Origin: Deltaproteobacteria bacterium
GTDB taxonomy: Bacteria > Desulfobacterota > Desulfuromonadia > Geobacterales > Geobacteraceae
DNA length: 64,000 bases
Assembly: GCA_021848385.1 (NCBI GenBank)
Contig: JAJZUQ010000001.1
Location: 62,001 to 126,000, forward strand
Reading direction: 5' to 3'
The translations under genes and the position numbers were made by a program. Of this stretch, positions 1-64,000 are shown piece after piece. Position 1 is the first letter of the stretch. Each line of letters begins with the position of its first letter. The notes under the pieces were generated by a model. That model was not told where the DNA came from, made no database searches, and saw only the letters and a list, made by a program, of their open reading frames with translations.

Positions 1-1
1 A

Positions 2-1909
2 GAAAAACATTCAAAGCTCAAAGCGGTCATTAAAACCGACCGGGAGAATGCGGAAGTCGCTCTCCGTATCCGGGATGCCGCTATCGATGCGTCCATCAAC
101 GCAGTCGCCTTTTCCGATCCCAACGGTCTGCTCACCTATGTTAACCCTTCGTTCCTCAAAATGTGGGGCTACGGAGACGACAGCGAGGTTCTCGGCCGCT
201 CCGCCGTCTCATTCTGGCACATAACCGAGGATATACGTCACGCCAAGGACGCCCTGCGTCACGATGGCTGCTGGAGTGGAGAGCTGGTTGCCGTTCGCAA
301 GGACGGCTCGTTGTTCGACGTGATGCTGTCGGCAGCTGTCATCGCCGGCGACGACGGCACACCCCTCTGTTTGATGGCGTCATTCGTAGAGATAACCGAG
401 CGCCGCAAGGCTGAGGCGGCTCTTGCCGACAAGGAACGGCGATACCGCTCTCTGGTCGAGGCGATGAACGAGGGAATTGCCATCCACGAGCTCGTGCTTG
501 GCGAGGCCGGCAACCCTGTCGATTACCGGATACTTGACATAAACCCGGCATATGAGAAATACACCGGGCTCACGAGAGACCAGTCGCAGGGGAAACTGGC
601 AACTGACCTTTACGGCACGGCCGAAGCCCCCTATCTCGACATCTATGCCCCCATTGCCCAGAATGGTGGACATTGCGAGTTCGAGACTTACTTCCCCCCC
701 ATGGACAAGCACTTCCGGATCTCAGTCTTTTCCCCCAACCACGGTCAGTTCGCCACCATCTTCATCGACATAACCCATATCAAAGAGCATGAGGAGGCGC
801 TCCGGCAGAGCGAGGAAATGTTCCGGCAGCTTCTGGAGCACTCCCCCATAGCCATTGTCATCAGCAACACCGAAGGCGCCATAGAACTGTTGAACGACCG
901 GTTCGTCGATATTTTCGGTTATACCCTCGCCGAAATACCGGACCTGGCAACGTGGTTTCAACGCGCCTGCCCCGATCCATCTTACCGCAAGGTGGTGATG
1001 GATGCGTGGAACGCTATGGTAGAGCGGCCTCATCCGAAAGAAAAGCCTGTCGACCATACCGAATGCCGGGTAACCTGCAAGGATGGCAGGGAATGCATCA
1101 CCGAATTCATTACTGCGGTAATAGACGGTAAGAACCTGGTGATCATGAACGACGTCACCGAACGGAAAATGGCCCTGCAACAGATCGAATATCTTAACAC
1201 CGCCCTGGCGGCCAGGGCGGCCGAGCTGGAAAACTCAAACCGGGAGCTGGATTCCTTCAGTCATACGATTTCCCACGACCTGCGTACCCCCCTGACCAAT
1301 ATCAGCGGCTACGCCCAGCTCATGCGGGAGATATATGGCGACCGCCTTGACGATCAGGCAATTGATTTCCTCAGGGAGATAGCCTGCGCCACCGAACGGA
1401 TGGACAACATGATCGAATCGCTCCTCAAATTCTCCGCCCTGTCCCGTCAGCCTCTCCAGAAGGTACGGGTCGACCTCAATTCCATCGCGGCCAACGTCAT
1501 TACCGAACTCCAGCTGACTACTCCCCAGCGTCGGGTGCAGTTCATTGCCTCAGATCGAATGGTTGTTCAGGGGGATCCTACACTGCTCCGGATCGTCATG
1601 GCCAACCTGCTCGGCAATGCCTGGAAATACACAGCCAAGAAGGAATCGACTGTCATCCATTTCGGCATCACCGAGCGCAACGGACAGAAGGTTTACTATG
1701 TGAAAGACAACGGGGTCGGGTTCGACAAGAAGCTTGCTGACCAGATTTTCACCCCGTTTCACCGGCTCCATAAGGCCGAGGATTTCAAGGGAACCGGTAT
1801 CGGGCTCGCCACCGCCCAGAGGATTATCCATCGCCACGGCGGGGATATATGGGCAGAGGGGGAAGTGGACAAGGGTGCTACGTTCTATTTTACCCTGGCT
1901 AATGATTGA
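2..1909 (+). CDS. PAS-domain sensor histidine kinase (5' end outside window)
   Basis: The reading frame is open from base 2, so the protein begins to the left of the window; 635 residues are visible. It has three PAS-like sensor domains in series (the first is cut and ends with VEITERR, the second ends near DITHIKE, the third near NDVTERK). A short coiled-coil linker follows, then a HisKA dimerisation domain with the phospho-acceptor His in TISHDLRTPLTN, then a HATPase domain with the N box NLLGNAWKY, G1 box DNGVGFD and G2 box GTGIGLA. All kinase boxes are intact, so it should autophosphorylate. No membrane segment is visible in this part. The signal and partner regulator cannot be told from the sequence, and no response regulator is adjacent. 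It converges on the Spy-like gene across a shared terminator. Confidence 0.9.
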   Translation, partial: EKHSKLKAVIKTDRENAEVALRIRDAAIDASINAVAFSDPNGLLTYVNPSFLKMWGYGDDSEVLGRSAVSFWHITEDIRHAKDALRHDGCWSGELVAVRKDGSLFDVMLSAAVIAGDDGTPLCLMASFVEITERRKAEAALADKERRYRSLVEAMNEGIAIHELVLGEAGNPVDYRILDINPAYEKYTGLTRDQSQGKLATDLYGTAEAPYLDIYAPIAQNGGHCEFETYFPPMDKHFRISVFSPNHGQFATIFIDITHIKEHEEALRQSEEMFRQLLEHSPIAIVISNTEGAIELLNDRFVDIFGYTLAEIPDLATWFQRACPDPSYRKVVMDAWNAMVERPHPKEKPVDHTECRVTCKDGRECITEFITAVIDGKNLVIMNDVTERKMALQQIEYLNTALAARAAELENSNRELDSFSHTISHDLRTPLTNISGYAQLMREIYGDRLDDQAIDFLREIACATERMDNMIESLLKFSALSRQPLQKVRVDLNSIAANVITELQLTTPQRRVQFIASDRMVVQGDPTLLRIVMANLLGNAWKYTAKKESTVIHFGITERNGQKVYYVKDNGVGFDKKLADQIFTPFHRLHKAEDFKGTGIGLATAQRIIHRHGGDIWAEGEVDKGATFYFTLAND

Positions 1910-1926
1910 TAACTCACCGGCTAAAA

Positions 1927-1959
1927 AATCCCCGCCTGCTCAACATGAGGGCGGGGATT
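1927..1959. terminator. Intrinsic terminator between convergent genes
   Basis: A perfect 10-bp stem (AATCCCCGCC / GGCGGGGATT) with a 13-nt loop is preceded by an A-run. Read on the minus strand, the run becomes the U-tract for the Spy-like gene. On the plus strand there is no U-tract, so it would stop the kinase transcript less well. Confidence 0.75.
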
Positions 1960-2001
1960 CGTATTAATGCAGAGTCCAGAAACCTTGCCAGCTAACGCCC
2001 G

Positions 2002-2499
2002 TCACTGCCTCCTCATCTTCCTCATCGGCTTTTTAACCTGCTGCTTCATGGGCATCAGCTTTTTCATCTTCTGAAACTGCGCATCTGTCATGATTTTACG
2101 TACTTCTTTCATTGATTTCAGCATTTCGAGATGATGGGCTGTTTTGATATCCGAAATCTTTTTGACCGCAGCGTTTGCCTTCTCCAGGTCGAAATCCTTT
2201 ACATCCATAATCTCCGTCAGCTCGATCTCCGCAATCTTAAGATCGGCCTTGAACTGCGCCTGTTTTTTCTGCATTTCTCGGTGGATTGGCCGCATTTTGG
2301 CGACCTGCTCATCGCTCAGGCCGATCTTGTCCGCATTCTGGAGACACATCCCCATCATCGTCCCCATCCGGTCCATGCCGCCCATCCCCGGCATCGGCCC
2401 CCACCCCGCCCCGTTCCCCCCCATGGGCATATCCATCTGGGAAAAGGCAGGTACAGCAAAGGCCACCGTCAGGAACAGTGCTACAACTATTCTTTTCAT
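2002..2499 (-). CDS. Spy/CpxP-like periplasmic metal- or stress-response protein
   Basis: The 165-residue protein starts MKRIVVALFLTVAFAVPAFS, a clean signal peptide with a probable cleavage after AFS. A Met/Gly-rich segment follows (about residues 20-55, many Met and one Cys), then a long charged helical region with two LTxxQ-like motifs (LSDEQVAKM and MTDAQFQKM) typical of the Spy/CpxP/ZraP fold, and a basic tail. Two ATGs lie close together. The inner one (2499) is preferred because AAGGGGGAG sits six bases before it, whereas it abuts the outer ATG at 2505. Family members are ATP-independent periplasmic chaperones or metal-linked stress proteins, and the Met-rich stretch would suit copper or a similar soft metal (inference). 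It is a single gene, followed by a strong terminator. Confidence 0.75.
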   Translation of the reverse strand: MKRIVVALFLTVAFAVPAFSQMDMPMGGNGAGWGPMPGMGGMDRMGTMMGMCLQNADKIGLSDEQVAKMRPIHREMQKKQAQFKADLKIAEIELTEIMDVKDFDLEKANAAVKKISDIKTAHHLEMLKSMKEVRKIMTDAQFQKMKKLMPMKQQVKKPMRKMRRQ

Positions 2500-2733
2500 G
2501 TTCATCTCCCCCTTGCCTGCGATTAGTACGTTCGTATATGTATTACTGCGGAATTGGGGATAGTCAAGGGACGGTGGTTGCGGGTTATTGCCATGTACCA
2601 GCAAAATGTGGCTTCCCCTGGCGGGCAAATGTGGGCACTGGAATGAAGATGTTTCACGGAAACGGATGTAAGACTGACCTGTCTTCGGCGAGCATTGACG
2701 ATGGTTGGGCTGAGTATTGTTCGCACTAATTGC

Positions 2734-2768
2734 TTGACTGTCTGTAGCCAGCTGGCTACAATATACCC
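2734..2768 (+). promoter_or_regulatory. Promoter with palindromic operator for the toxin-antitoxin pair
   Basis: TTGACT (2734-2739) and TACAAT (2757-2762) are separated by 17 bases, a near-consensus housekeeping promoter. A perfect 18-bp palindrome, TGTAGCCAGCTGGCTACA (2743-2760), covers the spacer and half of the -10 box, so a bound antitoxin dimer would block RNA polymerase. The toxin ATG is at 2769, six bases after the -10 box. Transcription would therefore start at or next to the ATG, giving a leaderless or almost leaderless mRNA. Confidence 0.75.
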
Positions 2769-3059
2769 ATGATTGAAATCCGCAAAACCGAACTGTTTGC
2801 CACATGGCTTGATAGCTTGCGTGACATCCAGGCCAAGGCTCGTGTTCTTGTCAGGATCGAGCGTCTTGCCCTGGGAAATGCAGGAGACGTCAAGCCTGTC
2901 GGTGAAGGTGTCTCGGAAATGCGGATCGACTACGGTCCCGGTTATCGTGTGTATTTCATCCAACGCGGCAGCGAGTTGATCATCTTGCTGGCTGGCGGTG
3001 ACAAGAGCAGCCAGTCTCGGGATATCAAGGCAGCAATCCGCCTTGCACAGAACTTATAG
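2769..3059 (+). CDS. RelE/HigB-type toxin (addiction-module killer protein family)
   Basis: The 96-residue protein matches the killer-protein branch of the RelE/HigB superfamily. It shows an N-terminal FATWLDSLRD helix, the central GDVKPVGEGVSEMRIDYGPGYRVYF strand core (seen as VGEGVSEMRID then GPGYRVYF) and the late strand ELIILLAGGDKSSQ before a C-terminal helix. Such toxins are usually ribosome-dependent mRNA nucleases. No Shine-Dalgarno sequence precedes the ATG, which fits the leaderless promoter layout. The antitoxin gene follows after 10 bases, the toxin-first order usual for this family. The two genes should be autoregulated through the upstream palindrome. Confidence 0.88.
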   Translation: MIEIRKTELFATWLDSLRDIQAKARVLVRIERLALGNAGDVKPVGEGVSEMRIDYGPGYRVYFIQRGSELIILLAGGDKSSQSRDIKAAIRLAQNL

Positions 3060-3069
3060 GAGTTGAAAA

Positions 3070-3363
3070 ATGTCTAAAACCACTACCAGTCACTATGATG
3101 TCGCCGAGCATCTCAGCACTCCGGAAGAAATGGCGGCCTACCTAGAAGCCTCCATTGAAGAGGCTAATGGCGATGCGGCCTATATTGCCAAGGCACTTGG
3201 TGACATAGCTCGTGCCAAAGGAATGTCGCAGGTTGCCCGAGATGCAGGCCTTTCTCGCGAAAGCCTCTATAAGGCACTTTCAGGTGAACGAATTCCGGGG
3301 TTTGATACGATTTTGAAAATCATATCGGCTCTTGGGCTCAAACTCCACGCAGAAGCTCGATAG
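3070..3363 (+). CDS. HigA-like antitoxin of the addiction-module antidote family
   Basis: The 97-residue protein has an N-terminal arm (YDVAEHLSTPEEMAAYLEAS) typical of this antidote family, then a Cro/CI-type helix-turn-helix with the turn around MSQVARDAGLSRESLYKALSG, and the tail FDTILKIISALGLKLHAE. It should neutralise the toxin encoded just upstream and bind the operator at 2743-2760. TAGGAG lies just before the start, so translation of the antidote is well supported by a ribosome site while the toxin has none. That difference would favour excess antitoxin. Confidence 0.88.
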   Translation: MSKTTTSHYDVAEHLSTPEEMAAYLEASIEEANGDAAYIAKALGDIARAKGMSQVARDAGLSRESLYKALSGERIPGFDTILKIISALGLKLHAEAR

Positions 3364-3578
3364 ATCTTTATTCCTCAATCATTGAGGGAAATGATGAATC
3401 CTGCGATTACCGTGTCTGTTTCCTGAATCCGCGGCACTCCTTTTCCCGGTCTCTCATCAACGATGATCTCAGCGGTCTTGATTCGGGGTAACATGGGGGC
3501 TTGAAAATCGTCTATGCTGCCTTCCAACAATTAGTTATTTCTTACATAGTGCGAAAACATTTTGTGTGCAAGGAATAT

Positions 3579-3878
3579 ATGGCTGCTGAATATTTTCGGG
3601 AAAATCGACGAGTGAAACATGAAGCGTGGGAAAGCTGGATTCTGCACAAAAAGAAGGCAAATCCCGGCCTTCAAATTTCCATCATGACGGCTTATTTCGT
3701 CACAAGCCAGGGGAAGGGTTTCATGGAGGAGTACGGTGGCTTACAGCAAAGATTTGGCAGGAATGTTAGGATTTCGGGTTTTGGGGCGCTTTTCAGGGTA
3801 ATCGAGGAGGTGGCCTCGACAAGGGATGGGTGGCACATCACCTCTGTTCCGAAAAAAACGTGTGACGGAGAGTTTTGA
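3579..3878 (+). CDS. Small hypothetical protein, origin uncertain
   Basis: This is an open frame of 99 residues from an ATG that has AAGGA five bases upstream; the frame extends further 5' only from a TTG at 3501. The product is basic and rich in aromatic residues (for example HEAWESWILHKKK and GWHITSVPKK). No domain is recognised. The DNA is AT-richer than the core genes on its left strand and follows the toxin-antitoxin pair, so it may be an accessory gene or a remnant. It converges on rsmG with only 13 bases between the stops. The 215 bases before it (3364-3578) hold a short hairpin, CCTCAATCATTGAGG (3373-3387), and nothing else recognisable. Confidence 0.35.
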   Translation: MAAEYFRENRRVKHEAWESWILHKKKANPGLQISIMTAYFVTSQGKGFMEEYGGLQQRFGRNVRISGFGALFRVIEEVASTRDGWHITSVPKKTCDGEF

Positions 3879-3891
3879 AAAGTTCTAATTT

Positions 3892-4545
3892 TTACATCCG
3901 CTCAATGACAATCAGCGACCGTGCATCACCACTGATCGGGAGGACGAACTCCATAACCTCGGTCACACGGACACCCATGTCGGCAAGGGGAAGTTCGGCA
4001 GCACGTGCTTCGTCCACCCCCCCCTTCCCCTTCATGGCGACGATACGCCCCGCATCCTTGACGAGGGGGAGCGCCATCCGGACAAAAGTGGGGATGTCGG
4101 AAAAGGCGCGGGAGACGACCCAGTCGAAGTGGCCGGCATAGATTCCTGCCAGCTCCTCCCCCCGGACATGAAGCGCGTCGAAATGGTGGAGGCCGAGGAG
4201 GCGTGATGCGTGGCGCTGGAAGATGATCTTCTTTTCCACCGCGTCGACGGAGACGATCTGCAGATCGCGACGGGCGATCTTGACGGGTAGCGCAGGAAAG
4301 CCGCCCCCCGAACCGATATCCAGGAGGGTCCCCTTGGTGCCGATAGCCCTGAGCACGGTGAGGGAATCGATGAAGTGCTTGACGGCGATATCCTCGTCAC
4401 CCCGGATGGCGGTGAGATTGATCTTCCGGCTCCACTTGCCAAGCTCGGTGGCCAGCAGGTAAAACTTCCCCAGTTCGGCACTGGTGAGGGTCACCCCCAG
4501 CTCCGCCAGACCACGGCCGAACAACTCTTTCGCCCGCTCGTTCAC
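3892..4545 (-). CDS. rsmG: 16S rRNA (guanine-527 N7) methyltransferase RsmG
   Basis: RsmG uses S-adenosylmethionine to methylate N7 of G527 in 16S rRNA. The 217-residue protein has the family's usual length. It carries the Rossmann SAM-binding motif LLDIGSGGGFPALPVKI near residue 70, the preceding helix WSRKINLTAI, and the later strand WVVSRAFSD. Its ATG overlaps the mnmG stop by four bases (ATGA), so the two are translationally coupled, the classical gidAB arrangement. In many bacteria parA and parB follow rsmG. Here a toxin-antitoxin pair and unrelated genes follow instead. Confidence 0.96.
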   Translation of the reverse strand: MNERAKELFGRGLAELGVTLTSAELGKFYLLATELGKWSRKINLTAIRGDEDIAVKHFIDSLTVLRAIGTKGTLLDIGSGGGFPALPVKIARRDLQIVSVDAVEKKIIFQRHASRLLGLHHFDALHVRGEELAGIYAGHFDWVVSRAFSDIPTFVRMALPLVKDAGRIVAMKGKGGVDEARAAELPLADMGVRVTEVMEFVLPISGDARSLIVIERM

Positions 4546-6416
4546 CTGGCGCTCCGGACCTTGAGGGCGATGGCAACGATGCCGACGGCAGCGGGAGTGA
4601 CGCCGGAGATGCGCGATGCCTGCCCCAGGGTGTCGGGCCGGAACTTCTGGAGCTTTTCCCGCACTTCTGCGGTAATGCCGGTCAGCGCACCGTAATCGAA
4701 ATCGGCGGGAATACGGGTGGTCTCCATCTTCCGGCTCCGCTCTACCTGCTCCAGCTGCCGGTCGATATACCCCTGGTATTTGACCTGGATCTCCACCTGC
4801 TCCTGCACCTGGGAAGACACTTCCCCCGACGCGGAGTCGAAGCGAACGAGCTCTCCATAGGTGATGTCCGGTCGGCGCAGCAGCTGCTCCAGGGTGATCG
4901 CGTTCTGCAGGTCGGTGAGACCGAACTCCGCTTTGAGCGCCTCATCCATCTCGGAACGAACCAGCCGGGTCTCACGCACCCGCGCAAGTTCGCTCCCGAT
5001 CAGTTCCCGCTTCCGGAGGAACTGCCCGTACCCCTCTTCCCTCACCAATCCTATTTCGTGTCCCTTTTCCCGCAGCCGCAAATCCGCATTGTCCTCCCGG
5101 AGGAGCAGCCGGTATTCGGCCCGGGACGTGAACATCCGGTAGGGCTCGCGGGTACCGAGGGTTACCAGGTCATCGATCATGACCCCGATGTAGGCGTCGC
5201 TCCGGTCGAGCAGCAGCGGCTCTCGTCCCTGCACGCGAAGGGCCGCGTTGATCCCGGCCATCAACCCTTGGGCCGCCGCTTCCTCGTAACCGGAGGTCCC
5301 GTTGATCTGGCCGGCGTGATAGAGGTTACCGAGAAGCTTGGTCTCCAGGGATGCATGGAGCTGAATCGGGTCCACGTAATCGTACTCTATGGCATAGGCG
5401 GGTCGCATGATCTCCACCCGCTCCAGACCTTCGATGCTCCGATAAAAGGCGAACTGCACGTCGATGGGGAGAGAGGTTGAAAGCCCGGAGGGGTAGACCT
5501 CCACCGTTTCCCGCCCTTCCGGCTCGATAAAGGTCTGGTGCCGGGTCTTGTCCGGAAAGCGGACAACCTTGTCCTCGATGGAGGGGCAGTAGCGGGGTCC
5601 GATCCCCTCGATGATTCCCGCATAGAGGGGTGAACGGTCGAGTCCACCCCGGATGATGTCGTGGGAGCGCTCGTTGGTGTAGGCGATGTGGCACGGGACC
5701 TGGGGCTGGTCGATCCGATCGGTAGAGAAGGAGAAGGGGATCGGTGGATCGTCGCCGTACTGGGGCTCCAGGCGTCCGAAGTCGATGGTCCGGCCGTCGA
5801 GCCGGGCCGGCGTCCCGGTCTTGAGCCGGCCGACGTTGAATCCCAGCTCACGCAACTGGTCGGAAAGCCCGATGGAGGGAAGGTCCCCTGCCCTCCCCCC
5901 GGGATAATGGGTGAGACCGATATGAATCAGTCCCCGCATAAAGGTCCCGGTGGTCAGAACGACGGTGGTTCCGGCAAAACGGACCCCGGCCTTGGTATCA
6001 ACCCCGGCAACTCTCCCCTCTTCCACATGGAGACCGATTACCTCCTGCTGCTTCAGATCGAGATTCGGCTCCGACTCCAGTACATGCTTCATCCTGAGCC
6101 GATAGAACTGCTTGTCTGCCTGGGCACGGGAGGCACGCACCGCCGGCCCCTTCCGAGTATTAAGGATCCGGAACTGGATGCCGGTGGCGTCGATGTTTTT
6201 TGCCATCTCCCCGCCCAGGGCATCGATCTCCTTGACCAGGTGCCCCTTGGCAAGCCCACCGATGGCAGGGTTGCAGGACATGAGCGCGATGGCATCGAGA
6301 TTAATAGTCAGGAGCAGAGTACTGCACCCCATCCTGGCTGCGGCAAGTGCCGCCTCGCACCCGGCATGCCCGGCACCGACTACTATCACTTCGTATTTCT
6401 TGTCGTAAACGATCAC
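4542..6416 (-). CDS. mnmG: tRNA uridine-5-carboxymethylaminomethyl modification enzyme MnmG (GidA)
   Basis: With MnmE, this FAD enzyme installs the cmnm5 group on U34 of certain tRNAs. The 624-residue length is standard. Visible are the N-terminal dinucleotide fold VVGAGHAGCEAALAAARMG (residues 12-30), the signature SCNPAIGGLAKGHLVKEID, the second motif near GTFMRGLIHIG, and the C-terminal helical domain involved in MnmE and tRNA contact. It is transcribed leftward, away from the origin, and coupled to rsmG. A 311-base spacer containing parS separates it from mnmE. Confidence 0.97.
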   Translation of the reverse strand: MIVYDKKYEVIVVGAGHAGCEAALAAARMGCSTLLLTINLDAIALMSCNPAIGGLAKGHLVKEIDALGGEMAKNIDATGIQFRILNTRKGPAVRASRAQADKQFYRLRMKHVLESEPNLDLKQQEVIGLHVEEGRVAGVDTKAGVRFAGTTVVLTTGTFMRGLIHIGLTHYPGGRAGDLPSIGLSDQLRELGFNVGRLKTGTPARLDGRTIDFGRLEPQYGDDPPIPFSFSTDRIDQPQVPCHIAYTNERSHDIIRGGLDRSPLYAGIIEGIGPRYCPSIEDKVVRFPDKTRHQTFIEPEGRETVEVYPSGLSTSLPIDVQFAFYRSIEGLERVEIMRPAYAIEYDYVDPIQLHASLETKLLGNLYHAGQINGTSGYEEAAAQGLMAGINAALRVQGREPLLLDRSDAYIGVMIDDLVTLGTREPYRMFTSRAEYRLLLREDNADLRLREKGHEIGLVREEGYGQFLRKRELIGSELARVRETRLVRSEMDEALKAEFGLTDLQNAITLEQLLRRPDITYGELVRFDSASGEVSSQVQEQVEIQVKYQGYIDRQLEQVERSRKMETTRIPADFDYGALTGITAEVREKLQKFRPDTLGQASRISGVTPAAVGIVAIALKVRSAR

Positions 6417-6727
6417 CCGCGAACCTCACACAATCATTCAACCTGAAAAGCATTTGGGCACAGAAAAGTCTGAACAATAAGGATAACTGCGGATCAAAAA
6501 CACAACAGCAAAAAACCTTTCGAGCGAAACCCTAACTACATGGTTTATCCGACCTTATCCGAGGTTTCCGCTTTTTCCGTGTTCCATTGCTGTTTTGGTT
6601 CCAGCGCAGGGCCACCCCGTCAATCTCGCCAGCCACGTTCCACAACGCCCCTCACGGGACACTGTATCCCAGCCGCAAAACCCCACCCTGCAAGGGATCA
6701 GACAGAACGTTCCACGTGGAACATTTG
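6417..6727. other. Spacer with a parS centromere site (palindrome 6709-6722)
   Basis: This gap between mnmG and mnmE has no convincing gene. Near its right end, GTTCCACGTGGAAC (6709-6722) is a perfect 14-bp palindrome. The surrounding 16-mer (6708-6723) differs from the common ParB target TGTTCCACGTGGAACA only at the first base. It lies about 4-5.5 kb from the DnaA-box clusters, where parS is expected. No parA or parB is in the window. The repeated TTATCCGA (two copies near 6544-6561) has no obvious role. Confidence 0.8.
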
Positions 6728-8098
6728 CTATTTTCCGATACAGAACCTCTGAAAAATGAGATCAAGAATATCGTCGGGAGTGGTCTCGCCGGTGACCTCG
6801 CCAACGGCGAGCAGGGCATCCCGCAAATCGATTGCCAGAATCTCGGCAGTTACGGCAAGGGCCAGATTCCGGCTAAAGCAGTCAAGCGCATCACGACCCT
6901 TGACGAGGGCATCACGCTGACGGGCATGGGAAATGGCGACATACTCCCGGCTGTCGACGGCACCATCACGAAGGAACGTATCATGAACGAGCTGGCGCAG
7001 TTGCTCTATACCATCCCCGGTCAGGGTGGAAATAGTAACCGACGGAGCGCCCAGCAGCGAGGAGGGAAGTTCCATGACGGCAGGCAGGTCGCTCTTGTTT
7101 TTCACAAGTATGAAGCGAGAGCCGGCAAGATTGTCCAAAAGAAGCTCGTCCTCGTTATCGAACGGGCGGGAAACATCTACCATAAAAAGAACCAGGTCGG
7201 CCTGAGGTATTTTCTCAAGGGTACGACGTACGCCTTCCTGCTCCACAAGGTCGACCGACTCCCGTATGCCCGCCGTATCCAGAAGCCGGACCGGAAGACC
7301 GCGAATATTGATAATCTCCTCGATGATGTCACGGGTAGTGCCGGGGATGGCGGTCACAATGGCGCGTTTTTCTCGAAGGAGGGTATTGAGAAGACTCGAT
7401 TTACCGACGTTCGGCTTCCCCGCAAGAAGAACTGCCACACCTTCCCTGAGAACCCTCCCCTCACGGTATCCGGCAAGAAGTTCTCCGATGCCGGCAGCAG
7501 CGGATTCGACACGCCGGGCAATTTCGGCATAATCTTCCGGCGGGATGTCCTCCTCGGGAAAATCAATATAGGCTTCGAGAAGCGCAAGCGCGTGGACGAT
7601 CTGCTCCTTGAGAAGATGAAGCCTGCCGGACAGAAGCCCTGCCCGTTGGTGCTGCGCGAGGGCAAGAGCGGCTTCGGTCTTGCTCCGGATCACTTCGATA
7701 ACCGCTTCCGCCTGAACCAGATCGATACGGCCGTTGAGGAAAGCACGGCGGGTGAATTCGCCCGGATCGGCCAACCGCGCCCCCTGACCGAGAACCAGTT
7801 CAAGAATCTTCTGCACCACGAGCGAGCCACCGTGGCAGTGAATCTCCAGCACATCCTCGCGGGTGTAGGAACGGGGTGCCCGCATGAGAACAAGCATCAC
7901 CTCGTCGACAACAGTAGCCGTATCAGGCGCAACCAGAGTGCCATAATAAAAACGGTGGCTTTGCAGGCCACCGTCTGTCGTACCACGGAAGAGTTGTGTC
8001 GCTACCTGGGAAGCTGCATCACCGCTCACCCTGATGATGCCGATCCCCCCCTCACCAACGGGGGTACTGATGGCCGCGATGGTATCCTTAACGTACAT
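6728..8098 (-). CDS. mnmE: tRNA modification GTPase MnmE (TrmE)
   Basis: MnmE is the GTPase partner of MnmG in U34 modification. The 456-residue protein shows the N-terminal formyl-THF-binding domain ([22 protein letters not shown]), a G domain with P-loop [12 protein letters not shown] near residue 228, G2/G3 TTRD and DTAGIRES, G4 NKSD, and the invariant C-terminal FCIGK. It lies eight bases downstream of yidC. A jag (khpB) gene often sits between yidC and mnmE but is absent here. Confidence 0.97.
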
Positions 8099-8106
8099 AT
8101 CTTTCC

Positions 8107-9708
8107 CTATTTGGCCTCGGCCTCATGCAGCGACTTGTTAATGTAAACCTGCTGGGCGATGGTCAGAATGTTGTTGACCAGCCAGTAAAGGACCAGGCCG
8201 GAGGGAAAATTGAGGAACATGAACGTGAAGACAACGGGCAGTGCGAGCATCATCTTTGCCTGCATCGGATCCATCGTAGAAGGAGTCATCTTCTGCTGGA
8301 TGAACATGGTCGCGCCCATGATGACAGGAGTGACATAGTAGGGATCCTTGCCGGAAAGGTCGGTTATCCAGAAAAAGAACGGTGCATGGCGGAGCTCGAC
8401 AGAGAACATGAGCGCCTTATAGAGGGAGAAGAAAACGGGGATCTGAACCAGCATGGGGAGACAGCCTCCCATGGGATTAACCTTATGGGTCTGGTAGAGC
8501 TCCATAATCGCCTTGTTCATCGCGTCCCGGTCATTCTTGAACTTTTCACGCAGTGCTGTCATCTTCGGCTGGAGCTTCTGCATCTCCTTCATGGACTTGT
8601 AGCTTTTATGGGTAAGGGGGAAAAAGAGCAGTTTAAGGATGATGGTGATAATAATGATCGACACACCGTAGTTGTGCGTATACCCATAGAAAAACTTGAG
8701 TGAATGAAGAAGGGGTTTGGCGAGCATAGAAAACCAGCCAAGGTTGATAGCAGCTTCAAGACCGCCCCCCTGAGCCTTGAGAACATCGAGAGACTTGGGA
8801 CCAATGAAGATCTTATCGCTAACCGTTGCGGTCCCGCCAGAAGGCACATTGAGGGAAGGAGAAGCAATGGCGGTCTCCACGTAGCCGTTGGCATTGGTTA
8901 TAGTCACGGCCGCAATGCTCCCCTGTTTGGCCAGCACACTAGTCAGGAAATATTTGTCGCCGAAACCGGTCCAGATAATGTTCCTGGAATAATGCTTCGC
9001 ACCCTTAAGAAGGTCTTTGACCTTCGGTGCGTCAACGGCATTGTCCGTCATAGTCACCGGGCCATGGACCTCAAAACGGTTATCGCCTGTCGTCGTGTCA
9101 GACCTGTTTTGCAATAGAAGCTGGACCACGGCATTGGAGAGACCGCTCCGGCTCGTCACCTGCTGATCCAGATCGATAGCGTAGCCGTCACCATCAAAAG
9201 TAAAAACCTTGCGCAGTTGATTACCCTGAGGAGAGGCCCAGACAAATGTAATTGATTTCCGCTCCCCCTTCGCAACCTTCAGGGTATCGGCATCGACCGT
9301 GAAGACAGCAGCGGCGGGAAGCCCGATAGCGGGAGCAACGGTCGCGAAGTTATAATAAGCCGGGTTGTTCTCGGTCAGCAGCGTTTCCTGTTTAGAGCCG
9401 GCAACAGCCGACTCTTTGTATTTTTTCAGGACGATTCTCTTCAGTGCGCCACCAGCGGTGGAGAAGACCGCCGTGTAGGTATCGGTATCAACCGTGACAT
9501 CCTTTACCGCTAGATTGGCAGCCGGCAAAGCGATATCCGGAGCCTTAAACGAGGCCGCTACGGCCGGAGCGGTACTTACACCGGCGCTGGAAACCTGTTT
9601 TTGCACGGCCGTGAGCGGTGCAACAGGTTTCGGCGCCGGGAATATGAGGGAATAACCGTACAATACGGCAATGGACAACACGACGGCTAAGAGGGCACGC
9701 TTTTCCAT
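8107..9708 (-). CDS. yidC: Membrane protein insertase YidC (Oxa1 family)
   Basis: YidC inserts and folds inner-membrane proteins alone or with SecYEG. This is the long Gram-negative form (533 residues). It has an N-terminal anchor ([18 protein letters not shown]), a large periplasmic beta domain (about residues 60-330), then the conserved five-helix core beginning at [18 protein letters not shown]. The core includes [19 protein letters not shown] with the conserved hydrophilic-groove region and the cytoplasmic hairpin with [14 protein letters not shown]. It follows yidD by 16 bases in the rpmH operon. Confidence 0.97.
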
Positions 9709-9724
9709 GGTATCTCCTAAATGA

Positions 9725-9937
9725 CTACTTTACGGGATCGTACCCGCCCGGATGAAACGGCTGGCATTTCAGCAGACGAACCAGGGTCAGCAACAGCCCC
9801 TTGACCACGCCATAACGTTCCAGTGCTTGAATTGAGTAATGGGAACAAGAAGGGTAAAAACGGCAGGTACTCCCCATGAGGGGAGAGACAAAGCGCTGAT
9901 AAACAGATATACTGCGGACGATGAATGATTTCAACAT
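9725..9937 (-). CDS. yidD: Membrane protein insertion efficiency factor YidD
   Basis: This small 70-residue amphipathic protein assists YidC-dependent insertion at the inner face of the membrane. It contains the family signature [23 protein letters not shown] with its three conserved cysteines, and the C-terminal [12 protein letters not shown]. Its start overlaps the end of rnpA by seven bases, so the two are probably translationally coupled. Confidence 0.96.
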
Positions 9938-10275
9938 TGTTTGCCGAGTGAGCGACGGAGTACGGGGGTCAGGTCGTGGCAGACCCCTTGGTAATCGAGC
10001 CGCTCGGCCCCTTTTTTGGCAATGATCGAATAATCCGACTGCTGGAACAACCCTTTGTGCTGACGATAAAATTCTCTTACTAACCGCCTGATGCGATTTC
10101 GCACCACTGCGTTGCCTACCTTCCGGCTCGCAGTTATGCCGATTCGGGTTACGGGCCTGCCGGAAGGAAAGACGAGAATTATAAAATGAACACTGTGGTA
10201 CTTGTGCCCCTGACGGGAAACCGCCAGGAAATCGGGTCGCTTCCTTAGACGCTCGGTTTTGGGAAACCCGATCAC
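9931..10275 (-). CDS. rnpA: Ribonuclease P protein component
   Basis: RnpA is the protein cofactor of RNase P, which matures the 5' ends of tRNAs. I place the start at the GTG at 10275, giving 114 residues beginning [16 protein letters not shown]. This fits the family length and alignment (the F-P-K-x-x-R-L start), and lies ten bases after the rpmH stop. The frame stays open for 28 more codons into rpmH, ending at an ATG at 10359. An overlapping longer form cannot be excluded, but its extra residues look like a shadow of rpmH. The conserved RNA-binding motif [13 protein letters not shown] is present. Confidence 0.92.
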
Positions 10276-10285
10276 CTGGTGTGGA

Positions 10286-10435
10286 TTACTTGGCAGCGAT
10301 GGAGACGGCGAGCCGTTTTCTGCCCCTGGCACGACGACGCTTGATAACAAGACGCCCATTTTTAGTGGACATGCGCACGAGGAACCCGTGAGTTCTTTTG
10401 CGCGACGTGTTGCTCGGCTGGAATGTTCTTTTCAT
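10286..10435 (-). CDS. rpmH: 50S ribosomal protein L34
   Basis: The 49-residue protein reads [18 protein letters not shown]..., then VRMSTKNGR and the basic tail [13 protein letters not shown], the universal L34 pattern. AAGGAG lies 11 bases before the ATG. It is the first gene of the leftward rpmH-rnpA-yidD-yidC-mnmE operon, and its position next to dnaA is one of the best-conserved origin landmarks in bacteria. Confidence 0.97.
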
Positions 10436-10475
10436 AGTAGTAATACTCCTTGCATATACTGATAGGGAACTGAAT

Positions 10476-10504
10476 TATTAACCACACCTGCAAAAAAATG
10501 TCAA
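10476..10504 (-). promoter_or_regulatory. Promoter of the rpmH operon
   Basis: On the minus strand, TTGACA (10504-10499) and TTAATA (10481-10476) are separated by 17 bases. This is a strong housekeeping-type promoter about 40 bases before rpmH. Its -10 end overlaps a DnaA-box-like TTAACCACA (10478-10486), so initiator binding could repress it (inference). Confidence 0.65.
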
Positions 10505-10672
10505 GGAGAAATTCACCAGGCGCCGGAATATTTAACCTTGCAAATTGAAGGTTCCTCTGGTAGTCTTCATGGCGCTATTGTGCATAACCATCAAGTGACC
10601 TCGTTTAACCACCTAACTATCCAATTTTACACGAGTAATTTTATCAACACCTGTTGATATCCCTGTGTAAAA
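10478..10672. other. DnaA-box-like cluster upstream of dnaA (left part of the putative oriC)
   Basis: In the rpmH-dnaA gap I see TTAACCACA (10478), TGTGCATAA (10579, reverse complement TTATGCACA), TTATCAACA (10641), ATATCAACA on the reverse strand (10653) and TGTGTAAAA (10664, reverse complement TTTTACACA). Two of these match TTWTNCACA exactly and the rest have one or two mismatches. The sites nearest dnaA would also allow autoregulation of dnaA. Confidence 0.6.
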
Positions 10673-10703
10673 ACTACGTTATCTCAATCAAAAAGGCAGC
10701 TGC

Positions 10704-12053
10704 ATGGAAAAGGTCTGGCTTGAAGCCCAGGGAAATATAGAAAAGGTGCTTACACCCCAGACATACAATACCTGGATACGCCCCATCAGGTTCAGCAGCG
10801 CCACATCCTCGTCCCTTGTCCTTGAAGTGCCGAACAAATTCATCAAAGAATGGGTGACGGAAAAATACCTCACCATGATCCAGGAGGCGGTCTCCGCCCT
10901 CGCCGAAAATTCCTTCCAGATAGAGTTAAGGCTGGAGAAGAAAATAGAGGGGGATGTGCCCCCTGACCCGGCAAAAACAGCTGAGAAGACCGGCAATTCG
11001 TCTGGACGGGAAAAAGCCCGGCCAGGAGAACAGCTATCCAACCTCAACCCCAAATATACCTTCGAGACCTTCGTCTGCGGAAGCAGCAACCAGTTTGCCC
11101 ATGCTGCTTCCCAGGCCGTTGCCAACAAGCCCGCCAGCAACTATAATCCGCTCTTCATCTACGGCGGGGTCGGACTCGGCAAGACCCATCTCCTCTGTGC
11201 CATCGGCAACCATATTCACGCCAGGAACGGCAAGGCACGGGTCTGTTACTACACCTCCGAAAAATTCATGAACGAGATGATCAACTGCATCCGGTATAAG
11301 AAGATGGATGAGTTCCGCAACAAGTTCCGTAAAATGGACGTTCTCCTCATCGACGACATCCAGTTCATGGCGGGTAAAGAGGCAACCCAGGAGGAGTTTT
11401 TCCACACCTTCAACTCCCTCTACGAGTCCCACAAGCAGATCGTGGTCACCTCGGACAAGTTTCCTAAAGATATCCCCCAGTTGGAGGAACGGCTCCGATC
11501 CCGGTTCGAATGGGGCTTGATAGCCGACATACAACCGCCCGACATAGAAACAAAGGTGGCGATCCTGAAGAAGAAGGCTGAAATCAATGCTATCCTTCTC
11601 CCCGACGACGTGGCCATGTTCCTCGGTACCAGCTCCACGAGTAACGTTCGGGAACTGGAGGGGATGCTGATCCGCCTCGGAGCCTTCGCCAGCCTGACCG
11701 GCAACGAAGTTACCCTCTCCATGGCCCGTGAGGTCCTGAAGGATATCATCGTCGATAAATCACGGGACGTGACAGTAGAAATTATCCAGAAATACGTGGC
11801 CGACCAGTTCAGGATCAAGCTCACCGATATGAAATCGGACAAGCGGCTCAAGGCACTGGTGGTTCCGCGCCAGATAGCCATATACCTCTGCCGGGAACTC
11901 ACCAAGGCGTCGTATCCGGAAATAGGCGAAAAGTTCGGCGGCAAGGACCATTCGACCATCATCTATTCCATGAAGAAAGTAGAGCGACAGCTGACCCAGG
12001 ACCTGGAGCTGAAAACAACCATTGAAAACCTGAGAAGGGGGCTGTTAAGCTAG
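10704..12053 (+). CDS. dnaA: Chromosomal replication initiator DnaA
   Basis: The AAA+ initiator binds DnaA boxes and opens the origin. The 449-residue protein has an N-terminal domain I starting with VWLEAQGNIEK, a short linker (about residues 80-115), an ATPase domain with Walker A GGVGLGKTHLL, Walker B LLIDDIQFM and the sensor region STSNVRELEG, and the C-terminal DNA-binding signature GGKDHSTIIYSMKKVE. It is the first rightward gene, preceded and followed by DnaA-box clusters. Confidence 0.98.
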   Translation: MEKVWLEAQGNIEKVLTPQTYNTWIRPIRFSSATSSSLVLEVPNKFIKEWVTEKYLTMIQEAVSALAENSFQIELRLEKKIEGDVPPDPAKTAEKTGNSSGREKARPGEQLSNLNPKYTFETFVCGSSNQFAHAASQAVANKPASNYNPLFIYGGVGLGKTHLLCAIGNHIHARNGKARVCYYTSEKFMNEMINCIRYKKMDEFRNKFRKMDVLLIDDIQFMAGKEATQEEFFHTFNSLYESHKQIVVTSDKFPKDIPQLEERLRSRFEWGLIADIQPPDIETKVAILKKKAEINAILLPDDVAMFLGTSSTSNVRELEGMLIRLGAFASLTGNEVTLSMAREVLKDIIVDKSRDVTVEIIQKYVADQFRIKLTDMKSDKRLKALVVPRQIAIYLCRELTKASYPEIGEKFGGKDHSTIIYSMKKVERQLTQDLELKTTIENLRRGLLS

Positions 12054-12065
12054 GGGGGTATTCCC

Positions 12066-12246
12066 TGTGTATTACTCCCCTTCTTCTGTGGAGAAAAAAG
12101 CGGCCTGTGTATAACCGCCGCAAAGTGACCGGCCGGGCGTAAAGTTACCAACACCTCTGCTGTCCTATAAACCGGGGATTCGAGCCGCTTATCAACAAAT
12201 CAACAGGCACTACTGAATACTACTAAAAAAAACTTCTTTATTTAGA
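12066..12246. other. DnaA boxes and AT-rich unwinding region between dnaA and dnaN (putative oriC)
   Basis: The 219-base dnaA-dnaN gap holds TGTGTATAA (12106-12114, reverse complement TTATACACA, exact TTWTNCACA) and one-mismatch boxes at 12066, 12087 and 12189 (TTATCAACA). After the last box comes a run of TAC/CTA-type triplets (about 12209-12225) and then an A/T-rich tract (12224-12246). This order of box, triplets resembling DnaA-trios, and AT tract is what a bacterial unwinding element looks like. Confidence 0.65.
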
Positions 12247-12272
12247 TACAAGTCACTGTTCATGGAGGAAAC

Positions 12273-13391
12273 ATGGAATTTAAAATCGACAGAGACACCT
12301 TCCTTAAGGCCCTGCAAAAAGTCCAGGGAATTGTCGAAAAAAGAAACACCATGCCGATTCTTTCCAACGTTCTCATCGAGGCAAGCGAAGACCGGATCCA
12401 GGTGACTGCCACCGATCTGGAAGTCGGAATGCGCAGTTCCTACCCTACAACAGTCATCAAAGACGGTAAGATCACCGTTTCTGCAAAGAAGATTTACGAA
12501 ATTATCAAGGAACTTTCCGACCAGGAAATAACCTTTTCTACCAAAGAGAACGACTGGGTCGAGATCAGAAGCGGCAAGGCACGGTTCAACATCGTCGGGC
12601 TTTCACCGGAAGAATTCCCCTATTTTCCAAAAATAAGCGACGACAGCTTTATTACCGTAAGCACCACCATGCTCAGGGAGATGATTGAGCAGACCTCCTA
12701 CGCCATCTGCCATGACGAGACCAAATACAACCTCAATGGCATTCTTATTCGTACAGCCACAGAGGGGGAACGCACCATTCTCAGGATGGTAGCTACCGAC
12801 GGTCATCGCTTGTCGGTAAGCGAAAGGGACCTGACCGGTACCCCGTCGAGTGAACTGGGAAGCGGCGTTATATTCCCCAAAAAGGGAATCTACGAACTGA
12901 AAAGAATGGCCGAAGAGGAAGGAGACCAGGTACTCCTCGGTTTCATGGACAACAGCGCGGTCTGCAAGAAGGGGAATACCGTCGTGGTGATGCGTCTGGT
13001 GGACGGTGAATTTCCCGACTACACCAAAGTCATCCCCGTCAGCAACGACAGGCTCGTCACCCTCAACCGGGAGGACCTGCTCCACTCACTGCGGCGCATG
13101 GCCATCCTCTCCAGCGAGAAGTTCAAAGGAATAAAGTTCGATGTCAAAGAGGGGAAGGTGGAAATATCCTCCAGCAATCCCGAACTCGGGGATGCAAGCG
13201 AAGAACTGGAAGCGCTCTACAGCGGCATCGAACTCACCATCCGCTTTAACGCCCGCTACCTGATCGACGTACTGACCGTTCTGACCACCTCCCAGGTGGA
13301 GCTGCTCCTGAGGGATGAGATGTCACCGGCCATCGTCCGGCCGGGCGCAACAGAAGGGTTCCTGGCGGTGATCATGCCGATGCGCCTCTGA
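12273..13391 (+). CDS. dnaN: DNA polymerase III sliding clamp (beta subunit)
   Basis: This is the 372-residue ring-forming clamp that tethers DNA polymerase III and other repair enzymes to DNA. Three clamp domains are visible: the N-terminal MEFKIDRDTFLKALQKVQGIVEKRNTMPILSNV (start MEFKIDRDTF), the middle starting near ISDDSFITVST, and the C-terminal end FLAVIMPMRL with the conserved peptide-binding groove. GGAGG lies four bases before the ATG. A hairpin terminator follows (13428-13457), so recF may have its own transcript. Confidence 0.98.
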   Translation: MEFKIDRDTFLKALQKVQGIVEKRNTMPILSNVLIEASEDRIQVTATDLEVGMRSSYPTTVIKDGKITVSAKKIYEIIKELSDQEITFSTKENDWVEIRSGKARFNIVGLSPEEFPYFPKISDDSFITVSTTMLREMIEQTSYAICHDETKYNLNGILIRTATEGERTILRMVATDGHRLSVSERDLTGTPSSELGSGVIFPKKGIYELKRMAEEEGDQVLLGFMDNSAVCKKGNTVVVMRLVDGEFPDYTKVIPVSNDRLVTLNREDLLHSLRRMAILSSEKFKGIKFDVKEGKVEISSSNPELGDASEELEALYSGIELTIRFNARYLIDVLTVLTTSQVELLLRDEMSPAIVRPGATEGFLAVIMPMRL

Positions 13392-13427
13392 TTGGCTGGT
13401 TTGTCGCTACCTGGCGGCAGGCACAAC

Positions 13428-13457
13428 AAAGGCCACTCTTGACAGGAGCGGCCTTTT
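13428..13457 (+). terminator. Intrinsic terminator after dnaN
   Basis: AAAGGCC and CTC pair with GAG and GGCCTTT across one A-C mismatch, and a run of five T follows. It ends 20 bases before the recF start, so it may act as an attenuator within the dnaN-recF cluster rather than as a full stop. Confidence 0.6.
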
Positions 13458-13476
13458 TCACGGATGATGGAGCGCG

Positions 13477-14571
13477 ATGAAGCTCAACAGACTGTCCATC
13501 AGCGCTTTCCGCAATCTGCAGCAGGTGGAGTTCAACCCCGGAACGCGATTCAACATTATCCATGGCAATAACGCCCAGGGAAAAACCAATCTGCTGGAAT
13601 CGATCTATCTGCTCGGTACCATGAAATCATTCCGCCATACCCGGAACCGAGACCTGATAGCCTGGGAGGCCCCGCACGGCATTATAAGGGGATGGGTGGA
13701 GCGGGATGGGGTAACGCGGGAAATAGCCCTTCTGCTGGAACGGGAGGGGAAGAAAGCGCGCATCGACCAGAAGCTGGTAACGCGGTTGTCGGATTTCTTT
13801 GGTAGTCTCAACGTCGTGGTGTTTGCTCCGGAAGAGCTTGCCATGGTAAAGGGTTCGCCGGATGGGCGGCGACGGTATATGGACCGTGCCGTCTTCAGCG
13901 GGAGCCCGACCTATATCCTGCTCTACCACACCTACTACCGGCTTCTGAAAAACAGGAACGCCCTCCTGAAAACGGGGGATACGACCGGTCTCGACGTATG
14001 GAGCGAGCAGATGGCGGATGCGGGAGCCCGGCTCGTCAGTGAACGGATTGCCTACCTGGCGGCAATAGAACCGCTTCTGCAAAATTACTACCGGACCATT
14101 GCCGGAACAGGTGAGACGGTCGGCATCGGTTACCAACCCCACAGAGTTGAACGGGAGGCGTTGGTCGCCGATGGCAGGAACGCAATCCTGGCCGGTCTGG
14201 AGCGGTTTGCCCATGAAGAACGGCGCCACGGGACCACCGCGGTCGGACCCCACAGGGACGACCTGGATTTTATCCTCGATGGCCGGCTCCTGAAGCTCCA
14301 TGCCTCCCAGGGACAGCAGCGCAGCTTCATTCTGGCCCTCAAGATGGCAGAAATCGAATACCTGCAGCGGACGTTCGGTGCTCCCCCCATTCTGCTTCTC
14401 GATGATATGTCGTCGGAACTAGACGGTGAACGGAACCGGAACCTGCTCGGGTTTTTGCAGCAGAAAGAGATGCAGGTTTTCATTACGACCACGAGCCTTT
14501 CGAACATCATGTTCGACGGCATGGATCATCACACGACCTTTCGCGTGGAACAGGGAAAGGTCATTACGTAA
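13477..14571 (+). CDS. recF: DNA replication and repair protein RecF
   Basis: RecF is an SMC-like ATPase that loads RecA at gaps together with RecO and RecR. The 364-residue protein shows Walker A GNNAQGKTNLLESIYLL near residue 31, the ABC-type signature HASQGQQRSFILALKMAE, and Walker B PILLLDDMSSELD. GGAG lies four bases upstream of the ATG. The gyrB gene follows after nine bases, so the two are probably cotranscribed. Confidence 0.97.
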   Translation: MKLNRLSISAFRNLQQVEFNPGTRFNIIHGNNAQGKTNLLESIYLLGTMKSFRHTRNRDLIAWEAPHGIIRGWVERDGVTREIALLLEREGKKARIDQKLVTRLSDFFGSLNVVVFAPEELAMVKGSPDGRRRYMDRAVFSGSPTYILLYHTYYRLLKNRNALLKTGDTTGLDVWSEQMADAGARLVSERIAYLAAIEPLLQNYYRTIAGTGETVGIGYQPHRVEREALVADGRNAILAGLERFAHEERRHGTTAVGPHRDDLDFILDGRLLKLHASQGQQRSFILALKMAEIEYLQRTFGAPPILLLDDMSSELDGERNRNLLGFLQQKEMQVFITTTSLSNIMFDGMDHHTTFRVEQGKVIT

Positions 14572-16968
<2,397 letters not shown>

Positions 16969-16973
16969 ATAAC

Positions 16974-17044
16974 GGGCGCGAGGCAATAGGCGATAGGCAA
17001 TGGGTTTATTAGACCTACTGCCCATCGCCAGGCGCCCCTTGCCT
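16974..17044. repeat. Imperfect dyad element in the gyrB-gyrA spacer
   Basis: The left arm is built of AGGCAATAGG/CGATAGGCAATGGG-like units (16974-17004). A 15-base loop follows, then a right arm of CCCATCGCCAGGCGCC and CTTGCCT (17020-17044). The arms pair imperfectly and are made of short degenerate subrepeats, as in the other spacer elements of this window. No U-tract follows, so it is not a classical terminator. Confidence 0.6.
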
Positions 17045-17063
17045 GATTTCATGAGGTTTGTGA

Positions 17064-19622
17064 ATGCTTGAAACAACCATAAACAAAACTTCGGTTAACA
17101 TCGAAGACGAGATGAAGCGGTCCTACATGGACTACGCCATGAGCGTCATCATCGGCAGGGCGCTCCCGGATGTCCGCGATGGCCTCAAGCCGGTCCACCG
17201 GCGCTGCCTGTTCGCCATGCACGAGATGGGGAATGACTACAACAAGGCGTACAAGAAATCGGCCCGCGTGGTCGGTGACGTTATCGGTAAGTACCACCCC
17301 CATGGCGATACGGCGGCTTACGACACCATTGTCCGGATGGCCCAGGACTTCTCCCTCCGCTACCCGCTGGTGGACGGCCAGGGCAACTTCGGCTCGGTGG
17401 ACGGCGACTCGCCGGCAGCCATGCGCTATACCGAAATCCGCATGGAGCAGCTGACCCATGAACTGCTGAACGATCTGGAAAAGGAAACGGTAGAGATGGG
17501 GCCGAACTACGACGGCTCCCTGGAAGAACCGCTGGTGCTCCCCGCCAAGTTTCCCAACCTCCTGGTCAACGGCTCCTCCGGCATTGCCGTCGGTATGGCG
17601 ACCAACATCCCGCCCCACAACCTGACCGAGGTGATCAACGGCATCATTGCCTACATCAGCGATCCCGGCATGACGGTGGATGACCTCATGGCCTACATCC
17701 CCGGCCCCGACTTTCCGACCGGCGGCTTCATCTACGGGCGCGAAGGGATCATCCAGGGGTACCGGACTGGCCGCGGCATCGTCCAGATGCGGGCACGTGC
17801 CTTCATCGAGACCCAGAAGAAGTCCGAGCGCCAATCGATCATCATCACCGAGATTCCCTACCAGGTGAACAAGGCGAACCTGATTATCAAGATCGCCGAA
17901 CTGGTGCGGGAGAAAAAGCTGGAGGGGATCAGCGATATCCGGGACGAGTCGGACCGCGACGGCATGCGGATCGTCATAGAGCTGAAGCGGGACGAAGAGC
18001 CCCAGATTATTCTCAATCACCTTTACAAGCAGACCCAGATGCAGTGTTCCTTCGGCATCAACATGCTGGCCATCGTCAATGGCCGGCCGAAGCTGTTGAC
18101 CCTGAGGGATGCCGTCACCCACTTCGTCGACCACCGGCGGGAGATCGTCACCCGGCGTACCATCTTCGATCTGAGGAAGGCAGAGGCCCGGGCCCATATC
18201 CTGGAAGGCCTCAAGATCGCCCTCGACTGGCTCGATGCGGTGATTGAGCTGATCCGTGCTTCGAAGAATCCGGAAGAGGCCAAGGCAGGACTGATGGCGG
18301 GCAATTTCTCCGACGTTGACTTCCTGAACAAACTAGGGATTGCCGATGCCGTCTTCGCACCGAGCGTCCATCTGTCGGAAAAGCAGGCCCAGGCGATTCT
18401 TGAGATGCGGCTGCAGCGGCTCACCGGTCTGGAGCGGGAAAAGATCGTTCAGGAGTACACCGATATCCTGGCGTACATCCAGCGGCTGAAGGATATCCTG
18501 GCATCCGAGACTGAGATCCTCAAGATCATCGTCGGAGAACTGACGGAACTGAGGGAAAGGTTCGGCGACGAACGCCGCACAGAGATCGTCGACCGGAGCG
18601 CCGAGATATCCCTGGAGGATACCATCGTCGAGGAAGACATGGTGGTCACCATATCCCATACCGGCTATATCAAGCGGAACGCCGCCACCCTCTACCGGGC
18701 CCAGCGCCGCGGCGGCAAGGGTAAGACCGGGATGAAGACCAAGGAAGAGGATTTCGTGGAACAGCTCTTCATCGCCTCCACCAAAGACTACCTGATGTTC
18801 TTCACGGACACCGGCCGGGTCTACTGGCTCAAGGTCTACGAAATTCCCGAGGCGGGCCGCACCGCCCGGGGCAAGGCGATCGTCAACCTCCTTAACCTGG
18901 CGGCCAACGAAAAGATTACCGCCATCCTGCCGGTGAAGGAGTTTGCTGAGGACCGGTTCATCATGATGGCGACCCGTCATGGCGTGGTGAAGAAAACCCC
19001 GCTTGTGGAGTACTCCAACATCCGTGTCGGCGGAATAATCGCCGTCAACCTGGACGAGGGGGACAAGCTGATCAGCGTGGCACTGACCGACGGCAAGCAG
19101 GATGCACTGCTGGCTTCCCGGAACGGCAAATCCATCCGCTTCCGGGAGGAGGATGCCCGACCTATGGGTCGCGTTACCCGGGGTGTGCGGGGGATGTCTC
19201 TGGAGGGGGACGACGTGGTGATCGGCATGGAGATCATCAACGAGATGACCGGTTCCACCCTCTTCACGGTAACGGAAAACGGCTTCGGCAAGCGGACGGA
19301 ACTCGCCGAATACCGGCTCCAGTCCCGTGGCGGCAAGGGGGTCATCACCATCAAGACCACCGAGCGGAACGGCTGCGTGGTTGACATCAAGCAGGTTACC
19401 GATGAAAACGACCTGATGCTCATAACCGACCAGGGAAAGATCCTCCGGATGCCGGTAGCAGGCTTCTCGGTGATCGGCCGCAACACCCAGGGGGTGCGGC
19501 TCATGGTGACCGAGGCGGACGAGCGGATCGTGGCGGTCGCCCGCCTGGCGGAGAAAGAAGAAAGCGACGACGCTGCCGACGCCGGCGAGGATGTTGTCGA
19601 CGCGGAGATTGTAGAGGAGTAA
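17064..19622 (+). CDS. gyrA: DNA gyrase subunit A
   Basis: This is the breakage-reunion subunit of DNA gyrase, 852 residues. It has the winged-helix active-site region with MRYTEIRM (catalytic Tyr), the quinolone region [15 protein letters not shown], the tower and coiled-coil gate, and a C-terminal beta-pinwheel with the GyrA box QRRGGKG. The position equivalent to Ser83 of E. coli is Thr and that of Asp87 is Asp. An acidic tail ends the protein. The gyrB-gyrA spacer contains a dyad repeat. Confidence 0.98.
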
Positions 19623-19650
19623 GATCAGTGACGGGAGATCAGTGACGGGA
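19623..19650 (+). repeat. Tandem 14-bp repeat after gyrA
   Basis: GATCAGTGACGGGA occurs twice head to tail directly after the gyrA stop. It is followed by an imperfectly complementary GGTTCCCGGCTGCCAATCC-type stretch up to the next ATG at 19700. This is the same style of low-complexity spacer filling seen elsewhere in the window. Confidence 0.6.
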
Positions 19651-19699
19651 TTAAGCGGTTTTGCCCGTCCCCGGTTCCCGGCTGCCAATCCCCGATTCT

Positions 19700-21265
19700 A
19701 TGGAACATTGCCGGAAAATTGACAAGAGCCTGGCCGAACGCCGGGGGATCATCCACCTTCTGGCACGGCTGGAGCAGAAGAACATCACCGTCGAGGAGTT
19801 GGAGGAGATAGGGACGACCCTGCGGAAGGAGGGCCGGCGTGCCCTGTCGCCGCTCGTGAGACGCCTGTGGCGCGAACGGAACGGAGAACTCATCTCCAAG
19901 TATGCCTACCTTCTCGACTTTTTCGAGGACGGAGCCTGGCTGGAGCAGCTCATCCAGATGGTCCTCAGGAGAAAAGACCTGGAGGACGAGGGAAAGGCGG
20001 CGCTCCTTGCCGCTCTGGAAGGGTACGGCATCGATGTGACCGCTCCCCCTTTCAATCGCCTTCTGACGGAGGTCGGCAGGCCTCTTCAGCTCTCTCTCCC
20101 CCGTCTTCTCGACCGGGGCGAAGAGGGGCTGGCGGCTTTTATCGACAACCTTCTCTGCTATTCCCCCGAAGGGCGGCTGGCAGTCATTGCCGAGCTTGCA
20201 ACCGTTCCCGATTCGCGGGTGCTCAATGTGCTGGAGGTGCTGGTCGGCATCGACGACGATGAGATAATCGGGGGAGCCGTTGCTGCTCTCGGCAGAATCC
20301 GCAGCGCCGGGGCGGCTGCCCTGCTGCAAAGGCTTTGCCGACATGAAGATCCGTCCCTGGCCGACCTGGCAGGACGAAATCTGCGCCGGCTGGCTTTTCT
20401 CCGTATCGTGCCGGACGAAATTTCTTTACCTTCCCCCTCCCCTTCGATCCATGCCGCCTATGCCGGCCCTCTGGATGGAAACGGCAACCGGACCCTCTGC
20501 GTGGTGGGGAGAGAGGAAAACGGGCGCTCAACCCTCCTCTATATGCAGACCCACATCGACAAGGGGATGCTGAGTGCCAGCGGCGAAAGCGGCATGGATA
20601 GCGACGAGGTGAGTCGCGTCCTGGCTGATCTGGAGTATGATGAAGGTGTCGTTGCGGTTTCGCCCGCTTACATGCTGAGGCTCCTGGGGGATGCCGTCTA
20701 CCGAAGCAGGGAGATCGGCATATTCCTGCCGGTTGACTTCTACCTCAGGCAGGGGATGTTCGGGCCAGGGAAGCTCGTGCCGGCGCCCTACGAACCGGAC
20801 TTCGTGGATAGAGACCTGCGGAGGCCGGCTCTCTCCTCTTCCAGCCTGCGTGACAGTGCCTCTCTTTTTGACGAGGATATCTTTGCCGGCTGGTTCCTTG
20901 CCAGCCACCAGATGTACGACTTTGCCGAAGAGTGGGACCTGCTGGAAGGGGGAACGGAAAAAAAGCTCAAGGGGCGGGCACTGGATAACCTTCTGGAACG
21001 GTGCTGCAATGAGGTCTTCCCCTCCCAGCTCGGACAGTTCAGGCGACTTCTTCTCCTGACGGCAGACCTCATCAGGGAAAGCGGCGGAGATAGCGCCCTT
21101 CTTGAGCGGGTGCTGGCTGTTTCCGCAACACTGGCAGAGAGCGGCTTTCCCTGCCACTGCAACCCCTTTCTCCGGCGCCTGGCGTTGGAAAGCATCCAGG
21201 CGGCCCGCGAGTCGCTTGGAGAAGGTTACGACCTGCGCCAGTTCCCCGATGATGGGGAGTGGTAA
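19700..21265 (+). CDS. HEAT/armadillo-like repeat protein of unknown function
   Basis: The 521-residue protein starts at the first ATG of the frame, because the preceding bases belong to a spacer repeat; no Shine-Dalgarno sequence is visible. The N-terminal 240 residues are helical pairs of HEAT type, for example VLNVLEVLVGIDDDEIIGG then AVAALGRIRSAGAAALLQRL. The C-terminal half is alpha/beta and helical, and contains a CHCNPF motif near the end. HEAT arrays usually act as protein-protein scaffolds, and no catalytic motif is apparent. It lies between gyrA and gpsA, same strand, and may be a lineage-specific conserved gene. Confidence 0.75.
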   Translation: MEHCRKIDKSLAERRGIIHLLARLEQKNITVEELEEIGTTLRKEGRRALSPLVRRLWRERNGELISKYAYLLDFFEDGAWLEQLIQMVLRRKDLEDEGKAALLAALEGYGIDVTAPPFNRLLTEVGRPLQLSLPRLLDRGEEGLAAFIDNLLCYSPEGRLAVIAELATVPDSRVLNVLEVLVGIDDDEIIGGAVAALGRIRSAGAAALLQRLCRHEDPSLADLAGRNLRRLAFLRIVPDEISLPSPSPSIHAAYAGPLDGNGNRTLCVVGREENGRSTLLYMQTHIDKGMLSASGESGMDSDEVSRVLADLEYDEGVVAVSPAYMLRLLGDAVYRSREIGIFLPVDFYLRQGMFGPGKLVPAPYEPDFVDRDLRRPALSSSSLRDSASLFDEDIFAGWFLASHQMYDFAEEWDLLEGGTEKKLKGRALDNLLERCCNEVFPSQLGQFRRLLLLTADLIRESGGDSALLERVLAVSATLAESGFPCHCNPFLRRLALESIQAARESLGEGYDLRQFPDDGEW

Positions 21266-21337
21266 ATGGCAATTTTGTATTTTGAATTTTGAGTCGACAG
21301 CCGGAGTGAAGAGTTCAAGGGTGTGGTGGGGGTAACC

Positions 21338-22345
21338 ATGCGGGAAAAAATCGGGGTAATCGGCGCGGGGAGCTGGGGAACGACGCTGGCTAACCTGCTG
21401 GCAAAGAAAGGACACGAGGTCACCCTCTGGGCCTATGAACCGGAACTGGTGGAGGAGATGGGACGCTCGGGGGTCAACACTCTTTTCCTTCCCGGCATAA
21501 CCCTTGATCCGGGGCTTCGTTACACCAACGACCTGGAGGAAGCGGTCAGGGGCAAGGGTATGGTCCTCTGTGTGGCCCCTTCCCAGGTGGTGCGCAAGGT
21601 CATCGCCCAGCTTCTTCCCTCCCTGGCTGCGGATGCCGTCATCGTCAGTGCTTCCAAGGGAATCGAGCTGGATACCCTCATGACCGTTTCCCAGGTTTAT
21701 GAAGAACTACTCCCCCCCGCACTTTACCGGAATTTTGCCGTCATATCGGGGCCGAGTTTCGCCCGGGAGGTGGCCATGGAGATGCCCACCGCCGTGGTGG
21801 CTGCCGCTGCCGATGAACAGGTGGCCCAGCGGGTGCAACAGGCGTTCAGTACCCCCTACTTCAGGCTCTACACGAACAAGGATGTGGTCGGCGTTGAGTT
21901 GGGGGGGGCGATCAAGAATGTCATCGCCATTGCCGCCGGTATTTCCGACGGACTCGGCTTCGGCTGCAACACCCGGGCAGCGCTCATCACCCGCGGCCTG
22001 GCGGAGATGAGCCGGCTGGGACGTGCCATGGGAGCTGAGACCGCAACCTTTGCCGGACTGGCCGGCATGGGTGACCTGGTGCTTACCTGCACCGGCGACC
22101 TGTCCCGCAACCGGACGGTAGGCATACAGCTCGGGAAGGGAAGGCGTCTCGCGGAAATTCTCGGAGAGATGCGGATGGTCGCCGAAGGGGTGAAGACCAC
22201 CGAGTCGGCATATGCCCTCTCCCGCCGGCTCGGAATCGACATGCCGATTACCGGGAAGGTGTATGAAGTCCTCCATGATGACAAACCGGCCCGTTCCGCG
22301 GTGATAGAACTCATGAGCAGGGATCTGAAGTCCGAAAGTTCCTGA
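21338..22345 (+). CDS. gpsA: Glycerol-3-phosphate dehydrogenase (NAD(P)+)
   Basis: GpsA reduces dihydroxyacetone phosphate to sn-glycerol-3-phosphate for phospholipid synthesis. The N-terminal nucleotide fold is GVIGAGSWGTTLANLL. The substrate region has SGPSFAREV, the catalytic Lys lies in ELGGAIKNVIAIAAGI, and GLAGMGDLVLTC follows. Length is 335 residues, typical. I chose the ATG at 21338 rather than the GTG at 21323 because the protein then begins MREKIGVIGAGSWG, as in homologues. Confidence 0.97.
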   Translation: MREKIGVIGAGSWGTTLANLLAKKGHEVTLWAYEPELVEEMGRSGVNTLFLPGITLDPGLRYTNDLEEAVRGKGMVLCVAPSQVVRKVIAQLLPSLAADAVIVSASKGIELDTLMTVSQVYEELLPPALYRNFAVISGPSFAREVAMEMPTAVVAAAADEQVAQRVQQAFSTPYFRLYTNKDVVGVELGGAIKNVIAIAAGISDGLGFGCNTRAALITRGLAEMSRLGRAMGAETATFAGLAGMGDLVLTCTGDLSRNRTVGIQLGKGRRLAEILGEMRMVAEGVKTTESAYALSRRLGIDMPITGKVYEVLHDDKPARSAVIELMSRDLKSESS

Positions 22346-22412
22346 CGTATTTGGAACCTTTGCGTTATACCGCCTACCGGATTAAACATCAATCCGCTGC
22401 AAGGGGCAGATC

Positions 22413-24686
22413 ATGCGGCTACGCCTGAGCATACGCAAAAAACTGCTCTTCTCCATCCTGCTCGTACTCCTCGTCTCGTACGCCATTCTTGCCGCAACCA
22501 CCTTCAAAAGTGTTAATTACGCACTGGAAGCACAGGTTTCCCGGAGTCTCGAGGAGAACCTCCACTACGCCCAGAGCCAGATGTTTGCCCGGGCCGACCT
22601 GATTACCTACTCCCTTTCCCAGCCGATCTCAGCTCCGCCGGTTCATGCAAATATCCTTGCGCGCAACCGTCCATGGCTCAAGGATGCCGTCCTGCGTTGG
22701 CACAAGGTCATCCCCTTTGTCGAAGTCCTCACCCTGGTCGATTCCCGGAAACGGGTTCTGACCCGGCTCGGGCCGGGAACGTCGGAGCGGCTCGCCGGCC
22801 TCGAAGATGAGATGGAGCAGGCCTTACGGACCCGGAAAACGGTGGTCAGTACGGAGCTGGTCTCCCGCGAGTTCCTGGAGCAGGAAGCGGGGGTCGCCAT
22901 TACTCCTGCTATGCTTCAGAACAACGAGGCTATGGTGATGATGGTCGCCATCCCGGTTTTTAACACCGAGGGCACCCTGATCGGCGGAGTTCTAGCCTGT
23001 GACGTCATTAACAACGACCCCAATCTGCCGTTCCAGGTCCAGGAGGTATTCGGCAAAGAAGTGGAGGTCACCGTAACCCAGCGTGGTCACCGTATCGCCA
23101 GCAGTATTGCGGAAGAGGTCCCCGGCCCCGTTACCATCGACAGGGAGATCATGGAACGCCTGGATCGGCGTCTCCCCTACCGGGGGGAAGCGAAGATCGG
23201 GAGAAAGTACTACGAGACAGTCATCGCCCCCATTGCCAACCAGCGCGGCGAGGTGATCGGTTCCCTCTCCGTGGCACTTTCCAGCGACTATTTCACCCGG
23301 ATCAAGCGGGACAACATGCGCAACATCATGGCGTCTGGGGCAATCGGTGTGCTGCTCTCCTTCGGTCTCGCCTACCTGATGGCGCGACGGGTGAGCAAAC
23401 CGCTCACTGACCTCACCCGTGGCGTTGAGCAGATCGAAGCGGGAGAGCTTGGCCAACGGGTCATCGTGACTTCCAGGGACGAATTCGGCATGCTCGCCGA
23501 CTCCTTCAACCGGATGGCCAGTACCCTCTACGAACGGGAACGGACCATCATCGGGAAGACCCAGGACCTGCAGCGTCTCAACGAGGAACTGGAGAAGCGG
23601 GTCGGGGAGCGGACGGTGGCTCTCCGGATCGAGATGGGGATGCTTGAGGCGATCCTCACCAGCATGGCGGAAGGGATCGTGGTTACGGACCGGGAGAACA
23701 GGGTCACCCTCTTCAATCCCTCAGCCCAGAAGATCTTCGGTCTCACGCCGAACCGGGTCATGCACCAGCCGATCGAGCAGGCCTGCGACATGGGTGGCTT
23801 CTGCATGCTCCTCGAGCACATTGACGCCGTACGTGGGGGAGAAGGACCGACCCCACGGGAAGAGGTGCTGAGGGTAACGGGGCGGAAGATCAAGGTGAGC
23901 CTCTCCCCGCTTCTGGACGAGGCGGGCGGGTTTGCCGGGGTGGTGATGTCCATACGGGATGTGACGGTTGAGGAAGAGGTGGACCGGATGAAGACCGAAT
24001 TCATTTCCACGGTCTCCCATGAATTGAAGACCCCTCTTACCTCCATGAAGGGATCGTTGCAGTACATTCTCGCCAAGGGGAAGTGGCTCACGAAGACGGA
24101 GCGGGAGCTTCTTTCCGTCTGCCAGCGTAACACGGACCGGCTCATCAGGCTCATCAACGATATTCTTGACATATCTACCATCGAATCGGGGCGGATGCAG
24201 TTCGCCTTCGGCCAGGTATCCATCGGCGAACTGGTGGTCTATGCCTGCGAGGAGATCAAGGGGTTTGCCCAAGGGCGCAACATATCCATCGTCAGCGACG
24301 TAGCGACTGACCTGCCGCCGGTTTGCGCTGACCATGACCGGCTCATACAGGTTCTCACCAATCTCCTGTCCAATGCGGTGAAGTTTTCGCCATCGGGGAA
24401 GACGGTACTCGTGTCGGCCATCAGGACGGGGAGTTACGTGACCGTTTCCGTTGCTGATATGGGTAAGGCCATCCAGTGGTCGGACCGGGAGAAGCTGTTC
24501 AAAAAATTCCAGCAGCTGGGGAGTTCCGATCCACGGGAGCGGAGCGGAACCGGTCTCGGCCTCGCCATATGCAAGGAGATTGTCGAACAGCACCACGGCA
24601 GGATTTTTTACGAGAGCGGCGCAGCGGGGGGAAATGTATTCACCTTTGCGATTCCGGTGTACGAGGAGACGTTGAATGAAAGGTGA
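22413..24686 (+). CDS. Membrane sensor histidine kinase (extracytoplasmic sensor-HAMP-PAS-HisKA-HATPase)
   Basis: In this 757-residue protein, TM1 is LLFSILLVLLVSYAILAATT. An extracytoplasmic double-Cache-like domain spans about residues 45-300, and TM2 is near ASGAIGVLLSFGLAYLMA. A HAMP linker follows (RRVSKPLTDLTRGVEQIEAGELG), then a PAS domain (MLEAILTSMAEGIVVTDREN), HisKA with TVSHELKTPLTSMKG, and HATPase with NLLSNAVKFSP and GTGLGLAICKEI. The G1 box reads DMGKAI where DxGxGI is usual, so the second conserved glycine is missing. The next gene, a receiver-kinase hybrid, overlaps it by 11 bases, suggesting one signalling unit. Confidence 0.93.
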   Translation: MRLRLSIRKKLLFSILLVLLVSYAILAATTFKSVNYALEAQVSRSLEENLHYAQSQMFARADLITYSLSQPISAPPVHANILARNRPWLKDAVLRWHKVIPFVEVLTLVDSRKRVLTRLGPGTSERLAGLEDEMEQALRTRKTVVSTELVSREFLEQEAGVAITPAMLQNNEAMVMMVAIPVFNTEGTLIGGVLACDVINNDPNLPFQVQEVFGKEVEVTVTQRGHRIASSIAEEVPGPVTIDREIMERLDRRLPYRGEAKIGRKYYETVIAPIANQRGEVIGSLSVALSSDYFTRIKRDNMRNIMASGAIGVLLSFGLAYLMARRVSKPLTDLTRGVEQIEAGELGQRVIVTSRDEFGMLADSFNRMASTLYERERTIIGKTQDLQRLNEELEKRVGERTVALRIEMGMLEAILTSMAEGIVVTDRENRVTLFNPSAQKIFGLTPNRVMHQPIEQACDMGGFCMLLEHIDAVRGGEGPTPREEVLRVTGRKIKVSLSPLLDEAGGFAGVVMSIRDVTVEEEVDRMKTEFISTVSHELKTPLTSMKGSLQYILAKGKWLTKTERELLSVCQRNTDRLIRLINDILDISTIESGRMQFAFGQVSIGELVVYACEEIKGFAQGRNISIVSDVATDLPPVCADHDRLIQVLTNLLSNAVKFSPSGKTVLVSAIRTGSYVTVSVADMGKAIQWSDREKLFKKFQQLGSSDPRERSGTGLGLAICKEIVEQHHGRIFYESGAAGGNVFTFAIPVYEETLNER

Positions 24687-26205
24687 CAGGATACTCATTG
24701 TCGATGACGAGGCCGATATCGCCCTGATCCTGAAACTGCAGCTTGAGGATGCCGGCTACCGGACGGAACGGGCCAGGGATGGCCTGGATGCTCTGGACCA
24801 GCTGTCGAGGGGGGAATATGCCCTGATGCTTCTCGATATCAAGATGCCGCGAATGGACGGCATGGCGGTTCTGGCAAAAGTAAACCAGGACTATCCCGAT
24901 CTGGCGGTGGTGATGATGACCGCCCATGGCAGCGAGGATATTGTCGTCCAGGCCCTGCAGAAGGGGGCTACCGACTATATCGCCAAGCCCTTTTCCACCG
25001 ATGACATGCTGAAAAGGGTTGAGCAGTCCATCCAGTTCAACCGGACCCGCCTGGAGAATCTCCGTCTCCAGAAGCAGCTTGATGTGGAGCGGCAGAAGAT
25101 GGAGGTCGTGCTCCAGGGAATGGCGGACCTCCTCGTGGCCATCGACACCGAGGGTCGGATCATGACGGTCAACCGCAGGGCGGAGTATATCCTGGGTAAA
25201 AGCCAGGAGGACGTGATGGGGAAGCCGGTTGAAGAAGTTATTTCGGCGGACATCGGCGCCGATCTCCTCCCGTGCAGAGTGGTCCTTGCCAGCCATGAGC
25301 CATGCCTCGATATCACCTACCAGCTCATACTCGGCACGACGCGTATCCCGGTCCTATCCAGCGCCACCCCCCTTGTCAACGGCGCCGGCGAGCTGGTGGG
25401 GAGCGTGGAGATTCTGCGCGATATTTCCACCCTGAAGGCACTGGAGCAGGAGCGGGAGGATTTCATCAGCATGCTTTCCCACGACCTGAAGACCCCCATC
25501 ACGGCAATACTCGGCTCCCTCGATCTTGTGCGGGAAGCGCGGCTCGGACCGGTCAACGAGGAGCAGCGGGAATACCTGGAGTCGGCGGTGGAGAGTTGTA
25601 GCGAGATGACGGATATGATTGACACCCTTCTGGATGTCCACAAGTTTGAGGCGGGGAAGATGGTGCTGGTCTTCCGGGAGGAGGACCCTCCATTGCTGGT
25701 ACAGAAGATCCTTGCCAGGTTCCGGTCGCTGGCCCATCGTACCCAGATCAACCTTCACACTACCTGCAACGAGCCGGTCCCCGGTTTTCGGGTGGACAGG
25801 CATAAGTTTTCCCGTCTGATCAACAACCTGCTTTCCAATGCCTTCAAGTTCACCCCCGACGGTGGTGAGATCGAGGTAGGGATGGAAGCACTGGCGGACA
25901 TCGCCATCTGCCGTGACCGCATCCCCCCGCAGACCTATCCGCCGTCAGCCATCCCCGCCAGCGGCCGTTATCTCCAGGTGACGGTCAGGGACACAGGTGA
26001 AGGGATGCCGGCGGAGGCCCTCGGCACCATCTTCGACCGGTTCGTTCAGGCGAAAAACCGTCGCCTTGGCAAGACGCGGGGTACGGGTCTGGGGCTTGCC
26101 TTCTGCCGCAAGGTAATGGATGCCCACGGCGGTTTCATCTGGGCGGAGAGCCGGGAGGGGCACGGCAGCACCTTTTTCCTCCTCTTTCCCCTGGAAGAGA
26201 CCTGA
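24676..26205 (+). CDS. Hybrid response regulator-histidine kinase (REC-PAS-HisKA-HATPase)
   Basis: The 509-residue soluble protein has an N-terminal receiver domain with acidic pocket VDDEAD, phospho-acceptor Asp in LMLLDIKMPRMDG (near residue 55) and Lys in AKPFS. It then has a PAS domain (MADLLVAIDTEGRIMTVN), HisKA with MLSHDLKTPITAILGS, and HATPase with NLLSNAFKFTPDGG, RDTGEGMP and GTGLGLAFC. It overlaps the upstream membrane kinase, so that kinase could phosphorylate this receiver and pass a signal into a second kinase module (inference). No DNA-binding output is present. The final output protein must be elsewhere. Confidence 0.93.
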   Translation: MKGDRILIVDDEADIALILKLQLEDAGYRTERARDGLDALDQLSRGEYALMLLDIKMPRMDGMAVLAKVNQDYPDLAVVMMTAHGSEDIVVQALQKGATDYIAKPFSTDDMLKRVEQSIQFNRTRLENLRLQKQLDVERQKMEVVLQGMADLLVAIDTEGRIMTVNRRAEYILGKSQEDVMGKPVEEVISADIGADLLPCRVVLASHEPCLDITYQLILGTTRIPVLSSATPLVNGAGELVGSVEILRDISTLKALEQEREDFISMLSHDLKTPITAILGSLDLVREARLGPVNEEQREYLESAVESCSEMTDMIDTLLDVHKFEAGKMVLVFREEDPPLLVQKILARFRSLAHRTQINLHTTCNEPVPGFRVDRHKFSRLINNLLSNAFKFTPDGGEIEVGMEALADIAICRDRIPPQTYPPSAIPASGRYLQVTVRDTGEGMPAEALGTIFDRFVQAKNRRLGKTRGTGLGLAFCRKVMDAHGGFIWAESREGHGSTFFLLFPLEET

Positions 26206-26388
26206 TACTGGCAAACGTGAGATCGTGATGGATGAGCGCCCCATTCTGCTCAGAGTTCCCTCGTGCCGCCGCTGTAAGGCTCATTTCGCACCGGCCTATC
26301 GGCCGGCTTGGCTCAATTTCACCCACACCGGCAGGCACTCGGGCACATTCGCTCCACGGGGCACTCACCCATCACGGAGTTAGGTGAT

Positions 26389-27315
26389 ATGACGTCTGCA
26401 CTTGAAATAGACGGCCTTTCCAAGGTCTACGGAACTATGCGGGCGGTGGACGCATTCTCCCTGCGCGTGCAACGGGGAACTATCTTCGGCCTCCTGGGTC
26501 CCAACGGCGCCGGCAAGACTACCCTCATCCGGATGCTCACCACCCTGCTCCGCCCGTCGACGGGGAGCGCCCGCATCGAGGGATATGACATCCTCTCTTC
26601 AGCCCGGACCGTGCGCAGCATGATAGGGGTTGTCCCTCAGGACAATAACCTGGACCGCTACCTTACCTGCCGGGAGAACCTTGTCCTTCACGCTCGCATG
26701 TACGCCATGGCCCCGGCGGAGTACAACCGCCGCATCGACGAACTGCTGGAGCTGATCGGCCTGACCAACCGCCAGCACGATTTCCCCGATACCTTTTCCG
26801 GTGGCATGCAGCGCCGTCTCGTTGTCGCCCGGGCACTGGTCCATCAACCGCGGGTTCTGTTCCTCGATGAGCCGACCACCGGCCTTGACCCCCAGTCGCG
26901 GCGGGCTGTCTGGAACTACGTCCAGTCCCTTACTCCCCAGATGACCATCTTCCTCACCACCCACTACATGGACGAGGCGGACACCCTCTGTGACCGGATC
27001 GTGATAATGGACCACGGCCGGGCGCTGGTGGACGGCACCGCCGCAGAGTTGAAGGAGCGTCTCGCCCATGCCCACATGTACGAGCTGGAGTTTAGCGGTG
27101 GCGGGGAGCGATACGAGAAGCTTCTCCGGGAACTCCCGTTTGTCCGGAATCTGCAGCGGACGGGGAACAGCTTCCGTCTTGCCCTGGCGGGTGAGGAATT
27201 CCTGAAGCCCCTGATGGACCGGATCGGGGGGGATGACATCCGGAAAATCTGCCTGAAGGAACCATCCCTGGAGGATGTGTTTATAGAGTTGACAGGACGG
27301 GAAGTCCGGGAATGA
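26389..27315 (+). CDS. ABC transporter ATPase of ABC-2 (drug or polysaccharide export) type
   Basis: This is a 308-residue ATPase with Walker A GPNGAGKTTLIRML, Q-loop VPQDNNLD, signature FSGGMQRRLVVARAL, Walker B VLFLDEPTTGLD and H-loop TTHYMDEAD. A C-terminal extension of about 80 residues is typical of the DrrA/CcmA-like subfamily. The start is the ATG after AGGTGAT; the frame extends upstream without homologous sequence. The membrane subunit is the next gene. The 183 bases before it hold only a weak 51-codon frame. Confidence 0.93.
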   Translation: MTSALEIDGLSKVYGTMRAVDAFSLRVQRGTIFGLLGPNGAGKTTLIRMLTTLLRPSTGSARIEGYDILSSARTVRSMIGVVPQDNNLDRYLTCRENLVLHARMYAMAPAEYNRRIDELLELIGLTNRQHDFPDTFSGGMQRRLVVARALVHQPRVLFLDEPTTGLDPQSRRAVWNYVQSLTPQMTIFLTTHYMDEADTLCDRIVIMDHGRALVDGTAAELKERLAHAHMYELEFSGGGERYEKLLRELPFVRNLQRTGNSFRLALAGEEFLKPLMDRIGGDDIRKICLKEPSLEDVFIELTGREVRE

Positions 27316-27331
27316 GTCCAGAGAAACCCTC

Positions 27332-27436
27332 GAACCGCAAAGGCGCAAAGGCCGCAAAGCAAGAAAAACCCTGAAGATAAGCAGGGGCTGAAGTTTTTCT
27401 GGTTTTCCTTTGCATGCTTTGCGCCTTAGCGGTTCA
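27332..27436. repeat. GAACCGC-type dyad element between the ABC genes
   Basis: The left arm GAACCGCAAAGGCGCAAAGG and following CCGCAAAG pair with the right arm CTTTGCATGCTTTGCGCC and TTAGCGGTTC. A small inner hairpin CCCTG/CAGGG lies at 27369-27386. The arms consist of degenerate GCGCAAAG subrepeats. Related elements occur at 58301, 61141 and 62290. Confidence 0.75.
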
Positions 27437-27464
27437 AAGATGTCATTGTTAATGGGGTGTTATC

Positions 27465-28220
27465 ATGTTTCGTGGCGCTATTGCCATATTCTGGCGGGAC
27501 CTGCTGGTGCTCCGTCGCAGCCTCTTCTCCGAGCTGCTGGCGGTGATTGCCTACCCCCTTACCCTGTATCTCGCCTTTGGCATTGGCCTCAGGGGGTACA
27601 TTGCCGATGTGGACGGCGTCCCCTACGCCCTCTTCATCGCACCGGGACTCATTTCCATGACTGCCGTTTCGGCGGCGTTCAACGACAGCGCCTGGAGCGT
27701 CTGGTTCCACCGCCGTGTGCAGCGGACCATCGAGGAGTACCGGGTCACCCCCATCACGGTCTACGATATCGTCATCGGCAAGATCTTCTCCGGTTTTGCG
27801 CAGGGGACAATCAAGGGGCTCGCGGTGGCGCTCGTGATTTTCATGCTCACCCCCTTTCGTTTCATCCCCGCTCACCTCCTTGCCTATCTTCCTTTCATCT
27901 TCCTCGGCTCCATGATCTTTTCCTGCGTCGGTACCATCTGCGGCACCATGATCGACAAGCCGGAGAACATCGGCCGGGTGGAGGCGGTGGTCATTGTCCC
28001 GCTCATCTTCATGTCCGGCATCTTCTTCCCCCTCTCCTCCTATCCAAAGGAGGCCTTTGCCATCATCAGTCTTCTCCCCACCACCGCCATCTTCGAGGGA
28101 GCACGCCAGGCTCTGCTGAACGGAAGGGTGGCACCGCTCTCAATCGTCATTCTGCTGGTGACGGCGGTCGTTGCCTTTGCCGCCGCGGCACTCACCTTCA
28201 ACCGGAAGATGTCCGAGTAA
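27465..28220 (+). CDS. ABC-2 type transporter membrane subunit
   Basis: The 251-residue protein has six hydrophobic segments and the ABC-2 permease pattern. The N-terminal helix follows IFWRDLLVLRRSLFSELL, a central stretch reads RRVQRTIEEYRVTPITVYDIVIGK, and the late conserved region is FMSGIFFPLSSYPKEAF. It pairs with the ATPase encoded upstream, from which it is separated by a dyad repeat. The exported substrate is unknown. Similar pairs export drugs, lipids or polysaccharides. Confidence 0.9.
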   Translation: MFRGAIAIFWRDLLVLRRSLFSELLAVIAYPLTLYLAFGIGLRGYIADVDGVPYALFIAPGLISMTAVSAAFNDSAWSVWFHRRVQRTIEEYRVTPITVYDIVIGKIFSGFAQGTIKGLAVALVIFMLTPFRFIPAHLLAYLPFIFLGSMIFSCVGTICGTMIDKPENIGRVEAVVIVPLIFMSGIFFPLSSYPKEAFAIISLLPTTAIFEGARQALLNGRVAPLSIVILLVTAVVAFAAAALTFNRKMSE

Positions 28221-28369
28221 GGGGAATCGCTCCCTTTCCCTGTTCCGGTCGTTCACCTCGCCGGGGGCGAATCTTCTTGAGTTTTTCGCCCTGTTCATAG
28301 TACGATTACACGGTTAATGTGAAAAATACCGGCGTTGAAGCATCCGGGCCGCTAAGAGTTTTGGAGAAA

Positions 28370-29443
28370 ATGATGGCTGAAGAATTCATACCCAAATGGA
28401 TCGCCTGGGAAACCACCCAGAAATGCAACCTGAAGTGTGTCCACTGCCGTTGCTCGTCGGAGCTGACCTCCTCCGAGGGGGACTTCACCACCGACGAGGG
28501 GAAAAAGCTCCTGAAGGAGATCGCAGATTTCTCCAAGCCGGTAATTGTCCTCTCTGGGGGCGAACCGCTCATGCGCAAGGATATCTTCGAACTGGCTGGC
28601 TACGGCACTTCCCTGGGGCTTCGTATGTGCATGGCCACCAACGGGGCGCTGGTTACCGACGAGATCTGCGAACAGATGAAGAAGGCGGAGATCAAGATGG
28701 TCTCCCTCTCCCTGGACGGCTCTTCGGCCTCCGTACATGACAACTTCCGCCAGTGCCCCGGTTCCTTCGACGGGGTGGTCCGGGCCGCCGAACTGTTCCG
28801 CAAGCATGGCCAGAAGTTCCTCATCAACTCCTCCTTTACCAAAAGAAACCAGCACGACATCGCCAATACCTTCAAGGTGGCCAAGTCCCTGGGGGCCACT
28901 GCCTGGTACATGTTCATGATCGTTCCCACCGGCCGTGGCGAGGAGATCATGAACGAACTCATCTCCAAGGAGGACTACGAGGAGATTCTTGACTGGCACT
29001 ACGAGCAGGAGAAGCTGGAAGACGATATCCTCATGCGCCCCACCTGCGCCCCCCACTACTACCGGATTGTCCCCCAGAAGGCCAAGGCCGAAGGGACGAA
29101 ATTCGAGCGCCGCTCCCTCACCTTCTCCACCGGCGGGGGCAAGGGATGTATCGCCGCCCAGACCATCTGCCTCATCGACTGCTTCGGCAACGTCAAGCCG
29201 TGCTCCTACTTCCACCGCACCGCGGGGAACGTGAAACAGACCCCCTTCCGGGAGATCTGGGAAAACTCGGAGATATTCCGTGATCTGCGGGATTTCAAGG
29301 CGTACAAGGGGAAGTGCGGCCAGTGCGAGTACCTGAACGTCTGCGGCGGCTGCCGGGCAAGGGCGGATGCGGTGACGGGGGACTATATGGAAGAAGAACC
29401 GTTCTGCAACTATGTGCCTATACGCCTTCAGAAGAAGGCGTAG
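28370..29443 (+). CDS. ahbD: AhbD-like radical SAM/SPASM haem b synthase
   Basis: The radical SAM core begins [19 protein letters not shown] with the CxxxCxxC cluster. [19 protein letters not shown] and [13 protein letters not shown] are characteristic of the AhbD/NirJ group. Further conserved parts are [20 protein letters not shown] and a C-terminal cysteine-rich SPASM-like region ([15 protein letters not shown]). AhbD decarboxylates iron-coproporphyrin III to haem b in the sirohaem-dependent route. Its neighbours hemE and, further on, hemH support a role in tetrapyrrole synthesis. GGAG precedes the paired ATGs at 28370 and 28373. The remaining doubt is whether it is AhbD or a close NirJ-like paralogue. 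Confidence 0.82.
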
Positions 29444-29564
29444 GGAACGCGATCTTCCGCCCATCTTGCCGCCGTCCTCGTCGCTTCTTTGTGCGGCGTG
29501 GCGCTGCCACGCCTCCGCAGGCGCTCCTGCGGGGGCGACAATCTGGACGAAATCTCACGTTCCC
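29443..29564. repeat. 122-bp palindromic element, copy 1
   Basis: Terminal arms GGGAACG and CGTTCCC flank conserved inner blocks (CGCCCATCT near the left, ATCTGGAC near the right). The centre is GGCGTGGC-GCT-GCCACGCC. It begins at the last base of the ahbD stop codon and fills the gap before hemE. Copies 2 and 3 are at 33460 and 60453. Confidence 0.8.
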
Positions 29565-29602
29565 GGTGTTGAACCGCTTTAAATTTCCAAGGAGGATTTT
29601 CA

Positions 29603-30625
29603 ATGAATACACGTTTTCTCGATGCCTGCTGGGGGAAGCCGGTTGACCGGACCCCGGTCTGGCTCATGCGCCAGGCGGGGCGCTATCTCCCTGACTACAT
29701 GCGGGTCCGCTCCAAGTGCACCTTTCTGGAACTCTGCAAGACCCCTGACCTGGCAGCCGAGGTGTCTATCCAGCCGGTGGACATCCTGGGCGTGGATGCC
29801 GCCATCCTCTTTTCCGACATCCTGACCCCGGTGGAACCGATGGGGATGAAGCTCGACTTCGTCCCCGGGCCGGTTTTCGAGCATCCGATCCGGACCATGG
29901 CCGATGTGGAGGCGCTCCGTATCCCCCAGATGGAGCAGGACGTTCCCTATGTCCTGGAAACCATCAAGATCCTCCGGCGGGAACTTGCCACCAAGGTGCC
30001 GCTCATCGGCTTCGGCGGCGCCCCCTTCACCCTTGCCTGCTACATGGTGGAAGGGAAGGGTTCCAAGGACTGGGCGACCATGAAGAAGATGATGTATGCC
30101 GCCCCGGACGTCTACGCCGCCCTCATGGAGAAGGTGACCATGATGGACATGGAGTACCTGAACGCCCAGATCAAGGCGGGAGCCCAGGCGATCCAGATTT
30201 TCGATACCTGGGGAGGGGTCCTCTCCCCTGCTGACTACGAGCGCTATGTCCTTCCCTACACCACCAGACTGATCAACGGCCTGAACCGGACCCAGGTACC
30301 GGTCATCCACTTCGTAAAGGGTGCGGCCACCATGCTCGACACCGTCCAGAAGGCGGGTGGCGATGTTATGGGGCTCGACTGGCACGTCGACCTCGGCAAG
30401 GCGAGGGACATTCTCGGGCCGAAGATGGGGGTGCAGGGGAACCTGGACCCGACCGTCCTCTATGCGCCGAATGATGTCATCGAACGGGAGGTGAAGCGGG
30501 TTCTGGATGAGAATGCCGGTCGCCCCGGCCACATCTTCAACCTGGGGCACGGCATCCTTCCCACGGTCCCGCCGGAGAATGCGAAATTCATGGTCGACTG
30601 CGTGCACCGACTGTCACAGAGGTAG
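29603..30625 (+). CDS. hemE: Uroporphyrinogen decarboxylase
   Basis: HemE converts uroporphyrinogen III to coproporphyrinogen III. The 340-residue protein carries the N-terminal signature PVWLMRQAGRYLPDYM, the FGGAPFTLACYMVEG motif, and the C-terminal GHGILPTVPPENA. AAGGAGG lies seven bases before the ATG. It lies between ahbD and a strong terminator, in a haem-synthesis neighbourhood. Confidence 0.97.
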   Translation: MNTRFLDACWGKPVDRTPVWLMRQAGRYLPDYMRVRSKCTFLELCKTPDLAAEVSIQPVDILGVDAAILFSDILTPVEPMGMKLDFVPGPVFEHPIRTMADVEALRIPQMEQDVPYVLETIKILRRELATKVPLIGFGGAPFTLACYMVEGKGSKDWATMKKMMYAAPDVYAALMEKVTMMDMEYLNAQIKAGAQAIQIFDTWGGVLSPADYERYVLPYTTRLINGLNRTQVPVIHFVKGAATMLDTVQKAGGDVMGLDWHVDLGKARDILGPKMGVQGNLDPTVLYAPNDVIEREVKRVLDENAGRPGHIFNLGHGILPTVPPENAKFMVDCVHRLSQR

Positions 30626-30680
30626 TCTGCCGAATAAAAGGAGGGTCTGAGCACCTCCCTCCCTACTGCTGACAAAGAGA

Positions 30681-30714
30681 AAGGCCCGCCAGTTTCCGGC
30701 GGGCCTTATTTTAC
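30681..30714 (+). terminator. Intrinsic terminator after hemE
   Basis: AAGGCCCGCC and GGCGGGCCTT form a perfect 10-bp stem with a 7-base loop, followed by a T-rich tail (ATTTTACTT). Confidence 0.85.
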
Positions 30715-31163
30715 TTCTTCGCTTCCCTTGTTTCAGGGTCATTACCGGCATTCAGTTACTGCCGGATCGATGCTTCTCTTATTTTCTTGTCACAGCCCGG
30801 TGGAGTATCTTCGATTTGCATCGCCCTCCTTTTCTGGCGGTCTGTTACAGGTAGCTACCTGTGTAAACTATAACAACGGAAATATGCATTACCAGTACTG
30901 TATAAAATTTTTTATCATGGTAGAATTAGACTGTTTGGTCTGAAAGCCGCGATCTGTTCGCGGCTTTTTTTTGCTTGGTCAGGTAACCGGTGACCGTGGA
31001 TGTGTCTAAGAAAGAGGATGGTACACCGACGCAGTTTAATTCGCCTGCTCTGTTCTGTACCTCATTAATAACTTGACTTCCCGGTGCCTCGGAAGCTATA
31101 GAATGCAGCATCCGGTAGATTTTCCCGCTTTTCCTGCGGTTTATTAATCCCCCAAGGAGGAAC
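30715..31163. other. Intergenic region with a palindrome and an orphan terminator
   Basis: No convincing gene lies in these 449 bases. ACAGGTAGCTACCTGT (30847-30862) is a perfect 16-bp palindrome, suitable as a dimeric regulator site. TATAAA (30900-30905) resembles a -10 box. A strong hairpin with U-tract at 30943-30972 lies about 60 bases beyond it with no gene upstream, so a short non-coding transcript is possible. A 71-codon frame (30728-30943) lacks a ribosome site and recognisable content. Confidence 0.45.
30943..30972 (+). terminator. Strong intrinsic terminator with no gene upstream
   Basis: AAAGCCGCGA, loop TCTGT, and TCGCGGCTTT are followed by five more T. The stem is perfect (10 bp). 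The nearest upstream gene, hemE, already has its own terminator 230 bases earlier. Confidence 0.8.
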
Positions 31164-32075
31164 ATGACGATGCGACTGCTTACCCGCTCCGATTTTGACG
31201 GTATCTGCTGTGCTGTGCTCCTGAAAGAGCTTGGTCTTATGGACGAGATGGTCTACGCCCACCCGAAGGACCTGCAGGACGGGAAGATTCCGGTGACGCA
31301 GGACGATATCCTTGCCAACGTTCCCTATGTGCCGGGGTGCGGTCTCTGGTTCGACCACCACTCCAGCGAACGGGAGCGGCTGAGCCTTCAGGGGAAATAC
31401 GAGGGGCGGAGCACCAACGCTCCGAGCGCCGCCCGGGTCATTTACGATTACTACGGTCCAGAGAAGCTCGCGCGTTTCGAGGAGATGCTCCGCTATGTGG
31501 ACAAGGTGGACTCGGCCCAACTGACCGAGGACGAAATCCTCAACCCCGCGGGATGGATTCTCCTCGGCTTCATCTGTGACCCCAGAACCGGCCTCGGCTA
31601 CCACAAAAACTACCGGATCAGCAACCTGGCATTCATGAACGACCTGGTAGAGCATATTCGCACCAGGAGTATCGACGAAATCCTTGCCCTTCCCGATACC
31701 CAGGAGCGGATTGCACTCTACCGGGAGAATGACCTGAAGGGACGGGCCTTTCTCAAGGAGCGTTCCCGCGCGGACGGGCCAGTGGTCATCACCGATGCCC
31801 GGGGTGCTGCAGAAATACCCCCATCCAACCGGTTCCTCATCTACTCCCTCTTCCCGGAGACCAACATTTCCATCCGCCTCATCGACGGCAGGGGGAAAGA
31901 GTTCGTCGCAATCTCCGTCGGCTACAGCATTCTCAACCGGACCGCCACGGTGGACGTCGGGTCGCTCATGCTCCGCTATGGCGGCGGCGGTCACGAGGTG
32001 GTCGGAACCTGCCAGGTGCCGTGCGACCGGGCGGACAACGTGCTCAATGAACTGGTAGCCGCCTGCAGGGGATAG
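31164..32075 (+). CDS. DHH-family phosphoesterase (exopolyphosphatase or nanoRNase-like)
   Basis: The 303-residue protein shows the DHH metal-site motifs: TRSDFDGICCAVLL at the start, a later Asp-rich segment (WFDHHSSE, the DHH motif), and the C-terminal DHHA1 glycine motif RYGGGGHEVVG. Relatives hydrolyse nanoRNA, pAp, cyclic dinucleotides or polyphosphate, and the sequence alone does not decide which. AAGGAGG lies directly upstream of two in-frame ATGs (31164 and 31170). It is followed by its own terminator, so it is probably a single-gene transcript. Confidence 0.85.
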   Translation: MTMRLLTRSDFDGICCAVLLKELGLMDEMVYAHPKDLQDGKIPVTQDDILANVPYVPGCGLWFDHHSSERERLSLQGKYEGRSTNAPSAARVIYDYYGPEKLARFEEMLRYVDKVDSAQLTEDEILNPAGWILLGFICDPRTGLGYHKNYRISNLAFMNDLVEHIRTRSIDEILALPDTQERIALYRENDLKGRAFLKERSRADGPVVITDARGAAEIPPSNRFLIYSLFPETNISIRLIDGRGKEFVAISVGYSILNRTATVDVGSLMLRYGGGGHEVVGTCQVPCDRADNVLNELVAACRG

Positions 32076-32106
32076 CGGGCGAATAACTGCAGATGCGTCA
32101 AGGATT

Positions 32107-32135
32107 GGCAGGGGAAACCCTGCCTTTTCTTTTTT
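32107..32135 (+). terminator. Intrinsic terminator after the DHH phosphoesterase
   Basis: GGCAGGG, loop GAAA and CCCTGCC are followed by TTTTCTTTTTT. The stable GNRA-type tetraloop and T-run make this a clear terminator. Confidence 0.88.
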
Positions 32136-32308
32136 CATCGATCGCCAGGCATAAAATTCCGGTTGCGCGGGACGTGAAGAGAGGGCATAGTAAACCTGCT
32201 TCGGGCTTTCCGCATACCGTCTAGGTGAAAGCAAAGAAAAAGTTTCCCGTCTGCACGGTGATTAAGTTCGAGATGTCGATTTCAGGATAGATGTCAGATG
32301 AGGTGCCC

Positions 32309-33262
32309 ATGTCCGCGAAAACCGCCGTTCTTCTCCTCCAGATGGGGGGACCCGATTCCCTTGATGCCGTCCAGCCGTTTCTCACCAATCTCTTCTGTGA
32401 CCGGGATATCATCAGAATCGGCCCGGCCTTCCTCCAGCCGCTCATCGCCCGGATCATCGCCCGGCGGCGCGCTCCGAAAGTAGAGCGGTACTACGAGCAG
32501 ATCGGTGGCAAGTCCCCCATCCGGGAGCTTACCGAGGCACAGGCGCGGGCGCTGGAAGAGCTGTTGGGGGAAGAGTACCGCTGTTTCGTGGCGATGCGTT
32601 ACTGGCGTCCCTCTACTATCGAGGCGCTGGCGGCCATCAAGAAAGAGGGAATCGAGCGCATCATCGCCCTCTCCCTCTATCCCCATTATTCACGGGCCAC
32701 CACCGGGTCGAGCTTTAACGAGCTGAAGCGGGTGCTGGGGGAAGCGGGTGTGCAGTTCCAGGTTTCCACCATCGACCGGTTCTACGACCATCCCCGCTAC
32801 ATCGACGCCCTTGAGGAAAAGGTACGGGAGGGACTCGGCCAGTTCCACCCCCTTGCCGACGTGGAGATTCTTTTTTCCGCCCATTCCCTCCCCCAGTCGT
32901 TCATCGACGATGGAGATCCCTATCTCGCCCATATCGAGGAGACGGTACGGCTTGTCATGGACCGGTTCGAGAACATCACCCATCACCTGGCCTTTCAGTC
33001 GCGGGCAGGGCCGGTCAAGTGGCTGGAGCCTTCCACCGAGGCGATGCTGGAGCATCTGGCGGCCCACGGCAGCAAGAACCTCCTGGTCGTCCCCCTCTCC
33101 TTCGTATCGGACCACATCGAGACCCTGTATGAAATCGATATCCAGTATGCCATGGAGGCGTTCAAGCTCGGCTACGCCAAGTTCTGGCGCAGTCCTTCCC
33201 TCAATACCTCGCCGGCGTTCATTGACTGCCTGGCGGACCTGGTGCGAGGGTGCGAAACGTGA
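32309..33262 (+). CDS. hemH: Ferrochelatase
   Basis: HemH inserts Fe2+ into a porphyrin. The 317-residue protein begins [22 protein letters not shown], has the conserved [14 protein letters not shown] segment and the active-site His in [18 protein letters not shown], and the late conserved [20 protein letters not shown] prefer the ATG at 32309, which has GAGGTG three bases upstream and matches homologue starts; an in-frame ATG exists at 32291. The substrate could be protoporphyrin IX or coproporphyrin III. Coexistence with AhbD is notable. Confidence 0.95.
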
Positions 33263-33456
33263 CGGGGGAAGGAGAGCAGCGGCTTTGTAGCATCTGTCGG
33301 CTCCAATTCGATCCGGCCGAAGCCTCGTCGCTGTTTGCAGAGGCGGGTGAATGGCTGGCGGAGGAGGTCTGGAAGGATGCCGGTCAGCTCTGCCCCCGGT
33401 GTCTGGAGAATAGGGCGAAGCTGGCGATGATGTATCTGCACGAACACAACACTTGA
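33259..33456 (+). CDS. Small two-CxxC (zinc-ribbon-like) protein coupled to hemH
   Basis: The 65-residue product has CSICRLQF near the start and CPRCLENR near residue 50, enough for one zinc site or an iron-sulfur contact. The rest is helical and acidic. Its GTG start overlaps the hemH stop (GTGA), so translation is coupled and a haem- or iron-related accessory role is plausible (inference). No named family is recognised. A 122-bp palindromic repeat follows immediately. Confidence 0.7.
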
Positions 33457-33459
33457 GAA

Positions 33460-33581
33460 GTTCACGCTGAAAAACGCCCATCTGCGGCGTTCCGCTTCGG
33501 CCTGCGTCGCTGAGGCGTACCGATGTACGCCTCACTCCTCGGCCTCGCGCGCCTTGCATCTGGACATTTTTGAGCGTGAAC
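33460..33581. repeat. 122-bp palindromic element, copy 2
   Basis: Terminal arms GTTCACGCT and AGCGTGAAC are perfectly complementary. The centre is GAGGCGTAC-CGAT-GTACGCCTC, also perfect. CGCCCATCT and ATCTGGAC blocks are shared with copy 1 at 29443. Its arms differ in sequence from those of the other copies but remain complementary to each other. Confidence 0.85.
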
Positions 33582-33632
33582 AAAAATGTGGTTGTTGTCC
33601 AAAACCAAGAACCACATCAAGTCGGAGAACAT

Positions 33633-34451
33633 ATGGAAACAACGATTATAGATGGTATTGCCCTTTCTCTGGCGCGGCCGGTGGAGTTGCCGCTCAAGTG
33701 GGTCGGCCAGGAGGAGTTGCTGAAACAGCTCCTTGCTGCCTGGATGGTGATCGACGAGCGGGACATCCCCTTCAACCCCCGTCTCATCGGCAAGCCGGGA
33801 GTTGGGAAGACCACCCTCGCCTATGCCGCGGCCAAGCGGTTGGGGCGGCCGGTCTACCTCTTCCAGGCGACCATGGATACCCGCCCGGAAGATCTCATTA
33901 TCACGCCGGTCATCGGGCCGGACGGCAAGATCCAGTACGCCGCCTCGTCCCTCGTTTCCGCCATGCTCAAGGGGGGAGTGCTGATCCTCGACGAGGGGAA
34001 CCGGATGAGCGAGAAGGCGTGGGCCTCGCTGGCGCCGCTTCTCGACGATCGCCGCTACGTGGAGTCGATCATCACCGGCCTGCGGGTGCCGGCCCACGCC
34101 GATTTCCGCATCGTGGTCACCATGAACGAGGACTCCTCCACCTTCGAGGTGCCGGAATACATCCACTCCCGTCTTCAGCCCCAGATCTACATCGACTTCC
34201 CCGAGGCGGACGAGGAGTTGCAGATTCTCAAGGAGAACCTCCCCTTTGCCGGGAGCCGGGTCCTCCGCTACGTGGTTGATTTCCTCCAGCGGGCCCATGC
34301 CGCCGACGAGCTCTATTCGGTGCGGGACGGCATCAACATCGCCCGTTACGCCCTGAAGATGATGGAGGGGGTCGGCCAGGTGCCCGAGGAACTGCTGCCG
34401 CTGGCGGTGGAGAGGATCCTTGGCGAAGAGGCGCTACGGTATCTTAAATAG
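33633..34451 (+). CDS. MoxR-type AAA+ ATPase
   Basis: The 272-residue ATPase has Walker A IGKPGVGKTTLAYA near residue 52, Walker B GGVLILDEGNRM, the MoxR-characteristic sensor-1 region FRIVVTMNEDSS, and an arginine-finger stretch HSRLQPQIYIDFPEADEE. The start is the ATG at 33633, which has GGAGA four bases upstream; the frame runs back into the palindromic repeat. MoxR ATPases remodel or activate partner proteins, usually ones with VWA domains encoded next door. Here the next gene is a TraB-like protein and no VWA protein is in sight. Confidence 0.9.
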   Translation: METTIIDGIALSLARPVELPLKWVGQEELLKQLLAAWMVIDERDIPFNPRLIGKPGVGKTTLAYAAAKRLGRPVYLFQATMDTRPEDLIITPVIGPDGKIQYAASSLVSAMLKGGVLILDEGNRMSEKAWASLAPLLDDRRYVESIITGLRVPAHADFRIVVTMNEDSSTFEVPEYIHSRLQPQIYIDFPEADEELQILKENLPFAGSRVLRYVVDFLQRAHAADELYSVRDGINIARYALKMMEGVGQVPEELLPLAVERILGEEALRYLK

Positions 34452-34453
34452 CT

Positions 34454-34530
34454 CGGAAGATGGAAGCGCGGAAGATCGGAAGTAGTATCTGAAAAATTCC
34501 TTCCGCTCTTCCTTTCTTTCGCCCTTCCGC
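34454..34530. repeat. GGAAGAT-type dyad element between moxR-like gene and its partner
   Basis: The left arm is CGGAAGATGGAAGCGCGG and AAGATCGGAAG (34454-34482). The right arm, CTTCCGCTCTTCC and TTCGCCCTTCCGC (34500-34530), is an imperfect inverted copy. It lies just before the next ATG and leaves that gene without a visible Shine-Dalgarno sequence. Confidence 0.65.
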
Positions 34531-34542
34531 ACTGGGTTTCCT

Positions 34543-36534
34543 ATGCCCCATCGGCTGTATCTCGAACAATTCGGCAACGTCCATGCCCTTCCCGTCCTCC
34601 ATTACAAGATGGAGTTCGCCCACCTGGTGCGGCAGGCGGTGGAACTGGTGCAACCCGACTGCATAGCCATCGAGTTGCCACCTACCCTGGAAGCTCCCTT
34701 TCTGCGCGGGGTCCGGCGCCTGCCGGAAATCTCGGTCCTCACCTATGACGCGAACACCGCCACCCTTCTCAGGGGGAAGGTGGCCGAGGGGGGCTCCCAG
34801 AAAGTCTATCTCCTCATCGAGCCGGCCGACCCCCTGGTGGAAGCGGCACGGCAGGCGCTTGAACGTAATATCCCCCTTCATTTAATTGACATCGATCTGG
34901 ACGACTACCCCCTCCACGAAGAGCAGGTGCCTGATTCGTATGCCGTGCAGCGGATCGGCCTTGGCTCCTATTACCGGGAATTCGCGACAGCCTTTGCCCC
35001 TGTGGCGCCGGACCGGGAGGACCTGCGGCGGGAAAAGGGGATGGCCTGGCACCTGCAGCAGCTTTCCGCGAAGCACCAGCGAGTGCTCCTGGTCTGCGGC
35101 ATGTACCACCTCGGGAGGATCAAAGAGTTCTTCTCTGACCCCCAGGGGGAGCCCTTGGCAAGGGTTAAGCGGGAGAACGTCCGCCTCTTTAATCTCCACC
35201 CCGCATCCTGCCGGGAGATACTCGGCGAATTCCCGTTTGTCAACGCGGTATACGAACAGCGCCGGGGAGAGTTTCCCCCCGAACCGGCGGGGGAGGGTCC
35301 TTCCCTGCGCAAGCGGTTCCACGCCCTGGAACTGATCGCGGGTGGGAAGCGGGATATCCCGGAAGCGGAAGCGCTTACCCTCTCCATCGCCCGGAGCGTG
35401 AGGCTCGTGGGATGCCTTGGGGAAATGCCCGACCGGCAGCGGATCATCCTCCGCCTCTTCCTGGAGTCGGCCCGACACTACAAGCAGGAGACCGGCGAGC
35501 CGGTACGCGTATGGCAGAAGCGGGCCTTCTTCCGTTTCGCCCGCAATTGCGCCCTTCTTGATGGCCTGCTCCTCCCTGACCTCTACCATCTCCTCTCCGC
35601 GGCCCGCGGTTGCGTGGACGACAACTTCGCCCACGCCTTCTGTCGTCTCGCCACGTTCTATCCCTGGCAGAAAGAGGTAAGCGACCTCCCCACCATCAGT
35701 CTGGACCTTGCCGATCTCTGGCGGCAGAGCCGTCGCATCCGGTTCCGGCCCAAGGAGCGGCGGCACGGCAAGGGGCTTTCCCGGCTCGCCTTCCTCAACC
35801 GGAAACGGGAGAAGCATCCCGGCGAGTGGCTGAAAGGGTTCGACGATCCCTCCATCTGTTCCTATCCCCCCGAGGATCTAGTCATCGAGGATTATGGCCG
35901 CTTCCTGAAAAAGAAGGGTGCGAAACAGCTTTCGGAAGAGCAGTGCCGGGTGGAGCCGTTTACCGTTTCCATGCTGGATGGCATCGACATGCGGGAGACC
36001 CTGCGCAACATCCACGAGGGGCGCATCTACGTGCGGCAGCAGGAACGGGTGAAGGGGGGAGTGGGGAGCGTGGTGGTGATCTTCGACGAGGACCGGCGCG
36101 GCGAACGGTACCCCTACCTGATGACCTGGCTGGGGGAGCATGCCCAGGAATCGGACATGGCCTTTTACGCCACCCCTCCCGAGGACAACATCGTCGGTCC
36201 CGGCATCTCCCGCTGCGAGTACGGCGGTTTCGTCCTCGCCTACCCGCCGCGGCGAATGCTCGATGTCTGGCATACAGGCGACTACTCCTTCGCCCGAAGC
36301 AAGTCCGAGGTCCTGCTGCTGGCTGCCCTGGACTATTCCCTGGAAAAGCACGTGGTCTACGTGGCGGCCCGGCCGCCGCGGAGCTATTTCAAACAGCTGG
36401 CGGCCCGGTTCGGCAGGAAGATCGTCTATATCCCCCTGGGGTCGCTGTCGCCGGTGCGGCTCAAGCATCTGCGGGTGTTTCATGTGCTGGCAGGCCACGA
36501 CAAGCGGGGGATAGCAAGAGATTATGTTTGGTAA
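34543..36534 (+). CDS. Large protein with N-terminal TraB/TIKI-like domain, MoxR partner, function unknown
   Basis: This is a 663-residue soluble protein. The first 220 residues resemble the TraB/PrgY/TIKI fold: a Glu-containing strand QPDCIAIELPP near residue 45, and a His-containing strand RVLLVCGMYHLGRI near residue 185, the two signature positions of that superfamily. Residues 270-400 are mainly helical (for example IILRLFLESARHYKQE). The C-terminal 200 residues look like a separate alpha/beta domain (GVGSVVVIFDEDRRGERYPYL, EKHVVYVAARPPRSYF, FGRKIVYIPLGSLSP). No MIDAS motif or signal peptide is seen. The gene follows the MoxR ATPase after 91 bases and ends at a bidirectional terminator, so the pair is a self-contained unit. 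The TraB assignment is from motif resemblance only. Confidence 0.7.
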   Translation: MPHRLYLEQFGNVHALPVLHYKMEFAHLVRQAVELVQPDCIAIELPPTLEAPFLRGVRRLPEISVLTYDANTATLLRGKVAEGGSQKVYLLIEPADPLVEAARQALERNIPLHLIDIDLDDYPLHEEQVPDSYAVQRIGLGSYYREFATAFAPVAPDREDLRREKGMAWHLQQLSAKHQRVLLVCGMYHLGRIKEFFSDPQGEPLARVKRENVRLFNLHPASCREILGEFPFVNAVYEQRRGEFPPEPAGEGPSLRKRFHALELIAGGKRDIPEAEALTLSIARSVRLVGCLGEMPDRQRIILRLFLESARHYKQETGEPVRVWQKRAFFRFARNCALLDGLLLPDLYHLLSAARGCVDDNFAHAFCRLATFYPWQKEVSDLPTISLDLADLWRQSRRIRFRPKERRHGKGLSRLAFLNRKREKHPGEWLKGFDDPSICSYPPEDLVIEDYGRFLKKKGAKQLSEEQCRVEPFTVSMLDGIDMRETLRNIHEGRIYVRQQERVKGGVGSVVVIFDEDRRGERYPYLMTWLGEHAQESDMAFYATPPEDNIVGPGISRCEYGGFVLAYPPRRMLDVWHTGDYSFARSKSEVLLLAALDYSLEKHVVYVAARPPRSYFKQLAARFGRKIVYIPLGSLSPVRLKHLRVFHVLAGHDKRGIARDYVW

Positions 36535-36541
36535 GGGGCGC

Positions 36542-36575
36542 AAAAAGGCCGGGCTCACAAAAGCCCGGCCTTTTT
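36542..36575. terminator. Bidirectional intrinsic terminator
   Basis: AAAAAGGCCGGGCT and AGCCCGGCCTTTTT form a perfect 14-bp stem around a 6-base loop. It serves both the TraB-like gene (plus) and the lipase fragment (minus). Confidence 0.92.
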
Positions 36576-36637
36576 GTTACACTGGTCACCGTCAAGTTCA
36601 AATAAACGTACCATGATTCTTCACCATCTCCCCTTTC

Positions 36638-37402
36638 CTACTGACTGAACGTCTCCAGCCACTGCCAACCGTCGAAGAGAATCGGAAAGGCCGCGGACAG
36701 ATGGGTAGTCATGACCGGATCGCTTGACACGGGGATGGTGAGAGTTTCCCGTACAAGCGTGACATACCTCTTTGCTCCGGCAGTGCTGAAACTGTTGAAT
36801 GCGACCTGGGAATTGGCAAAGGGAACAAGCTCATCATTGCCGTGATGCACCATGCGTATTGGCACGGAGGGGGTCCAGCCCCGATAGGAATCGTTATCCC
36901 GCAGAAAGTTGACGACCGGGCTTGTGCTGTCGGCAAGCTGTGCCAAAAACTGGCTGGTCAGCGTGCTCTTGGGAACGATCAGCTGAGTCGGGCTAAAGGA
37001 CATCCCCATCGCTTCGCTGATCTTATCCGAGGGAGAGTTTCCGTCAAACAGCGGCGGGACCGCGCCGGCAAATGCCGGCAGCATGGTTGAGGCAGGGGCG
37101 AAAAGGGCCGTCTGGCCGCTGTACACATAATTGTAGGAGTTGAGCACAAAGGGGAGGAAGTAGGGTGCCTTGGAAGTTGTGTCTGCCAGCATCACCCCGC
37201 GCATCACGCCCGAGAGGTCATGGGGGCCGGCGAGAGGCGCCGAGGCGGTCACGGTGAACTCGGCCGAGTGGTTGATCTGAATCTCCCGCGTTGCTGCCAT
37301 GGTCACATAGCCACCTTCGGAGTACCCCATCAGGAAGAGCTGGTTGTTCCAGGTGCAGGGTGAGGTGCTGCCGGTGATGATCGTCCTGCTTGCCCGGAGC
37401 AT
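36638..37402 (-). pseudogene. 5'-truncated alpha/beta-hydrolase (lipase-like) fragment
   Basis: The visible 254 residues correspond to the C-terminal part of a secreted lipase-type hydrolase. The nucleophile elbow GYSEGGY lies near residue 27, the late Asp region is at VPIRMVHHGNDELVPF, and a possible His is in TTHLSAAF. Homologous sequence begins only at MLRASRTI. The signal peptide and roughly the first third that a secreted lipase needs are missing, and there is no ribosome site. The codons upstream of 37402 belong to an unrelated sequence that reads well on the other strand. The gene is therefore a remnant broken at a junction near 37403. Confidence 0.75.
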
Positions 37403-37479
37403 ACAGGCTTGGAATATTGCGCGGCGATCCCCGAGGCCGACGTTACCGAGTACGCCAACATTCAGGGAGGGTGCTAACC

Positions 37480-37725
37480 ATGGGCTACACAGAGCAAGCA
37501 GAGGCCGCAGTTGAAAGAATGTATGTTGCTCAACAGAAGATGGCGCTTGTCTTGGCCGGCCTGGATGCCGTATTAACAGAGGGTGCGGATGACTTCGAGG
37601 CCCTGTGCGGGATTAACTTAACGCTGAAAGAAATTGCAAGGGATGTCGTACCCCTTGATTGCCATAACGATCTTGTCCCGATTCTTGCCCGGTACCTGGA
37701 GGAAGCAGATACCAAGGCAGCATGA
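37480..37725 (+). CDS. Small acidic hypothetical protein
   Basis: The 81-residue product is acidic and helical (YTEQAEAAVERMYVAQQKM, then DDFEALCGINLTLKEIA). GGAGG lies nine bases before the ATG. An open frame immediately upstream ends EYANIQGGC at 37475-37477 and looks like the tail of a lost neighbouring gene whose body was removed at the lipase junction. No family is recognised. The setting next to a tRNA suggests a remnant of an integrated element (inference). A terminator follows. Confidence 0.5.
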   Translation: MGYTEQAEAAVERMYVAQQKMALVLAGLDAVLTEGADDFEALCGINLTLKEIARDVVPLDCHNDLVPILARYLEEADTKAA

Positions 37726-37740
37726 ATCAGTGCACACCAC

Positions 37741-37782
37741 AAAAAAAACCGGCCCACTATATCGAGGGAGCCGGTTTTTTTT
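37741..37782. terminator. Intrinsic terminator after the small hypothetical gene
   Basis: AAAAAAAACCGGC and GCCGGTTTTTTTT form a 13-bp stem with a 16-base loop. It has a T-run on the plus strand and an A-run that serves the minus strand. Confidence 0.8.
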
Positions 37783-37857
37783 ATTCGTTCAGAATAATTT
37801 CTCCATCCTGTTTCACCCTACCCCACTGCATAGAGGTTGCACCAGAGGTTGCATAAA

Positions 37858-37890
37858 CAAAAAAAGCACCCAGGCTCTCACCTAAGTGCT
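37858..37890 (-). terminator. Probable terminator of tRNA-Arg
   Basis: On the minus strand, AGCAC and GTGCT pair around a 16-base loop and are followed by a run of seven T. It lies ten bases beyond the tRNA 3' end. The neighbouring bases (37832-37853) contain AGAGGTTGCA twice. Confidence 0.6.
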
Positions 37891-37899
37891 CGTAATTAT

Positions 37900-37976
37900 T
37901 GGCGCGCCCGGAGAGATTCGAACTCCCGACACCCAGGTTCGAAGCCTGGTGCTCTATCCAGCTGAGCTACGGGCGC
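37900..37976 (-). tRNA. tRNA-Arg (anticodon TCG)
   Basis: The 77-nt cloverleaf including an encoded CCA has acceptor GCGCCCG/CGGGCGC, D stem GCTC/GAGC, anticodon stem CCAGG/CCTGG with loop CTTCGAA (anticodon TCG, reading CGN codons), and T stem GGGAG/CTCTC with TTCGAAT. Every stem pairs well. tRNA genes are frequent integration sites, and the DNA on both sides is accessory in character. Confidence 0.97.
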
Positions 37977-37994
37977 GTGTTATTCGTGCTGTGG

Positions 37995-38063
37995 AATTAA
38001 GCAATTCATTTCGCAAACGAAAAGATTTGCTTAATTGTGAGAAACGAAATGTATTGCTTAATT
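37995..38063. repeat. 19-bp inverted repeat upstream of tRNA-Arg
   Basis: AATTAAGCAATTCATTTCG (37995-38013) and CGAAATGTATTGCTTAATT (38045-38063) are inverted copies with one mismatch. A third half-copy, TTTGCTTAATT, lies between them (38026-38036). The spacing of 31 bases and the position just upstream of the tRNA could reflect a regulator site or the ends of a former element. Confidence 0.7.
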
Positions 38064-38272
38064 TTACTGAGCGCATTCCGATCACGTAATTTCTCATATC
38101 TCCGATTGATTTGTCAAATTTGTAATTTGGTTTTTAATCTAGGGAATTAGCCGACCAGGCGTAAAAATTAAATCTTGATGTTTTCTTGATACCATTGCCC
38201 CACCTCTTGACACCCTTTTGATGCGAAATCTTCTACAGTCAATATGTAGAAAAAGCTGAAAAGGGGGTGAAC

Positions 38273-40255
38273 ATGGGAAATCAAACTTTTCAAGACACTG
38301 TATCTCCACTGCAGAAAATAATTCATGCCATTTTAGGCTCTCCCAAGCACCTTAAAGACCCCCATCTGTTCCACAAGATGTCTCTGATACCAATTCTAGC
38401 CTGGATCGGACTGGGCGCTGATGGCCTGTCATCCTCCGCCTATGGCCCGGAAGAAGCTTTTCGTGCCCTGGGAGAACATACCTACCTGGCAGTTTTCCTC
38501 GGACTGGCAACAGCGCTCACGGTCTTTATTATTTCTTATGCATACTCACGCATCATCGAGCACTTCCCACACGGAGGGGGCGGATATATTGTCGCCACTC
38601 ATATGCTTGGAGAGAAGGCCGGGGTGGTCTCGGGTAGCGCCCTTCTGGTTGATTACATCCTGACAATTACCGTTTCCATAGCATCATGCGTTGATGCTGT
38701 CTTCAGCTACATCCCCAAGGGATTTCATCACTACAAAGTGCCTGTAGCCTGTTTGTTGACGGTGTTCCTGATTGTCCTCAACATCCGCGGTGTCAAAGAA
38801 TCTATCACCGTGATGGCTCCAATTTTTATGGTCTTCGTGACAACCCATCTGCTGATGTTGATCTATGGCGTATTTACCCATACCGATAAATGCGGTCCGC
38901 TGGTGTGTGATGTTCAGTCTGGACTCTCGCATGACCTCTCAAGTATCGGTATCTTTGGTATCCTCTTGCTGTTTGTGCGGGCCTACTCTCTGGGTGGCGG
39001 TACCTATACCGGTATAGAAGCGGTGTCAAACGGTCTGCAGATCATGCGTGAGCCCCGTGTCAAGACCGGCAAGCGCACCATGGTCTACATGGCCACATCA
39101 CTAGCCTTTACTGCCGGAATCTTATTTCTCTGCTATTCACTGGTAGGAGTTAAGCCGGTTGAGGGAAAGACACTCAACGCAGTTCTCGCAGATGGTTTGT
39201 TCAGAAGTTGGCCAATGGGTAATTGGATTGCCTTTGTAACAATTTTTTCCGAAGGTGCCCTGCTGTTGGTGGCGGCCCAGACCGGATTTGTGGATGGTCC
39301 CCGGGTCATGGCCAATATGGCGGTGGATTCATGGTTGCCGCACCGTTTTGCATCACTGTCGGTGCGCCTGACCATGCGCAACGGCATACTCTTGATGGGA
39401 GTGGCTTCTATCTTTCTTCTGATCTATACCCATGGCTCGGTTTCAGCCCTGGTAATCATGTACTCGATCAACGTCTTTGTCACCTTCTCACTCTCCCAAT
39501 TGGGTATGTCGAAATTATTTATCCAGCGCAAGGCAGAAGATCCCCAATGGTTCCGCCATTTGCTGGTTCACCTGGTCGGCCTCCTGCTCTGCGTCACGAT
39601 CCTGATCATCACTACCGTAGAAAAGTTTGCCGAAGGAGGTTGGCTGACTTTGGTTATCACTTCAGTGGTGATTGGTCTCTGTTATCTGGTCAAAGGGCAT
39701 TATGTCCGGGTCAGACAAGGTATGAAGGATCTGGACGATACTCTTCTGGATGTGCCGGTTTCATCCCACGGAGAGCCGCCGGCCATCGATCGCAACGCCA
39801 CAACCGCCATCCAGCTGGTTTCTGGATTCAGTGGCTTCGGCGTGCATACGCTTCTCTCAATTTTGAGCACCTTTCCCAAGACCTACAAGAACGTGATCTT
39901 TGTCTCAGTTGCAATGATCGATTCCGGATCTTTCAAGGGAGCTGAAGAGATTGAAGCCCTGGAAGCATCGGTAAAGGCAGGCCTGGAAAAATATGTAGCT
40001 ATGGCGCATAAACTCGGTATTGCCGCCGACTACCGTACCGCGTTGGCCACAGATGTAGTGGAAAGCGCCGTGGACCTGTGTCAGCAGGTGGCAGAGGAGT
40101 TCCCTCGCTCCACGGTGTTTACCGGGCAGATTACCTTCCGGCTTGAGAAGTTTTATCATCGTCTGTTGCACAACGAAACTGCATTTGCCATTCAGCGACG
40201 ACTGCAATGGGATGGAGTGACAACGGTGATCCTGCCGATTCGAGTGAGAACCTAA
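38273..40255 (+). CDS. kimA: KimA-like potassium importer (APC superfamily)
   Basis: The 660-residue protein has about twelve hydrophobic segments, then a cytoplasmic C-terminal region of about 150 residues (from near DVPVSSHGEPPAIDRN). The N-terminal core LIPILAWIGLGADGLSSSAYGPEEAF and the following FIISYAYSRIIEHFPHGGGGY are characteristic of the KimA (YdaO) branch of APC transporters, which import potassium with protons. The ATG at 38273 has AAGGGGGTGA two bases upstream, close to an ideal ribosome site. It lies directly before the kdp genes. There is no room for a ydaO-type riboswitch in the leader. Codon use is AT-richer than in the replication genes. Confidence 0.85.
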   Translation: MGNQTFQDTVSPLQKIIHAILGSPKHLKDPHLFHKMSLIPILAWIGLGADGLSSSAYGPEEAFRALGEHTYLAVFLGLATALTVFIISYAYSRIIEHFPHGGGGYIVATHMLGEKAGVVSGSALLVDYILTITVSIASCVDAVFSYIPKGFHHYKVPVACLLTVFLIVLNIRGVKESITVMAPIFMVFVTTHLLMLIYGVFTHTDKCGPLVCDVQSGLSHDLSSIGIFGILLLFVRAYSLGGGTYTGIEAVSNGLQIMREPRVKTGKRTMVYMATSLAFTAGILFLCYSLVGVKPVEGKTLNAVLADGLFRSWPMGNWIAFVTIFSEGALLLVAAQTGFVDGPRVMANMAVDSWLPHRFASLSVRLTMRNGILLMGVASIFLLIYTHGSVSALVIMYSINVFVTFSLSQLGMSKLFIQRKAEDPQWFRHLLVHLVGLLLCVTILIITTVEKFAEGGWLTLVITSVVIGLCYLVKGHYVRVRQGMKDLDDTLLDVPVSSHGEPPAIDRNATTAIQLVSGFSGFGVHTLLSILSTFPKTYKNVIFVSVAMIDSGSFKGAEEIEALEASVKAGLEKYVAMAHKLGIAADYRTALATDVVESAVDLCQQVAEEFPRSTVFTGQITFRLEKFYHRLLHNETAFAIQRRLQWDGVTTVILPIRVRT

Positions 40256-40288
40256 ACTGAAGCCTATTATAAAAAGAATAAATTTATC

Positions 40289-40318
40289 AAGGGGTTCCAC
40301 ATAGGGACTCCTTTTTTT
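40289..40318 (+). terminator. Intrinsic terminator after the KimA-like gene
   Basis: AAGGGGTTCC pairs with GGGACTCCTT with two mismatches and is followed by seven T in total. It separates kimA from the kdp transcript. Confidence 0.7.
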
Positions 40319-40426
40319 GTCTTGATAAAATATTGATGTTCTTCAACTCTATTTTGACACCCAATTTATGTGCCTTCTGCTAACCTGAAATCATGGACGG
40401 TATCTAGGAGGCGGAGGCGATTAATC

Positions 40427-40660
40427 ATGAAAGTGTACTTGTACGACACACAGAACGGTTTCTTCGAAGGTGAAACGTTTGAAGATCCAAAAATGCTACA
40501 ATATGAAGAAGGCGTTACACCGATTCCACCTCCCGAATATGAACATGGACAGATACCGGTATTCGATTACCGCAAGAATGAGTGGGCAGTAATCCCCCTC
40601 ACCATTGCCAAACAACAGCTCAGTGGCACTACCTCAGAACCCACGGAGAACAAGTCATGA
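40427..40660 (+). CDS. Small soluble protein in the kdpF position
   Basis: The 77-residue product begins MKVYLYDTQNGFFEGETFED and contains PIPPPEYEHGQIPVFDYRKNEW, a pattern that recalls tail-fibre-assembly-type small proteins. It is hydrophilic and so is not KdpF, a single membrane helix. GGAGG lies upstream. Its stop overlaps an ATG (ATGA at 40657) that I take to be the original kdpA start, which implies translational coupling with kdpA. Whether it has a role in Kdp or is a stray gene cannot be told. Confidence 0.6.
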   Translation: MKVYLYDTQNGFFEGETFEDPKMLQYEEGVTPIPPPEYEHGQIPVFDYRKNEWAVIPLTIAKQQLSGTTSEPTENKS

Positions 40661-41440
40661 ATATGAGTGAACCCGCTTCTGGCCAAGATGGGAGTGAGCG
40701 GTGTCAACATGGAAGGGAAAGATGTGCGCTTTGGTCTGGCCGGTAGCAGCCTTTTTACCGTAGCAACCACTGGCACCTCGTGCGGTGCGGTCAATACCAT
40801 GCTCGACTCCCTGACCCCAATCGGCGGCATGATTCCACTCAGTCTTATTTTGACCGGCGAGGTGGTCTTTGGCGGAGTCGGCTCGGGTCTGTATACCATG
40901 CTGGCTTTTGCAATCATTGCTGTTTTTGTCTCGGGTCTCATGATCGGGCGAACGCCGGAGTACTTAGGTAAGAAAATTGAAGTTGCCGAGATGTGGCTGT
41001 CGATCCTGGTCATATTGACTGCCGGCGTCATGGTGCTGGTTCTGTCAGGCATCGCCATGATTACTCCTTCCGCCGTTGCCTCCATGGCTAATCCGGGTGC
41101 CCACGGGCTGTCGGAGGTGCTGTATGCAATGGCCTCAATGGCCAACAACAACGGCAGCGCCTTTGCCGGTCTGAATGCCAACGTCAATTTCTATAACTTG
41201 CTCGGCTCACTGGCTATGCTGTTGGGGAGATATGTTCCTGCAATTGCAGTGCTTGCCATGGCTGGCTCCCTTGCGGAGAAAAAATATATCCCCCCTAGCC
41301 TGGGTACCTTGCCGACTGACAGGGCTCCCTTCGTCGTCTGGCTGGTACTGGTGATTGTCATTATCGGAGCATTGACGTTCTTCCCTGCTTTGGCCCTGGG
41401 ACCGATAGTGGAACATCTGACCATGCTGGGAGGAAACTAA
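40657..41440 (+). pseudogene. kdpA: kdpA with first half deleted (potassium-transporting ATPase subunit A)
   Basis: KdpA is normally about 560 residues with four pore repeats. Here only the last 257 residues remain, from [22 protein letters not shown] through [29 protein letters not shown] and the end [15 protein letters not shown]. The coupled ATG at 40657 (MNMSE) is out of frame with this remnant. The only in-frame start is a GTG at 40667 inside the remnant. This fits an internal deletion of roughly 900 bases that joins the first codons to the second half with a frameshift. Two of the four pore repeats are lost, so potassium transport by Kdp should fail. A clone or assembly error is the main alternative. 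Confidence 0.85.
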
Positions 41441-41443
41441 GTC

Positions 41444-43510
41444 ATGTCGAAACATAGCCAACAACCGCAATCAATCTTTGATACAACGCTTTTGAAAGGC
41501 GCACTGTTCGATTCCCTCAAGAAGCTGGATCCCAGTACACTTTGGCGTAACCCGGTCATGTTTTGTGTCGAGATTGCCAGTCTAATAACTCTGGGTACTT
41601 TTGTTCTGTCGCTCTCCGGCTCAAACAAGGAGCCAGCCTGGTTTACCGGAACGGTCTCAATCTGGCTCTGGCTGACCGTTATTTTTTCAACCTTTGCCGA
41701 GGCGCTGGCAGAGGGCCGGGGAAAAGCACGTGCTGCTTCATTGAGAAAAAGTCGCACCGACGTTACCGCCAAGCGATTGGAAACGGCTGAGTTCGGTTTA
41801 AACTATACCACTGTCGGTGCCAGTCAGCTGCGAAAGGATGACCTGATTTTGGTCGAAGCAAACGACATGATTGCCGGCGATGGTGATGTGGTGGCCGGTG
41901 CAGCCCTGGTCAACGAATCAGCCGTAACCGGAGAATCGGCCCCGGTGGTACGTGAATCGGGTGGTGACCGCAGCGCCGTTACCGGCGGCACCACAGTTAT
42001 CGCCAACAGCATTATTGTACGGATCACCGCCAATCCGGGTGAAACCTTCCTGGACCGGATGATTGGCCTGATCGAGGGGGCCAAGCGTCGCAAGACCCCT
42101 AACGAGGTTGCTCTGGAGGTGTTGCTGATCGCCCTCACTCTGGTCTTCCTGTTAGTCTGTGCCAATATCAGCCCACTCTCGATCTACAGCGTCAAAGCTG
42201 CCGGTCAGGGCACGCCGGTGTCTCTGACAATACTGGTCGCCCTGTTTGTTTGCCTAGCGCCAACTACCATCGCTGCACTTCTACCTGCCATCGGTATTGC
42301 CGGCATGGACCGTCTGTTCCAAAAGAATGTCATAGCCCTTTCCGGTCGGGCCATTGAAGCAGCCGGTGATGTAAATGTACTGTTATTGGACAAAACCGGT
42401 ACCATCACCCACGGCAATCGTGAAGCGGTAAGTTTTGTTACAGTGGGCGGCCATAATGAGCGGGAACTGGCCGAAGCGGCCTTGATGGCATCTGTCGCCG
42501 ACGAGACCCCGGAAGGGCGTAGTGTGGTGGTCTTGGCGAAGCAGAAGTATGGTCTGACCAGGGAGGTGCCAGCGGATGCCGAGGTAGTGGAATTCAATGC
42601 CGACACGCGTCTTTCCGGCATCAACCTTGAGAACAACTCCTATCGTAAAGGCGCCTCCGACTCTACAATCGCATTTGTAAAAAAAATGGGATGTATCACT
42701 ATCCCCGCAGATCTGGCCGAAGTGGTCGACAAGATTGCCCGGGGGGGAGCCACGCCACTGGTGGTTTGTCGTGATTGTGAAATTTTGGGAGTGATCAACC
42801 TCAAGGATATCGTTAAGGCTGGTATCCAGGAGCGCTTTCTTCAACTGCGCAGCATGGGCATAAGGACGGTTATGATTACCGGCGACAATCCCCTGACCGC
42901 TGCGGCTATTGCTGCTGAAGCCCAGGTAGATGATTTTCTTGCCCAAGCCAAGCCCGAGGAGAAACTGCGTCTAATCCGTGAGTATCAAGATCAGGGATTC
43001 ATGGTGGCCATGACCGGTGACGGCACTAATGACGCTCCCGCCCTAGCGCAAGCAGATGTGGCTGTTGCCATGAACACCGGCACCCAACCGGCCCGTGAGG
43101 CTGCCAACATTATCGACCTGGACAGTAATCCGACCAAGTTGCTGGATATCGTCGAAGTCGGGAAACAGATTCTGATGACTCGCGGTAATCTGACTACTTT
43201 CAGTATCTCCAACGACATTGCCAAGTACTTTGCGATCATTCCGGCTGCACTGCTCTCGATCTATCCACAACTGGGTGTGCTCAATGTAATGCATCTGGCC
43301 AGCCCATTCAGCGCAATCCTGTCAGCGGTCATATTCAACGCCATCATTATTCCGATGCTCGTGCCGCTGGCCCTAAAGGGCACGAAATTCCGTCCCATGC
43401 CAGCCGAAAAGCTTTTGATTCATAATTTGTTTATCTACGGTGTAGGGGGAATCATCGCACCATTTGTAGGCATTAAAATCATCGACATGTGCATTGGCAT
43501 GTTTGTATAA
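41444..43510 (+). CDS. kdpB: Potassium-transporting ATPase subunit B (KdpB)
   Basis: KdpB is the P-type ATPase that energises KdpA. The 688-residue length is complete. It has the actuator motif VTGES, phosphorylation motif [13 protein letters not shown], nucleotide-binding KGASDS, and hinge [20 protein letters not shown]. The ribosome site GGAGG lies at the very end of kdpA, three bases before its stop, so the pair was designed to be cotranslated. The gene itself looks undamaged. Confidence 0.97.
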
Positions 43511-43522
43511 GGGGCGCAAATC

Positions 43523-44095
43523 ATGAAAGACTTAAAACCAGCAGTTTTACTTTTCGTAAGTTTTACCATCATCTGCGGCGGCATCTATCCGGCACTTGTC
43601 ACCGGATTAGCCCAGGCTGTCTTTCCTATTCAGGCTAAAGGGAGCTTCATCACAGACAAGAATGGTAAGGAGATAGGCTCAACCCTGATCGGTCAGCCCT
43701 TTTCAGATCCAAAGTATTTCTGGTCGCGTCCCTCCGGCACAAGTGATTTCGGCTATAACCCCATGGCCTCTGGCGGATCGAATGCAGGACCGACTAATCA
43801 TGACTACCTGAAAGCAGTTGAAGATCGTATCAGAGCACTTCGCGATACAGGGGTAACCGGCAAAATTCCTGCCGATCTGGTACAGGCCTCGGCAAGCGGT
43901 CTGGACTCGCACATTTCGCCTGAGGCGGCAGCGTTGCAAATAGTCCGTGTGGCCAAGGCTCGGGGGGTGAGCGAGATGGCTGTCACACAACTTGTCACCC
44001 AGGTCACTGAAGATCGTCAGTTTGGCATCCTCGGGGAACCTCGGGTGAACGTACTGATGCTCAACCTGGCGCTGGATGGAGTGAAAACGCACTGA
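43523..44095 (+). CDS. kdpC: Potassium-transporting ATPase subunit C (KdpC)
   Basis: KdpC stabilises the Kdp complex. The 190-residue protein has one N-terminal membrane helix (VLLFVSFTIICGGIYPALVTGL), the conserved GSTLIGQPFSDPKYFWSRPS, and the C-terminal LMLNLALDG. Family length is normal and no damage is seen. Confidence 0.96.
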   Translation: MKDLKPAVLLFVSFTIICGGIYPALVTGLAQAVFPIQAKGSFITDKNGKEIGSTLIGQPFSDPKYFWSRPSGTSDFGYNPMASGGSNAGPTNHDYLKAVEDRIRALRDTGVTGKIPADLVQASASGLDSHISPEAAALQIVRVAKARGVSEMAVTQLVTQVTEDRQFGILGEPRVNVLMLNLALDGVKTH

Positions 44096-44169
44096 ATATC
44101 TACATTGTTTGCCTTGCTTGCCGATGGTATCATCTAATTCGTTAAGGCTACCTTTAATGGAGGTATTGT

Positions 44170-44577
44170 ATGAAGAATGGAAACAAGCGGCGTGACGCAC
44201 TAAATATATCAATTGTTATTGGTGCAATAATTACAGGTGGCTATCTCTCTAATATGGCAGAAGCTGTCTCCTACCCCGTATCTGAAGAGCATCGCCAGCT
44301 AACGGAAAAATCGTCAGTGAAGGAAGGGGGTATTGTGTTCCTGTTTCACAGTGGCACGCCCGATGTGATCAAAGCATTCGGAGATAAAGGTGTCCTTACG
44401 GTGTTTGGCAAAAGACATGGCAAAATTATGCCAGTAGGCAAAATCAAGGTGTTATTAAGTATTGGGGAATACTATCTAAAAGCAGAAGTGATCGAAGGTG
44501 AGGTTAGGCATGATGACATTGCCAAGCACGATGGTGCTTCAAGTCTTGTAATTCTAGAGGGAGAAATATTGAAATAG
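44170..44577 (+). CDS. Hypothetical exported protein between kdpC and kdpD
   Basis: The 135-residue protein has a basic start and a hydrophobic segment (LNISIVIGAIITGGYLSNMAEA), probably a signal peptide or anchor. A beta-rich domain follows: GKIMPVGKIKVLLSIGEYYLKAEVIEGEVRHDDIA, which looks like the short VGxIKV...GDxV barrels of FlgT-C-type domains (weak resemblance). GGAGG lies six bases before the ATG. Its place between kdpC and kdpD suggests a sensing or envelope accessory role (inference). I recognise no family. Confidence 0.65.
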   Translation: MKNGNKRRDALNISIVIGAIITGGYLSNMAEAVSYPVSEEHRQLTEKSSVKEGGIVFLFHSGTPDVIKAFGDKGVLTVFGKRHGKIMPVGKIKVLLSIGEYYLKAEVIEGEVRHDDIAKHDGASSLVILEGEILK

Positions 44578-44614
44578 GTAGCATGGATATCCACCACGAC
44601 GTTAACGAGCCACT

Positions 44615-47293
44615 ATGACCACTAGCCCCGACGACATACGCCCCACACCCGAAGCAATGCTGAAGTTGGCCAAGGCAGAAGAGGTCACAGCCGAACTGGG
44701 CAAGCTGAAGATTTTCCTCGGCTATGCGGCCGGGGTTGGCAAGACCTACGCAATGCTGGAGGCTGCTTGCCAACGCAAGAAAGACGGCCGTGATGTGGTG
44801 GTTGGATACGTGGAGTCCCACGGTCGTTCTGAGACGGATGCGTTGTTGGAAGGTTTAGACATTTTGCCACGCAAGTATGTCAACTATGAGGGGGTTTTAC
44901 TCCCGGAGATTGACCTTGATGCCATACTGAGTCGAAAGCCGCAGATTGTTTTAGTCGATGAACTTGCACATAGCAATGCTCCCGGTTCACGCCACGAGAA
45001 GCGCTGGCAGGATGTGGAGGAGATTCTGGAGGCGGGGATTGATGTTTACACTACAGTCAATATCCAGCACTTTGAGAGCCTCAACGACGTAGTGGCCCAA
45101 ATTACCGGTATCATTGTCCGTGAGACCGTACCCGACCGACTGTTGGATCTAGCCTTCGAAATCAAGCTGATTGATATCCCACCTGAAGACCTGTTGCAAC
45201 GCCTGCAAGAGGGGAAAGTCTACATCCCAGATCAGGCAGCCAAGGCGATAGAGAAGTTTTTCCGTCCCGGCAATCTGATGGCCCTGAGGGAACTGTCGTT
45301 GCGCCGTACCGCCGCTCGGGTGGATGATCAGATGCGGGCCTATATGGAGACCCAATCCATAGCCGGACCATGGCCTACTGCGGAACGCCTGATGGTCTGC
45401 GTCAGTGGTAGCCCTTACAGCGAGAAGTTAATTCGTGCTACCTGCAGGCTGGCTGAGGAGCTTAAAGCACAATGGTTCACCGTCTATATTGAAACGCCGG
45501 CAGGTGGTCGTCATGCCCAAGAAAACCGTGAACGAATCTGGCAAAATCTAAGACTGGCTGAAAGTCTTGGTGCTCAAGTTGGTACGGTAACCGCCACCGA
45601 TGTCACCGCTGCGGTCATGGAGTACGCCAGCCGCCACAATATAACCAAGATTGTGATGGGGAAACCGAACAAGCCCCGCTGGCGTGAAATTATGCAACCG
45701 CCTATTGTCAATCGAATTATCCGTAGAAGCGGCGCGGTGGATGTCGTCATCGTCAGTTTTGAACAGGAAAAAGCCGCTGAGTCAATTAATGTACCAAAGC
45801 AACGCTCTTCATTTGAAATACGAGGTTATGCTGCAAGCATGCTGCTTGTAGTAGCCGCCACTGTACTGTGCGAATTGCTGCGCCCATTTCTTGAACCGAC
45901 CAATATGGTCATGTTCTACCTGTTGGCAGTGGTTATCGCCTCGGTTCGGTTAGGACGCAAACCAGCTATTGCCAGCGCTTTTGTGGGTGTCCTGGCCTTC
46001 GACTTTTTCTTTGTTCCTCCCCGAATGACCTTTGTAGTTGCCGATACTCAGTATCTGATGACGTTCCTAGGTTTGTTCGTCGTTGGAATTGTGATCAGTA
46101 CTCTGGTGGCACGTGCCCGCGAGCGGGCCGAGGTGATGCGTGCCCGCGAAGTGCAGACCGCCAGCCTGTATTACTTGAGTCGTGATCTGGCCGCTTCGGC
46201 AAATATTGACTCCGTGCTGACGGCCGTTCTCCGGAATGTTGAAGAAGCACTCAATGCCCAAGCGGTGATTATGCTGCCGGAAGGGGAACGGCTTGATATC
46301 CTGGCTGTCAGCGAAGGACTCACTATGGATATGAAGGAGCAGGCCGTTGCCGATTGGGCTTTCCGAAACAGTCGCCCTGCCGGTCGAGCCACTGATACGC
46401 TGGTATCCGCAGCCCTGATTTATATTCCATTACAGACTCCATCCAGCACATTGGGAGTCATTGGTGTCAAGCTTGAGAATCCGCAAGCCTACCACTCACA
46501 AGAAAACCGGCGTCTGCTGAATGCATTTGCTACACAGGCTGCCATGGCTATGGAGCGCATTCGTTTCTCCCGTCAGGCGGAGCGAGCTCAAATTCTCCAA
46601 GCACGGGAAAACCTTGAGCGCGCTCTGCTTAACTCCATCTCCCATGATCTGCGTACGCCATTAGTCTCGGTAACCGGTGCACTCTACAGTCTGAAGGAGG
46701 AAGGTACTTATCTTAGCGATACGGCACGGCGAGAATTGTTGGATTCCGCTTGTAGTGAAGCGGAACGGCTGAACCGTTTCGTTGGCAACTTGCTGGACAT
46801 GACCCGAATTGAAGCAGGTGCAATTCAGTTGAACGTTGAATTGTGTGATGTCCAGGATCTAATCGGCTGTGCCCTGGCTGCAGTTGAACAGCGAATCGGT
46901 AGCCGTTCAGTTGAAATCAAGTTATCCGATGATTTGCCGCTGGTTTCCATGGACCTTGTTTTGATGACCCAAGTCTTAGTAAACTTGATCGATAATGCGC
47001 ACAAATACGCGCCTGAAGATACTACCATTGAAGTCAACGCTTCCAGCGATAATAGTAACCTCAGTCTTGAAGTTTCAGATCGGGGTCTAGGGGTGCCGGA
47101 ACATGACTTGAAACGGGTATTCGACAAGTTTTATAGAATACCTGTTCCCGAGGGGGCTGGTGGAACCGGTTTAGGGCTGTCGATTTGCAAGGGAATCGTC
47201 GAAGCTCACGGAGGAAGGATAAGTGCCGAAAACCGCACTGGTGGCGGCCTGAGAATAGTGATAGTTTTGCCGTTAGAAAATCCGGGGAATTGA
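44615..47293 (+). CDS. kdpD: Sensor histidine kinase KdpD
   Basis: KdpD senses potassium limitation or turgor and phosphorylates KdpE. The 892-residue protein has the N-terminal KdpD domain with Walker A FLGYAAGVGKTYAML and Walker B-like IVLVDELAHSN, a USP-like domain (about 250-380), four membrane helices (about 405-500), a GAF domain, HisKA with SISHDLRTPLVSVTGAL, and HATPase with NLIDNAHKYAP, DRGLGVPE and GTGLGLSICKGI. All key motifs are intact, in contrast to kdpA. Confidence 0.96.
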   Translation: MTTSPDDIRPTPEAMLKLAKAEEVTAELGKLKIFLGYAAGVGKTYAMLEAACQRKKDGRDVVVGYVESHGRSETDALLEGLDILPRKYVNYEGVLLPEIDLDAILSRKPQIVLVDELAHSNAPGSRHEKRWQDVEEILEAGIDVYTTVNIQHFESLNDVVAQITGIIVRETVPDRLLDLAFEIKLIDIPPEDLLQRLQEGKVYIPDQAAKAIEKFFRPGNLMALRELSLRRTAARVDDQMRAYMETQSIAGPWPTAERLMVCVSGSPYSEKLIRATCRLAEELKAQWFTVYIETPAGGRHAQENRERIWQNLRLAESLGAQVGTVTATDVTAAVMEYASRHNITKIVMGKPNKPRWREIMQPPIVNRIIRRSGAVDVVIVSFEQEKAAESINVPKQRSSFEIRGYAASMLLVVAATVLCELLRPFLEPTNMVMFYLLAVVIASVRLGRKPAIASAFVGVLAFDFFFVPPRMTFVVADTQYLMTFLGLFVVGIVISTLVARARERAEVMRAREVQTASLYYLSRDLAASANIDSVLTAVLRNVEEALNAQAVIMLPEGERLDILAVSEGLTMDMKEQAVADWAFRNSRPAGRATDTLVSAALIYIPLQTPSSTLGVIGVKLENPQAYHSQENRRLLNAFATQAAMAMERIRFSRQAERAQILQARENLERALLNSISHDLRTPLVSVTGALYSLKEEGTYLSDTARRELLDSACSEAERLNRFVGNLLDMTRIEAGAIQLNVELCDVQDLIGCALAAVEQRIGSRSVEIKLSDDLPLVSMDLVLMTQVLVNLIDNAHKYAPEDTTIEVNASSDNSNLSLEVSDRGLGVPEHDLKRVFDKFYRIPVPEGAGGTGLGLSICKGIVEAHGGRISAENRTGGGLRIVIVLPLENPGN

Positions 47294-47296
47294 ACC

Positions 47297-47995
47297 ATGA
47301 CAGTTGAGAAAACAACAGATAATCTGCCGCGCATTCTGGTTGTTGATGACGAACTGGCCATCAGACGATTTTTACATACAGTATTATCCAGTGAAGAATT
47401 CTCCCTGTGCGAAGCTAAAAACGGTCATGCCGGTTTGGCGGCCGCTGCTGCGTTTCGACCGGACGTCATACTGCTTGATCTTGGATTACCGGATATGGAT
47501 GGCATTGAAGTAATCAAAAGAATACGAGAATGGTCGCCTGTTCCAATTATTGTGCTATCGGTCCGCGAGCATGAGAATGACAAGGTGTCAGCTTTGGACG
47601 CTGGGGCAGATGACTACCTTACCAAGCCTTTCGGGGTCGGTGAGCTTTTAGCGCGAATCAGGGCTGCACTTCGGCGTTCATTCCTAGAGATTCCCGAACC
47701 GTTGTTCATCAGCAATGACCTGAAAGTGGACTTGGGCAGCAGACGGGTGACAGTCAACGAATGTGACATTTCACTGACACCGACGGAATATGACATCCTA
47801 CGCTTTCTTGTTACTCATGCTGGGAAGGTACTAACACACAGTCAGATACTGAAACAGGTTTGGGGCACGACTAATCTGGAGCAGCCGCATGTGTTACGGG
47901 TCAATATCAGTAATCTGCGGCGCAAGATTGAAAGTGACCCTTCCAGGCCACATCATATTATTACCGAACCGGGAGTTGGTTATCGTCTCAGGTGA
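47297..47995 (+). CDS. kdpE: Response regulator KdpE (OmpR family)
   Basis: The 232-residue regulator has receiver pocket VVDDELA, phospho-acceptor in DVILLDLGLPDMDG, Lys in LTKPFG, and an OmpR-type winged helix ending RKIESDPSRPHHIITEPGVGYRL. It follows kdpD after three bases. It should activate kdp when potassium is scarce. With kdpA broken, the circuit may still control other targets, possibly the KimA-like gene (inference). Confidence 0.96.
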   Translation: MTVEKTTDNLPRILVVDDELAIRRFLHTVLSSEEFSLCEAKNGHAGLAAAAAFRPDVILLDLGLPDMDGIEVIKRIREWSPVPIIVLSVREHENDKVSALDAGADDYLTKPFGVGELLARIRAALRRSFLEIPEPLFISNDLKVDLGSRRVTVNECDISLTPTEYDILRFLVTHAGKVLTHSQILKQVWGTTNLEQPHVLRVNISNLRRKIESDPSRPHHIITEPGVGYRLR

Positions 47996-48434
47996 CAGTT
48001 TTATTGGCATTTGCATACATCTGAGAATTAATGGCGAGATATCTGGCAACTTGTGATAAATGAATCAGCCCGCCGCAAGCAGCGGGGTATCTACAACCTT
48101 AATAGACGCATCAATCGCCCCAAGGGGCGGGGAATTGGACCCTCAGAGATTAAAACATTTTGGAAAGCTGCACACTCTGTCGAACTGTAACAGCCTGTTA
48201 TATAAGGACTACCTGGCACTTTGGGGACGAGCATGAGCCGGGAAGGGTAGGTGATGGGGACATGCTGGATGAAGGAAGACGTTGATAACTGAAGCGATGT
48301 CCATCCCTATCAGTACTTGTGCGTTCCTCCCTCCTCTTGATCAGCCAAGCGGACGCTAAAAACGTCCTTATATTTAGCCATAATATTCCAACGAGGCAGG
48401 AGTACGCATTTGGTTTCCCTTCCCGTCTTCCGCT
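47996..48434. other. Non-coding region between kdpE and selB
   Basis: I see no convincing gene in these 439 bases, which lie at the 3' ends of two convergent genes. CGCCGCAAGCAGCGGGG (48071-48087) and CGCCCCAAGGGGCG (48116-48129) are short dyads. ATGGGGACAT (48254-48263) is imperfectly inverted at ATGTCCATCCC (48297-48307). A frame at 48319-48633 runs into selB antisense and is not credible. The base composition changes from AT-rich on the kdp side to GC-rich in selB, so this may be the right border of an accessory segment. Confidence 0.5.
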
Positions 48435-50348
48435 CTATTGCGCTTTCCGCAATATCCGCTTGTCGCCGACCCGTATGGTCAGCTTTTCTGCGTCGAAGTA
48501 CTCCAGCAGGGGGATCATGAACTTGCGGGAGAGGCTGGTCAATTCCCGGAAGTCGGTGGGGGTGATCTCCTTCCGTTCTTTCAGGTACGCGATAAGCTTT
48601 TCCCTGATGGCGCCAAGGGGTTCCGGGGCGTAAAACACGTCGCTCTTTACCTTGACGGCGCGACCTTCACGGACCAGAAAGTTGAGGTGGCCGAGAAGCT
48701 CCTTTTCACCGCAACCGGTTGCATCCCCCAGCTCCTTGATGGTCGGCGGCTCCATCCCCCCTTTTTGGAGGAGCGCGGAGATCCTCTCCTGCACACCTGT
48801 CTGGGCGATTGTTGGTGCCCCCGTGCGGCCGGGCAGTTTTACCAGGTCGCGATCAGTCACTACCTTACCATCCTTTTCCAGCATTGCCAAGAGCGGACCG
48901 AAAAAACGGGAATCGCTCCGTTTCGGCAGCTGTCCCTTCAGCTCCTCCTTGCCGATCCCTTCCCGCAGCGGATTGTCCCGCAGAAAACGTTTAACCTCCC
49001 CGAGCAAAATCTGTTGCAGCTCGGCAAAGGCGTTTTTCCCAAGGAAGATGCGCGGCTCTCGTACCACCTGCAGCAGGGAGCCGTCCGACAGGAGCGGTGC
49101 CAGCGCCGCTTCCGCCCGTTTGAGGGAGAGTCCGCTCCGGATGACGATCTCCTGGATGGTTATGCCGGAGTAGAGGCTTTGCTCCACCAGCAGGGCAACC
49201 TTGGGCCGGTCGTTGTCTCCGGCAAGCGCCTTGAGCAGGTGCAGCGCTTCCGCCGAACGGCGCCGGCGGCGTAACGGTGCCGGATCGAGCACCCGTCCGC
49301 CACCGACGGTCGCCGGGGGCGAAAAGGTGCGGAGGACGAACGGGTCGCCGGGAAGGAGCAGGACGGGGTGCTCCAGGCGAAGCTGGGCAAAGGCCGATTC
49401 TCCCGGTTTGAGAGCGTTCCTGTCCAGGAGGATCACCTGTGCCGGGACCTCGTAGGTGGCGGAATGAAGCCTCAGGGTGGCCCGGTGCTTCAGGTCACGG
49501 GGGGCCGAGGGTAGATGATCAATCATGGCGTCCATCGTGCGGGTGGTGCGGAATACCCCGGGAGGGACGACCACATCGCCCCGCCGGACCTCCGTATGTT
49601 CCACCCCCTGAAGATTGACCGCCACCCGTTGGCCGGCGCTCCCCTTTTCTCCCTTGCTGCCATGGCTCTGCACCCCCCGAACCCGCCCCTGGAGACCTGA
49701 AGGAAGAATTTCCACGTCGTCCCCCACCGCAATGGACCCCGTCAGCAGGGTTCCGGTAACAACGGTGCCGAAGCCGGTGACGGTAAAGACCCGGTCCACG
49801 GGGAGCCGGAACGGCCCGGCGTTTTTCTTTTCCTCGGCGTCTGCGCCCAGACGGGCAAGTTCTGTCTTCAGTTCCGCCAGGCCGGCCCCGGTGCGGGACG
49901 ATACCGGCACGATGGCCGCTTCCTCAAGGAAGCTCCCCGCCAGGTACTCCCGTACCTCCTCAACAACCAGGCCGAGCCACTCCGGGTCCACCAGGTCGCT
50001 CTTGGTCAGGGCCACCACACCCTTTTTCACCCCGAGCAAATGGCAGATATCTAGGTGCTCCCGGGTCTGGGGCATGACCCCCTCGTCGGCGGCGATGACG
50101 AGCATCACCAGGTCCATCCCCCCTACCCCGGCCACCATGGTCCTGACAAACCGCTCGTGCCCCGGCACGTCGACGATGCCGAAGTGGATATCCCCCGGCA
50201 GCTCAAGCTGGGCGAAGCCGAGCTCAATGGTGATGCCGCGGGCTTTCTCTTCGGGGAGGCGGTCGGTGTCGGTCCCTGTCAGGGCTTTCACCAGGGAGGT
50301 CTTGCCGTGGTCGATGTGTCCGGCGGTGCCGAGAATTAAATGTTTCAT
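48435..50348 (-). CDS. selB: Selenocysteine-specific elongation factor SelB
   Basis: SelB delivers Sec-tRNA to UGA codons that carry a SECIS hairpin. The 637-residue protein has a G domain with [39 protein letters not shown] and TKSD. EF-Tu-like barrels follow (for example [16 protein letters not shown]), then a C-terminal array of four winged-helix domains (about residues 380-637). It implies that this genome makes selenoproteins. selA and the Sec tRNA are not in the window, and no in-frame UGA was found in the genes annotated here. Confidence 0.95.
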
Positions 50349-50419
50349 GCCAAACCTCTTGGGAATTCAACGCGGAGAGACGCTGAAAATGCGATTAACC
50401 GCAACTGACTTTCTGCCTG

Positions 50420-50510
50420 ACCACCCCTAACCCCTCCTGAACCAGGAGGGGGATATAAGCTCCCCTCCTTGATAAGGAGGACCCAAGGGGCCTGAAGGGG
50501 TGGGGGTGGT
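50420..50510. repeat. CCACCCCTAACCCC-type dispersed dyad upstream of selB
   Basis: Outer arms ACCACCCCTAACCCC (50420-50434) and AAGGGGTGGGGGTGGT (50495-50510) are imperfectly inverted. Two inner hairpins lie inside: CCCCTCCT/AGGAGGGG (50431-50452) and CCTCCTT/AAGGAGG (50464-50480). It separates selB from the exporter gene on the same strand. Confidence 0.7.
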
Positions 50511-50515
50511 TGTAA

Positions 50516-52333
50516 TCAATCCCTGAACTGCAGCTGGTACAGCCGGTAATAGAGCCCCCGTTTCGCCAGCAGTTCCTGGTGGCTCCCCTCCTCCATCTTT
50601 TCTCCCCGGTGGATGACGACGATGCGGTCGGCGTCTTGGATGGTGGAGAGGCGGTGGGCGACGACGAGGGAGGTGCGTCCCGCCATGAGCCCCCTGAGCC
50701 CCTCCTGGATGAGCCGTTCACTGGCCGTGTCGATGCTGGCGGTCGCTTCGTCGAGGACGAGAATCTCCGGGTCGAAGGCGACCGCCCGGGCGAAGGAGAT
50801 GAGCTGCCGTTCTCCGGCAGAGAGGTTTACTCCTCGCTCTCGCACCTCTTCCCCGAAGCCGTTGGGGAGGTGACGGATGAAACGGTCGGCGCCGACGATG
50901 CGGGCCGCTTCTTCCACCCGCTGCCGGGCCCGTCCGTCTCCCAGGGAGATGTTGAATTCGATGCTCCCCGTGAAGAGATAGGGGTCCTGGAGTACCACCC
51001 CAATCCGGCTGCGCAAATCCTTCAGAGGGAGTTCCCGGATGTCGGTGCCGTCGAAGGTGATGCTTCCCCGTTCCACCTCGTAGAGGCGGGACAGAAGACG
51101 GGTGACGGTGGTTTTTCCCCCACCGGTCTCGCCTACGAGTGCCACCACCTCCCCCCGACGAATGGTCAGGTCAAACCCCTTAAGTACGTAGTCGTCGCCG
51201 CTGTAGGCGAACCAGACGTCGCGAAACTCGATACGCTCCACCTGTCTGTCACCCTCCCCCTCGCCCCCTCCCATCAGGGGAGGGGGAAGAAGAGAGACTC
51301 CATTTCCCCTCGTGGACCCGAGGGGCTCCCCGTGCTCCCGGTCCAGCAGGTTGAATATCCTCTCCAGAGCGGCCATCGCCCCCTGCATGATCGAGTACTT
51401 GGCCGACAGGTCGCGGATGGGGGAGAAGAACTTCTCGATGTACTGAATGAAGGCGACCAGGGCACCAAAGGTAAGGGCACCCTGGAGAATCTCCCCTCCA
51501 CCGTACCAGACGATGATTCCCACCGCCACGGAAGAGAGCGTTTCCACAAGGGCGTAGAGTGCGGCATCCCAGCTGATGACCGGCAGGTTTGCATCCCGGT
51601 AGGAGGCGTTCAGCCGGGTGAACTCATTCTGCTCCCGGGCCTGACGGTTGAAGAGCTGCACTACTGCCATTCCGCCGATGCTTTCGGCCAGGAAGGCGTT
51701 GAGATTGGCGAGCCGTGCCCGCACCTGGCGGAATGCCTCGCGCATCCGGCGGCGGAAGGTGAAGGCGACCCAGATGAGGAGCGGGAGGACGGAGAACGTG
51801 ACCAGGGACAGCTTCAGGTTCATCCAGAGCATGATGCCGATGATCCCGACCAGCACCATGATATCACCAACGATGGTGATGATCCCGGCGGCGAACATCT
51901 CTCCGAGCACCTCCACGTCGCTGGTGAGCCGGGTCACCAGGCTGCCGGTGGGGGTGCGGTCGAAAAAGGCGGCCGGCATCCGCTGGACGTGGCTAAAGAG
52001 CGCCAGCCGCAGATCGAACATCACCTTTTGCCCCACGTACTGGAGGAGCCATACCTGGGCGTAGGTGAAGATTGATTCGGCGAGGATGAGGAGGAGGAAC
52101 CAGCCGGCAAGGAGCGGCAGCCCTTCCATCTGGCCTTTGACGATGTGGTTGTCGATGGCAAGCTTGAGGAGATAGGGCTGGGCCAGCCGCGCCGCCGCCA
52201 TGGGGGGGAGCAGGAGCAGTGTCAGGACCACCAGCAGCCGGTAAGGGCGCAGGTAGCCGATGAACCGCCCCATGAGGCGGCGGTCGTAGGCCTTGCCGAC
52301 TATTTCATCTTCGTAGATGCCGCCGTAGTGCAT
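50516..52333 (-). CDS. ABC exporter half-transporter with canonical ATPase site (probable heterodimer subunit)
   Basis: The 605-residue MsbA-type protein has six membrane helices (to about residue 325) and one ATPase domain. Walker A is GETGGGKTTVTRLL, the signature LSAGERQLISFARA and Walker B ILVLDEATASID with the catalytic Glu present. Between the two domains, residues 345-361 (LLPPPLMGGGEGEGD) are encoded by a GC-rich repeat at 51251-51287 and look like an in-frame insertion into the linker. The partner is probably the 571-residue exporter at 54490-56205, now separated by an endonuclease island. The substrate is unknown. Confidence 0.92.
   Translation of the reverse strand: MHYGGIYEDEIVGKAYDRRLMGRFIGYLRPYRLLVVLTLLLLPPMAAARLAQPYLLKLAIDNHIVKGQMEGLPLLAGWFLLLILAESIFTYAQVWLLQYVGQKVMFDLRLALFSHVQRMPAAFFDRTPTGSLVTRLTSDVEVLGEMFAAGIITIVGDIMVLVGIIGIMLWMNLKLSLVTFSVLPLLIWVAFTFRRRMREAFRQVRARLANLNAFLAESIGGMAVVQLFNRQAREQNEFTRLNASYRDANLPVISWDAALYALVETLSSVAVGIIVWYGGGEILQGALTFGALVAFIQYIEKFFSPIRDLSAKYSIMQGAMAALERIFNLLDREHGEPLGSTRGNGVSLLPPPLMGGGEGEGDRQVERIEFRDVWFAYSGDDYVLKGFDLTIRRGEVVALVGETGGGKTTVTRLLSRLYEVERGSITFDGTDIRELPLKDLRSRIGVVLQDPYLFTGSIEFNISLGDGRARQRVEEAARIVGADRFIRHLPNGFGEEVRERGVNLSAGERQLISFARAVAFDPEILVLDEATASIDTASERLIQEGLRGLMAGRTSLVVAHRLSTIQDADRIVVIHRGEKMEEGSHQELLAKRGLYYRLYQLQFRD
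51251..51287. repeat. CCCTCCCC-type repeat inside the exporter coding sequence
   Basis: CCCCCTCCC, ATCA and GGGGAGGGGG make a hairpin continuous with an ACCCTCCCCCTCG stretch. The same type of sequence lies in the spacers at 52347 and 54417. Here it is read in frame as part of the linker between membrane and ATPase domains. Confidence 0.7.
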
Positions 52334-52340
52334 AATTCTC

Positions 52341-52757
52341 TTATTCTCCCCTCTCCCTTTGGGAGAGGGGCAGGGGTGAGGGAGCTTCAGTACGTTTCAC
52401 CAGTTCCGCAAAGATGCTCTCTAATACTGCACATGGATCTTTAAGCAAATCATTATTCCAGAACCGGATAACTCTAATGCCATTATGAGACAGTTCGCTT
52501 GTACGTTGGGCATCGTGTAGAGCTGTTTCTTCCAGATGTTGCCCGCCATCAAGCTCTACAGCAAGTAAGGCTTCATGGCAATAATAGTCCAGAATGAACC
52601 GCCCCACAGGATGTTGTCGTCGAAATTTGAACCCTGCCAGTCGCCGGTTTCGCAACAGCAGCCATAACAGTTTCTCCGCGTCAGTCTGGCTTTCGCGTAG
52701 CAATCGTGCATAAGAGAGAATGTCATTTGGAAGTTTGCGTTTAATTGCCATAAGCAT
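52341..52757 (-). CDS. DUF559-family (Vsr-like) endonuclease-domain protein
   Basis: In this 138-residue protein, residues 10-120 match the DUF559 pattern: ARLLRESQTDAEKLLWLLLRNRRL, FKFRRQHPVGRFILDYYC and LAVELDGGQHLE with the D...ExD-type catalytic residues, then RVIRFWNNDLL. The fold is that of Vsr and PD-(D/E)xK nucleases; the biological target is unknown. The final residues (SPLPLSQRERGE) are encoded by the dispersed repeat at 52347-52384, so the repeat supplies the end of the protein. Two starts are possible (52757 and 52751), neither with a clear ribosome site. Confidence 0.85.
   Translation of the reverse strand: MLMAIKRKLPNDILSYARLLRESQTDAEKLLWLLLRNRRLAGFKFRRQHPVGRFILDYYCHEALLAVELDGGQHLEETALHDAQRTSELSHNGIRVIRFWNNDLLKDPCAVLESIFAELVKRTEAPSPLPLSQRERGE
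52347..52384. repeat. CTCCCCTCTCCC dyad at the left border of the endonuclease island
   Basis: CTCCCCTCTCCC and GGGAGAGGGG, then CAGGGGTGAGGG. It covers the last codons and stop of the DUF559 gene and lies 14 bases from the exporter start. Confidence 0.8.
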
Positions 52758-52758
52758 G

Positions 52759-53268
52759 TTAATTCAAGAGTTGAATAAGTTCGGTGAGTTCATCGTCAGA
52801 AATTGAAACTGGTGGAGAATATGTGCGAACAATGCGATGTGCCTGCCCATCGTAAAAATATGCAAAGGCATGACATGGCTGTTCAGTCATATCTACTCCT
52901 GCAACTCGGAGAGGATTGAAACAGAACATGCAATTATCGAGAAAACTAATTAGTTGCTGCTGGAGAGATTCCAGTTCGATTTCTGCAGAGGCGATTATGG
53001 CGTTGAGAGAATTTTCTTCCCATGTCTGCTTCGGCACAACTCCGGAGAGGAACGCTGGTGGCTCCATCATTGGCCAGGTTTCAAATCGTAACTCAATGTG
53101 TTGAGGGCTGAGAAACGCCCACCCTGACACTTCAGCGCCATTCGTGCCAACAAGCAGCTTTAGGCACCAGTTGACGGATCCGGAAAATTCAGAAGCGCTT
53201 GCCTCCAAAATATCAACATAAATGCTAATAACTTCATTGCTGGCAGCTTTGCAGCGGATATGGATCAT
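52759..53268 (-). CDS. Hypothetical partner of the adjacent restriction-like nuclease
   Basis: The 169-residue acidic protein begins MIHIRCKAASNEVI. Its ATG overlaps the stop of the upstream nuclease gene (ATGA), so the pair is cotranslated. The product is predicted beta-rich at the start and helical at the end (ELESLQQQLISFLDN, ISDDELTELIQLLN). No domain is recognised. Tight coupling suggests a specificity, immunity or regulatory subunit (inference). The DNA is clearly AT-richer than the exporters on either side. Confidence 0.7.
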   Translation of the reverse strand: MIHIRCKAASNEVISIYVDILEASASEFSGSVNWCLKLLVGTNGAEVSGWAFLSPQHIELRFETWPMMEPPAFLSGVVPKQTWEENSLNAIIASAEIELESLQQQLISFLDNCMFCFNPLRVAGVDMTEQPCHAFAYFYDGQAHRIVRTYSPPVSISDDELTELIQLLN

Positions 53269-54314
53269 GGGAAGTACCGTTGAGTGAGGTATTCCTGCCA
53301 TTTTTTATCTGCGATAGAACAGTCTTGGATCGCTTTGTTAAGATCATCCGCATAGACATGGCGAAGGGGTGGTTTTCCTTTAATTGCAGTGTTCCAGGGG
53401 GTGATAACCTTTTCATCTTTAAAAGAGTCATTTCCCTTGAATGAGATCAGTAAAATTTCTACGTCATGGCCCGCGGTTTCTTTACGCAGATATTCGGCAA
53501 AAAGGAATTGTCGCATTACCTGATAGTATTGTCCCCGGAAAGGACATCCCTTTTTGATGATTTTACAGAGAGAATCAACATTTATCCCTGCTGATTGAAG
53601 GTGATCCCAATACCGTCTGTTGCGGGGCTTAGCAACGTAACACGACTCTCCGACACCGCATGCAGACCAGTTCTGCTTGCAGAAATCTTTGGTCACATTT
53701 TCTTTTTTGTTGGCACTGCTACAACCGCCAAAGCCTTTTTCAGTATACTTCCACTCTAGCAGCGAGATCTTTTTTTGGCCCGCAATATTGTCCCACCAAA
53801 CTACAGCGTCGATGCTGGTGCAATTTTTCCCTGGAGTAGCCACTCCCTCGCCCAGCCATTCTGTTACTTCGGTAAAGGTATATTCAAATTCGATTTTGGT
53901 AACTTCACGAAGGTCTGGCAGCAGGGGGGAAAGAACTCTGCTTGCCAACACGTAATCTTGACGAAGCGGGAACATCAGGTTGAAACAGACACTTTGCGAG
54001 CTTTTCAGGTTGAGTATGTCGGTATGCAAAGCGATATTATTATCTTTGCAGTATGCGAGAACATTGCCGGCTATGTCTTCGTGAAATGCTTGCCTTTGAG
54101 CCTCTTCAAATGAACTGAATCCGTCATATAAAGCTATTGACGGTAGAATATGTGGGTAGGTACAAGAAGAGTTTTTTGACCATTTCCCGTCAGGCAGGTT
54201 AGGCCACTTTCCCCTCTTGAACTCTATTTGCTGTCGAATCACTTTTTGTTCGAAATCGGATAATCGGTCAAACCAAGCAGTATTACAGCCTTCACCTGGT
54301 AAATGATTTGTCAT
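53265..54314 (-). CDS. Putative restriction endonuclease (PGN_0703-like)
   Basis: The 349-residue protein has a PD-(D/E)xK-like core at residues 165-195: CTSIDAVVWW provides the Asp, and the strand ISLLEWKYTEKGFG provides Glu-x-Lys. A cysteine-rich segment follows (FGGCSSANK, FCKQNWSACGVGESCYV, GCPFRGQYYQVMRQ), in which several Cys could bind a metal. This layout resembles the PGN_0703 family of putative restriction enzymes; I name it from memory of the motif, without a search. No methyltransferase is adjacent, so it would need to target modified, foreign or otherwise marked DNA. Coupled to the hypothetical partner gene downstream. Confidence 0.65.
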   Translation of the reverse strand: MTNHLPGEGCNTAWFDRLSDFEQKVIRQQIEFKRGKWPNLPDGKWSKNSSCTYPHILPSIALYDGFSSFEEAQRQAFHEDIAGNVLAYCKDNNIALHTDILNLKSSQSVCFNLMFPLRQDYVLASRVLSPLLPDLREVTKIEFEYTFTEVTEWLGEGVATPGKNCTSIDAVVWWDNIAGQKKISLLEWKYTEKGFGGCSSANKKENVTKDFCKQNWSACGVGESCYVAKPRNRRYWDHLQSAGINVDSLCKIIKKGCPFRGQYYQVMRQFLFAEYLRKETAGHDVEILLISFKGNDSFKDEKVITPWNTAIKGKPPLRHVYADDLNKAIQDCSIADKKWQEYLTQRYFP

Positions 54315-54416
54315 TTTTGGCTCCTCCGGTTGAAGTTAGTCACGTTTATATATATACCGAAAACGGGGTGTTGCTGTTCAACTCATGCGACAAAATAAGG
54401 CATATCATTAAAATTT

Positions 54417-54450
54417 CCCTCACCCCGACCCTCTCCCAGAGGGAGAGGGA
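54417..54450. repeat. CCCTCACCCCGACCCTCTCCC dyad at the right border of the island
   Basis: CCCTCACCCC, then ACCCTCTCCC, then GGGAGAGGG. It lies between the nuclease gene and the 3' end of the second exporter gene. It is the same repeat type as 52347, in the opposite orientation. Confidence 0.8.
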
Positions 54451-54489
54451 GATGATTTTCTCGCGTTCCTCAGTGTCCTCTGCGGTTGA

Positions 54490-56205
54490 TCAAAACTTTT
54501 CGATCTCCGCCCGCAGTTGCTGTTCATGCCAGGTGGCTGCGTAGCGCCCGTCCATGGCCAGCAGCTCCGCATGGTTTCCCTGCTCGACCACCCTCCCCTC
54601 TTCCAGCACAAGGATCAGGTCGCACTCCCGCAGGGCGGAGAGGCGATGGGAGACGACGATGACGGTCCGGTCGCCGTAGTAGCCGGCCAGGCTCCCCAGG
54701 ATCTCCTCCTCGGTGCGGGCATCGACGGCCGAGAGGGGGTCGTCCAGGATGAGGATAGACGGATTTTTCAGAAGCGCACGGGCAATGGCGGCTCGCTGCT
54801 TCTGTCCGCCGGAGAGGGTCACTCCACGTTCACCCACCAGGGTGTCGTAGCCGTCGGGGAAGCGGAGCACATCATTCTCAAAACTTGCGAGACGGGCCGC
54901 CGCTACGATCTCACCGGTACCTGCCCTCTCCTTGCCATACCCTATGTTGTCTCCTATGCTGCGGGAGAAAAGGAAGCTCTCCTGGGGAACGAAGCCGATA
55001 GCGCCCCGCAGTCGGGCAAGCGGGATACGGTTGACATCGATGCCGTCGATGAAGATCTGGCCGTCGGCCACCGGGTAGAGACGGGGAATGAGCCGGACGA
55101 GTGAGGACTTGCCGCTCCCCACCGGCCCGGCGATACCGACCTTCATCCCCGGTTTGATGGTGAGAGAGATGCCAGTAAGAAGTGGAGTAGCCTGCTGGTC
55201 ATAGGAGAAGGCAAGGTTCCGGAATTCGATCTCACCACGCAGCCGCTCCACCGATGCCGGTGTATCCGGCTCCGTGACTGTCGCGGCGGCTTCCAGGACG
55301 TGGTTCAACCGGGACATGGAGGCGGCCCCGCGCTGCATGAGGTTGAGTATCCATCCCAGGACGACGGTCGGCCAGATGAGCATGGCGAGGTAGCCGTTGA
55401 AGGCGACGAAATCACCCAGGGTGAGGGAGCCGGCAATGACCCTGCTTCCGCCGAGGATGAGGACGATGAGCGTGCCGATCGCCCCGGTGGCGGCTATGAC
55501 CGGTATCATCCACCCCCGAAGCCGCGCCATCCCCATGTTGCTCTCCAGGTAGCGGCTGTTGACCTCGCGGAATGCTTCGATCTGGGCTGCCTCCCGGCAG
55601 TAGGCCCGGACCACCGCCGCTGCGGAGACGTTTTCTTCCACGTGGCTGGAAAGCCGTGCCAGTTCTTCCTGTGCCCGTTTGGAGCGGCGGAACATGGAGG
55701 CGCTGAGGCGTTTCACTACCAGGATCATGAGGGGGAAGGGGATGACGGCGCAGGCGGTCAAGCTCGGACTGATGCGTATCATGAGGGAAATGGCGGCCAG
55801 GTAGATGATCGCCGTATTGATGACGTTAAGCACCCCGAAGCCCATGAGCATCCGCACGTTTGTCAGGTCGTTGGAAAAACGGGAGAGAATGTCCCCTGTC
55901 CTCTCCCGGCTGAAGAAGGGGAGGTCGAGATCAAGAAGCTTTGCGTAGAGTTCCTCCCGGAGCTGGAACTCGATACGGCGGGCGGCATGGAGCAGGGTTG
56001 TACGTGAGAAGATGCGGATGATCCCCTGGAGGAGGGCGGCGGCAATTATGAGGAGCGCGTAGTGGGAGGAGGGGTGCAGCGCCTTATGTGGAAACTGGAG
56101 TCCTTCCACGGCCAGTTTCATGAGCCAGGGGATGAAGAGTGCGCAACTGTTTGTGCCGAGGAGGCAGAGAGCTCCCAGGAGGTAGGTCCCCCTCTGTGAC
56201 CGCAT
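54490..56205 (-). CDS. ABC exporter half-transporter with degenerate ATPase site (probable heterodimer subunit)
   Basis: The 571-residue exporter has six membrane helices and an ATPase domain with Walker A GPVGSGKSSLVRLI, signature LSGGQKQRAAIARALL and Walker B ILILDDPLSAVDA. The catalytic Glu after Walker B is Asp, the hallmark of the degenerate-site subunit of heterodimeric exporters. The start is uncertain. The ATG at 56205 has no ribosome site, while family-like residues (ISELARLYHH) continue upstream to an ATC at 56235, which has GGAG six bases before it. That ATC may be a mutated ATG or a rare start. The likely partner is the 605-residue exporter at 50516. Confidence 0.92.
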   Translation of the reverse strand: MRSQRGTYLLGALCLLGTNSCALFIPWLMKLAVEGLQFPHKALHPSSHYALLIIAAALLQGIIRIFSRTTLLHAARRIEFQLREELYAKLLDLDLPFFSRERTGDILSRFSNDLTNVRMLMGFGVLNVINTAIIYLAAISLMIRISPSLTACAVIPFPLMILVVKRLSASMFRRSKRAQEELARLSSHVEENVSAAAVVRAYCREAAQIEAFREVNSRYLESNMGMARLRGWMIPVIAATGAIGTLIVLILGGSRVIAGSLTLGDFVAFNGYLAMLIWPTVVLGWILNLMQRGAASMSRLNHVLEAAATVTEPDTPASVERLRGEIEFRNLAFSYDQQATPLLTGISLTIKPGMKVGIAGPVGSGKSSLVRLIPRLYPVADGQIFIDGIDVNRIPLARLRGAIGFVPQESFLFSRSIGDNIGYGKERAGTGEIVAAARLASFENDVLRFPDGYDTLVGERGVTLSGGQKQRAAIARALLKNPSILILDDPLSAVDARTEEEILGSLAGYYGDRTVIVVSHRLSALRECDLILVLEEGRVVEQGNHAELLAMDGRYAATWHEQQLRAEIEKF

Positions 56206-56235
56206 ATGGTGGTAGAGTCTGGCAAGTTCGCTGAT

Positions 56236-56742
56236 GGTCGGCTCCGTTGATGCCGGGGGAGATCAGAGGGGGACTGGTGGCATCCGCTGGATTTCACGTT
56301 GGCAGGCTAAGTTTTAATCCATTTCCCCGACCCTGTCAAAGCCTTTGCCCGGCACCTCATTCTTCTGTTGCCATTTTGTTACCAGAGGGGGTATACTTAC
56401 TCATTAGAATAGAGGGTCAGGGCCGGATCATCTCATTATTGTATCCACTGTTTTACCGCGTCCGCCGACCGCCTAAATAGCTATTGACAAATGATTTTCA
56501 GGTATGCTATAGAATTTTACTATAATTAAATATATGGCTGTAACTTCCAGTAAAATAACCGGGTTATTATTTCTTAAATTTTAGCAACACTAAAAGAGCT
56601 GTCCGGGACGGATTGCTTCATCTTCCCGCCCCAGGCGCCTTCCACCCCCAGCCAACCTTGCGCCACGCTCCCCCCGTTCATTGCCGTCTGTCGCCGGATC
56701 ATCCACGGCTCCACCCTGCAGAAGGGCAGGAAAGGAGATTTA
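56236..56742 (+). other. Leader region of the hdr-flox operon
   Basis: This 507-base gap lies between divergent genes. It contains the promoter at 56484-56513 and then a leader of about 220 bases before hdrC. The first part of the leader is AT-rich (56513-56585) and the rest GC-rich. I see no known riboswitch pattern and no gene. GTTATTTTACTGG-like and CCGGGTTATTATT sequences near 56549-56572 offer a short weak dyad. Confidence 0.5.
56484..56513 (+). promoter_or_regulatory. Promoter of the hdr-flox operon
   Basis: TTGACA (56484-56489) and TATAGA (56508-56513) are separated by 18 bases in an AT-rich stretch. It is the only strong housekeeping-type promoter seen before hdrC. Long leader length leaves room for post-transcriptional control. 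Confidence 0.6.
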
Positions 56743-57327
56743 GTGAAGAATTCCAAAATGTATCTTTCCACCGAAACCATGAACCTTGGGTTCGTGCGGA
56801 AGGTGGAGGCCCTTTCCGGCAGCTCGGTGCGTCGCTGTTTCCAGTGCGGCAAATGCTCCGCCGGCTGCCCCATGCGCACCTTCATGGAGCACCCACCCAA
56901 CCGGATCGTCCGTCTGCTCCAGCTCGGCCAGTGGGAGCGGGTACTTGCCGGCCGCTCCATCTGGTACTGTGCCTCCTGCGAGACCTGCTCCACCCGTTGC
57001 CCCAACAAGGTGGACCTGGCTGCGATCATGGACGCCCTGCGCAAACTTTCCTGGGACGCCAACGGCCCCTCCAAGGAGAGCTACGTCCAGCTTGCCAACC
57101 GCCTGTTCATCGAGAACATAAAGACCTACGGCCGCCAGTACGAGATGCGGCTTGCCGCGGTCTTCAACATCAAGAGCGGCCAGTTCATGAAGGACTTTCT
57201 TCTCGGCCCCAAACTCCTCACCAAGGGGAAGCTGAAGGTGTTCCACCAGAAAAACCGGAACATCGGTGAGATCGAACAGATATTCTCCCGCATCGAGGAG
57301 ATGCGGAAAAAAGGTGAAGCACCTTAA
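56743..57327 (+). CDS. hdrC: Heterodisulfide reductase subunit C-like iron-sulfur protein
   Basis: HdrC carries two [4Fe-4S] clusters that link HdrB to HdrA. The 194-residue protein has RRCFQCGKCSAGCPM (residues 26-40) and CASCETCSTRCPNKVD (residues 73-88), each a CxxCxxCxxxCP ferredoxin motif. A helical tail follows. The GTG start has AAAGGAGAT just upstream. It opens the hdrCBA-floxDCBA operon. Confidence 0.92.
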   Translation: MKNSKMYLSTETMNLGFVRKVEALSGSSVRRCFQCGKCSAGCPMRTFMEHPPNRIVRLLQLGQWERVLAGRSIWYCASCETCSTRCPNKVDLAAIMDALRKLSWDANGPSKESYVQLANRLFIENIKTYGRQYEMRLAAVFNIKSGQFMKDFLLGPKLLTKGKLKVFHQKNRNIGEIEQIFSRIEEMRKKGEAP

Positions 57328-57330
57328 GGC

Positions 57331-57398
57331 AGTTTTGAGTTGTGAGTTTTGAGTTTAATGCCTGTCAATTGAGAACTGGGAACTCAAAACTAAGAACT
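57331..57398. repeat. Dyad element in the hdrC-hdrB spacer
   Basis: AGTTTTGAGTTGTGAGTTTT and GAGTTT (57331-57356) pair with GAGAACTGGGAACTCAAAAC and TAAGAACT (57371-57398). The arms are built of degenerate GAACTCAAAACT units. Confidence 0.7.
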
Positions 57399-57414
57399 AT
57401 AAAAAAGGTATGTC

Positions 57415-58296
57415 ATGAAAAATGTCCTCAATTATTCCTACTACCCCGGCTGCTCGCTTCACGCTTCGGCCAAGGAGTACGACGAGTCCACGAAAGGGGT
57501 GTTCAAGGCCCTGCGGATCGGCCTGAATGAAGTGCCCGACTGGTTTTGCTGCGGTGCCACCCCGGCCCACAACGTGGACGAGCTGTTGTCCCTCTCTCTC
57601 TGCGCCAAGAATCTCTCCCTCGCCGACAATGTGGAGGGGGACCTGGCGGTGGCCTGTGCCGCCTGCTTCTCCCGGCTCAAGACTGCCCAGCACCGGCTGA
57701 CGGAGAACGATATCAAGCGGAAGCAGGTGGAGACCGCCATTGCCGGCGCCGTTTCCCTGGAAAAGCCGGTCAAGCACCTGCTGGAGATCCTGGCGAAGGA
57801 CTATGGCCTTGACCGGCTCGCCGACGCGGTCAAAAAGCCCCTGAACGGCCTGAAGGTTGCCACCTACTATGGCTGTCTCCTCACCCGCCCCCCCGATGTG
57901 CCGGAACTGGACTGCTGCGAGGCGCCGACCATCATGGAAAACGTCATTGCCGCCACCGGGGCGGAGCCGGTCGCCTGGAGCCACCGGCTGGAGTGCTGCG
58001 GGGCCAACTTCACCCTGTCGCGCCCTGGCGTGGTCCTCAATCTCTCCAACGCGATCCTCGCCTCGGCCAAGAGAGCCGGCGCCGACTGCATCATGGTCGC
58101 CTGCCCCCTCTGTCACGGCAACCTGGACATCCGCCAGAAGGAGATCGAAGAGGCCAACGGTACCCGCTACGGGATGCCGGTGTTCTACATGACCCAGCTC
58201 CTCGGTCTGGCGGTAGGGGTGCCGGCGGGGAAACTGGGGCTCGACAGCATGATCGTCAACCCGCTGCCTCTGTTGAAGGAAAAGGGTCTCGTTTAA
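57415..58296 (+). CDS. hdrB: Heterodisulfide reductase subunit B-like catalytic subunit
   Basis: HdrB holds the noncubane [4Fe-4S] clusters that reduce disulfide-type substrates. The 293-residue protein has two CCG-type cysteine domains: the first with YPGCSLHASAKEYD and WFCCGATPAHNVD, the second with YYGCLLTRP, LDCCEAPTI and LECCGANFTLSRP, then VACPLCHGNLD. In methanogens the substrate is CoM-S-S-CoB; in this kind of bacterium the natural disulfide is not known from sequence. AAAGG lies seven bases before the ATG. Confidence 0.92.
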   Translation: MKNVLNYSYYPGCSLHASAKEYDESTKGVFKALRIGLNEVPDWFCCGATPAHNVDELLSLSLCAKNLSLADNVEGDLAVACAACFSRLKTAQHRLTENDIKRKQVETAIAGAVSLEKPVKHLLEILAKDYGLDRLADAVKKPLNGLKVATYYGCLLTRPPDVPELDCCEAPTIMENVIAATGAEPVAWSHRLECCGANFTLSRPGVVLNLSNAILASAKRAGADCIMVACPLCHGNLDIRQKEIEEANGTRYGMPVFYMTQLLGLAVGVPAGKLGLDSMIVNPLPLLKEKGLV

Positions 58297-58300
58297 CCCC

Positions 58301-58424
58301 TTGAACCGCCCGCTCCCTGCGGTCGCTCAAGACGCAAAGAGCGCAAAGTTAAAAAACCAATTTTTGGTTTAACCCAAATATATTTTCGCTTTCCTTTGCG
58401 TACTTTGCGTCTTAGCGGTGAAAG
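58301..58424. repeat. GAACCGC-type dyad element in the hdrB-hdrA spacer
   Basis: The left arm contains TTGAACCGCCCGCTCC and GACGCAAAGAGCGCAAAG (58301-58348). The right arm contains CTTTGCGTACTTTGCGTC and TTAGCGGTG (58394-58420). An inner hairpin AAACCAATTTTTGGTTT lies at 58354-58370. It belongs to the same family as 27332, 61141 and 62290. Confidence 0.75.
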
Positions 58425-58456
58425 ATTGTTGGTTTTACGTTTTGAGGAGTTTGTAA

Positions 58457-60454
58457 ATGTCAAGAATCGGCGTTTTTGTCTGCCATTGTGGTGAAAACAT
58501 CTCCCGTACCGTGGATGTGGAGCGGGTCGCGGCGGAGATCGGGAAGCTCCCCGGGGTGGCGCTGGCCACCGACTACAAGTACATGTGCTCCGATCCGGGG
58601 CAGGGGCTCCTCAAGAAGGCGGTGGCCGAGCACAAGCTGGACGGGCTCGTGGTCGCAGCCTGCTCCCCCCGCATGCACGAGAAGACCTTCCGCAATGCGG
58701 CGAAGGCCGCCGGCCTGAATCCGTTTCTCTGCGAGATGGCCAACATCCGCGAGCACTGCTCCTGGGTCCATGAGGACCGGGAGGAAGCGACCGCCAAGGC
58801 GATCGACATCGTACGGCTCATGGTGGAACGGGTGAAGAAGGACAAGGCGCTCCAGCCGATCACCGTTCCCATCACCAAGCGGGCGCTCGTCATCGGTGGC
58901 GGCATCGCCGGCATCCAGGCAGCCCTTGACATTGCCGATTGCGGCCACCAGGTGCTCCTGGTGGAGCGGGAACCCTCCATTGGCGGCCACATGGCCCAGC
59001 TTTCCGAGACCTTTCCCACCCTGGACTGTTCCCAGTGCATCATGACCCCCAAGATGGTGGACGTGGCCAACCACCCCAACATCAAGCTCTACACCTGGTC
59101 CGAAATAGAGCATGTCGACGGCTATATCGGCAACTTTCAGGTTACCATCCGCAAGAAGGCCCGCTCCGTCGACATGGACAAGTGCACCGGCTGCGGCATC
59201 TGCATGGCCAAGTGCCCCCAGAAGAATATCAAGAGCAAGTTCGACTGCGGGCTCGGCACCCGGCCGGCAATCTACGTCCCGTTCCCCCAAGCGGTCCCCA
59301 ATACCCCGGTTATCGACCGGGAAAACTGCACGTACTTCAAGTCCGGCAAGTGCGGGGTCTGCGCCAAGGTCTGCGGTCCGGGCGCTGTCGACTATGACCA
59401 GCAGGACGAACTGATTACTGAACCGGTGGGGGCCATCGTCGTCGCCACCGGATTCGAGCTCTACAGCATCGCCGAAAAGCCGAAGGGCTCTTCCATCAAG
59501 GGCTACGGGGAATTCGGCCACGGCACCATCCCCGATGTCATCGACGGAATGACCTTTGAACGGCTCGCCTCGGCCAGCGGCCCCACTGGCGGCAAGATTC
59601 TCCGCCCTTCCGACGGCAGGGAGCCGAAGCAGGTGGTCTTTGTCCAGTGCGTCGGCTCACGGGCACGGGAGAAGGGGATATCCTACTGCTCCAAGGTCTG
59701 CTGCATGTACACCGCCAAGCACACCATGCTCTACAAGCACAAGGTCCATGACGGACAGGCCTATGTCTTCTTCATGGACGCCCGCACCCCCGGCAAGAGC
59801 TACGACGAGTTCTGGCGGAGGGCGGTGGAGGAAGAGGAAGCGGTCTACATCCGCGGCATGGTCTCCCGCCTCTACCAGAAGGGGGACAAGATCGTGGTCA
59901 TGGGGAGCGACGTGCTGGTTGGCGTCCAGGTGGAGATCGAGGCGGACCTGGTGGTCCTTGCCACGGCGGTTCAGCCCCGGCAAGGGGCCGATTCCCTCGC
60001 CCAGAAGCTCGGTATCTCCTACGACACATACAATTTCTATTCCGAGGCCCACGCCAAACTGAAGCCCGTGGAGTGCGCCACCGCCGGGATCTATCTGGCA
60101 GGCGCCTGCCAGGGACCGAAGGATATCCCGGACACCGTCTCCCAGGCCTCCGCCGCTGCGGCCAAGGTGATGACCCTTTTCTCCAGGGATCAGCTGGAAC
60201 GGGAGCCGATCGTGGCGCGGGTCAACGAGAGAAACTGCGTCGCCTGCTTCTCCTGCAAGAAGGTCTGCCCCTACGGCGCCGTGGAGGAGAAGGAGATCCG
60301 CGACCGGCAGGGGAACCTGATCCGGGTGGTGGCCTACGTCAACCCCGGCGTCTGCGGCGGTTGCGGCACCTGCCAGGCCACCTGTCCCTCCAAGTCCGTG
60401 GAACTGGACGGGTATACGGACGAGCAGGTCATGGCAATGATCGAAGCGCTGTGA
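58457..60454 (+). CDS. hdrA: Heterodisulfide reductase subunit A-like flavoprotein
   Basis: HdrA is the FAD subunit where electron bifurcation takes place in HdrABC complexes. The 665-residue protein begins RIGVFVCHCGENISRTVD. It has a thioredoxin-reductase-like FAD fold with GGGIAGIQAALDIADCG near residue 140 and the HdrA cysteine motif TFPTLDCSQCIMTPKM. It also has a ferredoxin insert CTGCGICMAKCPQKN and two C-terminal ferredoxin motifs (CVACFSCKKVCPYGAV, CGGCGTCQATCPSKSV). Cys occupies positions that are selenocysteine in some relatives. GGAG lies seven bases before the ATG. Confidence 0.94.
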   Translation: MSRIGVFVCHCGENISRTVDVERVAAEIGKLPGVALATDYKYMCSDPGQGLLKKAVAEHKLDGLVVAACSPRMHEKTFRNAAKAAGLNPFLCEMANIREHCSWVHEDREEATAKAIDIVRLMVERVKKDKALQPITVPITKRALVIGGGIAGIQAALDIADCGHQVLLVEREPSIGGHMAQLSETFPTLDCSQCIMTPKMVDVANHPNIKLYTWSEIEHVDGYIGNFQVTIRKKARSVDMDKCTGCGICMAKCPQKNIKSKFDCGLGTRPAIYVPFPQAVPNTPVIDRENCTYFKSGKCGVCAKVCGPGAVDYDQQDELITEPVGAIVVATGFELYSIAEKPKGSSIKGYGEFGHGTIPDVIDGMTFERLASASGPTGGKILRPSDGREPKQVVFVQCVGSRAREKGISYCSKVCCMYTAKHTMLYKHKVHDGQAYVFFMDARTPGKSYDEFWRRAVEEEEAVYIRGMVSRLYQKGDKIVVMGSDVLVGVQVEIEADLVVLATAVQPRQGADSLAQKLGISYDTYNFYSEAHAKLKPVECATAGIYLAGACQGPKDIPDTVSQASAAAAKVMTLFSRDQLEREPIVARVNERNCVACFSCKKVCPYGAVEEKEIRDRQGNLIRVVAYVNPGVCGGCGTCQATCPSKSVELDGYTDEQVMAMIEAL

Positions 60455-60570
60455 ACGAGCACTTTTCCGCTCACTCTGCGTAAGTCTTCGGGATCGCTTG
60501 TGCGGCGTACTTCCAGTACGCCTCCGCGCTCTCCCTTGACAGCCTTGATTGAGCGAAAAATTGCTCGTTC
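60453..60570. repeat. 118-bp palindromic element, copy 3, in the hdrA-floxD spacer
   Basis: Arms GAACGAGCA and TGCTCGTTC are perfect inverted copies. The next blocks TTTTCCGCTCA and TGAGCGAAAAA pair nearly perfectly, and the centre is GGCGTAC-TTCCA-GTACGCC. GTGCGGCGT and CGCCTCCGC are shared with copy 1. It begins two bases before the end of the hdrA stop codon. Confidence 0.85.
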
Positions 60571-60588
60571 ATCCATAGAGGTTAATTT

Positions 60589-61089
60589 ATGCACGCTGAA
60601 AAACAGAAACACGACTTCGAACCGAAAATTGTCGCCTTCGTCTGCACCTGGTGCACCTACGCCGGGGCGGACCTGGCCGGGACGAGCCGGATGCAGTACC
60701 CGAGCAATGTCCGGGTCCTCAAGTTCCCCTGCACCGGGCGTATCGACCCGGTTTTCATCCTCCGTGCCTTCCAGCGCGGTGCCGACGGGGTGCTGGTTTC
60801 CGGCTGCCATCCCGGCGATTGCCATTACATGGCGGGGAACCTCCATGCCCGACGTCGTTTCGCCGCTTTCCGGGGGCTGCTTGACTTCGTCGGCGTCGAC
60901 CTGAACCGCCTCCAATTCTCCTGGGTCTCGGCCGCCGAGGGGGGAAAATGGGTCGACGTGGTGACGGAGTTGACGGAACGGATCCGCGCCATGGGTCCGA
61001 TGGAAGAGTTCAAGGCGCTGGAGACGGAAGAGTGCTGGTCGGGCGCGCTGGCTACCCCGGAACTGCAAGAGGCGTATAAGGCAATCTGA
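60589..61089 (+). CDS. floxD: MvhD/FloxD-like iron-sulfur subunit
   Basis: The MvhD family passes electrons between HdrA and a hydrogenase or oxidoreductase. The 166-residue protein has the [2Fe-2S]-type pattern FVCTWCTYAGADLAG, FPCTGRIDPVFIL, and the conserved SGCHPGDCHYMAGN. A Flox flavin oxidoreductase is encoded downstream and no NiFe hydrogenase is present, so the name FloxD is preferred. The ribosome site is AGAGG. Confidence 0.9.
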   Translation: MHAEKQKHDFEPKIVAFVCTWCTYAGADLAGTSRMQYPSNVRVLKFPCTGRIDPVFILRAFQRGADGVLVSGCHPGDCHYMAGNLHARRRFAAFRGLLDFVGVDLNRLQFSWVSAAEGGKWVDVVTELTERIRAMGPMEEFKALETEECWSGALATPELQEAYKAI

Positions 61090-61096
61090 TACACCC

Positions 61097-61313
61097 CACC
61101 ACAGAGACGCAGAGACACGGAGAAAACCCTTGAGAGTCTGTTGAACCGCGAAGACGCGAAGAGCGCTAAGAAAAACAAAGGAAAAAATCCGGTCTTGGTT
61201 TTTACCACTAAAAAGATTTTAGGTGTTCTTGTCTTTCTTGGCGCCCTTTGCGGCTTTGCGGTTCAAAGGTTTTTTGCTCTTGCCGTTCTCAGTAGCTCTG
61301 TGCCTCTGTGGTG
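61097..61313. repeat. CACCACAGAGACGCAGAG dyad element, outer
   Basis: The left arm is CCACCACAGAGACGCAGAGA and CACGGAGAA (61097-61123). The right arm is TTCTCAGTAGCTCTG and TGCCTCTGTGGTG (61286-61313). Together they form an outer dyad whose arms are 160 bases apart. A different element (61141-61269) lies between them. Confidence 0.7.
61141..61269. repeat. GAACCGC-type dyad element nested in the previous one
   Basis: TTGAACCGCGAAGACGCGAA and GAGCGCTAAG (61141-61170) pair with CTTTCTTGGCGCCC and TTTGCGGCTTTGCGGTTCAA (61232-61266). An inner AT-rich hairpin lies between the arms. It is the same family as 27332, 58301 and 62290. Confidence 0.75.
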
Positions 61314-61326
61314 AAAAAGGTTTTCC

Positions 61327-62274
61327 ATGAACAATACAGCACAAAAACTTGAAACAGCCACCCCCCTTGACACCTCCTGCTATGCCGCCGTCACCGACGC
61401 TATCCGGAAGGAAGCGAGTCGGATCCTCACCGACGGGACGGTAACGGCAGTGGTGGGGTACAAGGCGGGGCGCCGCGCCGGCACCACCATGCCGGCCATC
61501 GTCACTGACCCGGCCAAGGCTACTGAGCTGATCTTCTCCCCTGCCTGCGTCAACAACCTCGCCCTCTACCTTACCAAGGCGAAGAAGGACGTGGTCAAAA
61601 AGGGGCGGGTTGCCATTGTCGCCAAAGGGTGCGATATGCGCGCCCTGGCCGGCCTCATGGGGGAATCCCAGCTGAAACGGGAGGAGATATTCATCATCGG
61701 CGTGGTCTGCGCCGGTGTTAAGGGGAGCGGGGCCGTGAACGGCGAGCCGCTCACCACCGGAAATCTTGCCCGCAAATGCCGGGAATGCACCGTCCACACG
61801 CCGGAGGGGGCGGACCTTACCGCCGGTACCCTTCCCTCACTGCCGGAACTGACGCCGGTGGAGGCCGAGGAGATGGCCCGGCTGGATGCCATGACCCCGG
61901 CGGAGCGCTGGGCGTTCTGGAAGGAGCAGTTTTCCCGCTGCGTGCGCTGCATGGCCTGCCGCCAGGTCTGCCCCTTCTGCTACTGCGAACAGTGCCTCTG
62001 CGACAAGAACCGCCCCCAGGCGGTGGAGAGTACCCCCCGGCCGGCGGGAAACATGGCCTGGCACATCGTCCGCGCCATGCACCTGGCGGGGCGCTGCGCC
62101 GGCTGCGCCGAGTGCGAGCGGGTCTGCCCCATGGACATCCCCCTGAACCTCCTCAACCGGAAGATGGCACTGGAGATGAAGGAACTGTACGGCTTCGAGG
62201 CGGGACTCACTCCCGTGGAGAAGGGGCCGCTGGCGGAGTACAAGGATAACGACGACCAGTCGTTCATCAAGTGA
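61327..62274 (+). CDS. floxC: Iron-sulfur/F420-hydrogenase-beta-like subunit (FloxC-like)
   Basis: The 315-residue protein has an N-terminal domain with conserved Gly and Cys (VVGYKAGRRAG, AKGCDMRALAGL) reminiscent of the FrhB/FdhB family. Then it has a ferredoxin-type region: RCVRCMACRQVCPFCYCEQCLC, followed by RCAGCAECERVCPMDIPL. It probably carries [4Fe-4S] clusters between FloxB/FloxA and FloxD. It ends 154 bases before floxB, with a dyad element between. The flox letter is assigned by position and content and could be exchanged with its neighbour. Confidence 0.8.
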   Translation: MNNTAQKLETATPLDTSCYAAVTDAIRKEASRILTDGTVTAVVGYKAGRRAGTTMPAIVTDPAKATELIFSPACVNNLALYLTKAKKDVVKKGRVAIVAKGCDMRALAGLMGESQLKREEIFIIGVVCAGVKGSGAVNGEPLTTGNLARKCRECTVHTPEGADLTAGTLPSLPELTPVEAEEMARLDAMTPAERWAFWKEQFSRCVRCMACRQVCPFCYCEQCLCDKNRPQAVESTPRPAGNMAWHIVRAMHLAGRCAGCAECERVCPMDIPLNLLNRKMALEMKELYGFEAGLTPVEKGPLAEYKDNDDQSFIK

Positions 62275-62289
62275 TCAGTATTCTAAACC

Positions 62290-62411
62290 TCTGAACCGCC
62301 CGTTCGCTCTGCTCACTCAAGACGCGAAGCGCAAAGAAGAACGAGCAAGGTTAGCCCCTTGCCGTGTCCATCCAGGTTTTCTCAGCGTACTTTGCGCCTT
62401 GCGGTGCAAAG
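62290..62411. repeat. GAACCGC-type dyad element in the floxC-floxB spacer
   Basis: The left arm CTGAACCGCCCGTTCGCTC and GACGCGAAGCGCAAAG (62290-62336) is inverted as CGTACTTTGCGCC and TTGCGGTGCAAAG on the right (62386-62411). It shares its left-arm opening GAACCGCCCG(T/C)TC with the copy at 58301. Confidence 0.72.
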
Positions 62412-62428
62412 TTTTTAAGGGTCTTAGC

Positions 62429-63445
62429 ATGCCGAAAATGATTACCGAACAGAACCTCCGCCTCCTCATCGATACCCTCGTTAACGGGGGTGCCCGGGTG
62501 GTCGGCCCCAAACAGGCCGGAGCAATGACCCTCTACGAACCCCTGACGACGGGGGATGAGCTGGTCCTGGACCAGCTGCCGCGCCGTTCCGCCAAGGAGA
62601 CGTTCTTCCCCGTCTGCGAGACCATCCTCTCCTTCGAAAGAAAAGAGGGAAAGACGACGGTGCAGGACGTTGATGTCTGCGCCGTTCCGGAGACGGTACT
62701 GATCGGCGCCCGCCCCTGCGACGCGGCGGCGCCGGGAATCCTTGATGCGGTCTTTTCCTGGGACTATAAGGACGAATTCTTCCTGGAGCGGCGGCGCAAG
62801 ACTACCATCATCGGCCTTGCCTGCACGAAGGCAGATGACGCCTGCTTCTGCACGGCGGTGGGGCTTTCCCCTGCCGATATGAAGGGGTCCGACCTCTTCC
62901 TGACGCCGCTGGAAGGTGGGGGATATGCCTGCGAAGCGCCGACGGAGAAGGGCGAACGCCTCATGGCCCGCCATCCCAAGCTCTTCAGCGATACAGACAG
63001 CGCAAAACCCCTCCCTCTGGGGGAACCGGCGGTGGAGAAGCTTGACCTGAAGAAGATCAAGGCGTGGCTCGACGGCAACTTCGAGAGCCCCCTCTGGAAC
63101 GGGATCGCCGACCGCTGTGCCGGCTGTGGCGCCTGCGCCTTCCTCTGCCCGGTCTGCCACTGTTTTGACATTAACGACGAAGGGACCGCCGACAAGGGTG
63201 AGCGCCGCAAGCACTGGGACGCCTGCGGTTTCGGCAAGTTCACCAACCATGCCTCCGGCCACAACCCGCGGGACATCCAGAACAAGCGCTACCGCAACCG
63301 GATCATGCACAAGTTCAAATATTACGACGACAAGTTCGGCCAGACGCTCTGTACCGGCTGCGGCCGCTGCATCCGCAACTGCCCGGTCGGGATCGATATC
63401 TATGAAGTCATCGAAGAAATACACCGGAAAGGGACTGGGGACTAG
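62429..63445 (+). CDS. floxB: Dicluster ferredoxin subunit (FloxB-like, sulfhydrogenase beta-like)
   Basis: The 338-residue protein has the N-terminal domain of the sulfhydrogenase beta/HydB family (VVGPKQAG...YEPL, IGARPCDAAAPGILDAVF, IGLACTKADDACFCTAVGL). Two C-terminal [4Fe-4S] motifs follow, RCAGCGACAFLCPVCHCFD and LCTGCGRCIRNCPVGID. The partner of this family is a flavoprotein gamma subunit, and such a gene follows. I start at the ATG at 62429 (AAGGG upstream) rather than the TTG at 62399 inside the repeat. The last codons and stop (GTGD) are made of the GGGACTGGGGACTAG repeat arm that starts at 63431. Confidence 0.85.
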   Translation: MPKMITEQNLRLLIDTLVNGGARVVGPKQAGAMTLYEPLTTGDELVLDQLPRRSAKETFFPVCETILSFERKEGKTTVQDVDVCAVPETVLIGARPCDAAAPGILDAVFSWDYKDEFFLERRRKTTIIGLACTKADDACFCTAVGLSPADMKGSDLFLTPLEGGGYACEAPTEKGERLMARHPKLFSDTDSAKPLPLGEPAVEKLDLKKIKAWLDGNFESPLWNGIADRCAGCGACAFLCPVCHCFDINDEGTADKGERRKHWDACGFGKFTNHASGHNPRDIQNKRYRNRIMHKFKYYDDKFGQTLCTGCGRCIRNCPVGIDIYEVIEEIHRKGTGD

Positions 63446-63500
63446 GGATTAGGGACTATTAACGGCTTAAAACTAGCCTCTAGTCCCCATCCCCTAGCCT
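63431..63500. repeat. GGGACTAGGGATT-type dyad in the floxB-floxA spacer
   Basis: GGGACTGGGGACTAGGGATT and AGGGACT (63431-63457) are imperfectly inverted as AGCCTCTAGTCCCC and ATCCCCTAGCCT (63475-63500). The left arm provides the C-terminal codons and stop of floxB. Confidence 0.72.
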
Positions 63501-63512
63501 CTGAATTTTCAC

Positions 63513-64000
63513 ATGTGCGATCACGGTAAAAACATCTACATGCCCCACCTTGCCACCATCGAGGAGATGCGCGACGAAACGTCCGATACCCGGAGCTTCC
63601 GGCTGGTGTTCCAGGACGAACAGGTGAGAGACAGTTTCACCTTCCGGGCCGGCCAGTTTGCCGAGTACTCCGCCTTCGGTGCCGGGGAGTCCACCTTCTG
63701 CATCGCCTCGTCCCCCACGAGGAAGGGGTACATCGAGTGCTGCTTCCGCTCCGTGGGACGGGTGACCGACGCCCTCCGCTCCCTGGAGGTGGGAGACACC
63801 GTCGGCGTCCGCGGCCCCTACGGTAACTCTTTCCCCATCGAGGAATTCTACGGCAAGAACCTGGTCTTCGTGGCCGGGGGAATCGCCCTGCCACCGCTCC
63901 GGACGGTGATCTGGAACTGCCTGGATCTGCGGGACAAGTTCGGCGACATCACCATCGTTTACGGCGCCAAGAGCGAGGCGGATCTTGTCTACAAGCATGA
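63513..64000 (+). CDS. floxA: FAD/NAD(P)-binding oxidoreductase FloxA-like (3' end outside window)
   Basis: 162 residues are visible and the frame is still open at the window edge. The fold is that of ferredoxin-NADP+ reductase and the sulfhydrogenase gamma subunit. FAD contacts are in FRAGQFAEYSAFG and STFCIASSP, with RGPYGNSFP and the start of the nucleotide-binding domain LVFVAGGIALPPLRT. The protein should exchange electrons between NADH or NADPH and the Flox iron-sulfur subunits. The ATG at 63513 has no strong ribosome site, perhaps because the dyad repeat ends just upstream. Confidence 0.88.
   Translation, partial: MCDHGKNIYMPHLATIEEMRDETSDTRSFRLVFQDEQVRDSFTFRAGQFAEYSAFGAGESTFCIASSPTRKGYIECCFRSVGRVTDALRSLEVGDTVGVRGPYGNSFPIEEFYGKNLVFVAGGIALPPLRTVIWNCLDLRDKFGDITIVYGAKSEADLVYKH

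Follow-up and report, generated by a model that had tools for sequence, protein, structure and literature searches.

A conserved two-gene MoxR system of Geobacterales whose partner protein has a TraB/TIKI domain and a candidate VWA-like C-terminal domain

Two adjacent genes in the window (the whole 64,000-nucleotide stretch of Geobacteraceae DNA that was analyzed) constitute a real, conserved, stand-alone two-gene MoxR system. One encodes a MoxR-type AAA+ ATPase, and the other encodes a large partner protein whose N-terminal domain has the TraB/TIKI (EreA/ChaN) fold. MoxR proteins are widespread, and a von Willebrand factor A (VWA) protein is their usual partner. To our knowledge, the targets of MoxR proteins have been established for only a few systems (NorQD, CbbQO, RavA-ViaA, and the chelatases). 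The pair described here is apparently new to the literature: our searches found no paper mentioning DUF5682, a family related to the partner, and none joining MoxR with TIKI, whereas papers containing both MoxR and TraB, as far as their titles and abstracts indicate, merely list unrelated genes. By analogy with better-known systems, we propose that the pair may be a two-gene remodeling system in which MoxR holds a TraB-domain partner through a VWA-like grip, a reading in which we place about as much trust as doubt. The features on which the argument draws are collected in Table 1.

Table 1. Features of the MoxR-partner locus, in coordinates of the window; residue numbers refer to the partner
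Feature	Position	Strand	Remarks
MoxR-type AAA+ ATPase	33633..34451	+	272 aa; ATG 33633, stop TAG 34449-34451
Walker A of MoxR (GKPGVGKT)	33789..33812	+	Read from sequence; Walker B LILDEGN further downstream
Partner protein	34543..36534	+	663 aa ORF
TraB/TIKI (EreA/ChaN-like) domain, residues ~8-240	34564..35262	+	AlphaFold2 (AF2), fold matches, hhalign
H20, first His (PxLH; TraB has GTAH)	34600..34602	+	Invariant
E44, Glu of IAIELP	34672..34674	+	Invariant; aligned with TraB VELD and DUF5682 IEGP
H189, second His (GMxH)	35107..35109	+	Invariant
Helical middle, residues 243-385	35269..35697	+	AF2 secondary structure; no family match
Low-confidence stretch, possible linker, residues 400-442	35740..35868	+	AF2 pLDDT ~42-57
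Alpha/beta domain at the C terminus, residues 443-663; candidate for a degenerate VWA-like domain lacking MIDAS	35869..36531	+	
DMRETLR (482-488), DxxxTLR motif	35986..36006	+	Located ahead of the VWA domain in CoxE/YehP-type proteins
Strand VVVIFDED (510-517), at the position of VWA strand 1/MIDAS; without DxSxS	36070..36093	+	Sequence, predicted secondary structure
TWLGEHAQESDMAFY (528-542), the most strongly conserved cluster of acidic and His residues in the family	36124..36168	+	Almost unchanged throughout the phylum and in Neochlamydia
Perfect 14-bp hairpin flanked by A/T; probable intrinsic terminator	36542..36575	+	Sequence
Imperfect palindrome belonging to a dispersed repeat and not to the system	33460..33582	.	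Repeat search, folding

Both open reading frames are as a preliminary description of this locus had given them. The ATPase has an AAA+ core of the AAA_5/AAA_3 type, matching PF07728 (AAA_5; 74 bits, E 1e-20) and PF07726 (AAA_3; 29.5 bits), both above cut-off. Its Walker A and B motifs are intact and are kept in all relatives examined. By sequence comparison, the closest solved structures are midasin, followed by NorQ and CbbQ. Identity of the ATPase across Geobacterales is 83-99%, and in a small tree that included only part of the named MoxR subfamilies it formed a deep clade of its own. The closest named relative in the scan was Geobacter sp. AOG1, whose partner protein is 97% identical.

The two genes are inherited together. 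Among 58 Geobacterales genomes, 49 have both and 7 have neither (G006, G042, G046, G048, G049, G050, and G055). The partner occurs without the ATPase only in G007, and the ATPase without the partner only in G020, a genome that is 78% complete; the full-length partner family is thus found in 50 of the 58. This co-occurrence gives a Fisher p of 2e-7, a value that ignores phylogeny. Because the genomes lacking the pair are spread over several genera, joint loss of both genes has probably happened more than once. In the genome collection, 73 of 80 named loci contain both genes, on the same strand in every case, with a gap of 20 bp or less or an overlap in 47 of the 73 and of 300 bp or less in 64. 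Nine of the loci holding both have the genes 1-8.7 kb apart, and in G066, G080, and G045, for example, they lie on separate contigs with both present. The preliminary description had made the association depend on the genes being neighbors; relatives in which they are not do exist as a minority, but since these split loci still keep both genes in the same genome, the functional link stands.

The pair also extends beyond Geobacterales. The partner family is present in other Desulfobacterota, where a MoxR gene adjoins it in 22 of 27 loci (each species is represented by a single genome in the phylum sample, so that the frequencies refer to species and not to strains), and the pair occurs on a Neochlamydia plasmid (Chlamydiota). 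Neighbor clustering over the Geobacterales and other Desulfobacterota loci revealed no third gene accompanying the pair throughout, and neither a VWA (CoxE-type) nor a SWIM gene is conserved near it, which agrees with the earlier proposal of a compact two-gene system.

MoxR systems with effectors have been described as conflict systems (PMC7159879), and the partner could by that precedent be the TraB/TIKI hydrolase effector of a defense system. The partner matched nothing in PADLOC, the pair lacks the variable effectors that typify such conflict systems, and it is strongly conserved and near-universal as a single copy in Geobacterales. No partner was found in the phage records searched, and viral contigs yielded one relative only. 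Near-universal, vertical-looking retention together with absence from phage records makes a role in defense very unlikely; a housekeeping role in maturation or quality control is the likelier one.

The assignment of the partner's N-terminal domain rests on three independent lines of evidence that agree: the family profile, profile-profile comparison, and the AF2 fold. The family profile picks up TraB proteins (length ~395-470 aa) with E values between 1e-3 and 5e-6, one of which matches PF01963 (TraB_PrgY_gumN) at E 2e-33, and hhalign aligns partner residues 15-205 with TraB at E 3.7e-7. Residues 8-240 are modeled with the parallel sheet characteristic of the TraB/TIKI superfamily, mostly at pLDDT above 90. 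The best structural match is 8b6h_DQ, a TraB family protein of Tetrahymena complex IV (Z 12.2), followed by ChaN (Z 8.6) and then HopBA1, PMT, EreC, and RRSP. Most of these proteins have been named as members of the TIKI superfamily (PMC6254334).

The signature residues of the superfamily are likewise in place. The Glu and His strands singled out in the preliminary description, IAIELPP and CGMYHLGRI, were located at residues 41-47 and 185-193, and H20, E44, and H189 are near-invariant across the partner family, distant members included. The partner thus has both His residues of the GxxH motifs and the Glu of strand 2, with the Gly of the first motif replaced by P17. The full 2His/2Glu set, a feature of active peptidases such as RRSP (PMC6254334), includes a Glu two residues before the first His; the partner has V18 there, and TraB itself (GTAH) likewise lacks this Glu. 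The catalytic positions agree only in part with those of active TIKI peptidases, and catalysis by the N-terminal domain may be possible. Fold and His/Glu/His positions are common to the partner and to TraB/PrgY/GumN (PF01963), TIKI, and EreA/ChaN proteins. The partner differs from them in having no transmembrane part, in its PxLH instead of GTAH, and in that its domain is fused to others and paired with a MoxR ATPase.

The same domain links the partner to DUF5682 (PF18934), the family of Escherichia coli YehM. Alignment by hhalign gave E 5.3e-9 over partner residues 13-197 only. The Pfam score of the partner, 16.2 bits, is below the 26-bit gathering cut-off; 19 of 28 close relatives match weakly, and several distant family members pass the cut-off, again in the N-terminal part only. 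Judged from these profile comparisons, the N-terminal domain of the partner is homologous to that of DUF5682/YehM, whereas homology does not run along the whole DUF5682 model: the C-terminal part of the partner is unmatched, and everything beyond the N-terminal domain is unrelated by sequence. In E. coli the gene order is yehL-yehM-yehP-yehQ, and the other annotated DUF5682 genes that we examined also adjoin a MoxR gene; a VWA gene is usually present too, as SWIM, DUF5691, or DUF4132 genes often are. At one annotated locus no VWA gene is listed. The association of MoxR with TraB-like proteins is therefore wider than the pair described here. The order MoxR-DUF5682-VWA in YehLMPQ-type operons moreover parallels the order of domains within the partner.

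These likenesses raise the idea that the pair is a YehLMPQ/DUF5682 operon reduced by loss of its VWA and SWIM genes. The homologous N-terminal domain, in each case encoded next to a MoxR gene, speaks for such an origin, but the common region covers only the first ~200 residues, and the ATPases differ. The MoxR of the pair shares ~18% identity with its counterparts in DUF5682 systems (21% with those in CoxE-type systems) and, with its own deep clade, appears on sequence grounds to be of a different lineage from YehL. Neither a YehL-lineage MoxR nor linked VWA (CoxE-type) and SWIM genes accompany the partner, and the pair has no separate VWA, SWIM, DUF5691, or DUF4132 gene. A genome without the pair (G046) carries a separate, true DUF5682 and VWA set. 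We give reduction from such an operon hardly any credence.

Across the phylum, the C-terminal domain is the most conserved part of the partner. Acidic and His residues at 515-538 and the motif GPGIxRCxYGGF are very highly conserved, and the C-terminal tail is conserved as well. The domain has no Pfam or PDB sequence match, and against Pfam VWA it gives none even at E 10; PDB sequences contain no direct homologue of the whole partner either. Subthreshold Pfam matches of the partner to Mor and others were put down to chance. The metal ion-dependent adhesion site (MIDAS) of VWA domains, DxSxS followed by T and D, is absent, as had been noted before, and FDEDR stands in its place.

A search for VWA ancestry was prompted by the resemblance of DGIDMRETLR...VVVIFDED to the pre-VWA segment of YehP/CoxE-type proteins. 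We drew up a pattern post hoc from the sequences seen (D...T[LIM]R, 22-34 residues, a hydrophobic strand, D); it occurs in 97 of 123 family ORFs as against 18 of ~2,700 background ORFs, many of the latter spurious. Inspection showed all 18 to be VWA_CoxE proteins, the majority of which have a MIDAS resembling DVSRS or DVSSS. The DxxxTLR segment of CoxE-type MoxR partners is thus present in the partner and specific against the background, and the pattern, being post hoc, is a strong lead to VWA and not a test. In VWA_CoxE proteins (PF05762), as in the partner, DxxxT[LIM]R stands ~33-35 residues before a strand ending in Asp; the partner differs in lacking DxSxS, the MIDAS T and D, and a Pfam match.

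Profile and structure comparisons of the C-terminal domain were less telling. Against VWA profiles, hhalign gave E 0.02-0.07, which is not significant, with 2-4 of 60 column shuffles reaching the score, and in global mode (-glob) the scores were no better than those of shuffles. Nor was hhalign significant when the domain was compared with YehP, with larger sets of VWA proteins, or with DUF5682. The isolated C-terminal model is of middling quality (pLDDT 64, pTM 0.64; residues 534-559 below 50) and, unlike a normal VWA domain, has no helix predicted between strands 1 and 2. Residues 117-261 of the model match TFIIH p34/Tfb4, which we take to be VWA-like, and the CMG2 VWA domain in the PDB at weak Z scores of 2.0-2.5; its best Z, 3.3, is to an unrelated enzyme. 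In a viral library, four VWA-named proteins stand among the top 50 rows, where matches are very weak and the top rows otherwise unrelated. VIA and Foldseek found no clear fold for this middling model, and a missing match does not prove a new fold. Together, the DxxxTLR signature and the weak VWA fold matches raise the possibility that a degenerate VWA-like domain is present in the partner, and we lean somewhat toward VWA ancestry. The earlier statement that the ATPase is paired with a TraB/TIKI-like protein instead of a VWA protein may therefore be wrong: no VWA gene is conserved nearby, but the C-terminal domain may itself be a degenerate VWA domain.

The C-terminal domain may alternatively be a separate domain, possibly an enzyme whose active site is the E/H/E/D cluster GEHxQESDMAF, so that MoxR would act without a VWA adaptor on a TraB domain plus effector, close to what the preliminary description had envisaged. 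Conservation of the acidic/His residues and of GPGIxRCxYGGF beyond the usual needs of a scaffold would fit such an enzyme, as would the lack of a significant VWA match. The DxxxTLR motif with its spacing to the strand-ending Asp, and the recurrence of VWA domains among weak fold matches in two libraries, run counter to it. We regard a separate domain as a credible second choice. It is unlikely, on the other hand, that a VWA partner encoded elsewhere in the genome serves the pair in trans. About half of the relatives have VWA_CoxE-like genes, and one is present in the genome studied here, but that gene directly adjoins a different MoxR gene of its own, and in a search limited to the VWA_CoxE family many pair-bearing genomes gave no match.

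The MoxR-VWA pairs NorQ/NorD and CbbQ/CbbO are among the closest known systems. In these systems, as in the pair, a short MoxR protein (~270 aa) adjoins one large partner, and the layout of NorD (N-terminal domain, linker, C-terminal VWA domain) follows the same order as the parts of our partner. The partner departs from them in its TraB/TIKI N-terminal domain, in having no MIDAS, and in that its C-terminal VWA identity is a candidate one only. A finger of NorD formed by residues 403-448, immediately ahead of the VWA core, reaches into the NorQ pore, and the last two residues of NorD are required for NorQ binding (PMC13036017), whereas NorD MIDAS mutants still bind NorQ (PMC9976466). According to the proposed mechanism, the NorQ ring twists and stretches the linker that joins the VWA domain of NorD to its N-terminal domain (PMC13036017, PMC9976466).

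By extension, we infer that the MoxR of the pair would form an AAA+ ring and that the C-terminal domain of the partner would be a divergent VWA-like domain that has lost its MIDAS and kept a pore-inserting segment ahead of the VWA core, as in NorD. The ring would grip this degenerate domain and pull on the attached TraB-like domain; ATP-driven motion would twist or stretch the linker, and the TraB-like domain, or whatever it holds, would be remodeled. A more specific version, which we put forward only tentatively, is that a deep MoxR subfamily has a single fused partner whose VWA-like domain lost its MIDAS because the TraB/TIKI target is covalently attached, the whole making a self-contained ATP-driven switch.

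A minimal MoxR pair with one TraB/TIKI-domain partner, near-universal in Geobacterales, provides a tractable model, and DUF5682/YehM, an E. coli protein family, is now linked to the TraB/TIKI superfamily. Should the C-terminal domain prove to be a VWA domain without MIDAS, the ring-gripping role of VWA partners would be separable from their target-binding role.

In 25 of 80 loci the ferrochelatase gene hemH is found upstream; it was absent from the conserved neighbor families of more distant genomes, and we attribute its position to local synteny. Separately, ferrochelatase is among the weak fold rows of the C-terminal model (Z 2.3), an observation left out of the argument. The palindrome to the left, formerly thought to bound the pair, folds well (z -5) but is gapped and not perfect, and has at least 5 copies in its own genome and ~10 in near relatives. 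Being a dispersed repeat, it is rejected both as a boundary of the pair and as a regulatory element for it. A generic terminator scan, which requires T's beyond the stem, does not list the hairpin on the right, although that hairpin is as perfect as first described.

The source genome carries its own classical MoxR–VWA pair, a separate MoxR gene immediately 5' of a VWA_CoxE-like gene on contig C121 (locus L255). G046, a Geobacterales genome that encodes neither member of the MoxR–partner pair, has a genuine DUF5682 gene, and a VWA gene of the CoxE type lies close to it (L170).

Genome G007, which encodes the full-length TraB/TIKI-domain partner and lacks the MoxR gene, contains a second fragment that matches only partner residues 608–663 (77%). 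A version of the partner with 44% identity is encoded on one IMG/VR contig (L201), which may be bacterial and mis-assigned as viral.

The palindrome to the left of the pair is a single copy of a dispersed repeat family, with at least five copies in the source genome and ~10 in near relatives. Further upstream lies a gene run that, as read from the sequences, is haem-related; its DHH-like member had no Pfam match, and a hemH-like gene precedes the pair at 25 of the 80 loci. Downstream, a gene whose match to a secretory lipase family is weak and covers part of it seems to be either a remnant or a short relative. KdpA appears to be 5'-truncated, covering only profile positions 301–548 of 548; kdpB follows directly, and the gap from the preceding gene is too small to hold the missing part.

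Coordinates of flanking features (window) and of the G007 fragment
Feature	Position	Strand	Description
Haem-related run	28319-33262		radical SAM/SPASM protein; hemE-like; DHH-like; hemH-like
Palindrome	33460-33582		imperfect, ~123 bp
Secretory lipase-like gene	36638-37402	minus	
KdpA	40667-41440		
Partner fragment	G007:C239:30423-30590
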